Source of the DNA: a virus
Reading direction: 5' to 3' (one strand)
Length of the DNA: 40,161 nucleotides
IMG/VR virus record: IMGVR_UViG_3300034092_001342
Location: 1-40,161 of that record
A program made the translations under genes and the position numbers. This document shows, in pieces, positions 1 to 40,161 of the stretch; positions within the stretch are counted from its first letter, which is position 1; every line of letters begins with the position of its first letter. Under the pieces are notes generated by a model, which ran no database searches, was not told where the DNA came from, and saw nothing but the letters and a program-made list of their open reading frames with translations.

Positions 1-1293
1 GTAGAGAGAACTTTATTTAATGAAATTACATCATTTACGGAGACTTACAATAACACGGCAACGATTGAAGCACTTAGTATTGCCGTCAAAGAAAAGAGAA
101 ATCTCACAGCTGATGAAGTTCAGAGATGCGAAAATTATCTATCAGAAATTGAGAAGATTAAATCTACAGAAACCGAGGTTCAATGGCTTGTTGACAAAAC
201 CGAACAATTCTGTCAAGAGAAAGCCATCTACAACGCAGTATTGGGGTCTATTTCAATTCTCGATGGCAAAGACAAAACAAATGACAAAGGTGCGATTCCC
301 AAGATATTATCAGACGCCTTAGCCGTTTCATTTGATAACTCAGTAGGTCACGATTATTTACAGGACTCGGATGCTCGATATGAATTCTATCACAGAAAAG
401 AAGAACGAATCCCATTCGACCTCGACTACTTCAACAAAATCACCAAAGGTGGTTTACCAGCTAAAACACTCAATATTGCTTTGGCGGGGACTGGTGTTGG
501 TAAATCTCTTTTTATGTGTCATGTGGCTGCTTCGTGTATGGTTCAAGGTAAAAATGTTCTTTACATCACTTTGGAAATGAGTGAAGAAAAGATTGCAGAA
601 CGAATCGATGCCAATCTGTTGAATGTTACTATTGATGATTTGATTGAACTACCAAAAGATATGTATGATAAGAAAGTTTCTCGTGTTCGTGAAAAGACCA
701 CAGGCAAACTTATTATCAAAGAATATCCAACCGCTTCAGCATCAACCATTCATTTTAGGACACTATTAAATGAACTTAATCTCAAGAGGTCTTTTGTACC
801 TGACATTATATTCGTTGACTATCTCAATATTTGTTGTAGTGCTCGTATTAAAGCTGGTGCGAATATTAATTCCTACACCTACGTTAAAGCAATTGCAGAA
901 GAACTACGAGGCCTTGCTGTTGAGTATAATGTTCCTATTGTATCTGCTACACAAACTACCCGTTCAGGATTTACTTCCAGTGATCCGGGACTTGAGGACA
1001 CGAGCGAGTCGTTCGGACTTCCCGCCACCGCAGACTTGATGTTTGCTTTAATTTCTTCTGAAGAACTAGAAGAACTTGGTCAAATCATGGTTAAACAATT
1101 GAAGAATCGATATAATGATCCAACATTTCATAAACGATTTACTCTTGGTGTTGATAGAGCCAAAATGAAATTATATGATGTTGAGCAGGCTGCACAGATG
1201 GGTATCGCAGATGCTGGCCATGATAAACCACTAAACACATTTGGTACAAGAGAGGAAAAACAAAAGAAATCATTTAGTGGATTTAAAGTATGA
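1..1293 (+). CDS. 41: Replicative DNA helicase, T4 gp41-like (5' partial)
   Basis: Frame 1 is open from the first base, so the gene begins outside the window and its N-terminus is missing. The DnaB/RecA-type ATPase core is clear: Walker A GTGVGKS at nt 487-507, a hydrophobic strand ending in Asp (PDIIFVDYLN, about nt 799-828) as Walker B, and a downstream SATQTTR segment typical of DnaB-like helicases. In T4 this protein is the hexameric 5'-3' replicative helicase that works with the gp61 primase, and a matching primase lies at 24665. The stop overlaps the next start (ATGA). An ATG-like start at 241 would cut the N-terminal domain and is not believed. Confidence 0.9.
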   Translation, partial: VERTLFNEITSFTETYNNTATIEALSIAVKEKRNLTADEVQRCENYLSEIEKIKSTETEVQWLVDKTEQFCQEKAIYNAVLGSISILDGKDKTNDKGAIPKILSDALAVSFDNSVGHDYLQDSDARYEFYHRKEERIPFDLDYFNKITKGGLPAKTLNIALAGTGVGKSLFMCHVAASCMVQGKNVLYITLEMSEEKIAERIDANLLNVTIDDLIELPKDMYDKKVSRVREKTTGKLIIKEYPTASASTIHFRTLLNELNLKRSFVPDIIFVDYLNICCSARIKAGANINSYTYVKAIAEELRGLAVEYNVPIVSATQTTRSGFTSSDPGLEDTSESFGLPATADLMFALISSEELEELGQIMVKQLKNRYNDPTFHKRFTLGVDRAKMKLYDVEQAAQMGIADAGHDKPLNTFGTREEKQKKSFSGFKV

Positions 1294-2399
1294 TAATTTC
1301 CAGAGAAAATGGTTTGTATTGTGCCAAGGCCTTTCATGATTACTTTAGTAACATTGGAAGTACCGAAGAATACATGCGTGATGAGAAACTAAAGAATGTG
1401 GCTGATATGCCATCTTCTTTATTTCCAATTGAAGATGATTTGTTTTCCGATTTCTCAATGCATCCAAAAGATATGGATATCGAAGTATGTGAAATAGCAA
1501 ATGATGTTTGGGAGCCATTACTTGCCATTACCAGTTCACACATTAATAAAGCACCAGTTGGTAAGAATATTCAATTGGCAGTCAGAGAAAAGAACTCAGG
1601 AAAGATTCTAGGATTCATTCGTTTAGGTTCACCAGTCATCTATATGAAACCTCGTAACGACTACCTAGGACAAGTTTGGATTCAAAATGAAGATACTGCC
1701 AAGCGGTTTAATACGGCTTGTGTTATGGGTTTCGTAATTGTACCATCTCAGCCATTTGGTTTTAATTACTTGGGTGGTAAACTATTGTCTGCTATTTGTA
1801 CCAGCCATACTGTGAGAGAAATCTGTAATAAAAAATATGATATGAATATCTGTTTATTTGAAACTACCAGTTTGTATGGAAGCACCAAATCAGTTTCACA
1901 ATACGATGGTATGAAACCCTACATTCGTTTTAAAGGTCTAACAGAATCAGATATTGTGCCAATGATGCACGGCCAAAGATATACAGATTTGAAAAAATAT
2001 GTGGAAGATATTACTGGTGATTTGTTAGGTGGAGATACTTCAACAACAAGTAGAAAACTCAGAACATTCACTAAGATTATTGCTCTCACCAAAGCTGCTC
2101 TAAAAGGAACACCTGAAGGAGATGATTTCAACCTAACGATTGAGAACGCTAAAAAGTTGACAGAAAAGAAACGATATTATATTTCTGATTATGGTTTTAA
2201 AAATACTGTTGATTACATGAACTGTAAGACTGATAAACTTTTACCTGGTGAAAATTATGACAAACATGAACTATCTAATGTGATTGAATGGTGGCGGACC
2301 AAAGCTATAAATAGATACGAAACCCTTAAATCTGAGGGTAGATTGAGAACAGAATTAGAAATCTGGACTTCAGGCAAAGACATTCAAATTATACGATAA
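1290..2399 (+). CDS. DUF4338 / DruA-like protein
   Basis: 369 aa, translationally coupled to the helicase by a 4-bp overlap. The middle of the protein resembles the DUF4338 family: a GFIRLGSP strand near residue 107, then VIVPSQPFGFNYLGGKLLS (about 150-168), then a CLFETTSLYG strand (about 190-199). The DUF4338 family includes DruA, a component of the Druantia anti-phage system, but its biochemical activity is not established and phage copies are known as uncharacterised proteins. Its position in the replication operon suggests a DNA-related role rather than host defence. The family assignment is by eye and moderately sure; function is unknown. Confidence 0.6.
   Translation: MIISRENGLYCAKAFHDYFSNIGSTEEYMRDEKLKNVADMPSSLFPIEDDLFSDFSMHPKDMDIEVCEIANDVWEPLLAITSSHINKAPVGKNIQLAVREKNSGKILGFIRLGSPVIYMKPRNDYLGQVWIQNEDTAKRFNTACVMGFVIVPSQPFGFNYLGGKLLSAICTSHTVREICNKKYDMNICLFETTSLYGSTKSVSQYDGMKPYIRFKGLTESDIVPMMHGQRYTDLKKYVEDITGDLLGGDTSTTSRKLRTFTKIIALTKAALKGTPEGDDFNLTIENAKKLTEKKRYYISDYGFKNTVDYMNCKTDKLLPGENYDKHELSNVIEWWRTKAINRYETLKSEGRLRTELEIWTSGKDIQIIR
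2306..2313 (+). promoter_or_regulatory. Possible T4-type late promoter box
   Basis: TATAAATA, the exact T4 late -10 consensus, lies inside the 3' end of the DUF4338 gene, 87 nt before the ATG at 2401. It could drive the unknown gene at 2401 and perhaps the cassette behind it. In an AT-rich genome such an octamer can occur by chance, so this is tentative. Confidence 0.3.
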
Positions 2400-2400
2400 A

Positions 2401-3741
2401 ATGGCAAGCTCAACAGACTTAGCAGAATCTTCACAAGCTTTATTTTGTGCTTTAGCTGATTTCATCGGCATTCCTACAATTAATGGAAAATTTAAATTAA
2501 ATCCTAAAAGTGCCACGATTAATAATGTATTTGACATTGATGATGAAAGCAATAACACCTATAAATTATTTTCATCCAACTGGTCTAAAAAATATCCTCG
2601 CACATCTATTGAAAGTTTGTTTCAAAAATATGTTAAATCAGGAAAAGCTTCATTTTCAGAAATTGAAAAATTTTTGACTGGTTCTGGTGTTAAAGATAAA
2701 GTAGCTCTTGGATGGTTCAAGTCATCTATATTAATTGGTAAATATTTGGTAATTAAAATTAATACAATAAGTTCACAATTTAAATATATTCAAGATGAGG
2801 GAATAACAGCTACAAAAATATTTTATGCTCATCAAGATAATACAATTATGGACAACATACAAATTTTATTCTCTGAAGCAAATAAAAATCAAAAAGAATT
2901 ACGAGATAAAATATCAAAAAATAGTGCTCAAGTTCCTTTTGGAAATTTAAATAAATGGAGTCCGGCTGACATTTACTTATCAACAAAAAAAGCTGAAAAA
3001 GCCATTGAAGATTTAGTTAAAAATAAAAAAGGTTTAACTTTTTTAGGTAAAGACGGTTTAAATAATTTTATAAGTAATTTAATTAAAACTGGTCAATTGT
3101 TACCATTATCTTTGAAAAAAACCACAAAATCAGTCAAACTAGAAAAAGTTAACTTTGTGAGAGCAACCGAAGAGGCCGCAATAAATAAAGTTTCTTTTGG
3201 TGGATTAAGTAATTGGAGACCGTATGATGCCTCCGAACAAAAACCATCAGCAAGAGATTTAAAAGCATATCTATCAAAAGATAAAACAGACTATGTATTT
3301 TTTAGACATGATCCATCAGGAAATTCTGGAGGAGCCTTTAGAGGCGAAATACAAATTAAGGGTGCTGAAGCTAAAGCTGGTGGTTTAGGCACAGGCCAAA
3401 TTGAAGCCATATTAAATCTTTGTGATCCAAAAAAAGGAAGATTTGGTACTTTATTTAAAAACAAATTAGATACAGCAACCACCAATTTTCAAAAACAGAA
3501 AAAACCAATTAGAGAAAAATATGAAAAGGATGGAGCACCTAAAAATGGCCCCATAAGAGAAGAATATGATAGGCAAGTTGGTCAACTTAGTGCAGAATTG
3601 GTTACAAATGTTGTTATGCCATATTTAATTAAATTTCTTTCAGATGATGAGCGAGCATCTTCTTTTACGAGATGGGTATTTCAATACGCAACTTCTCGCC
3701 AAAAAAATTCTTCTAAATATGTTATAGCGAAAGGTTCATAG
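2401..3741 (+). CDS. Unknown phage protein with repeated W-x-P-x-D motif
   Basis: 446 aa, noticeably AT-richer and lysine-richer than the helicase before it. No signal peptide or membrane segment is visible. Two related segments occur: PFGNLNKWSPADIYL near residue 181 and SFGGLSNWRPYDASE near 265, both of the form FGxLxxWxPxD. A later GGAFRGEIQIKGAEAKAGG stretch (about 310-328) is glycine-rich. I do not recognise the family. It starts one base after the upstream stop and is followed by a small conserved phage gene, so it belongs to the same transcriptional unit. A structural or nucleic-acid role are both possible. Confidence 0.75.
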   Translation: MASSTDLAESSQALFCALADFIGIPTINGKFKLNPKSATINNVFDIDDESNNTYKLFSSNWSKKYPRTSIESLFQKYVKSGKASFSEIEKFLTGSGVKDKVALGWFKSSILIGKYLVIKINTISSQFKYIQDEGITATKIFYAHQDNTIMDNIQILFSEANKNQKELRDKISKNSAQVPFGNLNKWSPADIYLSTKKAEKAIEDLVKNKKGLTFLGKDGLNNFISNLIKTGQLLPLSLKKTTKSVKLEKVNFVRATEEAAINKVSFGGLSNWRPYDASEQKPSARDLKAYLSKDKTDYVFFRHDPSGNSGGAFRGEIQIKGAEAKAGGLGTGQIEAILNLCDPKKGRFGTLFKNKLDTATTNFQKQKKPIREKYEKDGAPKNGPIREEYDRQVGQLSAELVTNVVMPYLIKFLSDDERASSFTRWVFQYATSRQKNSSKYVIAKGS

Positions 3742-3744
3742 ATT

Positions 3745-4026
3745 ATGGGACTTACTAATTTTGACCGCATCATGAAAGAATACGCCAATGTTGAAGATGA
3801 CTTTGGTTTCTCTGCTGTATCGGAAGCAGAATATAATGCTGTTGTTAATAAGACAGCCGAAACAGCAGACGATTATAAAACTCGTTTAGCTGAGGTAGAA
3901 AAGATGATTATTCCTTTTCTCCAGAAGTTACATTCTACTGGAGAGAAAGAATATATATATTGGCCAAATCGTAAACCAATTATAGAGAAACAAATAGAGA
4001 GAATATTAAAACTAACACGAGATTAA
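3745..4026 (+). CDS. Conserved small T4-like phage protein
   Basis: 93 aa, soluble and charged. The C-terminal half (KEYIYWPNRKPIIEKQIERIL, about residues 69-89) matches a pattern I associate with a small conserved protein of T4-like phages of cyanobacteria, which has no known function. It follows the unknown 446-aa gene by 3 nt and precedes the glycosyltransferase cassette by 3 nt. Confidence 0.75.
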   Translation: MGLTNFDRIMKEYANVEDDFGFSAVSEAEYNAVVNKTAETADDYKTRLAEVEKMIIPFLQKLHSTGEKEYIYWPNRKPIIEKQIERILKLTRD

Positions 4027-4029
4027 ATT

Positions 4030-4743
4030 ATGTCTGCTACTGTGATTATACCAACCACTGGTTCGCCAGAGTTGAAAACTGCTGTTGAATCTGTTCTGAA
4101 TCAAAGTCATCCTACTAAATGTTATGTTGTGATTGATGGTGATGAGAATGTGGAAGAAACATTAAAAGTGTTAGATTCAACTGTAAATGATGAACGAGTA
4201 CACATTTGTTCATTACCAATCAATGTCGGTGCCAAAGGTTTCTATGGTCACCGTGTCTATGCTGCATTTACCCACCTAGTTGATACTGAATATGTTTCCT
4301 ATCTAGACCAAGACAATTGGTTATACAGGTCTCATGTGGAAAACTGTATCAAAACAATTAACACAAGAGCTTTAGATTGGTGTTATTCTTTACGCCAAGT
4401 ATATAATAAAGCAGGTAAGTTTGTTTGCTTTGATGATTGTGAATCGCTTGGTATTTGGCCAACATATCATGGGGTTCATCATATAGATACTAATTGTTAC
4501 TTCATTAAAACAGAAGTCGCAAATAAAATTGCAAGTGTTTGGCATGGTGGTTGGGGGCAAGATAGAGTATTTCTACAAGCAATCACACAACACTTTCCTA
4601 AATTCTATTGCACAGGTGAATATACAACCTGTTATAGAGTGGATGGTGGTAAAGGTTCTGTCAATGCAGAATTCTTTGAAAATGGTAATAAAATAATGAA
4701 TGAAAAATATAATGGAGTTTACCCATGGCGTCAAAAAGCTTAA
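4030..4743 (+). CDS. Family 2-type glycosyltransferase
   Basis: 237 aa. GT-A fold features: an N-terminal VIIPTTGSPE strand-turn, the ESVLNQSHP helix usual in GT2 enzymes, and an acidic DQD motif at residues 93-95 (YLDQDNW) in the place of the metal-binding DxD. A later HGGWGQDR segment (about 173-180) resembles the acceptor-side ED/QD region. Such enzymes transfer a sugar from a nucleotide-sugar donor. It opens a cassette of overlapping genes to 10108; its 3' end overlaps the next gene by 19 bp. Donor and acceptor cannot be read from the sequence. Confidence 0.85.
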   Translation: MSATVIIPTTGSPELKTAVESVLNQSHPTKCYVVIDGDENVEETLKVLDSTVNDERVHICSLPINVGAKGFYGHRVYAAFTHLVDTEYVSYLDQDNWLYRSHVENCIKTINTRALDWCYSLRQVYNKAGKFVCFDDCESLGIWPTYHGVHHIDTNCYFIKTEVANKIASVWHGGWGQDRVFLQAITQHFPKFYCTGEYTTCYRVDGGKGSVNAEFFENGNKIMNEKYNGVYPWRQKA

Positions 4744-5573
4744 TAATCGGTGCATTTACAAATTACAACTACAATCAATTAAAACCATGGGTTGAATCAA
4801 TTGATGAATGTGGCTTTACTGGCGACAAAGCCATGGTTGTTGGTAATGCTTCAGAAGAAACAATTGGTGAACTCATCAAACGTGATTTCATTATCATTAA
4901 GATGCACGAAATTAAAGCACCAATTCATGTGGCTCGTTTTCTATCAATCTATGATTTTCTCAAAAATACTTGGCAGAATTATAGCCATGTAGTTACCACA
5001 GATGTCAAAGATGTTTATTTTCAAACCAATCCTATCGTTTGGCTGGAATTAAATCTCAAAAATAAAAAACTCGTTGCTGGTTCTGAAGGTTTGAGATACA
5101 AAGATGAACCATGGGGTAATCAGAATCTTATGCAAACTTATGGACCATATGTGCATGATTCATTTAAAAATAATGAGATATACAATGTAGGAACAATCGG
5201 TGGTGTGTCTGAGTATGTAAAAGATATGATGTTCAATATTCTATTCAATGCAATCAACCGGCCTATTCCTATTTGTGACCAAGCGGTCTATAATGTTCTG
5301 ATTCAAACACAACCATTTAAAGGTGTAACATACTTTGCAAAACAATTAGATGGATGGGCTTGTCAGGCGGGCACAACAGTTGACCCATCTAAGATTGAAT
5401 CGTTTAGACCACATTTATTAGAACCAGAACCAAAATTTGAAGATGGCATTGTAAAAACATCTTTGGGTCGGCCATTTGCAATTGTTCATCAATATGACCG
5501 AGTGCCAGAATGGAAAGAATTTATTAAACAAAAATATCAACAAGAAGAATTGATTACCTTTAGGACAGAATAA
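4725..5573 (+). CDS. Glycosyltransferase-like protein (GT-A type)
   Basis: 282 aa. N-terminal SLIIGAFTNYNY strand followed by a helix-strand pattern and TTDVKDVYFQTNP (Asp93 and Asp96), which resembles the donor/metal site of GT-A glycosyltransferases. A conserved-looking NVGTIGG segment and a CDQAVYN helix follow, as in enzymes of this type. It overlaps the previous GT2 gene by 19 bp and abuts the methyltransferase-like gene by a TAATG junction, so co-translation is likely. Precise GT family not determined. Confidence 0.7.
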   Translation: MASKSLIIGAFTNYNYNQLKPWVESIDECGFTGDKAMVVGNASEETIGELIKRDFIIIKMHEIKAPIHVARFLSIYDFLKNTWQNYSHVVTTDVKDVYFQTNPIVWLELNLKNKKLVAGSEGLRYKDEPWGNQNLMQTYGPYVHDSFKNNEIYNVGTIGGVSEYVKDMMFNILFNAINRPIPICDQAVYNVLIQTQPFKGVTYFAKQLDGWACQAGTTVDPSKIESFRPHLLEPEPKFEDGIVKTSLGRPFAIVHQYDRVPEWKEFIKQKYQQEELITFRTE

Positions 5574-6100
5574 TGGATTTTGAAAAAGAATATCAAGATG
5601 CCTGTGCAAGAGATACAGACATACACGAACATTTACCAATCATCTCTGAATTAACTTCACAATGCAATCATGTGACCGAATTAGGAGTGGGTTGGGCTCA
5701 AAGCACTCGTGCTTTTTTACGACATGATGTGGAATTACATAGTTATGAATTTATGCCACAACCTGGTATCCGTGAGTTTTTTGATGAAGCCAAAAATGCT
5801 GGTCGTAATGTAACACTTCATATTGATGACACTCGTAAAGTGGACATTGCAGAAACCGACTTGATGTTGGTGGATAGTCTACATATCTATGAACAGGTAC
5901 AAAAAGAATTAGAATTACACGCAAGTAAGGTTCGTAAATATCTTCTATTTCATGACACCACATTATTTGCTGACCGTGGTGAATTTGGTGGAAAAGGAAT
6001 TTGGCCGGCAATTCAAGAATTCATTGATTCTCATTCTGAATGGCAATTAGTTGAAAGACGGCATAATAATAATGGATTAACTATTTTAAAGAGAGTATAA
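5573..6100 (+). CDS. Class I SAM-dependent methyltransferase-like protein
   Basis: 175 aa. Motif I-like strand and glycine turn VTELGVGWAQS (about residues 33-43), motif II acidic residue in LHSYEF, then the LMLVDSLHIYEQVQKEL segment (about 97-113), typical of Methyltransf_24/cephalosporin hydroxylase-like proteins. A later LFHDTT metal-like strand and GKGIWPAIQEF are also usual there. In sugar clusters such proteins methylate or modify glycans. It is linked by TAATG junctions on both sides to a glycosyltransferase and an epimerase. The substrate is unknown. Confidence 0.75.
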   Translation: MDFEKEYQDACARDTDIHEHLPIISELTSQCNHVTELGVGWAQSTRAFLRHDVELHSYEFMPQPGIREFFDEAKNAGRNVTLHIDDTRKVDIAETDLMLVDSLHIYEQVQKELELHASKVRKYLLFHDTTLFADRGEFGGKGIWPAIQEFIDSHSEWQLVERRHNNNGLTILKRV

Positions 6101-7101
6101 TGAAAATTTTTATTACTGGTATTGCAGGATTCCTTGGCAGTCACCTTGCAGATAGAATGTTAGCTTTAGGACACGAAGTTGTTGGTAATGACACCTTAAT
6201 TGGTGGTTATCGTGATAATGTACCCAAGAAAGCAACACTATATGTTGTGGATTGTTGTGACATTGATAAGATGAATTGTATTATGGAAGGTTGTGATATT
6301 GTTATTCATACTGCCGCTACAGCACACGAAGGACTTTCTGTATTCAGTCCTAGTTTTATTACCAAAAATATCTTTGAGGCTTCTGTTGCAACCATCTCTG
6401 CAGCCGTTCAGAACAAAGTAAAACGATTTGTATATTGCACATCAATGGCACGATATGGTAATCAACCACATCCATTTACAGAAGATATGATGCCACAACC
6501 TGTTGACCCATATGGTGTCGCCAAAGTTGCTGGTGAAGATGTATTAAAGATTCTATGCGAAACACATGGCATGGAATGGAACATTGCTGTACCACATAAC
6601 ATTGTTGGTCCTCGTCAAAAGTATGATGACCCATTTCGTAATGTGATGAGTATTATGATTAATCGTAATCTCCGTGGGCTACCTGCAATCATTTATGGTG
6701 ACGGACAACAAACAAGATGTTTCTCTTATGTTGATGATTGTGTTGGTTGTTTAGAAAAAATGGCATTGGATCCTAAGGTTGTCAGTCAGATTATTAATAT
6801 TGGACCTGATGACGGCACAGTTACAATTAAAGAACTTTCTAAACTTGTGGCTGTTGCAACAGGTTTCACGGGTGAAGCAATTCATATGCCAGATAGGCCA
6901 AGAGAAGTCAAACACGCAGATTGCTCTGCGGACAAGGCTCGTTGGTTATTGAACTATGAAACAAAAACAACATTGCAACAATCTATACAAGAAACAGTTG
7001 ATTATATTAAAGAAAAAGGTCCTAAACCATTTGACTATGCTTATCCATTAGAAATTATTACTGATAAAACTCCTAAAACTTGGTCAGAAAGATTAATGTA
7101 A
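6100..7101 (+). CDS. NAD-dependent epimerase/dehydratase (extended SDR)
   Basis: 333 aa, normal length for the family. Rossmann motif TGIAGFLG (Gly7, Gly10, Gly13), catalytic Ser115 region (CTSMARYG) and catalytic pair Tyr138/Lys142 (PYGVAK) are all present, as is the downstream NIVGPRQ substrate-binding segment. This is a UDP- or GDP-sugar 4-epimerase/dehydratase-type enzyme that would supply a modified nucleotide sugar to the neighbouring transferases. The exact sugar cannot be inferred. The stop overlaps the next ATG by one base. Confidence 0.9.
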   Translation: MKIFITGIAGFLGSHLADRMLALGHEVVGNDTLIGGYRDNVPKKATLYVVDCCDIDKMNCIMEGCDIVIHTAATAHEGLSVFSPSFITKNIFEASVATISAAVQNKVKRFVYCTSMARYGNQPHPFTEDMMPQPVDPYGVAKVAGEDVLKILCETHGMEWNIAVPHNIVGPRQKYDDPFRNVMSIMINRNLRGLPAIIYGDGQQTRCFSYVDDCVGCLEKMALDPKVVSQIINIGPDDGTVTIKELSKLVAVATGFTGEAIHMPDRPREVKHADCSADKARWLLNYETKTTLQQSIQETVDYIKEKGPKPFDYAYPLEIITDKTPKTWSERLM

Positions 7102-7880
7102 TGGCATCTATATCATTTCTTCATTTGGCTTCGGCTGGTAAATCAATATCAACAGAAAAAGTTGTCAGTAATATTAGACAGTATCATCCTAATGCTTATT
7201 ATTTTTTGGGATCCGATGCAGCTGATGATTTATCTAATATTGCTAAAGAATATAAATTAGATTATCATTACTTTGATGATAAGTTGGGATACCCAACACA
7301 ACCTTTTGGTTACAGAAAAGAAAAGGTATTATTGTGGTTGGAACGATTTCATTATGCCTGTGAGAATTGCAATACATCACATATCATGATGGTAGAAGAT
7401 GATGTTTGGATTAAAAAACCAATCACAGTAAAAGATGAATGGGAGATGGCTTGTCATAAGATTAGTCATGGTAATCGTTTTCCACCAGAAGTTTTAAAAA
7501 TGATGGAAGATTTTTCTGGTGTAAAACCTAAAACTGATTTCTATGGCGGTGGCGGTGGTTCAATTTATAATGTGAAAACATTTTTAAAGAACTACACAAG
7601 AATGACCGCATTGATTAATGATAAGTGGGATTACATACAAGACAATCATTATCCTACAATTGGTTGGATGGACTGTTTAATGGTCGCATATTATTTCTTT
7701 TGTGGTAAAGATTACACGGAAAATCCGTATATGACAGATACACATCATCACCAAAAAGGCTTTGATTTTGATAAGTTTGTAGAAGAACAACCTGAACATA
7801 TTGAAATCATTAACAATTATAAAAAATATTATTGGCCTAATGAAAGTGAAGTTATAACATTTAATACAGAATTAATATGA
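7101..7880 (+). CDS. Glycosyltransferase-like protein with EDD motif
   Basis: 259 aa from the ATG at 7101; an in-frame TTG at 7080 inside the epimerase gene is less likely. The N-terminal strand (ISFLHLASAG), a middle YFDDKLGYP segment and MMVEDDVW (Glu99-Asp100-Asp101) fit a GT-A type nucleotide-sugar site. A GGGGG run near residue 153 and a WMDCLM helix follow. It sits between an epimerase and an HtrL-like gene in the same cassette. I infer a glycosyltransferase, but no named family is certain. Confidence 0.65.
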   Translation: MASISFLHLASAGKSISTEKVVSNIRQYHPNAYYFLGSDAADDLSNIAKEYKLDYHYFDDKLGYPTQPFGYRKEKVLLWLERFHYACENCNTSHIMMVEDDVWIKKPITVKDEWEMACHKISHGNRFPPEVLKMMEDFSGVKPKTDFYGGGGGSIYNVKTFLKNYTRMTALINDKWDYIQDNHYPTIGWMDCLMVAYYFFCGKDYTENPYMTDTHHHQKGFDFDKFVEEQPEHIEIINNYKKYYWPNESEVITFNTELI

Positions 7881-8674
7881 ACGACATAACAATAGTTACC
7901 GCTTTCTTTGATATTGGTCGTGGTGAATGGACACCAGACAAAGGACTGCCACATTATCTACACAGAACAACCAAGACATATCTTGACCGATTTAGTCACA
8001 TGGCTAAATTGGAAAATCCAATGGTTGTTTACACATCAAAAGACATGGTCAAAGATGTGCAATTTCTTAGACAAGATAGACCCACCGAAATTCTCACGCT
8101 TGATTTTCCTAATAGTTTTCAAAAACTAAGAGATGAAATTACTAAAGTTCAAAAAGATTCTGATTATCAAGCCAAAATAAATCCCATGCAAGTAAAGAAT
8201 CCAGAATACTGGAATGCTGACTACGTTCTTGTCAATTTACTTAAATCATCTTTTGTAACGAAAGCTATGCAAACAAATTTAATAAAAACAGATTTGGTTG
8301 CTTGGTTAGATTTTGGTTATTGCCGTGAGGAATCCACCCTCAACAATGTAAAGAAATGGCAGTATCCTTTTGCCAAGGACAAGATTCATTTCTTTAATTT
8401 AAAAGATTGGAAAGAAGGCACCTATATTGAGAATGTCATTTTCAATAATGATGTTCACATTACAGGTCCTTGTATTGTTGCAGGTAAAGATATGTGGCAG
8501 ACACTAGAGCATTTGGTTCATCATAATATTGGTGAATTACTCAAAAATAATTTAATAGATGATGACCAGACTTTGTTGTTGATGTCATACTTACAAAAAC
8601 CTGAAATCTTTGAGTTGCACAGAGTTTCTGGTGATGATTGGTTTGTAGCTTTTAAGGAATATAATGAAGATTAA
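7877..8674 (+). CDS. HtrL/YibB (WlaTC)-like protein
   Basis: 265 aa. The N-terminus TIVTAFFDIGRGEW and the central VAWLDFGYCRE (about residues 142-152) are the hallmarks of the HtrL/YibB family, found in bacterial lipopolysaccharide-core and surface-sugar gene clusters and thought to be glycosyltransferase-like. It overlaps the preceding gene by 4 bp and the next by 11 bp. Its presence supports a surface-glycan theme for the cassette. Biochemical activity of this family is not established to my knowledge. Confidence 0.75.
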   Translation: MNDITIVTAFFDIGRGEWTPDKGLPHYLHRTTKTYLDRFSHMAKLENPMVVYTSKDMVKDVQFLRQDRPTEILTLDFPNSFQKLRDEITKVQKDSDYQAKINPMQVKNPEYWNADYVLVNLLKSSFVTKAMQTNLIKTDLVAWLDFGYCREESTLNNVKKWQYPFAKDKIHFFNLKDWKEGTYIENVIFNNDVHITGPCIVAGKDMWQTLEHLVHHNIGELLKNNLIDDDQTLLLMSYLQKPEIFELHRVSGDDWFVAFKEYNED

Positions 8675-9395
8675 AATTGATTGCACAGCCAATCTTGGTG
8701 ATTTCTGTAATGCATTACCTGTAATATCTGGTATCTCAAAATATAAAAATGAAAAGATTCATCTCATTATCAGACCAGAGATGCGTAAGTTTAATGGCAT
8801 TAAAGAGTTTCTAAAATATCAACCAATGATTGAAGATGTAGATTTCTCAGATGATTTAATCGTCTTTGGTGATATTATGACCATTAGTTCATGGACACGC
8901 ATGGACCAAGAAGATGCAAATCGTCCTATTGAAACTTGTCGTTATGAGAATTGGGTAAATGACAATTACAGAATGTTGTTTGAAGTTGATGATGATTTTG
9001 AGATTAAAGTTTTCCCAATGCTTATTGATGATTTGCGTAATAAAACTATTATTGGTGATAGGTGGTCCACAAAACAAGACCCCAATGTTGATGCAAGACG
9101 ATATACCAATGTAATTGAGAATGGTGCCAATCTTGATGATGACAAAGTTGTATATATGGACTATTCAAAGCCATTAATGTATAATTGCAATCTTATCAAA
9201 CAGAATCCACATCCTTTCATTACTACATTCACAGGCATTGGCATTATTGCTGACCTGATGAACAAAGAAACTATCGTTGGTTGGGATGAAGATATGAGAA
9301 CTTGGGACGGCCATCCTGTTGAGTTTGATTTCAAACGGCATTACTATGGCAATCGTAAATCTAAATTAGTTTATGTGAAAGATATTACAGTATGA
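8664..9395 (+). CDS. GT9/heptosyltransferase-like protein, N-terminal type
   Basis: 243 aa. The start MKIKIDCTANLGDFCNALPVISGI matches the N-terminal strand and GD-x-x-x-x-LP helix of GT-B heptosyltransferase-like enzymes. The C-terminal half lacks a clear donor-binding DTGxxH motif, which instead appears in the next gene. It overlaps both neighbours (11 bp and 4 bp). It may act with, or be a split partner of, the protein at 9392. That pairing is inference. Confidence 0.55.
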   Translation: MKIKIDCTANLGDFCNALPVISGISKYKNEKIHLIIRPEMRKFNGIKEFLKYQPMIEDVDFSDDLIVFGDIMTISSWTRMDQEDANRPIETCRYENWVNDNYRMLFEVDDDFEIKVFPMLIDDLRNKTIIGDRWSTKQDPNVDARRYTNVIENGANLDDDKVVYMDYSKPLMYNCNLIKQNPHPFITTFTGIGIIADLMNKETIVGWDEDMRTWDGHPVEFDFKRHYYGNRKSKLVYVKDITV

Positions 9396-10108
9396 TTATC
9401 AATATTGAACCAGGTACTTTTGGTACAGTTCGTAATGGTGATATGATTGCTGTTGCGAATGTTTTAGAACACATTAGAAAAACAAATAACAATCCTACAA
9501 TACAGTTTCATTTGAAACCAGGAAATGTTAGCTCCGACACACATTGTCAGACATTTTATGAGATAATGTTGAAGATGACTAACTATTTCTCCAAAGAAGA
9601 AGGTACAGAATCCTTACCTTGGAGAAAAGTAAATGTTTGGGATTTTAGAGATATTTGTAGTGACTTGGTAAAAATACCAAATAATGCACCAATGGAAAAA
9701 AAGATTGCTGTGTTTCCATTGTTCGATGCACCATACAATCAATGGAGAAACTGGCCAAAGAGTGTGTATGAACAAATTATTGCCAAGTATTCTACCGAAG
9801 AATATAAGGATTATGAAAAGATAATCTGTAAAAAAGGTGAACCTACCGAAGGTTGCCCATTTGAAGGTTGGCGGTATTCTACCAATTTTGTTCAGAATTA
9901 TTACCACATTACCACGGCCGAGGTATTTGTGGGTGGTGATACAGGTTCTAGCCACTTTGCTTGGGCGCTTGACAGAGGACCTAAAGACCTGATATACTAT
10001 GGATCCAGTCGAGGATTGGTTCATACTTTACCATTCTATCTACTTCAAGGAAAAGGTCGGATGACCAATTATTGGTTGGATTTTGAAGGTACAAAATGGA
10101 ATAATTAA
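9392..10108 (+). CDS. GT9/heptosyltransferase-like protein
   Basis: 238 aa. The N-terminus IEPGTFGTVRNGDMIAVANVL resembles the first GT-B domain. The C-terminal part has IAVFPLFDAPYNQWRNWP (about 105-122), reminiscent of the heptosyltransferase W-P segment, and AEVFVGGDTGSSHFAWAL (about 184-201), the DTG-x-x-H donor-site motif. This is the last gene of the cassette; a non-coding gap with a late promoter follows. Substrate unknown. Confidence 0.65.
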   Translation: MIINIEPGTFGTVRNGDMIAVANVLEHIRKTNNNPTIQFHLKPGNVSSDTHCQTFYEIMLKMTNYFSKEEGTESLPWRKVNVWDFRDICSDLVKIPNNAPMEKKIAVFPLFDAPYNQWRNWPKSVYEQIIAKYSTEEYKDYEKIICKKGEPTEGCPFEGWRYSTNFVQNYYHITTAEVFVGGDTGSSHFAWALDRGPKDLIYYGSSRGLVHTLPFYLLQGKGRMTNYWLDFEGTKWNN

Positions 10109-10127
10109 GTCACTATGTATCGAAGCC

Positions 10128-10151
10128 AATCTTTCTAAGATTTGAGCTCAA
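10128..10151. repeat. Inverted repeats in the intergenic gap
   Basis: A perfect 6-bp stem with a 3-nt loop (AATCTT-TCT-AAGATT, 10128-10142) runs into a 10-bp palindrome TTGAGCTCAA (10142-10151). The hairpin is AT-rich and has no following T-run, so it is a weak terminator candidate at best. It sits 15 nt before the late box at 10166 and could be a regulator site or chance. Confidence 0.3.
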
Positions 10152-10165
10152 GAACCAAGAAGTTG

Positions 10166-10173
10166 TATAAATA
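10166..10173 (+). promoter_or_regulatory. T4-type late promoter
   Basis: TATAAATA matches the T4 late -10 consensus exactly and lies in the only sizeable gap of the region (10109-10217), 44 nt before the ATG at 10218. T4 late promoters need only this element, read by the gp55-type sigma factor. The bases after it (AGC) are the same as at the GATAAATAAGC box before the structural gene at 17538. Confidence 0.7.
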
Positions 10174-10217
10174 AGCGACCGGCAATCAAAGTGTATTGCA
10201 AATCAGAAGGAAATTCA

Positions 10218-11408
10218 ATGTTATCATTTAAGTCATTCTTAACGGAAGAATCTGAACAAGGTTCCGAACTTAAACACATTCACCATGCGGAAGACAGACC
10301 ATTAATGCATGGTCACACAGGTTTTGAACACGCTCACGCAGCTTTGATGAAAGCTCATACACATATGACTGGTGGCCATAAGAGCACCAATCTAACAATG
10401 AAATATGATGGCTCACCATCGATTGTTTTTGGGCATCACCCTAAGAATAATAAATTCTTTGTTGCAACTAAATCTGCATTTAATAAAAATCCAAAAATCA
10501 ATCACACAGAAGCAGACATTGATAAGAATCACGGTCATTCACCTGGTCTTGCAAAAACACTCAAACACGCTCTCAAACATCTACCAAAAGTGACACCAAA
10601 AGAAGGTGTATTTCAAGGCGACTTGATGCACCATGCAGATACCAAAACACTACACGAGGGTTATCTAGCAGAAGCTAAAGGTGATGTTTCTTTCACACCA
10701 AATACCATCACATATACCGCTAAAGGTAAAGAAGCTGACAAGATTAAAAAGTCTAAAGTTGGTGTTGTGGTCCATACTCAATATAGTAATGACTTAAAAC
10801 ACAACACACCTCATGTTGATATGAGCAAGTTCAAAGAACATCCGGATGTTCATATACATGGTGCCGAACATGATACAAGTAAAGTAAAACATTCTGCTGA
10901 GAATGAAAAACACTTTCAAAAACATATGGCTGCCGCCAAAGAAATCCACGACACTCATGGACACAAGATGTACGATTCAGTTCATCCAAAGCATAGTGGA
11001 GAAGCTGGCCATCTATCAACCTACATAAACAAGACAGTAAGACATGATGAGGTTCCAAGTGTTAAAGGATTCAAAGAACACTTACATGATGTCCATGCAA
11101 AGCAGGCTGCCAAAGTTACTACCGAGAAATCTAAGTCTGAAAAGACCAAAGAAGGTGAATCACAGATTGCTCATGTTGAAAAACACAAAGCACATTATGG
11201 AAACTTATTGTCAATGCATCACCATTTGCACCAAGCTAAAAATGCTTTGGTTAAATCTTTAGAAACACACGAAGGACATTACCAACACCACATTGAAGGT
11301 AAAAAGTCTAAACCTGAAGGTTTCGTAGTTCATCACGACAATCAACCAACCAAATTAGTTAACCGTGCTGAATTTGCTAAACAAAATTTATTAAAAGTTA
11401 GAAAATAA
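10218..11408 (+). CDS. DUF6267 protein: ligase-like nucleotidyltransferase with capsid-targeting N-terminus
   Basis: 396 aa from ATG 10218, chosen over an upstream in-frame start at 10191 because AGAAGG lies 7 nt before it. The N-terminus MLSFKSFLTEE resembles the capsid-targeting peptide of T4 internal proteins, with LTE as a possible prohead-protease site. It then resembles phage DUF6267 proteins. I see motifs of the covalent nucleotidyltransferase (DNA/RNA ligase) superfamily: KYDG at residues 62-65 (motif I, Lys62), FQGDLM at 132-137 (motif III-like), GVVVHT near 186, EGFVV at 367-371 (motif IV) and KLVNR soon after (motif V). A His/Lys-rich insertion separates the halves. Ligase or capping-like activity is inferred, not shown. 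Confidence 0.8.
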   Translation: MLSFKSFLTEESEQGSELKHIHHAEDRPLMHGHTGFEHAHAALMKAHTHMTGGHKSTNLTMKYDGSPSIVFGHHPKNNKFFVATKSAFNKNPKINHTEADIDKNHGHSPGLAKTLKHALKHLPKVTPKEGVFQGDLMHHADTKTLHEGYLAEAKGDVSFTPNTITYTAKGKEADKIKKSKVGVVVHTQYSNDLKHNTPHVDMSKFKEHPDVHIHGAEHDTSKVKHSAENEKHFQKHMAAAKEIHDTHGHKMYDSVHPKHSGEAGHLSTYINKTVRHDEVPSVKGFKEHLHDVHAKQAAKVTTEKSKSEKTKEGESQIAHVEKHKAHYGNLLSMHHHLHQAKNALVKSLETHEGHYQHHIEGKKSKPEGFVVHHDNQPTKLVNRAEFAKQNLLKVRK

Positions 11409-11412
11409 AAAA

Positions 11413-12606
11413 ATGTCACTACAATTACACATCTATCGTGAAAGAGCAGGTTTACTTGAAGAAGATAAAAAAACCTTAGCTCAAAAAATTAAAGATTTTA
11501 TTGAATATTTGAAAAATCATGATGAAGATGAAGATGTTAAAAAATTACATGATGAGAATGAAGAAGATTTTAATCCTGATGAAGATGAAGAAGAAAAAAA
11601 ACTGCGTGAGGAGTTTTTACAAAGTCTAACAGAAGAAGAAAAACAAGCTAAGTTAGGTTCTAACGCTAAAGGTGTTTTACATGAATTATTGGTTGGCAAA
11701 CACCTCAATGGTGGAAAACACATGGAGAAACATCCAGACAAAGAGGGTTTGTCTCCAAAAGAAGCTCACGATAAAATTAAAAAAGTCTTACATCCACATG
11801 AATACAAAAGATTAGAAACAAAAGCCAAAAGTGCAGCTGAGAATATAAAAAAACATATTGAAAAATCTGGCCACAAAATTTCTCATGTTCACTGGACATC
11901 TCAACCAGGCGACACAAAAAGGTCGACAGGTATAGAAGCTTCACAAAAAGAAGATGCGTCTGATATTGTTGTTCATAGTCATAAAGCTGGTAAGAAAAAA
12001 TTTCATGGAGTAAGTTTAAAAGTTACAGATGGAAAAAATAAACATATTACAGCTTCAAATCCAGGCATGGAAGCAACACACGGAGGCCATCATATTATTG
12101 ATAAGCATAGAGAAGAACTTTTAAAAGCACATCCAAAATTAGTTGGTGTAAAAGGTCCAGAAAAAAGAAAAGAAATGATGAGAAATGATCCTAAAATGAA
12201 AGAAGATGTTGTAAAAAGAAATCACAAAGCTGTGGTTGATTTGGCTGCTCATGTGCATAAACAGTTAAAAAGTAAATCAAAAGAAGATTTAGTTCATCAC
12301 ATTAGGACTCATGTTTTACAATCAAATAAAACTCCTATGCAACATCACGGTCACGAACATATCAGGCACACAACATACGTTTCTGGTAAAAAAGAAGGTT
12401 CTGTAGATTTACACCATGCAATTAATCCAAGTGAACATTGGAATCACATTCTACACGACCATAAAAATATTACAACACAACACGCCGGTGGTAATGTTCA
12501 CTTTTTACACAAAGGTAAAAAGTTTGCAACTCACAGAATGAGAGTATCATCAAGTAGTGACCCACTTACAAGTTTTAAAGGTGATGGAAAGGCTCATTCA
12601 GATTAA
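11413..12606 (+). CDS. His/Lys-rich phage protein, possible PD-(D/E)XK nuclease fold
   Basis: 397 aa. An acidic N-terminal 80 residues, with a LLEED segment that could be protease-processed, is followed by a conserved-looking domain: helix AKGVLHELLVGKHLNGG with Glu91, then SDIVV with Asp184, then GVSLKV with Ser201-Leu-Lys203. Glu...Asp...S-x-K is the layout of PD-(D/E)XK nucleases. The remainder is rich in His and Lys. It lies between two proteins with capsid-targeting N-termini, so it may be packaged cargo too. The nuclease reading is an inference from spacing of a few residues. The 3' end overlaps the next ORF's upstream in-frame region, but not its chosen start. Confidence 0.65.
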   Translation: MSLQLHIYRERAGLLEEDKKTLAQKIKDFIEYLKNHDEDEDVKKLHDENEEDFNPDEDEEEKKLREEFLQSLTEEEKQAKLGSNAKGVLHELLVGKHLNGGKHMEKHPDKEGLSPKEAHDKIKKVLHPHEYKRLETKAKSAAENIKKHIEKSGHKISHVHWTSQPGDTKRSTGIEASQKEDASDIVVHSHKAGKKKFHGVSLKVTDGKNKHITASNPGMEATHGGHHIIDKHREELLKAHPKLVGVKGPEKRKEMMRNDPKMKEDVVKRNHKAVVDLAAHVHKQLKSKSKEDLVHHIRTHVLQSNKTPMQHHGHEHIRHTTYVSGKKEGSVDLHHAINPSEHWNHILHDHKNITTQHAGGNVHFLHKGKKFATHRMRVSSSSDPLTSFKGDGKAHSD

Positions 12607-12607
12607 A

Positions 12608-14416
12608 ATGAAATCATTTTTAGAACTAGTAGAAGAAACCAAACAAGGTGAGAAACACCATGTGATGACCTTTGGTCGCATGAATCCTCCTACAACTGGA
12701 CATTTGAAACTTATTCATAAAGTAAAAGAGGTTGCAGACAAACATAATGCTTCGCATTCGGTTATTGTTTCACACTCACAAGATTCTAAAAAGAACCCAT
12801 TATCCGGTGAAACTAAAGTTAAACATCTCAAAAGATACTCTCCAGGTACTCATTTTGAAAACTCTACAAAAGAGAAACCAAGTATTTTTCATCATGCAGC
12901 CGAATTACATAAAAAAGGTGTAACTCACCTTCATGTTGTTGTTGGTTCTGACCGTGTTAAAGAATTCAAAGATTCGTTAAACAAATACAATGGTGTAAAA
13001 GGTAAACACGGCCACTACGATTTCAAAAAGATTACTGTTCATTCTGCTGGCCATCGTGATCCAGACGCTGAAGGTTCTGAGGGTATGTCTGGCACCAAAA
13101 TGCGCCAACACGCTGCTTCAGGTAATTACAAAGAATTTAAAAAAGGTGTACCAGAACACGTTGCTGACAATCATGCCAAAGAACTCTATCATGATACACG
13201 CAAAGGTATGGGAATCCACGAAAATGTCAATCGTGGCCTATTCAAAGCAATATTCGTAACTGGTGGACCTGGTTCAGGTAAAGATATTGTCATCCGTGAA
13301 TCGATACCTGAGTCCCGTGCAGTAGAATTGAATTCTAATCAAGCCTTTGATTATCTTGCAGATAAACAGAAATTATCTGAAAAAACCAATGACTTCCGTA
13401 GAGAAGCCATTCGTAACCGTGGTCCACTAATCATTAATGGACCAGCAGATAGTATCGATAAAATCAATCATATCAAAGAAGAACTGGAAGATTTGGGTTA
13501 CTCAACCATGATGGTATTTGTTAATACCACCAATGAGGTAAGTCAAGAAAGAAATACCAAATTGGCTCGTATGATGGTGGAATCTATTCGGTATGATAAG
13601 TGGTCACAAGCTCAGAAAAATAAAGAGCTTTTTGCAGAATCCTTTGACCAGTTCATTCAGGTAGACAATACTGGTTCTTTGGAATCAATCGAAGAAGATA
13701 TAACTCAAACTTACCTAAATATTCATAACTTCATTGAGGGTAAAGTCTGTGGAGATATATCGTTATCATGGTTAGAAAAACATGGTAAGTTAAATATAAG
13801 TGATAATTTAATTAAGGAAGAAAAAAATGTTAAAATCAATTCTAAACTATTTGAAAATAAAGCCCGCCTCATCCAAACTGGTGTGCCCAAAGCAGCCGGA
13901 CTCGACAGCTACCCAGCCGACAACAGGCCAAACGACTCCAACGGAGATGACCTCAAATGGAACTCCAACAGCAAGCGTAAAACCTTCATCTTCCGCACCT
14001 ACAGCGAAGAAAACAAACCCACGCTCACAGTCAACCCGCAACCGAAAGAAACCAACTTCTCCAAAGACAAAGAGCAAGTAAAGAAGAAACGAATAGTAGA
14101 TGCCCCAACCGTAAGTCAAAGATTACGGAACACCGCAGGTGTGGGGCCAGAATTTGATACACGCCAGCAGGGAACAGTATATCCCATGTCCGGTCTAGGC
14201 GATGTAACATACAGAGAACAAAAAGAATTTAGTAGTTTTAGAAAAACAATTAAAGAATATAAAGGATTTCAAAATGACATTTCTATACCTGATATGGGTG
14301 TAGGTGGAACTTTGAATGGTGCGACAAATTTTGAGCCCATGCAATCTTATAAAGACGCAGAACGAAATATTGGTACACAAATAAAAATTAAAAAGAAGAA
14401 CAAACAGGAGAAATAA
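12608..14416 (+). CDS. Capsid-targeted NMNAT-like adenylyltransferase / P-loop kinase fusion
   Basis: 602 aa from ATG 12608 (MKSFLELVEE), preferred to the upstream start at 12557 because it gives the same short amphipathic N-terminus as its neighbours. Domain 1: nucleotidyltransferase with GRMNPPTTGHLKL (TxGH variant of HxGH, about residues 23-35) and SGTKMRQ (ISSTxxR-like, near 162). Domain 2: P-loop GGPGSGKD at 219-226 with a kinase-like continuation to about 390. The NMNAT-plus-kinase order is like NadR of NAD salvage, but the substrate is unproven. Domain 3 (about 410-602) is of unknown function, low-complexity at first, and encoded by unusually C-rich DNA at 13860-14200. Late region, just after the possible nuclease gene. 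Confidence 0.8.
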   Translation: MKSFLELVEETKQGEKHHVMTFGRMNPPTTGHLKLIHKVKEVADKHNASHSVIVSHSQDSKKNPLSGETKVKHLKRYSPGTHFENSTKEKPSIFHHAAELHKKGVTHLHVVVGSDRVKEFKDSLNKYNGVKGKHGHYDFKKITVHSAGHRDPDAEGSEGMSGTKMRQHAASGNYKEFKKGVPEHVADNHAKELYHDTRKGMGIHENVNRGLFKAIFVTGGPGSGKDIVIRESIPESRAVELNSNQAFDYLADKQKLSEKTNDFRREAIRNRGPLIINGPADSIDKINHIKEELEDLGYSTMMVFVNTTNEVSQERNTKLARMMVESIRYDKWSQAQKNKELFAESFDQFIQVDNTGSLESIEEDITQTYLNIHNFIEGKVCGDISLSWLEKHGKLNISDNLIKEEKNVKINSKLFENKARLIQTGVPKAAGLDSYPADNRPNDSNGDDLKWNSNSKRKTFIFRTYSEENKPTLTVNPQPKETNFSKDKEQVKKKRIVDAPTVSQRLRNTAGVGPEFDTRQQGTVYPMSGLGDVTYREQKEFSSFRKTIKEYKGFQNDISIPDMGVGGTLNGATNFEPMQSYKDAERNIGTQIKIKKKNKQEK

Positions 14417-14417
14417 A

Positions 14418-16046
14418 ATGTTCGTTAATAAGTTAAAAATGAATTCAGTTGCCGAAGCTGTAAAAGAAATTACAGAAAAAGAAGATTCATGTAAAGATGA
14501 AGTAAAAAAACATGAAAAGAAAATGCATGGTAAAGATGGTGAAGTATCCAAGCATGTAGACCAAATGCACAAAGAAGAAAGTGAATTGGCTGAAGCTGAA
14601 AAAGTCATGACTTCTACTGGCATGAAAGTATATGGTTCTTCTTATGGCAATTCTGCTAAAGCACGCCGTGACCAAACCAAAAGTGATATTGATACACTCA
14701 AAGGTCCTAAGACAAAAGACTTGATGCAAAAGGACAAAGAGGATTATATGAAAACTAAAGGCAGATATGATGAAGCTGCCAAGCCAGACTTCTTAGATAT
14801 GGACAAAGACGGTGACAAGAAAGAGCCGATGAAGAAGGCAGTTGCTGATAAGAAAATGAAAGAAGATACTGAGTTTAAAGATAAACTAATTGAGGCTCTC
14901 AAAGGTAAACAACATAAGATTGACAAGAATAAAAATAACAAGATTGATGCTCAAGATTTTGCAATTCTCCGTGGCCAACAAAAAGAAGAAGTTGAATCTT
15001 TAGAAGAAAAAAATGTGCCTACAAGTCCAGAAAAATGGGCTCGGGCTAAAGCAGCTGCCAAGTCTAAATTTGCTGTATATCCATCTGCTTATGCCAATGG
15101 TTGGGCTTCAAAAAAATACAAAGCAATGGGTGGTGGTTGGAAGTCGGTAAGTGAAGAAGTCGAACAAGAAGAATTAATTGACGAGAAAGCAGGTTATTCC
15201 GCCAAAGCTGCTCGTGCTGGTAAAGACATTGGCAAACCAGGAAAAGCTTTTGGTATGATTGCAAAGAAAGCTGGTGAACGCTATGGTTCAGCTGAAGCAG
15301 GTAAACGTGTTGCTGGTGCTATTCTTGCTAAGCTCCGTAAAGAAGATGAAGATTGGTCTGATGAAGATATTGATGCTTTATTAGAAGTGTATGAATTAGA
15401 AGAAAAAGAAATGACTGATGCTGAAATGGCCAAGCGTGAGAAGATTGTTAAGTCTATGAAAAAAGGCTTTGCTGGATTTAGACAGCGTTATGGAAAAGAT
15501 GCTAAATCTGTAATGTATGCTACAGCAACAAAACAGGCAATGAAAGAAGATACAGTCGAAGAAGAAATCGATCCAAGTGTTCGTACCAAAGACACATTAA
15601 AAGGCCAAGAACCAACAGCACAAAAAGATGATGTTGGTCCTGGTTCTGATGCTAAATCCACAAAAGTAAAATTTCGTGGAGGTCCAATGAAAGAAGAAGT
15701 AAAAAAGTCTGACATTCCAGCTTTCATTCGCAAAGCTCGTGGTGACAAACCATTGACAGTTGCTGATGCAAAGGCTGGAAGTAAAGATTCTATTTCTTCA
15801 AAAGAAAATTTGGCCAAAGCTCGTGGTGTTACAGAAGGTAAACATCCTGAATCGGATACAGTTCCTTTTGTAACAAATGCTGAGCAACCTCCTTTTGATG
15901 GACCTTACAAAAAAATTGGTGGCACAGTAACAGATAAATCTGGTGCAAAGCATACACCAATGTCCCGTGCTAAAGATTTGGCTCGTCAAGCAATGAAACG
16001 TATCAAAACAGAGATGTTAGGTAAAGCACCAGGAAATAACGGTTAA
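14418..16046 (+). CDS. Modular acidic-linker virion/prohead protein with EF-hand-like loops
   Basis: 542 aa, highly charged, no membrane segment. It is a string of short modules: DMDKDGD at 127-133 and a calcium-loop-like DKNKNNKIDAQD at 169-180; PTSPEKWARAKAAAK...GGGWK at about 201-242, recurrent in phage proteins; a Gly/Ala/Lys-rich KAGERYGSAEAGKRVAGAI segment; and MAKREKIVKSMKKG...VMYATATK. Modules are separated by EEVE-type acidic linkers with L/I-x-E sites (LEE 195-197, IDE 254-256), the consensus cut by T4 prohead protease. A prohead core or internal protein is the best guess. It begins 1 nt after the upstream stop. Confidence 0.75.
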   Translation: MFVNKLKMNSVAEAVKEITEKEDSCKDEVKKHEKKMHGKDGEVSKHVDQMHKEESELAEAEKVMTSTGMKVYGSSYGNSAKARRDQTKSDIDTLKGPKTKDLMQKDKEDYMKTKGRYDEAAKPDFLDMDKDGDKKEPMKKAVADKKMKEDTEFKDKLIEALKGKQHKIDKNKNNKIDAQDFAILRGQQKEEVESLEEKNVPTSPEKWARAKAAAKSKFAVYPSAYANGWASKKYKAMGGGWKSVSEEVEQEELIDEKAGYSAKAARAGKDIGKPGKAFGMIAKKAGERYGSAEAGKRVAGAILAKLRKEDEDWSDEDIDALLEVYELEEKEMTDAEMAKREKIVKSMKKGFAGFRQRYGKDAKSVMYATATKQAMKEDTVEEEIDPSVRTKDTLKGQEPTAQKDDVGPGSDAKSTKVKFRGGPMKEEVKKSDIPAFIRKARGDKPLTVADAKAGSKDSISSKENLAKARGVTEGKHPESDTVPFVTNAEQPPFDGPYKKIGGTVTDKSGAKHTPMSRAKDLARQAMKRIKTEMLGKAPGNNG

Positions 16047-16055
16047 GGTGAAATA

Positions 16056-17504
16056 ATGGACGCAAAGAAATTAAAATTAATTGTTAGGGGTGAAAAGAAA
16101 CCCACCTTTGGCACCGACCCAAATGAACCATGGTCTGCCCGTGTTGGTATTACCGAAAGTGAAAGGGGTGAGTTACACGCATACCTTAAATCTCGTGGTA
16201 TTAATCCAGATTTTGTAAGTAAAGATACAAAAATATCTCATGCAAAATCTTCTGAGTTTCATAAATGGAGGCGTGACCATCAGTTTGATGATCCAATTAA
16301 TTTTGTTTCAACTACTGTTGCCGACAAAATGAAAACACAACGAGCACAAGTAGAAGAAGTTGAGCAGATTGATGAGTTGGCGCCAGAAACTTTGGCATCC
16401 TATGTTCTCAAAACAACCAGTAAAGATCCAAAGCGTGCTGAACCTCGTAAGAAAGCAATGAGTAAGTTGGCCAAAGCCATGGCTAAACGGTCATTTTCTG
16501 AAGAAAAGAAACCAAAGATGACAGCGTTAGATAAGTTTCGTAAAGCCGCAGCTGAAAGAGAAAAGAAACATAGTCAATATGAAAAACCAACTGGTGACTT
16601 AAAAGGTGCTATTGACCGTTTAGAGAAACATTTAAACAAAGAAGAAGCTGGTATCAGTAAACAAAAAGAAACCTCATTTCATAAAAAGTTAGATACTCTT
16701 GTTCATAAGACTTTTGGTAAAAGAAAAGACGAATTGAAAATGAAAGAGGAAGTTGTTACTGAAAAAAATGATTCTCATACACACGCAGCACATTATGAAG
16801 ATCCAAAAACAGGTGAATGGACAGGAATGAATTTGTTAGTTGCAAAAGACGATGATGATGCAATTCGTCAAGCAAATGAAAAATGTAAAGAAGGTTGCCG
16901 GTTGACAAAAGTAGAACGACACACTACTGTTAAAGAAGAATCGGAACAGATTGATGAACTTAAAAAGTCTACAGTTAAATCTTGGTTGAGCCAACAACCC
17001 GTTGTTCCACCAAAAAAACCTGGCATGGATCGTAAAGCACACAATCAAAGAATCAAAACTCGTTCTAAATCTTGGGATAGTGCTATTGACCGATTAACCG
17101 GTCACAAACCAACCAGTGAAGATGTATTTCAAGATACACAGGCTGCAACACAAACACCCTTTGATATGGGAACTCAGGCTGATGATAGAGAGCCAACATA
17201 TTCCAAGAAAAAAGAAATGTCTAAATCAGCTCGCATGATTAAGTCATTATATAAGAAACATAGAATGGTCAAAGAAGATTTGTATGACCATGAAAAAGAA
17301 GATAAATCAGTAGCGTCATATGGTAAGAAACCAAAAGTTGAAAAACAAGAGGTTTATGGTGATGAAAATAGTCAAGCCGCTATGATTTTAAAGGGTGGAA
17401 CAACATTAACAGGCCAACCAAGAGATACTTTAGAAATTGATCCTGTAATGAGAAAACCAGTAAAACCAGATAATCAAATCAGCAATAAAAAAACAGATAA
17501 ATAA
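16056..17504 (+). CDS. Modular acidic-linker virion/prohead protein
   Basis: 482 aa, the same style as its neighbour: charged modules joined by acidic linkers. VEQIDELAPETLASYVLKT (about 106-124) and EQIDELKKSTVKSWL (about 293-307) are two related starts of the form E-Q-I-D-E-L-x-x-x-T-x-x-S, each with an IDE protease-like site. Between them lie a His-containing HTHAAHYEDPKTGEWTGMNL domain with one short Cys pair, and Lys/Ala-rich helices. An internal, processed capsid protein is plausible, not proven. Start ATG follows AAGGTGAAATA. Confidence 0.7.
   Translation: MDAKKLKLIVRGEKKPTFGTDPNEPWSARVGITESERGELHAYLKSRGINPDFVSKDTKISHAKSSEFHKWRRDHQFDDPINFVSTTVADKMKTQRAQVEEVEQIDELAPETLASYVLKTTSKDPKRAEPRKKAMSKLAKAMAKRSFSEEKKPKMTALDKFRKAAAEREKKHSQYEKPTGDLKGAIDRLEKHLNKEEAGISKQKETSFHKKLDTLVHKTFGKRKDELKMKEEVVTEKNDSHTHAAHYEDPKTGEWTGMNLLVAKDDDDAIRQANEKCKEGCRLTKVERHTTVKEESEQIDELKKSTVKSWLSQQPVVPPKKPGMDRKAHNQRIKTRSKSWDSAIDRLTGHKPTSEDVFQDTQAATQTPFDMGTQADDREPTYSKKKEMSKSARMIKSLYKKHRMVKEDLYDHEKEDKSVASYGKKPKVEKQEVYGDENSQAAMILKGGTTLTGQPRDTLEIDPVMRKPVKPDNQISNKKTDK
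17496..17503 (+). promoter_or_regulatory. Late promoter variant GATAAATA
   Basis: GATAAATAAGC differs from the exact late box at 10166 (TATAAATAAGC) only at its first base, and it lies 34 nt before the structural gene at 17538, overlapping the end of the previous gene. A separate late transcript for this abundant-type structural protein would make sense. Confidence 0.45.
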
Positions 17505-17537
17505 GCAACAATAACCCGAGGTTAAAAGGAGAAAAAG

Positions 17538-18179
17538 ATGTCATCATTTTGGGGCAATACAGACCGTGCTAATAACGAACCACTCTTTCCAGAAATGAGA
17601 GAAGTTCGTGAAGTGGCCGTATTAATAACCGCCAATGCAACTGCACTTGGCACCAACGAAATTGTTTTTACAACCAGTCCAGCTGCAGCAGGTGTTGCTA
17701 ATGGAATGTATGTTTATGCAACTGCAAATAACGGATTATCAAGATTCTTTGATACATCTATTATTGATGAAAACGATATTGCTTTTAAACGCAGTAATAA
17801 TAGTGTCGCAATTGTAAGAACTGGTACCTTTATAAACAGCACTTCACAGTCAGCTGTTGTTAAGTTTGCAAACAACACGATTGCACCAATTGCCGCTGGC
17901 CAAACCATAGTGTTCGCTACAGCTGTTAATCACGGCACAAATACAGCTGCACGATTTGCTAACGACACCATTATGGTAACAGCTACTCGTTTAGCAAATT
18001 CTTTGATTGCTGGTGCAAACAATGGTATTCATCAAGGATGGAATCGTTTCACATATAAAGTGAACAATGATGGTACAAAACGTCAACTAAGAGAAACATT
18101 AGTTGTTCTTGCAGCTCCAACTGCATTGAACGTAAGTTCTGGCAATACAAGCACAAACTCCGTATTCCAAGGCGTTTAA
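17538..18179 (+). CDS. Virion structural protein (likely decoration or head protein)
   Basis: 213 aa, rich in Ala, Asn, Thr and Val with predicted beta strands and no charged linkers, unlike the flanking genes. The N-terminus MSSFWGNTDRANNEP and the GWNRFTYKVNNDGTKRQLRETLVVLA segment near the C-terminus resemble small structural proteins of T4-like aquatic phages. A strong AAGGAG site sits 8 nt upstream and a late box at 17496, consistent with high late expression. The exact virion position is unknown. Confidence 0.7.
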   Translation: MSSFWGNTDRANNEPLFPEMREVREVAVLITANATALGTNEIVFTTSPAAAGVANGMYVYATANNGLSRFFDTSIIDENDIAFKRSNNSVAIVRTGTFINSTSQSAVVKFANNTIAPIAAGQTIVFATAVNHGTNTAARFANDTIMVTATRLANSLIAGANNGIHQGWNRFTYKVNNDGTKRQLRETLVVLAAPTALNVSSGNTSTNSVFQGV

Positions 18180-18640
18180 TGTTAGGTTTTAAACAGTTTG
18201 TTGTGGAAGATAGGGACTTCACAATCCCTGTCGCACACATTGAAAAAAGTGGTTCAAACTTGGCGGACAAAATAACTCGCCAAGAATTGAACCGCAACCT
18301 AGCTTTGGCTGTAAATGGCAACTACATGAATCCTTACTCCGCTTGGATTCGTTCTAGTAAAGTTTTGTCCTTGTTTGGTATCACTCTCCCCAAAGTGGTG
18401 TTTCATGACTTAGAAGTTGGTGAAGAAATTGTCCATATAGACCAATTCGGTGCTCGCTCGGGTGCCGAATTGAATGGCACAGTAGAGAAACTGAATAATT
18501 TAGATGAAGTTCAACATTACTTTTATTTTTCTTACGAAATGAATGATAACGGTTACTATGATATTGAAGCAATGATTTCTGATGAAAATGAGCTAGATGA
18601 TTTTCTTTCTTCAGAGGAACCAGACATAGAAGAAGAATAA
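18179..18640 (+). CDS. Capsid-targeted small protein, function unknown
   Basis: 153 aa. MLGFKQFVVEDRDF matches the capsid-targeting style N-terminus seen nearby, with VVE at the expected protease position. The body is soluble, with a hydrophobic VVFHDLEVGEEIVHIDQFG middle and a very acidic C-terminus (SSEEPDIEEE). It joins both neighbours through TAATG junctions. No family recognised. Confidence 0.7.
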   Translation: MLGFKQFVVEDRDFTIPVAHIEKSGSNLADKITRQELNRNLALAVNGNYMNPYSAWIRSSKVLSLFGITLPKVVFHDLEVGEEIVHIDQFGARSGAELNGTVEKLNNLDEVQHYFYFSYEMNDNGYYDIEAMISDENELDDFLSSEEPDIEEE

Positions 18641-19026
18641 TGATTGATGATTTAAATGATGATAATTTTTTGATATATGCAATGAAGTGTTACAACGCAC
18701 CACATTGTATTATGTCTGAATTTGAAAACGATATTAAAAGAACAAAATATTTAAAGCGTTTGTTCCGCAGATATAAAATTACTAAATCTCTTAAAGAGAG
18801 ATTAATATTAAATCATATTATTTTATTGAATAATGTTTTTGGTCCAAAACACACGGCAAGAATACTATTCTATAAAATAGACGAGAGAGATTATGATATA
18901 CTTAAAACTTTCTTGGCTTATTTGAATATTGTACCAGAAATGATTTACGGTATTAAAGGTAAAAACATTTCAGTCACAGATATACCAATAGATGTTAATG
19001 TCGCAGAGATATTGAGGCAAATATGA
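18640..19026 (+). CDS. Conserved T4-like phage protein (DUF7207-like)
   Basis: 128 aa. AMKCYNAPHCIMSEFENDIKR, then RLFRRYK, LKERLILNHIILLNNVFG and LFYKIDERDYDILKTFLAYLN form a pattern I associate with a conserved hypothetical protein of T4-like aquatic phages. It is mostly helical with no membrane segment. Function unknown; its conserved place among head-related genes suggests a late role. The stop overlaps the next ATG (ATGA). Confidence 0.7.
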   Translation: MIDDLNDDNFLIYAMKCYNAPHCIMSEFENDIKRTKYLKRLFRRYKITKSLKERLILNHIILLNNVFGPKHTARILFYKIDERDYDILKTFLAYLNIVPEMIYGIKGKNISVTDIPIDVNVAEILRQI

Positions 19027-19343
19027 AAACTTTCAAACAATTTGTATCAGAAGAATCCTTAGATGAAAAATCTCCAGCTTGGCAACGAGCTGCGGGTAAA
19101 GATCCAGAAGGTGGTTTAAACCGTAAAGGTATTGCTTCATATCGTAGAGAAAATCCAGGTTCTAAATTATCAATGGCTGTTACAACAAAGCCATCTAAAT
19201 TAAAACCGGGTTCTAAAGCAGCCAATCGTAGAAAATCATTTTGTGCTAGAATGGGTGGCATGAAGAAACGATTGACATCTGCTAAGACAGCAAACGATCC
19301 TGATAGCCGTATCAACAAAGCACTAAGAAAGTGGAACTGTTAA
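19023..19343 (+). CDS. Capsid-targeted DUF6321 basic protein
   Basis: 106 aa. MKTFKQFVSEESLDE is the clearest capsid-targeting type N-terminus in the window (compare T4 IPIII, MKTYQEFIAE), with VSE|E as a likely cut. The rest matches the DUF6321 pattern: SPAWQRAAGKDPEGGLNRKG, SYRRENPGS, RRKSFCARMGGMKKR, DPDSRINKALRKWNC. It is strongly basic, so it may bind packaged DNA; that is inference. Confidence 0.8.
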   Translation: MKTFKQFVSEESLDEKSPAWQRAAGKDPEGGLNRKGIASYRRENPGSKLSMAVTTKPSKLKPGSKAANRRKSFCARMGGMKKRLTSAKTANDPDSRINKALRKWNC

Positions 19344-19843
19344 TGAAATCATTTAAACAGTATCTTGGTGAAGATTTACGCCAATGGTTTAAACAAAAGT
19401 GGGTTCGCATGGACACCAAAGGTAATATCAAAGGTGATTGTGCAAGAGAACCAGGTGAAGGTAAACCAAAATGCTTACCTCAGGCCAAAGCACACGCAAT
19501 TGGTAAAGAAGCTCGTGCTAGCGCTGCTCAAAGAAAGCGTAGAGAGGATCCTAATCCAGAACGCCGTGGTGCACCAATCAATGTAAAGACCGAAGAAGTT
19601 GATGAAGCTTGTTGGACAGGATACACAGCAAAAGGTATGAAGAAAAAAGGCAACCGCATGGTGCCAAATTGTGTTAAAGAAGATGGTGCTATGGGTGGTT
19701 CTGCCGGTCCAACGAATGTTGTAAGTAGTGGTGCAATTGCTGGTAGTGGACTGCCTAAAGGTGGAGAACCAGGTGTTTATTTACCTCGTAGAAAGAAAAG
19801 TCCTGTTATGATGTCTATCAGGAGAAAATCTCCAAAGGCTTAA
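19343..19843 (+). CDS. Capsid-targeted DUF5872 basic protein
   Basis: 166 aa from ATG 19343, chosen over an in-frame upstream start because MKSFKQYLGEDL has the family N-terminus and overlaps the preceding stop. Residues about 12-75 match the DUF5872 pattern: DLRQWFKQKWVRMD, GDCAREPGEGKPKCLPQAKAHAIGK, RKRREDPNPERRG. It is basic and Gly-rich at the C-terminus. Like its neighbour, it looks like a small DNA-facing internal head protein. Confidence 0.78.
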   Translation: MKSFKQYLGEDLRQWFKQKWVRMDTKGNIKGDCAREPGEGKPKCLPQAKAHAIGKEARASAAQRKRREDPNPERRGAPINVKTEEVDEACWTGYTAKGMKKKGNRMVPNCVKEDGAMGGSAGPTNVVSSGAIAGSGLPKGGEPGVYLPRRKKSPVMMSIRRKSPKA

Positions 19844-19844
19844 T

Positions 19845-20339
19845 ATGTGGTTTTTGTCATTCATACCTGATTGGATTTTACAATGGGCAATACATGGTCT
19901 AGTTATACTTGGATTGTTATTGACATTTGTAGGATCACTTGTTAAATTTATACCTGTAATTCAACCATACGCTTTGGTTGGCAGACAATTAGGTATAGTG
20001 TTATTAGTAGTTGGTGTATTCTTTGAAGGAGGATATGCCACAGAAATGTCATATCGTGCTAGAATAGCCGAAATGCAAGCAAAGATAAAAGAAGCAGAAA
20101 TTAAATCTGCAAAGGTCAATGAAAAGTTGGCAAATGAAGTTAGTAAGAATAAAGAGTTGATTAAAGAGAAGGTGAATAGAAATGCTAAAGACATTGAAGC
20201 AAAGAGAGAAGCTATTAATGCTGAGTGCAAGCTGTCTGATGATGCTTGGGTGCTCTACAACCGTGCCGTTGAGCCAAAAGTTTCCAGAAGCTCCTCAAGT
20301 GCTAATGGAGCCCGCTCCGGTTCTAAAGCCTCTAAGTGA
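19845..20339 (+). CDS. Inner-membrane spanin (i-spanin, Rz-like) candidate
   Basis: 164 aa. Two hydrophobic segments (about 4-28 and 42-62) are followed by a charged coiled-coil stretch (about 66-125) and a Ser-rich tail. An outer-membrane lipoprotein gene starts inside it in another frame at 20182, the nested Rz/Rz1 arrangement of two-component spanins that fuse inner and outer membranes at lysis. Two membrane segments rather than one is unusual for Rz. The arrangement, rather than similarity, carries the call. Confidence 0.7.
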   Translation: MWFLSFIPDWILQWAIHGLVILGLLLTFVGSLVKFIPVIQPYALVGRQLGIVLLVVGVFFEGGYATEMSYRARIAEMQAKIKEAEIKSAKVNEKLANEVSKNKELIKEKVNRNAKDIEAKREAINAECKLSDDAWVLYNRAVEPKVSRSSSSANGARSGSKASK

Positions 20340-20475
20340 AGATAAAAAGACATTAGCAGACCTGTTACAAAATGCTAATGAAAATTATGGACTCTATTAT
20401 GAGTTACAAGATAGATATAATGCATGGCAATTGTGGTATAAACAACAGAAACAAATATTTGAAAGTGTAAAATGA
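20182..20475 (+). CDS. Outer-membrane spanin lipoprotein (o-spanin, Rz1-like)
   Basis: 97 aa, starting 158 nt inside the i-spanin gene in a different frame. The N-terminus MLKTLKQREK is followed by a hydrophobic stretch and a lipobox ending MLGC (Cys24), then a Pro-rich segment (PEAPQVLMEPAPVLKP), typical of Rz1-type proteins. The start at 20182 gives a basic n-region and a full-length signal; the later ATG at 20218 would give a very short signal. Overlaps the SNase gene by 4 bp. Confidence 0.75.
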   Translation: MLKTLKQREKLLMLSASCLMMLGCSTTVPLSQKFPEAPQVLMEPAPVLKPLSEDKKTLADLLQNANENYGLYYELQDRYNAWQLWYKQQKQIFESVK

Positions 20476-20906
20476 AAAGATTACTACTTGTATTATTTGC
20501 AATGCCAATAATAGCAATGGCACAAAAAACTCCGCAAGGTGTAACCTATGATGCACAGATTGTCCGCATGGTTGATGGCGATACTGTGGTCATAGCGGCT
20601 CCCTTTTTACCAGCACCACTTAAACCCGAACTTGCCGTTAGAATATTCGGTGTGGATACTCCAGAAAAAGGACACAGAGCTCAATGTCCTTCCGAAGATG
20701 CCCGTGGTAAGGCCGCTACTGAATTTACAAAAGCCGCCATTGCAAAATCTACCAAGCGTCAAGTTGTGTTGTATAGCTGGGATAAATTTGGTGGCCGTGT
20801 CTTGGGTGACATCGTTTTAGATGGCCAATCATTACGCACAGGCCTAATCCAAAATGGTTTTGCTCGTGAATACTTTGGTGATGCAAAACAATCATGGTGT
20901 AATTAA
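20472..20906 (+). CDS. Secreted thermonuclease (SNase family)
   Basis: 144 aa. A signal peptide (MKRLLLVLFAMPIIAMAQ, cleavage after AMA) is followed by a complete small SNase domain: VDGDT (Asp37), Arg57, VDTPE (Asp62, Thr63, Glu65) and FGGRVLGD (Arg109), matching Asp21, Arg35, Asp40, Thr41, Glu43 and Arg87 of staphylococcal nuclease. It would cut DNA/RNA with calcium in the periplasm or outside. It is in the lysis module, so it may clear host DNA released at lysis or attack incoming DNA in the periplasm; both are inferences. Confidence 0.88.
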   Translation: MKRLLLVLFAMPIIAMAQKTPQGVTYDAQIVRMVDGDTVVIAAPFLPAPLKPELAVRIFGVDTPEKGHRAQCPSEDARGKAATEFTKAAIAKSTKRQVVLYSWDKFGGRVLGDIVLDGQSLRTGLIQNGFAREYFGDAKQSWCN

Positions 20907-21310
20907 TGAAAAAATTAATACTTTTATCCTTTGCTGTGTTACTGAGTGGTTGTACAGTATTTGATGCTTACTTTATGGCTAAGTATGACACTAACGAATA
21001 CTTTATTGTTAATGATATTAAAACAAAGGCACAAGTTGCTGAAGAAAATTGTGGTAACCATATACTAGTTGTTACACAGGTAAATGAATTGTATATCAAA
21101 GCATTAGAATTTAAGAATTTTACAACTCATATACCACGAAACAAAGATGCTGATAATATGTCAACCAAGTTATTGACATTGACAAAAGATACAAGAGATT
21201 ATTTTAATAAAGCAGAAAAGATTTCACCAATATTTTGTAAAGCAAAATTACAACAAGTTGTTAAATCTGCTGACACCATTCAGCACGTATTAGGGAGCAA
21301 ACCAAGATGA
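20906..21310 (+). CDS. Lipoprotein, function unknown
   Basis: 134 aa. MKKLILLSFAVLLSGC is a clear lipoprotein signal with Cys16 as the lipidation site. The mature part has two further Cys residues and is otherwise helical and charged. No family recognised. It is joined to the SNase gene by TAATG and overlaps the next start by ATGA. An envelope role at lysis or superinfection exclusion is possible. Confidence 0.7.
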   Translation: MKKLILLSFAVLLSGCTVFDAYFMAKYDTNEYFIVNDIKTKAQVAEENCGNHILVVTQVNELYIKALEFKNFTTHIPRNKDADNMSTKLLTLTKDTRDYFNKAEKISPIFCKAKLQQVVKSADTIQHVLGSKPR

Positions 21311-21513
21311 CACCAGAACAATTAAATTCTTATATTATTGAATATAATAAGGCTCTTGAACAAGGCCAAATCAGTAAAGAAGAATATGTTGAGTTACTTA
21401 AAGGTATTAACATTATGGAAGGCATTGCTGATGATGCTGAAGGATTAGCATTGAAAGAGCAATTAAATTTAATCATCAACGCTGCTATTGGTGCAGTTTC
21501 TTTAATGGCATAA
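21307..21513 (+). CDS. Small helical protein, function unknown
   Basis: 68 aa. Acidic, helical (EQLNSYIIEYNKALEQGQISKEEYVELLKGI), ending in a short hydrophobic segment (LIINAAIGAVSLMA). I recognise the general pattern from phage lysis regions but no function. Confidence 0.65.
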   Translation: MTPEQLNSYIIEYNKALEQGQISKEEYVELLKGINIMEGIADDAEGLALKEQLNLIINAAIGAVSLMA

Positions 21514-21523
21514 GGAGAAAAAG

Positions 21524-21637
21524 ATGTTAGATACTCTATTTTGGATTTTAGTTGGTGCTTTTGTTGGTTGGCACTTTCCAGAGCCGTTTTGGGCTAAAAC
21601 AATTAAAGCTAAAATTTTAGGAATGATTAAAAAATAA
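21524..21637 (+). CDS. 37-aa single-span membrane peptide
   Basis: ATG at 21524 follows an AGGAG site 7 nt away, the best ribosome site in this block. The product has a hydrophobic N-terminal span (TLFWILVGAFVGWHF) and a basic tail (KTIKAKILGMIKK). Its TAA overlaps the endolysin ATG by one base. Its size and place just before endolysin suit a small holin, antiholin or lysis regulator, but this is inference. Confidence 0.6.
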   Translation: MLDTLFWILVGAFVGWHFPEPFWAKTIKAKILGMIKK

Positions 21638-22263
21638 TGGAACTGACTAAAGAACAACTAAGGCAATTACTGCCAAAAAATCCTTATATTGACCAATGGC
21701 ACAATGCCTTGTCACAATTGTTACCGGACTACGGTATCAATACACCACAGCGTATTGCAGCCTTCATAGCACAGTGCGCTCACGAATCTGGTAATTTTGT
21801 ATTTCTTAAAGAGAACTTAAATTATCGAGCACCAACTTTGCGTAAACTCTTTTCTAAGTATTTTCCAACAGATGAGTTGGCCAACGAGTATGCAAACAAA
21901 CCAAACAAACAAGAAGCGATTGCAAATCGTATCTATGCTAATCGTATGGGTAATGGCGATGAGGCTTCTGGTGATGGTTTCAGATATTGTGGTCGTGGTC
22001 TAATTCAATTGACCGGTAAAGAGAACTATTCTTGGTTTGCTGCTTCAATTGAAGTGCCTGTTGAAGAAGCATCCGAATATCTACAAACATTTGAAGGTGC
22101 CGCTCAATCTGCCTGCTGGTTTTGGGAAACAAATAACCTAAATCAATGGGCTGACAAAGGTGACATACTAACATTAACTAAGCGTATCAATGGTGGTACC
22201 ATTGGTCTTGAAGATAGGATTAAACATTATGAACACGCACTTCATGTATTAGGAGTTCATTAA
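21637..22263 (+). CDS. Endolysin, GH19 family (chitinase-like lysozyme)
   Basis: 208 aa. AQCAHESGNF with Glu50 (general acid) and KENLNY with Glu59, followed by GDGFRYCGRGLIQLTGKENY (about 113-132), are the GH19 signature. In Gram-negative phages this fold cleaves the glycan strand of peptidoglycan. No signal peptide, so it needs a holin; holin candidates lie downstream at 22532 and 23036. Confidence 0.9.
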   Translation: MELTKEQLRQLLPKNPYIDQWHNALSQLLPDYGINTPQRIAAFIAQCAHESGNFVFLKENLNYRAPTLRKLFSKYFPTDELANEYANKPNKQEAIANRIYANRMGNGDEASGDGFRYCGRGLIQLTGKENYSWFAASIEVPVEEASEYLQTFEGAAQSACWFWETNNLNQWADKGDILTLTKRINGGTIGLEDRIKHYEHALHVLGVH

Positions 22264-22535
22264 TGAATGACAAGAAGTTATTAAAGTGGATTTTGTTTAT
22301 ATTATTATTGCCTTTAACATTGGCTTATTTTAGTGGTGATAGATTTCGATATCCTTGCCAAGATCCGGCAAATTGGGATAAAGATATATGTAAATTACCA
22401 TGGTGTGATGTAACTAGAACTTGTCCGGAACATATTTTTAAAGGTCAAAATGATCCAAGAGTTGGTCCTGCTGGAGATAAGTCACTCACACAAAAAACAC
22501 CAACACCAACAGTAACCGGAGCGAATTGCAAATGA
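22263..22535 (+). CDS. Membrane-anchored Cys-containing phage protein
   Basis: 90 aa. One N-terminal membrane segment (LLKWILFILLLPLTLAYF) and then SGDRFRYPCQDPANWDKDICKLPWCDVTRTCP, with five Cys, which would face the periplasm. I have the impression of similar small proteins in T4-like phages but no function. TAATG from endolysin; ATGA to the next gene. Confidence 0.65.
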   Translation: MNDKKLLKWILFILLLPLTLAYFSGDRFRYPCQDPANWDKDICKLPWCDVTRTCPEHIFKGQNDPRVGPAGDKSLTQKTPTPTVTGANCK

Positions 22536-23032
22536 ATTTATTTAACAAAGAAACAAAACAACCAGAAACAGATTTCATGTATACAGAAGAGCAGTTAATG
22601 GCTCGTCTGAAGTTTTTCATTGGTATTTGTTTGACACTCACATTGTTTGGTATTGTATTCGTTGTGTTGTATTCTTTAATTTTTGTAACACAACCACTCA
22701 ATGCTATTTCTCCAATCGACCAAAAGTTCTTTGAGTTGATTGTACCTATCGCCACATTCTTGACTGGTACATTGTCAGGTATCATGTTGGCTGGTGGTGA
22801 TAAGGATGCACAAAAGAGAGCATTAGAATTGGCTAATAGACCAACAACAGTATCGCCAGCACCAACCACACCAAGTCCATCAACAAGCTTTGGTGGAAAT
22901 ACATCACAGTTTACTGGTTCGTTTGGTGGCAACACAAATCAATTTACCGCAACACCAACATTTAGTCCTTCAGTAATGATGAGTTCAACAGGTAAACCGA
23001 TGCCTGCTCAACCACCACAACCGGAGTTATAA
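22532..23032 (+). CDS. Two-span membrane protein with Pro/Thr/Gly-rich tail
   Basis: 166 aa from ATG 22532 (overlapping the previous stop; two codons downstream of a weaker start). A membrane segment at about 26-50 and a second at about 65-85, then a low-complexity tail with two FGGNTxQFT repeats and many Pro/Thr. The membrane topology and location make it a holin-like candidate, but the long tail is not typical. Confidence 0.65.
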   Translation: MNLFNKETKQPETDFMYTEEQLMARLKFFIGICLTLTLFGIVFVVLYSLIFVTQPLNAISPIDQKFFELIVPIATFLTGTLSGIMLAGGDKDAQKRALELANRPTTVSPAPTTPSPSTSFGGNTSQFTGSFGGNTNQFTATPTFSPSVMMSSTGKPMPAQPPQPEL

Positions 23033-23035
23033 TAA

Positions 23036-23257
23036 ATGAATTGGTTGAATAGTATGTTATCCGATGGAACAAATAGTTCTGTCAGTAGCAAAAGAGTTGT
23101 AACATTACTATCTTTTGCTGTATGTGCATTTGCACTCGTTGCCGACATATTTGGTTATAAAGTAACACCATCACTATTTGAATCAATGATATACTTGGTG
23201 ATTGCAGGACTAGGTTTTACCGCCTCAGAAAAATTTGCTAAAAAGGAAGAAAAATGA
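23036..23257 (+). CDS. Holin candidate
   Basis: 73 aa, with two hydrophobic segments (about 20-40 and 48-62) and a lysine-rich C-terminus (ASEKFAKKEEK). This matches class II phage holins in size and charge. In the lysis module, 3 nt after the preceding gene. Which of the several small membrane proteins here is the true holin cannot be told from sequence. Confidence 0.65.
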   Translation: MNWLNSMLSDGTNSSVSSKRVVTLLSFAVCAFALVADIFGYKVTPSLFESMIYLVIAGLGFTASEKFAKKEEK

Positions 23258-23367
23258 AAAACATTATTATAGCCGCTGTTGCTGGTATTACAATAGCTAT
23301 TGTTATCTTTGTTGCTTTCCCAAGTGTTTCACCTTGTGCTTGTCCAGTAACTATGTGTATTTGTTGA
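23254..23367 (+). CDS. 37-aa membrane peptide with Cys-rich end
   Basis: ATG at 23254 overlaps the holin candidate's stop and follows AAGGAAG. One hydrophobic span (NIIIAAVAGITIAIVIFVAF) and a C-terminus with four Cys (PCACPVTMCIC). This could be membrane-anchored with the Cys outside. No family known. Confidence 0.5.
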   Translation: MKNIIIAAVAGITIAIVIFVAFPSVSPCACPVTMCIC

Positions 23368-23386
23368 TAATTAAAAAGGAACAAAA

Positions 23387-24028
23387 ATGAAAAAACTATG
23401 TCTATCTCTATTGATGTTTTTTAGTGGTTTAACTTTTGCACAAACAACACCTACGATTGCCATGTGTGATGGTGATTATGCTCTTTGTGCAGCTTCTACT
23501 TGCACAAGAACAGGAAAAACAATTACAACTAATGATGGTCAAGTATGGCCAGAAGTTGTTTGTACCTGTCCTATTCTAAAAGGAAAAGCAATTGCCGATT
23601 TAACTGGTGGTAACATGAAAGGTTCTTGTGCTGCTCCATCAGGACAAGTATGGAGTTTATTTGCACCAAAAGTATTCTATCCACAAGAAGCCAGTAATTT
23701 TGTAACCACACCAAAGTCAGCAACCAAAGCATCCGTTCAGGCTTGCTCTGGTAAGTTTGCTCCTGGCTCTACGAATTGCTGGAGTATGATTTGTAACATT
23801 GGTAAAACAATCAATGGTTCACCTACAGCTGAATGTAAGTGTCCTATTCAACAAATTAAATTTGGTACAGAATTCTTAACAGAAGCTGGCCAAGGAGATG
23901 CATCGGTTTGCACTCAACATCCTGTGGCCGCACCAGATGTCTTTGCTGAAGCATTAGTAAAGAAAACGGAACAGTCAGAAGATAATGACAATCTCATAAA
24001 TCAAATTATTCAAAAGAGGAAAAAATGA
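23387..24028 (+). CDS. Secreted Cys-rich protein with two repeats
   Basis: 213 aa with a Sec signal peptide (cleaved after TFA, about residue 18). Two similar halves: CDGDYALCAASTCTRTGKTI...CTCPI (about 27-65) and CSGKFAPGSTNCWSMICNIGKTI...CKCPI (about 118-155), each with the C-x-G...C...C...GKTI...C-x-C-P-I pattern. Cys spacing suggests disulfides in the periplasm or outside. An AAAAAGGAA site precedes it. Function unknown. Confidence 0.7.
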   Translation: MKKLCLSLLMFFSGLTFAQTTPTIAMCDGDYALCAASTCTRTGKTITTNDGQVWPEVVCTCPILKGKAIADLTGGNMKGSCAAPSGQVWSLFAPKVFYPQEASNFVTTPKSATKASVQACSGKFAPGSTNCWSMICNIGKTINGSPTAECKCPIQQIKFGTEFLTEAGQGDASVCTQHPVAAPDVFAEALVKKTEQSEDNDNLINQIIQKRKK

Positions 24029-24216
24029 AAAAGTTTTTAATTGCACTTAATCTTGTAGTTTGGTCTTTTGTTGGTTATCAAGTTGCTTATGCAGCTGAAA
24101 CCAAAAAATCTTGTGTCATAACCAAAGATGCAAAAACTGGTAAAGAAAAAGAAGTTTGTAAAGAAATCAAAGTGCATAAGAAATTAGAAGGCACAGCAGT
24201 TCCAGAGAAAAAATAA
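24025..24216 (+). CDS. Small secreted basic protein
   Basis: 63 aa. Signal peptide MKKFLIALNLVVWSFVGYQVAYA, then a short Lys-rich mature part with two Cys. It overlaps the previous stop by 4 bp. Exported; function unknown. Confidence 0.6.
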   Translation: MKKFLIALNLVVWSFVGYQVAYAAETKKSCVITKDAKTGKEKEVCKEIKVHKKLEGTAVPEKK

Positions 24217-24639
24217 ATGGCAGATTTTGGCGATATCGACATTAAAGTGGATATTGGTGTTTTAAAGACACAAGTATTGACTTTATCTGCTCTTTGTAAT
24301 AAAATGGATCAGGTCATAGAAAAACTGGTGGATCAACACGACCGCCATATTGCAAAGGTTTACACGGACATGGATAATCGTAGGTTAGAAACGGAAGCTG
24401 ATATCAAAGAGATACATCAGCGAATAGATACCGTTTTGGACAAAATGGAAACTTCCAATAAAGAGATTATGGAAGAATTTAAATCTTTGCGTAAAGATAT
24501 GAGTGACCACAATAAACAAGAGAAAGATGCTCTGGATGCTTTACTCAAATGGAAGTGGATGTTAGCAGGTGGTATTGTTGCTATATCATGGTTGATTTCT
24601 CACTTTAATCCTGATACAATAATCAAGTTCATTAAATAG
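24217..24639 (+). CDS. Coiled-coil protein with C-terminal membrane anchor
   Basis: 140 aa. Mostly a long amphipathic helix with heptad character (about 15-108), then a membrane span (WMLAGGIVAISWLISHF, about 113-129). It abuts the previous gene directly. Last gene of the envelope module before the primase. Confidence 0.65.
   Translation: MADFGDIDIKVDIGVLKTQVLTLSALCNKMDQVIEKLVDQHDRHIAKVYTDMDNRRLETEADIKEIHQRIDTVLDKMETSNKEIMEEFKSLRKDMSDHNKQEKDALDALLKWKWMLAGGIVAISWLISHFNPDTIIKFIK
24592..24620 (+). promoter_or_regulatory. Candidate sigma70 promoter before primase
   Basis: TTGATT (24592-24597), 17-bp spacer, TACAAT (24615-24620), about 45 nt before the primase start, where gene content changes from lysis to replication. 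It overlaps the end of the coiled-coil gene, so it is only a candidate. Confidence 0.4.
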
Positions 24640-24664
24640 CATTACAACTTAACTTAAATATATT

Positions 24665-25678
24665 ATGAGTGTTTTCATTGACAGAGCTTTTTTGCTCCGC
24701 ATTTCGCCAAAATTACAAAGGTTTACTCAGAAGAAGGATGACCTTTATAATTTTCGGTGTCCGCTCTGTGGCGACTCACAGAAAAATAAAACCAAATCTC
24801 GTGGTTATGTTTATCGCAAAAAGAATGACTACTTTTATATGTGTCATAACTGTGGTGCTTCAACTTCATTTTATAACTTTTTGGACAAAGTTGACCCAAC
24901 ACTTATAAAAGAATATGCTGTAGAAAGATATAAAAATGGTGATAACAACAAAAGCGACCATAAAACTCCAGAATTTGAAGAATTCAAAACGGAGAAACCG
25001 ACATTCAAAAAGTCATTGGATCTTCCATCTATCGACTCTTTACCAGAAGCGCATTTTGCTAAAGTCTATGTTCAGCAAAGACGGATTCCGAAGGACTTTT
25101 TCTCGCAACTATACTATGCAGAAGATTTCGCAGCCTTCATACAAAGTCTTGGGATTGAGAACACAAACCTTAAAGAGAAAGACAATCGGCTCGTCATACC
25201 GTTTTATGATAAAGAAAAGAACTTGGTCGCTGTTCAAGGGAGAGCACTAGGTGAATCTAAACTAAGATACATCACTATCAAACTTCACGAAGATAACCAC
25301 AAGTTCTTTGGACTTGATAGGATAGACGAGGAGAAGATGATATATGTGGTGGAAGGTCCTATTGACAGTATGTTCCTAGACAATGCTGTGGCTACCGCAG
25401 ACAGTAACTTGGAATCAATCATGTCGATATACGATAAGTCCAAAGTTACATTGGTGTTTGATAATGAACCCCGTAATAAAGAGATAGTTAAAAAAATTGA
25501 TGAAGCGATAGAAAAACATTATCAAGTAGTGATTTGGCCAGAAATGATTGAATCTAAAGACATTAATGATATGATACTAGATGGGTTCTCACCAGATGAA
25601 ATTCAAGATATCATAAGTAAATATACATTTGTTAATTTAAGAGCAAAAGCAGAATTGGTGAATTGGAAGAAGGTTTAA
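24665..25678 (+). CDS. 61: DNA primase, T4 gp61-like
   Basis: 337 aa. Zinc ribbon at the N-terminus (Cys32, Cys35, Cys60, Cys63 in CPLCGDSQ and CHNCGAS), then a TOPRIM-type core with IYVVEGPIDSMFLDNAV (about 225-241) and LVFDNEPRNKE (about 260-270). Synthesises RNA primers on the lagging strand with the gp41 helicase, whose gene is at the left end. Length agrees with gp61-type primases. Confidence 0.9.
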   Translation: MSVFIDRAFLLRISPKLQRFTQKKDDLYNFRCPLCGDSQKNKTKSRGYVYRKKNDYFYMCHNCGASTSFYNFLDKVDPTLIKEYAVERYKNGDNNKSDHKTPEFEEFKTEKPTFKKSLDLPSIDSLPEAHFAKVYVQQRRIPKDFFSQLYYAEDFAAFIQSLGIENTNLKEKDNRLVIPFYDKEKNLVAVQGRALGESKLRYITIKLHEDNHKFFGLDRIDEEKMIYVVEGPIDSMFLDNAVATADSNLESIMSIYDKSKVTLVFDNEPRNKEIVKKIDEAIEKHYQVVIWPEMIESKDINDMILDGFSPDEIQDIISKYTFVNLRAKAELVNWKKV

Positions 25679-25681
25679 GTT

Positions 25682-26326
25682 ATGAATGTAAAATTAATAT
25701 CATACACACAAGGAACAGATGGCAAGAATTTACTAGAGCAAGTTGCATATGCTGCTAGAGTTTCAAACCCATCAAATCAAAACAATAGCGATACAGCTGA
25801 AAAGTTGGTCCGTTATTTAATTAAGCATCAACATTGGTCGCCACTCGAAATGGTGAATATATGTTTAGAAATTGAAACTACAAGAGATATAGCAAGGCAA
25901 ATATTACGACATCGTTCCTTTTCATTCCAAGAGTTTTCTCAAAGATATGCAGTAGCAGATTTGGGCTTTGAATTTAAAGAAGCAAGACTGCAAGATGAAA
26001 AGAATCGACAAAATAGTATTGAAACGGATAATGTTGGTTTGAAATTAAATTGGGAAACACAACAAGATTATGTTATCGTAGCAGCAGAGAGAGCATATCG
26101 TTGGGCTATTGAACACGGTATTGCGAAAGAACAGGCACGAGCAGTATTGCCTGAAGGCATTACAGTTTCAAGGCTGTATATGAATGGAACACTAAGGTCT
26201 TGGGTTCACTATATACAACTACGAAGCGAAAAAGGTACCCAAAAGGAACATCGTGAAGTTGCATTGGCTTGTGCTAAAGCAATCGAACCGGTTTTCCCGA
26301 TGATTCAAGAATTTATAACACAATAA
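25682..26326 (+). CDS. thyX: Flavin-dependent thymidylate synthase
   Basis: 214 aa. The ThyX signature RHRxxSxxxxSQRY is complete at residues 76-89 (RHRSFSFQEFSQRY). It makes dTMP from dUMP using FAD, NADPH and methylenetetrahydrofolate. C-terminal segment with conserved-looking Arg/Gln (EQARAVLPEG, about 152-161; LRSWVHYIQLR) fits the family. Start after a 3-nt gap from primase. Confidence 0.95.
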   Translation: MNVKLISYTQGTDGKNLLEQVAYAARVSNPSNQNNSDTAEKLVRYLIKHQHWSPLEMVNICLEIETTRDIARQILRHRSFSFQEFSQRYAVADLGFEFKEARLQDEKNRQNSIETDNVGLKLNWETQQDYVIVAAERAYRWAIEHGIAKEQARAVLPEGITVSRLYMNGTLRSWVHYIQLRSEKGTQKEHREVALACAKAIEPVFPMIQEFITQ

Positions 26327-26343
26327 CAAAGCAAGGCGAATAC

Positions 26344-28134
26344 ATGGAATACCTAGGCATTAAGATAGATTTAGAAAGAGATAAATTATTTGATGAACTT
26401 GGAATTAAAAGACTTAAAGAAAGTTACATGAAAGAAGATGAAGAATCACCACAACACAGATTCGCATTTGTATCAAAATCGTTTAGTTCCAATCCGGAAC
26501 ACGCACAGAGATTATACGACTACAGCAGTAAACATTGGTTGTCTTATTCTACTCCCATTCTTTCTTTTGGTCGTTCTAAGCGTGGGATGCCTATATCATG
26601 TTTCCTTAACTATATTGAAGATACTGCGGAGGGACTAGTTGATAATCTATCAGAAACTAATTGGCTTTCTATGCTCGGGGGTGGTGTTGGCATTGGCTTT
26701 GGTATTCGTTCAGCAGACGATAAATCTACTGGTGTCATGCCTCACCTCAAAATCTATGACGCCAGTTCTTTGGCATACCGGCAAGGTCGCACTCGCAGGG
26801 GCAGTTATGCTGCTTACCTCAATATTTCTCATCCAGACATTACTCAATTTTTAGACATGCGGAAGCCGACAGGCGATCCAAATGTCCGTTGTTTAAATCT
26901 TCATCACGGTATTAACATCACCGATGATTTCATGCAAATCATTGAAACTTGTATGCTTGATCCTGAAGCAAAAGATGATTGGGAATTAAAAGACCCACAT
27001 TCAGGTGAGGTGCGTGAAGTTGTATCAGCAAAAGAACTCTGGCAAAAAATTCTAGAGCTTCGTATGATGACAGGCGAACCATACATTCATTACATTGATA
27101 CAAGCAACAATCATTTACCACAATGGTTAAAAGATAAAGGACTAAAGGTACACCAATCAAACTTGTGTTCTGAAATTATTCTACCAACAAACGAAGAAAG
27201 AACTGCAGTATGTTGTTTATCTTCTTTAAACTTGGAAACATATGATGAGTGGAAAAACGAACCTCTCTTTCTTAAAGATGTTGCTGAAATGCTCGACAAT
27301 GTGCTTAGTTTCTTTATTGCTAATGCTCCTGATGCTATCGCTCGTGCTAGATACTCCGCCGAGCGAGAGCGTTCCATTGGCATTGGTGCTTTGGGGTTCC
27401 ATGCTTATCTTCAGCGTAACGGAATTGCTTTTGAAGGAGTTATGGCCAAAGTAGCCAATAACAGAATTTTTAGTAGTATCAGAAAGGGACTAGATGCAGC
27501 TAATAAAGAACTTGGATTGGAAAGAGGTGAGGCTCCTGATGCGGTGGGAACTGGCAATCGTTTTAGTCACCTTATGGCTATTGCACCAAACGCATCCTCT
27601 TCAATTATCATGGGTAATACTAGCCCTAGCATTGAGCCTTACCGTGCTAACGCTTATCGACAAGATACTCTTTCGGGAGCATTCTTAAATAAGAATCGTT
27701 GGTTAGACGAATTGATTATCAAACTATCACATGATAAACCAGAAGATTGGTATAATGATGTTTGGTCATCTATTATTGCAAATGATGGTTCTGTTCAACA
27801 TTTAGAATGGATGTCTGAACATGATAAAGATGTATTTAAAACATCAATGGAAATTGACCAACGATGGGTGATTGAATTGGCTGCTGATAGACAACAGTAT
27901 ATTGACCAAGCACAATCACTTAATTTATTCTTTAGACCAGATGTTAATTTGAAGTATCTCCATGCCTGTCATTTTCTTGCATGGAAAAAAGGATTGAAAA
28001 CTCTATACTATTGTCGTTCTGAAAAGATTGGTAAAGCAGACAAAGTTGCCAGAAAAATTGAAAGAGAAGTGATTAAAGAATTAGATATGAGTGCTATTGC
28101 ACAAGGCAACGAATGTTTGGCTTGCGAAGGTTAA
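26344..28134 (+). CDS. nrdA: Ribonucleotide reductase class I, large subunit
   Basis: 596 aa. Catalytic Cys275 and Glu277 in SNLCSEI, with Asn273; redox Cys86 (SCFLNY) and Cys290 (TAVCCLSSL); C-terminal YY pair in LYYCRSEK and the CLACEG tail that shuttles electrons. It is shorter than bacterial enzymes and has no N-terminal ATP-cone, so feedback control by dATP is probably lost, as in many phage enzymes. Makes dNDPs with NrdB, directly downstream. Confidence 0.95.
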   Translation: MEYLGIKIDLERDKLFDELGIKRLKESYMKEDEESPQHRFAFVSKSFSSNPEHAQRLYDYSSKHWLSYSTPILSFGRSKRGMPISCFLNYIEDTAEGLVDNLSETNWLSMLGGGVGIGFGIRSADDKSTGVMPHLKIYDASSLAYRQGRTRRGSYAAYLNISHPDITQFLDMRKPTGDPNVRCLNLHHGINITDDFMQIIETCMLDPEAKDDWELKDPHSGEVREVVSAKELWQKILELRMMTGEPYIHYIDTSNNHLPQWLKDKGLKVHQSNLCSEIILPTNEERTAVCCLSSLNLETYDEWKNEPLFLKDVAEMLDNVLSFFIANAPDAIARARYSAERERSIGIGALGFHAYLQRNGIAFEGVMAKVANNRIFSSIRKGLDAANKELGLERGEAPDAVGTGNRFSHLMAIAPNASSSIIMGNTSPSIEPYRANAYRQDTLSGAFLNKNRWLDELIIKLSHDKPEDWYNDVWSSIIANDGSVQHLEWMSEHDKDVFKTSMEIDQRWVIELAADRQQYIDQAQSLNLFFRPDVNLKYLHACHFLAWKKGLKTLYYCRSEKIGKADKVARKIEREVIKELDMSAIAQGNECLACEG

Positions 28135-28152
28135 TTTTAAAGGAAAACAATA

Positions 28153-29139
28153 ATGATAAAAAAAATAGAATCAAATCTATCGGAAGAACGCAACTATTTC
28201 AAACCTTTTAATTATCCTTGGGCTTATGAGGCCTGGTTAAAACACGAGCAATCGCATTGGTTACATACTGAAGTTCCTATGTCCGAAGATGTAAAAGATT
28301 GGAAGAAAAAACTATCTAAAGAAGAAAAAACATTTCTAACACAAATCTTCCGTTTTTTCACACAAGGTGATATTGATGTGGCTGGTGGTTATGTTAAGAA
28401 CTATCTACCATATTTTCCACAACCTGAAATTCGTATGATGCTTACAGGATTCGCTGCCAGAGAGGCGTTACATATTGCAGCCTACTCACACCTGATTGAA
28501 ACACTAGGTCTACCTGAAACCACTTACAATGAGTTCCTAGAGTATGAAGCGATGAGAGAGAAACATGACTATGTTATGGAAATCTCCAGTAAGAATACCA
28601 CTAGAGAGAATACCGCAACGCACATTGCCGTGTTCTCGGCCTTTACCGAAGGTATGCAACTATTCAGTTCATTTATTATGTTGTTGAATTTTGCTCGTCA
28701 TGGTAAAATGAAAGGTATGGGACAGATTATCACATGGTCGATTGTTGATGAAACACAACACGCAGAATCCATGATTAAATTGTTTAGAACATACATAGAA
28801 GAAAATCGTGAGATTTGGAATGACGAACTCAAAGGAAAAATCTATACGATTGCTGAAAGAATGGTTCAATTAGAAGATAAGTTTATTGACCTAGCATTTG
28901 GCGTAAATCAAATGGAAGGTTTATCTTCAGAAGATGTTAAGAAGTATATTCGTTATATTGCAGACCGCCGCCTAATCTCTTTGGGTCTTAAAGGTGTGTT
29001 TAAAGTGAAAAAGAATCCTCTACCATGGGTAGAAGAAATGATTAACGCACCAACACATACTAATTTCTTTGAGAATAGAGCAACTGATTATGCAAAAGGA
29101 GCTTTGTCAGGAAATTGGGGTGAAGTTTGGGCTCATTAA
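28153..29139 (+). CDS. nrdB: Ribonucleotide reductase class Ia, small subunit
   Basis: 328 aa. Diiron/radical site: REALHIAAY has Glu104, His107 and Tyr111, corresponding to Glu115, His118 and Tyr122 of the E. coli protein; later EGMQLF and DETQHAES supply further ligands. Tyr present, so a normal tyrosyl-radical class Ia enzyme is expected. SD AAAGGAAA before the ATG. Partner of NrdA. Confidence 0.95.
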   Translation: MIKKIESNLSEERNYFKPFNYPWAYEAWLKHEQSHWLHTEVPMSEDVKDWKKKLSKEEKTFLTQIFRFFTQGDIDVAGGYVKNYLPYFPQPEIRMMLTGFAAREALHIAAYSHLIETLGLPETTYNEFLEYEAMREKHDYVMEISSKNTTRENTATHIAVFSAFTEGMQLFSSFIMLLNFARHGKMKGMGQIITWSIVDETQHAESMIKLFRTYIEENREIWNDELKGKIYTIAERMVQLEDKFIDLAFGVNQMEGLSSEDVKKYIRYIADRRLISLGLKGVFKVKKNPLPWVEEMINAPTHTNFFENRATDYAKGALSGNWGEVWAH

Positions 29140-29148
29140 GGAGTTTAA

Positions 29149-29337
29149 ATGACAAACAAATCATTATCAGGCGAATGCCTGAGTTGTGAATCAACCTACA
29201 ATGTTTCTTTTATGGAAGAAATGGTTTCACAAGAATTACCAGAACATTGCCCATTCTGTGGTGAACAAATCGAAGAATTGTCCGAGGACTATATAGAGGA
29301 TGATGACGATGATTTGGATACTAAGGAATGGGACTAA
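29149..29337 (+). CDS. Small zinc-ribbon protein
   Basis: 62 aa. Cys10-x-x-Cys13 and Cys34-x-x-Cys37 (CPFCG) form a zinc ribbon, followed by an acidic tail (EDDDDDLDTKEWD). GGAGTTTAA precedes the start. The gene overlaps the GIY-YIG-like gene. Role unknown; such small ribbons in phages may bind nucleic acid or protein. Confidence 0.75.
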   Translation: MTNKSLSGECLSCESTYNVSFMEEMVSQELPEHCPFCGEQIEELSEDYIEDDDDDLDTKEWD

Positions 29338-29774
29338 ACTGGCAATATGATGGTAAAGATTTTACGGAAGACTTGATTGGTAATAATTACGGGTTCGTGT
29401 ATCAGATAACTAATCTGACGAATGGTAAAAAATACATAGGCAAGAAATTATTTTATTCTGCCAAAACCAAACAAGTCAAAGGTAAAAAGAAACGATATAA
29501 AGCCAGTTCAAATTGGCAAACTTACTATGGAAGTAGTGACATCTTAACACAAGATGTGTTACAATACGGACACGATAACTTTGTCCGTGAGATTCTTCAT
29601 TTATGCCACTCTAAAGGTCAATGTTCTTATTTGGAAGCAAAAGAACAGTTTACCAGAGGAGTTTTGGAAAGTGATGAATATTACAACACATGGATTATGG
29701 TTAGAGTAAGAAAAACTCACATAAAGGAAAAAGATGCTGGACTTTCTACAACCACTAAAAAAAGACAAATTTGA
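29328..29774 (+). CDS. GIY-YIG family endonuclease
   Basis: 148 aa. The motif pair at the start of the fold is GFVYQITN...KKYIGKK (about 22-40); a later YLEAKEQF helix supplies the expected Glu. This nuclease domain is typical of mobile homing-type endonucleases of T4-like phages (Seg family). It sits after nrdB in a place where such nucleases are common. No intron or duplication is visible around it. Confidence 0.75.
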   Translation: MGLNWQYDGKDFTEDLIGNNYGFVYQITNLTNGKKYIGKKLFYSAKTKQVKGKKKRYKASSNWQTYYGSSDILTQDVLQYGHDNFVREILHLCHSKGQCSYLEAKEQFTRGVLESDEYYNTWIMVRVRKTHIKEKDAGLSTTTKKRQI

Positions 29775-30078
29775 TTTTATCACATTTCTATCAGGAGATG
29801 AGGAAGGTAAAATCAATATTATGGGATCCGAATATGCAAATCCGGGTGAAGATGTTGGTGGTAATACTTTAGGCAAACTATATCACATTGTTCTGTTTCG
29901 TGACAGTCTAGAAAATTCGGAAGAATATGATGATGTTGATAACTTTGAAGCCATTCTCACCTGTCCTTTAGAATACATTTCAGGATTAATACCAAGTGGA
30001 TTTTATGGCATAGTTGCTAGAAAGACTACCACGTCACATAAACTCATGGATAAACTGCTTGCCATGATGAAGAAATAA
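29734..30078 (+). CDS. Conserved phage hypothetical protein
   Basis: 114 aa, strongly acidic first half. The start at 29734 overlaps the endonuclease end by 41 bp and has a good AAAGGA site 8 nt upstream. SGDEEGKINIMGSEYANPGEDVGGN and LISGxxPSGFYGIV-type segments suggest a small folded beta protein. No function recognised. Confidence 0.6.
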   Translation: MLDFLQPLKKDKFDFITFLSGDEEGKINIMGSEYANPGEDVGGNTLGKLYHIVLFRDSLENSEEYDDVDNFEAILTCPLEYISGLIPSGFYGIVARKTTTSHKLMDKLLAMMKK

Positions 30079-30087
30079 TAGTATAAT
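30059..30087 (+). promoter_or_regulatory. Sigma70 promoter for RNase H
   Basis: TTGCCA (30059-30064), 17 bp, TATAAT (30082-30087), 28 nt before the ATG at 30116 and partly in the only gap nearby. A five-of-six -35 and perfect -10 make it a good early promoter candidate. Confidence 0.55.
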
Positions 30088-30115
30088 GTAGTTTTGAAAC
30101 TGTTGAAAGTTTGTT

Positions 30116-30964
30116 ATGATTCTCGTTGATTTAAATCAAGTATTACTGTCTGGCCTCATGGCACAGATATCCAGTCAAAAGGGTGTTAAACTAGATGAAA
30201 GTCTGGTTCGCCACATGATTCTAAATATTCTCCGTATGCACATTCGTAATTTTCGTAAAGATTATGGTGATGTTGTATTATGTTGTGATAATCGTAAATA
30301 TTGGCGCAAAGAATTTTTCCCGTTCTATAAAGCTGGTCGTAAAAAGACCAGAGAAAAGTCTGATTTAGATTGGCATATGATTTTTGATATGTTAGCCAAA
30401 TTTAAATCTGAACTGCGTGAAAACTTTCCATACAAAGTAATTGATGTTGAGGGTGCTGAAGCAGATGATATCATTGGTACACTTGTACCAATTTATTCGG
30501 CTCATGAGAAGATTTTGATTCTATCAAGTGATGGAGATTTTTTACAATTACAACATTATGGTAGTAATGTAAAACAATATAATCCGGCACAAAAGAAATT
30601 TGTTAAATCTGATAATCCATCTTTAGAATTAAAAGAGAAGATTATTCGTGGTGATAAAGGTGATGGTATTCCAAATATGTTCTCACCATCTGATTGCTTT
30701 GTCCGTGACTTACGACAGAAACCTATTACCAAGAGTGTATTGGATAAGTATCTTAAAGAAGATGTGGTTGACTATAGTGAAACTGATAAGGCCAACTATT
30801 CCAGAAATGCCACACTCATTGACCTGTCTTTAATACCGACCGATATCAAAGAAAAAATTATAAATACATATAATGAAGCAAAACCGGCATCTCGCCAAAA
30901 ACTATTAAATTATTTTATTGAAAACAAACTAAAGAATTTAATGGACGTTATTGAGGAATTTTAA
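30116..30964 (+). CDS. rnh: RNase H / 5'-3' exonuclease (FEN family, T4 Rnh-like)
   Basis: 282 aa. Acidic metal-site residues in order: Asp4 (LVDLNQ), Asp in CCDNRKYWRKEFF, GAEADD (about 116-121), SSDGDF (about 139-144) and GDKGDGIPNM (about 180-189). In T4 this enzyme removes RNA primers from Okazaki fragments and acts as a 5' exonuclease. Length close to the T4 protein. Weak SD only. Confidence 0.9.
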   Translation: MILVDLNQVLLSGLMAQISSQKGVKLDESLVRHMILNILRMHIRNFRKDYGDVVLCCDNRKYWRKEFFPFYKAGRKKTREKSDLDWHMIFDMLAKFKSELRENFPYKVIDVEGAEADDIIGTLVPIYSAHEKILILSSDGDFLQLQHYGSNVKQYNPAQKKFVKSDNPSLELKEKIIRGDKGDGIPNMFSPSDCFVRDLRQKPITKSVLDKYLKEDVVDYSETDKANYSRNATLIDLSLIPTDIKEKIINTYNEAKPASRQKLLNYFIENKLKNLMDVIEEF

Positions 30965-31386
30965 TGAAAAATATCTATGAAGTATTTGATGAATTTGAAG
31001 CTGTAACCACTAAAAAAGAACGAATGTTAGTAATTGAAAAGAATCTATCAAAGACCTTGGTAGATGTGTTACAATTCACATTTCATCCGGAGTGTAAATG
31101 GAAAATTAAAGAAATGCCAGAGAACTATAAAATTCCTGATACAAAACCAGGAATATCTCGATGCCAACTTTCCACCGAAATTAGAAAGTTGTATCTTTTC
31201 CAAGAAGGAAATCCTGAAGCTGAAAAATTATCTCCAAGAAAACAAAACGAACTATTAATTCAACTTTTAGAATCAATAGAACCTCGTGAAGCTGAAGTTA
31301 TTATTGGTATCTTTAAAAAAGACCAAGGCGTGAAAGGTTTGACATATAATTTTGTTAAAGAGGCGTTCCCTAATCTTTTACCCTAA
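30964..31386 (+). CDS. DUF6433 protein
   Basis: 140 aa. Start MKNIYEVFDEFEAVTTKKER, then a LQFTFHP segment and the end AEVIIGIFKKDQGVKGLTYNFVKEAFPNLLP fit the DUF6433 family, widespread in T4-like phages of aquatic bacteria. Helical, soluble, function unknown. TAATG from RNase H, which fits a replication-related role. Confidence 0.8.
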   Translation: MKNIYEVFDEFEAVTTKKERMLVIEKNLSKTLVDVLQFTFHPECKWKIKEMPENYKIPDTKPGISRCQLSTEIRKLYLFQEGNPEAEKLSPRKQNELLIQLLESIEPREAEVIIGIFKKDQGVKGLTYNFVKEAFPNLLP

Positions 31387-31758
31387 ATGCACGACAAAGA
31401 ACGAATTATCGTAACAGCTGGTGAATTCGATCCGTTAGATTCTAACGATTTACGCTTTCTCCAACGGTGCAGAAGAAAAGGTGATTGGTTGGTCGTGGGA
31501 GTTCATTCAGATTGGTGGATGGTCTATGCTCTTGGTGGGTTTACTCATAATTATAATACTCGCCGAGAGATTGTTGAAAATATAAGATGTGTCGGTGAAG
31601 TATTCTCATTCAATGATTCTGATGGTACAGTCTGCCAACTACTTAAAATAGTAAAAATTTGTTATCCACATTCCGACATCACCTATGTGTCAAATATGGA
31701 TATGCATAATATGCCTGAAACTAAAATTAGAGGCATAACTTTTGAAACGATGAAATAG
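31387..31758 (+). CDS. Degenerate nucleotidyltransferase-like protein
   Basis: 123 aa, the length of the glycerol-3-phosphate cytidylyltransferase fold. TAGEFDPLDSNDLRFL corresponds to the T-G-x-F-D-x-x-H-x-G-H nucleotide site, but both catalytic histidines are replaced (SND). The C-terminal METKIRGITFE region also only faintly matches the ISSTxxR motif. Likely an inactive relative with a binding or regulatory role, or a divergent enzyme. Confidence 0.6.
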   Translation: MHDKERIIVTAGEFDPLDSNDLRFLQRCRRKGDWLVVGVHSDWWMVYALGGFTHNYNTRREIVENIRCVGEVFSFNDSDGTVCQLLKIVKICYPHSDITYVSNMDMHNMPETKIRGITFETMK

Positions 31759-31767
31759 GAGAGGTAA

Positions 31768-31953
31768 GTGACAAAATTTGTAGGTAAATTTCGTAAAAAC
31801 AAAGATTACTCTGATGATTACGATTACGCAAGAAATGTTCTACACAGTAAGAAACGCCGTGATGAACACGGAGAAGTAAAGAAGTTAAAAAATTACGAAT
31901 ATGAAGATTCTCATAAATTGGTTGAGAAGGAAGATTGGCCAACCAGGTTTTAA
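31768..31953 (+). CDS. Small basic conserved phage protein
   Basis: 61 aa with GTG start at 31768, supported by AGGAGAGG a few bases before. Contains FVGKFRKNKDYSDDYDY and a charged middle. Last gene before a 189-nt gap with promoter and repeat. Role unknown. Confidence 0.65.
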   Translation: MTKFVGKFRKNKDYSDDYDYARNVLHSKKRRDEHGEVKKLKNYEYEDSHKLVEKEDWPTRF

Positions 31954-32060
31954 TTTCATATTATAAGAAATTTCATTATTTCCACTATTTTTTAATTTTT
32001 TTAACATAAGTATCGGTGTCCGCTTTTGAAATAAAGCTTTGGTACCATAGGTACTGGTAT

Positions 32061-32080
32061 GTGTGTCTTAAAAACAACAC
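32061..32080. repeat. 20-bp promoter-linked repeat, copy 1
   Basis: GTGTGTCTTAAAAACAACAC, 17 of 20 bases identical to the copies at 33006 and 36239. The right half (AAAAACAACAC) is unchanged but the left arm no longer pairs well. It ends 6 nt before the -35 of the promoter at 32087. The gap before it (31954-32060) holds a small GTACC-ATA-GGTAC hairpin (32042-32054) and T-rich DNA, and no gene. Confidence 0.7.
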
Positions 32081-32086
32081 TATCTC

Positions 32087-32115
32087 TTGACATTTCTCTC
32101 AAACTGTAGTATACT
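32087..32115 (+). promoter_or_regulatory. Consensus sigma70 promoter
   Basis: TTGACA (32087-32092), 17 bp, TATACT (32110-32115). It is nearly perfect and lies 27 nt before the ATG at 32143. It starts a run of small genes to 32999. Read by host RNA polymerase, so an immediate-early promoter is expected. Confidence 0.8.
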
Positions 32116-32142
32116 TGTAATTTCCGAGTGGGAGATTACATT

Positions 32143-32487
32143 ATGATTATACACGGTTACATTCCGAAGTCTAAAAAACGCAAAGTTCCAAAATTAGTGA
32201 AACAACGTCACGAAGATTGGTTAAAATCAATTTCAGAAATACCACGGATTTGCAAATATGCCAAGTCCACGACTATTTCCAAATCTGTACCATCTCCTAG
32301 AATTCCTGTTGGCAGGGAAACTCCCCATTACGCATCCGTTGACACAGGTTTTATACCTTGTGTTAAAAAAACGGAATATTCTTATACTGGCGATAAAATG
32401 AAAGGTATCGGCACAATGCACAAGTCTAATGCTGTTCCGGTATTCACGGATACTGAAGCCAAAGAAATTTCAAGTATGAGGAGATGA
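32143..32487 (+). CDS. Conserved phage hypothetical protein
   Basis: 114 aa from ATG 32143; GGGAG lies 8 nt upstream and an alternative GTG at 32128 is too close to the promoter. Basic N-terminus (KSKKRKVPKLVKQRHEDW) and C-terminal GDKMKGIGTMHKSNAVPVFTDTEAKEISSMRR, a segment I recognise as recurring in unrelated aquatic phages. First gene of an early operon. Function unknown. Confidence 0.75.
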   Translation: MIIHGYIPKSKKRKVPKLVKQRHEDWLKSISEIPRICKYAKSTTISKSVPSPRIPVGRETPHYASVDTGFIPCVKKTEYSYTGDKMKGIGTMHKSNAVPVFTDTEAKEISSMRR

Positions 32488-32488
32488 T

Positions 32489-32659
32489 ATGTCAGCACCA
32501 AAAGGTTGGACAGATGATGAATGGTATGATTTTCAGGAATATTTTGAATCCTTATCTTGCCAAGAACAACAAATTGAGTTACAATCCATGGTGGCACTAG
32601 GAAAAGCCAAACAACGAGGCAAAAATGTCGTTGTAATTGAACAATATTATGAAATGTGA
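32489..32659 (+). CDS. Small acidic protein, 56 aa
   Basis: ATG at 32489 follows AGGAGATG. The product (MSAPKGWTDDEWYDFQEYF..., ending VVVIEQYYEM) is acidic, soluble and unknown. It starts one base after the previous stop region and precedes the next gene by 6 nt, as expected in this operon. Confidence 0.6.
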   Translation: MSAPKGWTDDEWYDFQEYFESLSCQEQQIELQSMVALGKAKQRGKNVVVIEQYYEM

Positions 32660-32665
32660 GAAATT

Positions 32666-32851
32666 ATGTTAGCACAATGGGAAGAAACACAAATACATAG
32701 AGGTATGGATGAGATTATATTCAATCTAAGGCATATTCCTGCTGAAGATGTTGCTTATTTTCTTGTAAAATTCAATCCGAAGCTTGCCGATGAGCTTGCA
32801 TCAGCGATTGAACACAACTTTTTTGAGAAAGATTTGAAAAATGTCAAATGA
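32666..32851 (+). CDS. Small protein, 61 aa, unknown
   Basis: Helical, acidic protein (MDEIIFNLRHIPAEDVAYFLVKFNPKLADELASAI). Overlaps the next start by 11 bp. Part of the early operon from 32143. No family recognised. Confidence 0.6.
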   Translation: MLAQWEETQIHRGMDEIIFNLRHIPAEDVAYFLVKFNPKLADELASAIEHNFFEKDLKNVK

Positions 32852-32999
32852 TATGCTATTTTTTGAAGCGGCACGAGCGGATGATGAAGAAATTCCTGCT
32901 TGGAAACGCTTGGATATCGTAACTCGCAAGTGGGCAATACTATCTCAACACGAAAAAGACCTTTCCGACTACCAAAAGATGAAGGAAATGTATCAATAA
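32841..32999 (+). CDS. Small protein, 52 aa, unknown
   Basis: ATG at 32841 inside the previous gene's end, no strong SD. MSNDMLFFEAARADDEEIPAWKRLDIVTRKWAIL... is a soluble charged peptide. Its stop is just before the second repeat-promoter unit at 33006, so it is the last gene of the operon. Confidence 0.55.
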   Translation: MSNDMLFFEAARADDEEIPAWKRLDIVTRKWAILSQHEKDLSDYQKMKEMYQ

Positions 33000-33005
33000 T
33001 CACTG

Positions 33006-33025
33006 GTGTTGCTAAAAAACAACAC
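33006..33025. repeat. 20-bp promoter-linked palindrome, copy 2
   Basis: GTGTTGCTAAAAAACAACAC: arms GTGTTG and CAACAC pair perfectly around an 8-nt A-rich centre. Identical to the copy at 36239. It ends 15 nt before the -35 at 33041. There is no T-run after it, so a simple terminator is unlikely, though the hairpin could form in RNA. Confidence 0.8.
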
Positions 33026-33040
33026 TTTCTAAGAAAATGC

Positions 33041-33068
33041 TTGACGGAATATAGGATTCCTGTATAAT
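33041..33068 (+). promoter_or_regulatory. Sigma70 promoter of the VWA gene
   Basis: TTGACG (33041-33046), 16 bp, perfect TATAAT (33063-33068), 26 nt before the ATG at 33095, with AGGAG at 33085-33089. It follows repeat copy 2. Confidence 0.75.
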
Positions 33069-33094
33069 TGTTATATTAATCGTTAGGAGCTTAT

Positions 33095-35212
33095 ATGCAA
33101 TTACTTGAATCCAAATCACTTTTAGCCAAATTGATGGCTACCGAAAACTTAGTAGTAGAACAGCGTAATGTTCCTACTGCTTGCTTTGATGTCAAAAATC
33201 GTGTTTTGACAATTCCTGTTTTAGATAAGAATATTTCTGGTTACCTTTATGACCTTTTTGTTGGTCATGAGGTTGGTCATGCACTTTATACTCCTGAATC
33301 TGGCCTTATTCGTGCTAGAGATTTAAAAATCCCACAATCCATTTCAAATGTTATTGAAGATGTTCGTATTGAAAAGAAAGTCAAATACAAATATCCAGGT
33401 CTCCGTTCATCTTTCACAAAAGCATATGTTGAATTAACTCAAAAGAATTTCTTTGGCACTAACGGTGTCGATTTAAACGAATTGAATTTTGTTGACCGAG
33501 TAAATATGCACAGCAAAGGCGGTGCTATGCTTGGTATTCGTTTTAGTGCTGAAGAAAGAAATTTACTCAATGAGATTGAATCTACCGAAAGTTATGATGA
33601 TGTTTTGGTAGTTGCTCAAAAAGTTTTGGCTTTTATGAAACAAAAAGAAGAAGAGCGTAAAGCCAATGCACCAGATTCCGAAGATTATGAAGATGGTGAT
33701 GATGGTGAAGATTTTGCCAATGAATGGGACGATGACTTTGGTGATGAAACCGAAGAAGGTGACGAAACCGAATCTGGCTCAAAACAGGCTTCTGATGATT
33801 ATGATGATGGTGAAGATGAAGATACCGAAATCATTGGTAATGATGACCGTTTTGACCACAAAGAAATAGAACAAGATAATGTTCGTGCTTTCACCGATGA
33901 AGCATTTAAACAAAATGAGAAAAAGTTGTTTGCTGAAAATGCAAGCAATTATATGTATGGTAACATTCCAAAATTTGATATGAAGAAAGGCATTCTATCA
34001 TACAAGGTTTTGTATGCAAAAATTGAAGATGAATATTCTCGCTGGTCATTAAATTTTGACAAAGCAGAAAACGGCCAATATAATAAATTGCGCCGTGATA
34101 CAAACAAGGTAGTTTCCTATCTTGTTAAAGAATTTGAATTGCGTAAAAATGCCGACCAGTTAAAACGTGCATCTACGGCCAAAACTGGTGACCTTGATAT
34201 GAAGAAGATTTTCTCTTATCAATTCAATGATGATATCTTTAAAAAGATTTCGGTGGTGCCGAATGGTAAATCACATGGTCTTGTTATGTTCTTAGACTGG
34301 TCTGGTTCAATGCACGACCATCTTGCAAACACCATGAAACAATTAATCAGTTTGGTAATGTTCTGTAAGAAAGTAAATATTCCATATGATGTATATGCTT
34401 TCGCTTCACCTGAATCGTTTAATGCACACCAGTATGAAATTACACCAAAGAAAGGTGATATTGCAAGTAACCCTTTCTACCTGATGAATCTTTTATCAAG
34501 TAAAATGTCGGCTGGTGAATTTACCAAAGCGGCCAAGATTTTAACATTTATGGCCAATAATCAGCGATACACTCCTACCTTTATGTCTATGGGTGGTACA
34601 CCATTGAATGAAGCAGTTATTGCCGCTATGGAAATTATTCCTGCATTTCAGAAACAATATAAATTACAAGTTGTAAATTCTGTGTTTTTAACTGATGGTG
34701 AAGGCCATTCACTCCGTCAGACTTATGACCAGAATACAGAAGGCAAGTTACACAGGATTGGTAAAGACTATGGCATTAGAGATTTTGGTTTGATTATTCG
34801 TGACCCATTGACCAAGCACCAAGAAATTGTTGATAACATATATAATTGTGCTAGTCATACCGGTGCATATGTCAAGTTATTGAAAGCTCGCACCAATTGT
34901 AATGTGTTAGGTTTTTATGTAATTTCTGGTCGTGAATTTGGTCGTAAGATATATGAATTCTATCCACGCACCGCAAATTATGATACAATCAAGGCTTCAT
35001 TCCGTAAAACTAAATTTGCTGTTGTTACTACGGCTGGCTTTGATGAGTATTATGTTCTCCGTTCTGAAGCATTAGATACAGAAGAAGATAATACTTTTGA
35101 AGTAAAAGAAAATGCCACCACTCGTGGTCTAGTATCTGCGTTTAGTAAGTATGCTGGTGGTCGTGTCGCTAACCGTGTTGTTCTCAACCGATTTATAGGA
35201 ATGATAGCATGA
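33095..35212 (+). CDS. HExxH metallopeptidase-like / VWA domain protein
   Basis: 705 aa, the largest protein here. HEVGH at residues 58-62 is a zinc-metallopeptidase motif; a long acidic region (about 195-255, many Asp/Glu) follows; then a von Willebrand A domain with the MIDAS start DWSGSMHD (Asp401) and a GGTPLNEAV segment near 509 and FLTDGEG near 533. CobT/CoxE-type VWA proteins have a similar acidic-plus-VWA plan and work with AAA+ partners; none is visible here. Similar proteins occur in T4-like aquatic phages as unnamed peptidase/VWA proteins. Own strong promoter. Possible early remodeller of host proteins (inference). Confidence 0.8.
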   Translation: MQLLESKSLLAKLMATENLVVEQRNVPTACFDVKNRVLTIPVLDKNISGYLYDLFVGHEVGHALYTPESGLIRARDLKIPQSISNVIEDVRIEKKVKYKYPGLRSSFTKAYVELTQKNFFGTNGVDLNELNFVDRVNMHSKGGAMLGIRFSAEERNLLNEIESTESYDDVLVVAQKVLAFMKQKEEERKANAPDSEDYEDGDDGEDFANEWDDDFGDETEEGDETESGSKQASDDYDDGEDEDTEIIGNDDRFDHKEIEQDNVRAFTDEAFKQNEKKLFAENASNYMYGNIPKFDMKKGILSYKVLYAKIEDEYSRWSLNFDKAENGQYNKLRRDTNKVVSYLVKEFELRKNADQLKRASTAKTGDLDMKKIFSYQFNDDIFKKISVVPNGKSHGLVMFLDWSGSMHDHLANTMKQLISLVMFCKKVNIPYDVYAFASPESFNAHQYEITPKKGDIASNPFYLMNLLSSKMSAGEFTKAAKILTFMANNQRYTPTFMSMGGTPLNEAVIAAMEIIPAFQKQYKLQVVNSVFLTDGEGHSLRQTYDQNTEGKLHRIGKDYGIRDFGLIIRDPLTKHQEIVDNIYNCASHTGAYVKLLKARTNCNVLGFYVISGREFGRKIYEFYPRTANYDTIKASFRKTKFAVVTTAGFDEYYVLRSEALDTEEDNTFEVKENATTRGLVSAFSKYAGGRVANRVVLNRFIGMIA

Positions 35213-35406
35213 TAGAACAATTAGTATCTTTTTTTGGTGCCCAAGGACACCGCCATGCCGACATATTATTTGTGGCATCGTGTATTATGGCACCGTATGT
35301 TGTGGATTTTTTTAAAGAATCTGATTTATTTAAAACCGAATTTTATAACACCGAAGAAGAAGCAGAAGCGGCTGCTATGAAATATGCTTTTGGAGAAAAT
35401 GAATGA
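35209..35406 (+). CDS. Small protein, 65 aa, unknown
   Basis: ATGA overlap with the VWA gene. Mildly hydrophobic middle (HADILFVASCIMAPYVVDFF) and an acidic C-terminus (NTEEEAEAAAMKYAFGENE). A membrane-associated helix is possible. Overlaps next start by ATGA. Confidence 0.6.
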   Translation: MIEQLVSFFGAQGHRHADILFVASCIMAPYVVDFFKESDLFKTEFYNTEEEAEAAAMKYAFGENE

Positions 35407-35606
35407 AATTATTACATACACAATATGGGCCTGATAGAAAGGCCAATATTTTTCATAATGACCATTGTTATGTTGTTGAGTTGTATATTGGTGACCGTTT
35501 GTATAGAAAGATGAATGTATTAGAAACATTAGTTGATGCTAAACATATGGTTGAAGTATTTTTAAATGAAGGTCGTAACCAACAATTATTGAACGAAAAT
35601 GTCTAA
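35403..35606 (+). CDS. Small protein, 67 aa, unknown
   Basis: MKLLHTQYGPDRKANIFHNDHCYVVELYIGDRLY... is a compact beta-type sequence. Overlaps its neighbours by 4 and 8 bp. No family recognised. Confidence 0.6.
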   Translation: MKLLHTQYGPDRKANIFHNDHCYVVELYIGDRLYRKMNVLETLVDAKHMVEVFLNEGRNQQLLNENV

Positions 35607-35865
35607 TATTATTGAAGCGGATGATTTTGATCCTAAAAGGATCGCTGATGAAATGATTAAACGATGCCTTAATGCCAGAGAATGGAACATTAAGTGTTAT
35701 GTGAAAGAAGAATGGTTTATAAATGGTGTTGTGCCATTTACGATTAGTATGAAAGATGGTTTATATACTTGCAAAGTAATTGCTGCCACGAAATTGGAAG
35801 CACTTAAAAAAGTGGAAGAATATATGCCTGTGATTAAGTTTATTGAAGAAGATAATAATGAATGA
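35599..35865 (+). CDS. Small protein, 88 aa, unknown
   Basis: MSNIIEADDFDPKRIADEMIKRC..., then a basic/hydrophobic alternation (KCYVKEEWFINGVVPFTISMKDGLYTCKV) that suggests a beta sheet and helix. Similar in outline to the 67-aa neighbour (a beta hairpin plus a terminal helix), so they may be distant paralogues; this is only an impression. Confidence 0.6.
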   Translation: MSNIIEADDFDPKRIADEMIKRCLNAREWNIKCYVKEEWFINGVVPFTISMKDGLYTCKVIAATKLEALKKVEEYMPVIKFIEEDNNE

Positions 35866-36139
35866 GAAGCAAAAAGAAGCACTATTGATTTTACAAGAAG
35901 AATGTGCTGAAGTAATCCAAGCTGCATCTAAAGTATTTCGTTTTGGTACAGAATCAAGATGGCCAACCGATGAATCAGGAACTACATTAGAAGAACTGCA
36001 AATGGAAGTTGGTCAAGTATTGGCGATGATTGACATTTTGACAGAACAATGTGTATTATCAGATACCGCCATCAATGCAGCAAGACATTATAAAAAAGAA
36101 AAACTAAAGATTTGGTCAAGCATTTATGACGCAGAATGA
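35858..36139 (+). CDS. MazG-like nucleotide pyrophosphohydrolase
   Basis: 93 aa from ATG 35858, which overlaps the previous stop; an in-frame TTG at 35843 is less likely. LQEECAEVIQAASKVFRFG (about 11-29) has the E-E-x-x-E metal motif of all-alpha NTP pyrophosphatases, and the ELQMEVGQVLAMIDIL helix supplies the second acidic pair. Family members hydrolyse NTPs/dNTPs or lower (p)ppGpp in host cells; the substrate here is unknown. Confidence 0.75.
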   Translation: MNEKQKEALLILQEECAEVIQAASKVFRFGTESRWPTDESGTTLEELQMEVGQVLAMIDILTEQCVLSDTAINAARHYKKEKLKIWSSIYDAE

Positions 36140-36239
36140 TTTGGTTGTCAATTTAAAAAGAATTAGATGTTGGACAACAGCAGATTCTATGGCCAGAAAA
36201 TTGCTTACCGAATTGATACAGGCACTAGGTGGTAAGTAG
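36126..36239 (+). CDS. 37-aa peptide, unknown
   Basis: ATG at 36126 overlaps the end of the MazG-like gene and ends in TAG at 36239, the first base of repeat copy 3. MTQNDLVVNLKRIRCWTTADSMARKLLTELIQALGGK reads as one basic amphipathic helix-rich peptide. No strong SD; tentative. Confidence 0.4.
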   Translation: MTQNDLVVNLKRIRCWTTADSMARKLLTELIQALGGK

Positions 36240-36258
36240 TGTTGCTAAAAAACAACAC
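36239..36258. repeat. 20-bp promoter-linked palindrome, copy 3
   Basis: Identical to copy 2: GTGTTGCTAAAAAACAACAC. It ends 5 nt before the -35 of the promoter at 36264. Compared with copy 2 (15 nt), the spacing differs by 10 bp, about one turn of DNA. Confidence 0.8.
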
Positions 36259-36263
36259 CTTGG

Positions 36264-36291
36264 TTGACACCATCCTTGGTTGTGTTATAAT
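36264..36291 (+). promoter_or_regulatory. Sigma70 promoter
   Basis: TTGACA (36264-36269), 16 bp, TATAAT (36286-36291), both perfect hexamers. Drives the two genes that follow (36318 and 36548). Confidence 0.8.
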
Positions 36292-36317
36292 GGTATTAAA
36301 TTATGGAGATGAATTGA

Positions 36318-36545
36318 GTGAGTGAATTTGATAACATGAGTGTGGCAGAATTACAAGGATATTATTCCGATTTCCACAAAGCAATTTTTAATTTCCGTCC
36401 TCGTTATCATACAACCGAACAATGGTATAATCTTGAATGGTTGAAACACGAAATAAATTCATTACATGACCACATGGATAAAATGAAAGCCACGCCAGCT
36501 GGTCGTGCTCAGTTAGAATCAGAAGGTTGGCAATTTGAGGATTAA
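36318..36545 (+). CDS. Small protein, 75 aa, unknown
   Basis: GTG start at 36318 with GGAG 9 nt upstream (the ATG at 36310 reads into a stop at once). SEFDNMSVAELQGYYSDFHKAIFNFRPRYHTTEQWYNLEWLKHEINSLH... is soluble and helical. First gene after repeat copy 3. Confidence 0.65.
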   Translation: MSEFDNMSVAELQGYYSDFHKAIFNFRPRYHTTEQWYNLEWLKHEINSLHDHMDKMKATPAGRAQLESEGWQFED

Positions 36546-36547
36546 TT

Positions 36548-36883
36548 ATGACGAAATCAGGTGAAAAACTTTTAAAACTTCTTCCACATATCGAAGAATA
36601 CCAAAAATACATTGAGAGCAACTATCAATTTTATAGTAGTAGGTGTGAATACAAAAACGATTTAGGTTTTACTACTGGCTTTGAAGCTGGTAATAAGTAT
36701 GTCAGAATCTTTCATTGGTACGATAGTGGTTCGTCCTTGAAACAAAGAAGTTGCCATTCATTCATCGACTTGAATACTGGTGATATATGGAAAGCGGCAA
36801 GTTGGAAAGCACCAGCTAAAAACTTTCCTCGTGGTAATGTTATACGAAAAGAATATGGTACAATTAGATGGACTGGTTGCTAA
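36548..36883 (+). CDS. Conserved phage hypothetical protein
   Basis: 111 aa. HSFIDLNTGDIWKAASWKAPAKNFPRGNVI (about 69-98) is a pattern I recognise from many tailed phages as a small conserved protein of unknown function. Follows the previous stop by two bases. Confidence 0.75.
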   Translation: MTKSGEKLLKLLPHIEEYQKYIESNYQFYSSRCEYKNDLGFTTGFEAGNKYVRIFHWYDSGSSLKQRSCHSFIDLNTGDIWKAASWKAPAKNFPRGNVIRKEYGTIRWTGC

Positions 36884-36905
36884 TTATATTCACCTGTAGT
36901 ATAAT
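36877..36905 (+). promoter_or_regulatory. Sigma70 promoter candidate
   Basis: TTGCTA (36877-36882), 17 bp, TATAAT (36900-36905), 32 nt before the GTG at 36938. It overlaps the end of the preceding gene. No copy of the 20-bp repeat precedes it. Confidence 0.5.
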
Positions 36906-36937
36906 ATTTTAATTATGTTTATTAATGGAGATTTAAA

Positions 36938-37183
36938 GTGAAGAAGTATCTTATTATGTTATTACCGTTGTTATTACTACCGGCTTGTGCATCAAACCCA
37001 CCAACCGTGGCTGGTGCCGAAAAGGTAGAAAAAATGGAACGCCGTGATGTAATTCGTGGTGTCGGTGAATGTGAAGATGCTGATATGAAACCTTATGTTG
37101 AGTATGTTACACAAACTACTCCTCATGGTAAAGTATTGGTACCAATTAATGTTCATTGTGATCCTAAACGTAAAAAATCTTAA
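36938..37183 (+). CDS. Small lipoprotein
   Basis: 81 aa, GTG start with GGAG 8 nt upstream. Lipobox LLPAC with Cys17 after MKKYLIMLLPLLLLPA. The mature part is charged with two Cys. It could be an outer- or inner-membrane lipoprotein with an envelope role, such as exclusion of other phages (inference). Confidence 0.7.
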   Translation: MKKYLIMLLPLLLLPACASNPPTVAGAEKVEKMERRDVIRGVGECEDADMKPYVEYVTQTTPHGKVLVPINVHCDPKRKKS

Positions 37184-37185
37184 TC

Positions 37186-37572
37186 ATGGACTATAATACA
37201 ATTCTATCGACCTTAGGCATTACACAAGGTCGACTAGAAACAATTATTATCTTTTCGATAATTGCCATTGGTATTGGTATTATCTGTGTAATGTATTGGA
37301 AATTTTTATTGGCAGGTTTCTTTGCGCTTGTGATTATCTTTGTATTCTCACGGTCAGAAGGCACACCTGAACCTCTAAGTGTAATTGCCAAAACTGCACC
37401 GCCTGTGGTGATTGATGAAACGCCACCACCAAAGGTAGAAGTAAAACCTGAACCTGTGCAACCTGTTGTGGCACAGATAAGTAAAGAACAAAAAGAGTTT
37501 ATGGAAGATTGTTTATCGTTAGCTGACAAAAAATCAATTTGCGAGGAATTATGGAAACAACGCTCACAGTAA
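37186..37572 (+). CDS. Two-span membrane protein with Pro-rich tail
   Basis: 128 aa. Two hydrophobic spans (about 19-36 and 40-55), then a Pro/Val/Glu-rich linker (PPVVIDETPPPKVEVKPEPVQPVV) and a charged helix. Looks like an inner-membrane protein with a periplasmic or cytoplasmic extension. Unknown function; follows the lipoprotein gene directly. Confidence 0.65.
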   Translation: MDYNTILSTLGITQGRLETIIIFSIIAIGIGIICVMYWKFLLAGFFALVIIFVFSRSEGTPEPLSVIAKTAPPVVIDETPPPKVEVKPEPVQPVVAQISKEQKEFMEDCLSLADKKSICEELWKQRSQ

Positions 37573-37631
37573 TACTAGTTATTATTTCTATTATCTTGGT
37601 AGCATACACCTTTCACACCTATACATTATGA
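37551..37631 (+). CDS. 26-aa membrane peptide
   Basis: ATG 37551 with GCGAGGAA upstream; overlaps the preceding gene's end and the next gene's start (ATGA). METTLTVILVIISIILVAYTFHTYTL is a single transmembrane helix. Very small, so tentative, but the junctions fit the local style. Confidence 0.4.
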   Translation: METTLTVILVIISIILVAYTFHTYTL

Positions 37632-38206
37632 CCGAAGAACAAACGAAACATCTGACGGATCTCGTTAACAAAACAACCAAGCGAGCTCCGTCTTTTGCCA
37701 TGATGCTCAATCATGTCATGCCAATCCATGAACCATTGATTGTAGAAACTGGTTGTGCCAGACAAGAAAACAATTTTGAAGGTGATGGTATGTCTACCAC
37801 CATCTTTGATACTTTCATTGACTATCATGGTGGTGAATTCTATTCAGTAGATATTAATTCTGAGAATGTTCGGTTTGCCGCTTCTACAGCCAAGAAAGCC
37901 AATCTGACTTGTTCCGATTCGGTAAAGTTTCTATACAACCAATCTAAAGTATGGGTATCACAGAATCGTAAGATTGACTTACTCTATTTGGATTCATTTG
38001 ACTTTGACATGAACAAACCACATCCATCATCACTACATCACATCTTTGAATTGACCGCTATTATGCCGTGCCTCAGAGAAGGTACCATGGTCTGTGTTGA
38101 TGATAACTTTGACACCGTTGGCAAAGGTGAGTATGTAAAACAATTTATGGATTTGATTGGCAAAGAAAGAATATATACTGGTTACCAATGGGTGTGGAAA
38201 CTATAG
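37628..38206 (+). CDS. Class I methyltransferase-like protein
   Basis: 192 aa. VETGCARQ (about 37-44) is motif I, EFYSVDINSENVRFA (about 69-83) motif II, and LLYLDSFDFD (about 117-126) the post-II strand with Asp. The fold is that of Methyltransf_24-type enzymes; the related protein at 5573 lies in the glycan cassette. Substrate unknown. Confidence 0.75.
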   Translation: MTEEQTKHLTDLVNKTTKRAPSFAMMLNHVMPIHEPLIVETGCARQENNFEGDGMSTTIFDTFIDYHGGEFYSVDINSENVRFAASTAKKANLTCSDSVKFLYNQSKVWVSQNRKIDLLYLDSFDFDMNKPHPSSLHHIFELTAIMPCLREGTMVCVDDNFDTVGKGEYVKQFMDLIGKERIYTGYQWVWKL

Positions 38207-38215
38207 GAGAATAAC

Positions 38216-38446
38216 ATGACCACTTTCAATACAACAAAGTTTGTAGACGAAGCACCGTATCATCCTGGTTACGAAGGTGTCATACCAGATACTCAACTGA
38301 AATTAGATTTACCCAACACCGAAGAACAGAACTCTTTACTCCGCAAACGGATCCTTGAACTAGAAAAAGAACTAGAAGAATACCGTTCCTTTAAAACTCG
38401 CCACTCTAACACAGCACAAGGCATTATTGACTTTTTAAGAACATGA
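38216..38446 (+). CDS. Coiled-coil small protein
   Basis: 76 aa. A flexible N-terminus (FNTTKFVDEAPYHPGYEGVIPDTQL) and a C-terminal coiled coil (NSLLRKRILELEKELEEYRSF). GGAGAATAAC precedes ATG. Function unknown. Confidence 0.65.
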   Translation: MTTFNTTKFVDEAPYHPGYEGVIPDTQLKLDLPNTEEQNSLLRKRILELEKELEEYRSFKTRHSNTAQGIIDFLRT

Positions 38447-38613
38447 TTACATTTTTTGGCATTTTTGGAATACTCATCACCATACTTGTGGCAGTACCAG
38501 CAACTCTGATTGCTATTGCCACCCTTATCGAACATCCAATCCGAACCATTCTTGCTCTATGGTTGGACCTCATTGAAACTTACAAAAACCTCTGGTATAA
38601 TATAACGAAGTAA
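38443..38613 (+). CDS. 56-aa membrane protein
   Basis: ATG 38443 overlaps the previous stop (ATGA). MITFFGIFGILITILVAVPATLIAIATLI is a long hydrophobic segment, then a basic/aromatic tail (HPIRTILALWLDLIETYKNLWYNITK). It could be a single long or two short spans. The promoter at 38573 lies in its 3' end. Confidence 0.55.
   Translation: MITFFGIFGILITILVAVPATLIAIATLIEHPIRTILALWLDLIETYKNLWYNITK
38573..38601 (+). promoter_or_regulatory. Extended -10 sigma70 promoter
   Basis: TTGAAA (38573-38578), 17 bp, TATAAT (38596-38601) preceded by TGG, so it has an extended -10. It lies in the 3' end of the 56-aa gene and would serve the small genes from 38638 onward. Confidence 0.55.
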
Positions 38614-38637
38614 ACCAGCGAAACGCATCACCATATT

Positions 38638-38754
38638 ATGGCGAAACCATTCCTAGTACCTCTCGTATTCCTCTGCGTTTCCGCCGCATCCCGGCCAGCG
38701 CTTCCGAAAGGTTCCAATAACCATTCTCAGAAGCCACTGAGCCACACTAAATGA
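38638..38754 (+). CDS. 38-aa secreted/membrane peptide
   Basis: ATG 38638, stop TGA at 38752 overlapping the next ATG (38751). MAKPFLVPLVFLCVSAASRPA looks like a short signal peptide, followed by a polar tail (LPKGSNNHSQKPLSHTK). No SD is seen, and the codons are GC-rich compared with most of the window, so it is tentative. Confidence 0.35.
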   Translation: MAKPFLVPLVFLCVSAASRPALPKGSNNHSQKPLSHTK

Positions 38755-38906
38755 AACTACTACACATATTCCAATACTGGACCGATACAGCACTCTGGTT
38801 CAAACCAAAATTCTGGTACTATAACGAAATCACTCCCAAAGGATTCCGATTATTCACTCTTTGTGGTATTTGCTTCGTCTTTGACCGACCAGAGATATCC
38901 ATATGA
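38751..38906 (+). CDS. 51-aa peptide, unknown
   Basis: ATG 38751 overlaps the preceding stop. MKLLHIFQYWTDTALWFKPKFWYYNEITPKGFRLFTLCGICFVFDRPEISI is aromatic-rich, perhaps membrane-associated at its C-terminus. Coupled junction to the upstream peptide; no SD. Tentative. Confidence 0.4.
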   Translation: MKLLHIFQYWTDTALWFKPKFWYYNEITPKGFRLFTLCGICFVFDRPEISI

Positions 38907-38909
38907 AGC

Positions 38910-39383
38910 ATGGAAGAAAATAAGAAATCGAATACTGCCAAAGGCCGACATAGTTTCGATGCCGATATAGGTGGAACTCTGGTACCTTTCCTTAACAGAA
39001 ACATATCAGAATATCCCACAGAGGCAGGCGCAGTTAAATTTGAACTGGTACCCGTAACTCAACAAAAAGACTTGATGATTAACCATGCTAGGATGTATGC
39101 CCAGCAGGAATACGATAGAATCATGGAACTGGTCTCTGTATTACAAAAACAGGCTGATGATATTAAACGCAGATTAAATGTCACGGATGCTGTTCATGCC
39201 GCTGTGTACCAGTTTTCACCAGTAATGGGTCATACCTATTGGTTAGTATGGGACAAAAGAAAGCAACACATACTCCTCACACAGAATGGTCCAAACGATT
39301 GGTCAAGTGGTACACCTGAAGATTATGAATATCAGACACAGGTAAAGTATATGGGTGACCACACATGGATGGAAATAGTTTAA
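38910..39383 (+). CDS. Conserved phage protein, DUF2452-like
   Basis: 157 aa. A helix-rich middle (INHARMYAQQEYDRIMELVSVLQKQADDIKRRL) followed by AVYQFSPVMGHTYWLVWDKRKQHILLTQNGPNDWSS resembles the F-x-P-x-x-G-x-x-Y segment of DUF2452 proteins. Assignment is by eye only. Function unknown. Confidence 0.6.
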   Translation: MEENKKSNTAKGRHSFDADIGGTLVPFLNRNISEYPTEAGAVKFELVPVTQQKDLMINHARMYAQQEYDRIMELVSVLQKQADDIKRRLNVTDAVHAAVYQFSPVMGHTYWLVWDKRKQHILLTQNGPNDWSSGTPEDYEYQTQVKYMGDHTWMEIV

Positions 39384-39407
39384 TATAAGAAAGGACTTTC
39401 ATACAAT

Positions 39408-39515
39408 ATGAATATAACAACTGATGTATCCGGTAAATGGGTACCAATCCAAGATGTTCTAAAACTCTTAGAACGAATACAAGAACTGGAGAAACAAATC
39501 TATGGATCCCGTTAA
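39408..39515 (+). CDS. 35-aa conserved phage peptide
   Basis: ATG 39408 with AAAGGAC upstream. NITTDVSGKWVPIQDVLKLLERIQELEKQIY is a short beta plus helix pattern I associate with small phage proteins. Overlaps the next start. Confidence 0.5.
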   Translation: MNITTDVSGKWVPIQDVLKLLERIQELEKQIYGSR

Positions 39516-39651
39516 ACTGTATAGAGAACGCTTCTGGAATCTTTGGATCTTCCTGAAAAAAATTTTTATAATTGAAAGCTCCTGTAATGGTAATTGCCGC
39601 CAAGGTAGGGACTGTAATTGTGGCCTGAAAAAAAATCCTCCAGTCCAATGA
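39502..39651 (+). CDS. 49-aa Cys-motif peptide
   Basis: ATG 39502 overlaps the end of the 35-aa gene. N-terminal aromatic/hydrophobic segment (FWNLWIFLKKIFII) and then CNGNCRQGRDCNCG, a C-x3-C-x2-GR-x-C-x-C motif reminiscent of tiny phage proteins. Its role is unknown. ATGA to the next gene supports translation. Confidence 0.5.
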   Translation: MDPVKLYRERFWNLWIFLKKIFIIESSCNGNCRQGRDCNCGLKKNPPVQ

Positions 39652-39860
39652 TACTAAAAAGAATAATTACTCATATAGCCAAGTGGGACTCCGAGAAAGA
39701 TTCTTGGTGGGTAGGCCATATAGAAGATTTTTCTTGGACCGACATGAAAGACATTGAAGTATCACCACGAATGAAATTTGAAGAAGCCTTAGACTGGATT
39801 ATAAAATACGATATGGAAAATTCGAAATCCTGCTTGGAGGCTGGAAAAATAAAAAATTGA
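39648..39860 (+). CDS. Small protein, 70 aa, unknown
   Basis: ATG 39648 overlaps the previous stop (an in-frame GTG/TTG start 10 codons earlier is less likely). MILKRIITHIAKWDSEKDSWWVGHIEDFSWTDMKDIEVSPRMKFEEALDWIIKYD... is soluble, acidic and aromatic. Last credible gene of the window. Confidence 0.6.
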   Translation: MILKRIITHIAKWDSEKDSWWVGHIEDFSWTDMKDIEVSPRMKFEEALDWIIKYDMENSKSCLEAGKIKN

Positions 39861-40161
39861 AAAAAAGAGTTTGACCTGGTGGAGCTTTTTTAGCTTATCA
39901 CTATACTATGGCCCTCCCGCCCTTACACCATATAGTCGTTTTCATAGCAGCCCTCCGAGCAAGACCAGGCAAGGCGCTGTATAGCACTCCCGAAGCACTC
40001 CGAAGCAGTCCCCATACGGCTCTGGCACCACGCCCATCCAGTATCCCACCCAATCCCCACACGGCTCCCAGAGCCACTCCGAAACCCTCCGAGCCGTACC
40101 ACCTCTAAGCGCCATCGTGCGTCCTCGTGAACCCCGACCAATAGTCCAGCCGGCCGGTCAA
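39861..40161. other. Gene-free C-rich segment
   Basis: About 300 nt without a convincing gene. The first 50 nt are AT-rich; from about 39910 the + strand becomes C-rich and GC-rich, unlike the rest. It has an imperfect direct repeat (TCCCCAxACGGCTC at 40009-40031 and 40054-40076) and three CACTCC(C)GAA units (39985, 39996, 40075). Open frames exist on both strands (for example 39908-40108 +), but they have no SD and biased composition. It might be a regulatory or replication segment, or foreign or chimeric assembly sequence. Confidence 0.5.

What the first reader, a model, noticed from the sequence alone, without database searches (positions are those of the whole stretch)
10218..11408. DUF6267 protein looks like a full ligase/capping-type nucleotidyltransferase
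KYDG (62-65), FQGDLM (132-137), GVVVHT (about 186), EGFVV (367-371) and KLVNR appear in the order of motifs I, III, IIIa, IV and V of the covalent nucleotidyltransferase superfamily, with a His/Lys-rich insertion between IIIa and IV. If real, DUF6267 is an uncharacterised ligase-like family that is carried in the capsid.
Basis: partly seen in the sequence, partly recalled or inferred. Interest (0 to 1): 0.72.

Follow-up and report, generated by a model that had tools for sequence, protein, structure and literature searches.

The report
Cryptic ligase-like enzyme in cyanophage-type viruses
A widespread phage protein family of unknown function (DUF6267) looks like a very distant relative of the enzymes that join broken RNA or DNA ends, and in this virus it carries the address tag that would load it into the virus head; it is a candidate for the ligase that T4-like cyanophages are reported to lack.

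Summary
Across 211 distinct homologues (about 30% identity at the far end) K62, D64, G65, K85, Q133, D135, H186, E367, G368, K379 and R383 do not vary wherever aligned.

Fold: AlphaFold2 models of a long form (pLDDT 90.5) and a short form (92.8) place the motifs on ligase-like elements. The short-form PDB search has no single significant hit, but 40 of the 50 listed rows are DNA ligases, RNA ligases and capping enzymes. I conclude that it is a divergent covalent nucleotidyltransferase.

It is not a complete DNA ligase or capping enzyme: nothing follows motif V (no OB domain), the second motif V lysine is absent, and a helical domain sits between IIIa and IV.

The N-terminus MLSFKSFLTE matches the T4 capsid-targeting sequence. 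In S-CREM2, all five tested proteins with such a start are in the virion proteome, and none of 63 undetected ones has it. Untagged DUF6267 (S-CREM2 gp87) was not detected, so capsid carriage belongs to lineages, not to the family.

Most DUF6267 phages tested have no recognisable DNA or RNA ligase, a gap named in the literature. Enzyme activity is inferred, not shown.

The parts
10207..10211 (+). Shine-Dalgarno-like AAGGA
   Evidence: sequence upstream of ATG 10218
10218..11408 (+). DUF6267 protein, 396 aa, divergent covalent-nucleotidyltransferase-like
   Evidence: PF19782 E 2.1e-95; AF2 pLDDT 90.5; short-form fold search
10218..10247 (+). Capsid-targeting sequence MLSFKSFLTE (F4, F7, L8, E10 as in the T4 IPIII rule)
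   Evidence: rule tested in S-CREM2
10401..10412 (+). Motif I K62-Y-D-G65 (predicted nucleotidylated Lys62)
   Evidence: invariant K, D, G in 210/210
10455..10481 (+). Motif Ia-like FFVATKSAF (K85 invariant)
   Evidence: falls opposite FKSKGS of T4 Rnl1
10611..10628 (+). Motif III FQGDLM (D135 in place of Glu)
   Evidence: strand 131-139 in the model
10758..10784 (+). Motif IIIa-like VGVVVHTQY (H186 invariant)
   Evidence: strand 181-189
10863..11282 (+). Helical insertion between IIIa and IV (N271, K341 invariant)
11316..11330 (+). Motif IV E367-G-F-V-V
11352..11366 (+). Motif V K379-L-V-N-R383 (second Lys of KxK absent)
11413..12606 (+). Next gene, 397 aa, His/Lys-rich, no family; SDIVV...GVSLK is PD-(D/E)XK-like by eye only
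12608..14416 (+). Capsid-targeting start MKSFLELVEE + HxGH nucleotidylyltransferase (PF01467) + P-loop kinase (Zeta/AAA_33-like)
   Evidence: HxGH gene linkage 236/313 loci
30116..30964 (+). T4-type RNase H (5'-3' exonuclease)
   Evidence: PF02739 + PF09293
30964..31386 (+). DUF6433, the proposed stand-alone ligase DNA-binding domain
   Evidence: PF20025 E 2e-14; PF04675 only E 0.03

Best explanation
DUF6267 is a previously unrecognised, divergent family of the covalent nucleotidyltransferase (ligase/capping) superfamily. Proposed mechanism: Lys62 attacks the alpha-phosphate of ATP (or another nucleotide cofactor), forming a lysyl-NMP with help from K85, D135, E367, K379 and R383. The nucleotide is then passed to a 5'-phosphate end, which is sealed to a 3'-OH, as RNA ligases do without an OB domain. 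The helical insertion between IIIa and IV is the likely substrate-recognition module. In this phage lineage the protein is addressed to the prohead by MLSFKSFLTE, cut after E10 by the prohead protease, and ejected with the genome, so it could act at once on broken nucleic acid, together with the co-packaged nucleotidylyltransferase/kinase encoded two genes downstream. Shown: motif conservation, predicted fold, CTS and its correlation with virion detection. Inferred: nucleotidylation, substrate, processing, ejection. My estimates: superfamily fold about 0.88; catalytically active covalent NTase about 0.75; polynucleotide end-sealing about 0.55-0.6.
For: Catalytic-type residues invariant over about 30% identity. 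Confident models with strand-K62-strand-strand(Ia)-helices-strand(III)-strand(IIIa)-insert-EG-strand(IV)-strand(V). Short-form PDB search: 40 of the 50 rows shown are this superfamily, covering LIG1, LIG3, LIG4, archaeal ligases, NAD+ ligase, Naegleria Rnl, REL1, T4 Rnl2, an archaeal Rnl and capping enzymes. Profile comparison with the T4 Rnl1 family scores 25.2 against shuffled controls of 15.3 (sd 2.7), reached by 1 of 250. CTS rule in S-CREM2: 5 tagged proteins all detected, 0 of 63 undetected tagged, Fisher p 0.0024. Neighbour T4-GC190: a Syn33 member starts MKKFSAFLTEAE, and T4-GC190 was found in the S-SM1 virion (PMC3037559).
Against: No single PDB match below E 0.09, and TM-scores are low (at most 0.26 by query length among the superfamily hits). 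No sequence-level hit to any ligase family: one of 59 members matches RNA_lig_T4_1 at E 0.017. Motif V lacks the second Lys; motif III has Asp for Glu. No coordinates were available, so clustering of the invariant residues in space was not checked. Ligation and cofactor are untested.
Confidence: 0.6

Rival explanations
1. DUF6267 is the catalytic half of a split replicative DNA ligase of T4-like cyanophages; the stand-alone DUF6433 domain, encoded beside RNase H, provides DNA binding, and together they seal Okazaki fragments.
For: The literature says g30 homologues are not found in cyanomyoviruses (PMC2984593) and that cyanophage-group jumbo phages lack any known DNA ligase but encode a stand-alone ligase DNA-binding domain, AAX44695.1 (PMC7824862), which is DUF6433. 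DUF6433 occurs with DUF6267 in 20 of 22 records. RNase H-DUF6433 adjacency in the window and in S-CREM2. In many cyanophages DUF6267 lies near gp43/uvsX/gp41.
Against: The two genes are about 20 kb apart in the window. Co-occurrence may be shared ancestry only. Virion loading is odd for a replicative ligase. XG4 and Vibrio 2.275 encode DUF6267 besides a DNA ligase and both T4-type RNA ligases. DUF6433 also hits Acinetobacter and Caulobacter phages, where DUF6267 was not found by tblastn. No OB domain. Host NAD+ ligase could suffice.
Confidence: 0.17
2. Active covalent NTase that is not a ligase: it nucleotidylates an RNA 5' end, a protein or a small molecule, for example in nucleotide/NAD metabolism with the linked HxGH nucleotidylyltransferase/kinase.
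For: Capping enzymes are among the fold hits; linkage (236/313) and some fusion to HxGH nucleotidylyltransferases; [quoted passage not shown]
Against: No OB domain for capping; motif IV/V text is closest to Rnl1; linkage does not name the substrate.
Confidence: 0.15
3. Catalytically dead NTase fold kept as a basic internal head protein that binds packaged DNA.
For: CTS, pI 9.3, 13% His and 14% Lys in this lineage.
Against: All putative catalytic residues are invariant, also in short, untagged members, one of which was not detected in its virion.
Confidence: 0.05
4. Motif resemblance by chance on an unrelated fold.
For: No individually significant structure or profile match.
Against: Motif order and 40/50 fold hits in one superfamily are hard to get by chance.
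Confidence: 0.03

Closest known systems
T4 RNA ligase 1 (Rnl1, PF09511)
   Same: KEDG / FKSKGS / EGYVAVMKDGSHFKIKSD parallels KWDG / FVGTKSVF / EGFVA...KLVDR in register; no OB domain
   Different: Family profile not met (best E 0.017, one member); second motif V Lys absent; helical domain inserted before IV; no domain after V
T4 RNA ligase 2 / RNA editing ligase (PF09414)
   Same: NTase core; both among fold hits
   Different: No profile match; KxHG in T4 Rnl2; different C-terminus; no helical insertion of this kind
[quoted passage not shown]
   Same: KxDG, EG and motif V Lys; most of the fold hits
   Different: No OB domain or motif VI, no fused DNA-binding domain
mRNA capping guanylyltransferases
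   Same: NTase core, KxDG; fold hits
   Different: No OB domain; phage of bacteria as carrier
T4 internal head proteins (IPI-IPIII, Alt)
   Same: N-terminal capsid-targeting sequence with the IPIII residue rule
   Different: The cargo is a ligase-like NTase; known T4 cargo is small basic proteins or an ADP-ribosyltransferase
DUF6433 / stand-alone ligase DNA-binding domain (PMC7824862)
   Same: Occurs in the same phages (20 of 22 records)
   Different: A separate gene about 20 kb away; no demonstrated link

Membership tests
DUF6267 (PF19782) | Pfam profile over the gathering score | tested here: met
   320.7 bits against cut-off 27
Covalent nucleotidyltransferase superfamily | Motif I KxDG with invariant K, D, G | tested here: met
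   210/210
Covalent nucleotidyltransferase superfamily | Motifs III, IIIa, IV, V in order | tested here: met
   QGDL, HT, EG, K..R; D for E in III and one Lys in V
Covalent nucleotidyltransferase superfamily | NTase fold | tested here: inconclusive
   40 of 50 rows in one superfamily, but each E >= 0.09 and TM low; long form weaker
Covalent nucleotidyltransferase superfamily | Lysyl-NMP intermediate | not testable with these tools
   needs biochemistry
Canonical DNA ligase / capping enzyme | C-terminal OB domain with motif VI | tested here: not met
   protein ends one helix after motif V in both models
Canonical DNA ligase | PF01068 / PF01653 match | tested here: not met
   no such match among the families listed for the members at E<=10
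T4 Rnl1 (PF09511) | Family profile over cut-off | tested here: not met
   best E 0.017 in one member; profile-profile score above shuffles but Prob 2.7%
T4 Rnl2 (PF09414) | Family profile match | tested here: not met
T4-type capsid-targeted internal protein | N-terminal CTS with F/Y4, F7, I/L8, E10 | tested here: met
   MLSFKSFLTE; rule agrees with S-CREM2 proteomics
T4-type capsid-targeted internal protein | Detected in the virion | not testable with these tools
   no proteome of this phage; the untagged S-CREM2 homologue was not detected

The most novel reading that the evidence does not exclude
DUF6267 is the missing polynucleotide ligase of T4-like cyanophages: a minimal ligase with an inserted helical domain that works with the stand-alone DUF6433 DNA-binding domain in most lineages, and that in some lineages, this one included, has been put under a capsid-targeting sequence so that a ligase enters the cell with the genome.
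Probability: 0.15. Interest if true: 0.85.

Novelty: new variant of a known kind. Interest (0 to 1): 0.68.

Why it matters
DUF6267 matches 463 phage records, mostly T4-like cyanophages, plus many environmental contigs, and has no assigned function. The literature states that cyanomyoviruses have no recognisable DNA ligase and asks whether a distant homologue was missed; this is a concrete candidate, testable with one purified protein. A ligase-like enzyme loaded into the head would also be an unusual T4-type cargo, and the simple CTS rule offers a way to read the injected proteome of these phages from sequence.

Tried and rejected
Sequence searches of PDB with the protein and a 16-member profile gave only coiled-coil and helical noise. 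Foldseek with the long form was dominated by its helical insertion (5 ligase chains in 50 rows), hence the short form. hhalign against Rnl2 and LigD-type ligases was at noise. A scan from the distant Vibrio member found nothing. Bacterial-genome hits are 36 contigs, mostly from MAGs or single-cell genomes; several look phage-derived by length and title, but each was not examined, and no control genome has the family. A simple replacement model (DUF6267 instead of ligases) is rejected as a rule, because XG4 and Vibrio 2.275 have DUF6267 plus all three ligase types. 'DUF6267 is a virion protein' as a family trait is rejected. The PD-(D/E)XK reading of the neighbours rests on residues seen by eye and has no profile support.

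Full report
What was checked. The window is a 40,161-base virus record. The finding is the ORF whose ATG at 10218 follows AAGGA. It gives 396 aa and is Pfam DUF6267 (E 2.1e-95) and PHROG 455, of unknown function. No held paper mentions DUF6267.

Conservation. Tblastn finds the family in 463 phage records, nearly all cyanophages and related Kyanoviridae, none above 60% identity. Sixteen diverse members, 59, 63 including short forms and 211 distinct sequences keep the same residues: K62, D64, G65, K85, Q133, D135, H186 in every aligned sequence, and E367, G368, K379, R383 in every sequence that reaches that region. Permuting the labels of the invariant columns reproduces the ligase-like order with probability 1e-5. 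The consensus reads TVKWDGAPAIV...FFVGTKSVFNK...QGDL...HTxY...PEGFVA...KLVDRxEFS.

Fold. AlphaFold2 gives a confident model of the window protein (pLDDT 90.5, pTM 0.89). Foldseek against PDB gives no significant match, with a few ligases among helical-bundle noise, because residues about 216-355 are an inserted helical domain. A natural short form (298 aa; pLDDT 92.8) was therefore used: 40 of the 50 rows shown are ligases or capping enzymes, from many separate protein families. Each hit alone is weak (E 0.09-1.6, low TM-scores) and many chains are copies of the same human ligase, so the argument rests on the number of different superfamily branches retrieved, not on any score. The strand and helix order of the models puts motif I after the first strand, Ia after the third, III and IIIa on strands, and IV/V on the last two strands. 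Profile-profile comparison with the Rnl1 family gives 25.2, against 15.3 (sd 2.7) for column-shuffled profiles, reached in 1 of 250 controls. Its permissive alignment puts motifs I, Ia, IV and V in register.

What it is not. Both models end one helix after motif V, so the OB domain with motif VI that DNA ligases and capping enzymes use is absent. Motif V has one lysine (K379) and an invariant arginine (R383) instead of KxK; motif III has Asp instead of Glu. No member passes a ligase profile. It works like a ligase-superfamily NTase by inference, and it is not a member of any named ligase family.

Capsid. PMC9026906 reports that in T4 IPIII the targeting residues are 4 and 7 and the processing residues 8 and 10. 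MLSFKSFLTE fits, and so do the starts at 12608, 18179, 19023 and 19343 of the window. I tested the rule on S-CREM2, whose virion proteome is published (PMC10665884), for the genes lying in the stretches fetched: five tagged proteins, all detected; 63 undetected proteins, none tagged (Fisher p 0.0024). T4-GC190, found in S-SM1 virions (PMC3037559), carries MKKFSAFLTEAE in Syn33. S-CREM2 DUF6267 (gp87) lacks the tag and was not detected. On a tree of 76 DUF6267 proteins, 39 are tagged and the label needs about 10 changes. So this phage probably packages its DUF6267, while many relatives do not. The tagged group is also His-rich (11% against 2%), but that is confounded by relatedness.

Context. 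An HxGH nucleotidylyltransferase gene lies within three genes downstream in 236 of 313 loci, or is fused (S-PM2). In the window it is joined to a P-loop kinase and also tagged. In many cyanophages DUF6267 sits near gp43, uvsX and gp41. A family with NKWxPADI...SLKK (PHROG 1462) lies directly upstream in P-HM2 and P-HM1 and at 2401-3741 in the window; a nuclease role is only a guess.

The missing ligase. PMC2984593 notes that g30 homologues are not found in cyanomyoviruses, leaving open an unidentified distant homologue. PMC7824862 reports a stand-alone ligase DNA-binding domain in the same group; its example is DUF6433. Profile scans for PF01068, PF01653, PF09414 and PF09511 found nothing in 17 of 21 DUF6267 records; S-CRM01 and G004 have a DNA ligase match, and XG4 and Vibrio 2.275 have a DNA ligase and both RNA ligases. 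Four of the 21 are contigs that may be incomplete. T4 has all three and no DUF6267. DUF6433 accompanies DUF6267 in 20 of 22 records, and in the window and S-CREM2 it follows RNase H. This makes a split ligase conceivable, but shared ancestry explains the co-occurrence equally well.

Conclusion. I hold the superfamily assignment at about 0.88, an active covalent NTase at about 0.75, and nucleic-acid end sealing at about 0.55-0.6. The biochemical test is simple and decisive.

Noticed in passing
window 18179-18640, 19023-19343, 19343-19843: Three further small proteins start with capsid-targeting sequences (MLGFKQFVVE, MKTFKQFVSE, MKSFKQYLGE): likely additional head-packaged proteins; the second belongs to PHROG 727 and relatives.
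   Followed up: partly
L494/L495 (Synechococcus phage S-CREM2): Five proteins with a CTS start (gp6 SAM hydrolase, gp13, gp14 kinase, gp136, gp154) are all in the published virion proteome and none of 63 undetected proteins has one: a simple predictor of injected proteins in Kyanoviridae.
   Followed up: yes
window 30964-31386; L495:41930-42433; L455:38440-39063: DUF6433 follows RNase H in the window and in S-CREM2, where it is annotated 'DNA ligase' although it is 167 aa and matches only DUF6433; P-SSM2 AAX44695.1 is the same family.
   Followed up: partly
window 1290-2399: Protein with a DruA-like domain (Pfam DruA E 1.5e-8; PADLOC DruA1 E 7.6e-7), PHROG 19197; a Druantia-type domain carried by a phage.
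   Followed up: no
window 2401-3741: PHROG 1462 protein with NKWxPADI...SLKK; in P-HM2/P-HM1 the homologue is directly upstream of DUF6267. Possibly PD-(D/E)XK-like, no profile support.
   Followed up: partly
window 31387-31758: A second small HxGH nucleotidylyltransferase-like gene (PF01467 E 3e-4) directly after DUF6433.
   Followed up: no
window 7877-8674: HtrL_YibB family protein (E 1.4e-57) among glycosyltransferase-like genes upstream of the DUF6267 gene.
   Followed up: no
L088 (Vibrio phage 2.275.O) and L092 (Pseudoalteromonas phage XG4): These phages carry DUF6267 together with a DNA ligase and both Rnl1- and Rnl2-type RNA ligases, so DUF6267 is not simply a substitute there.
   Followed up: partly
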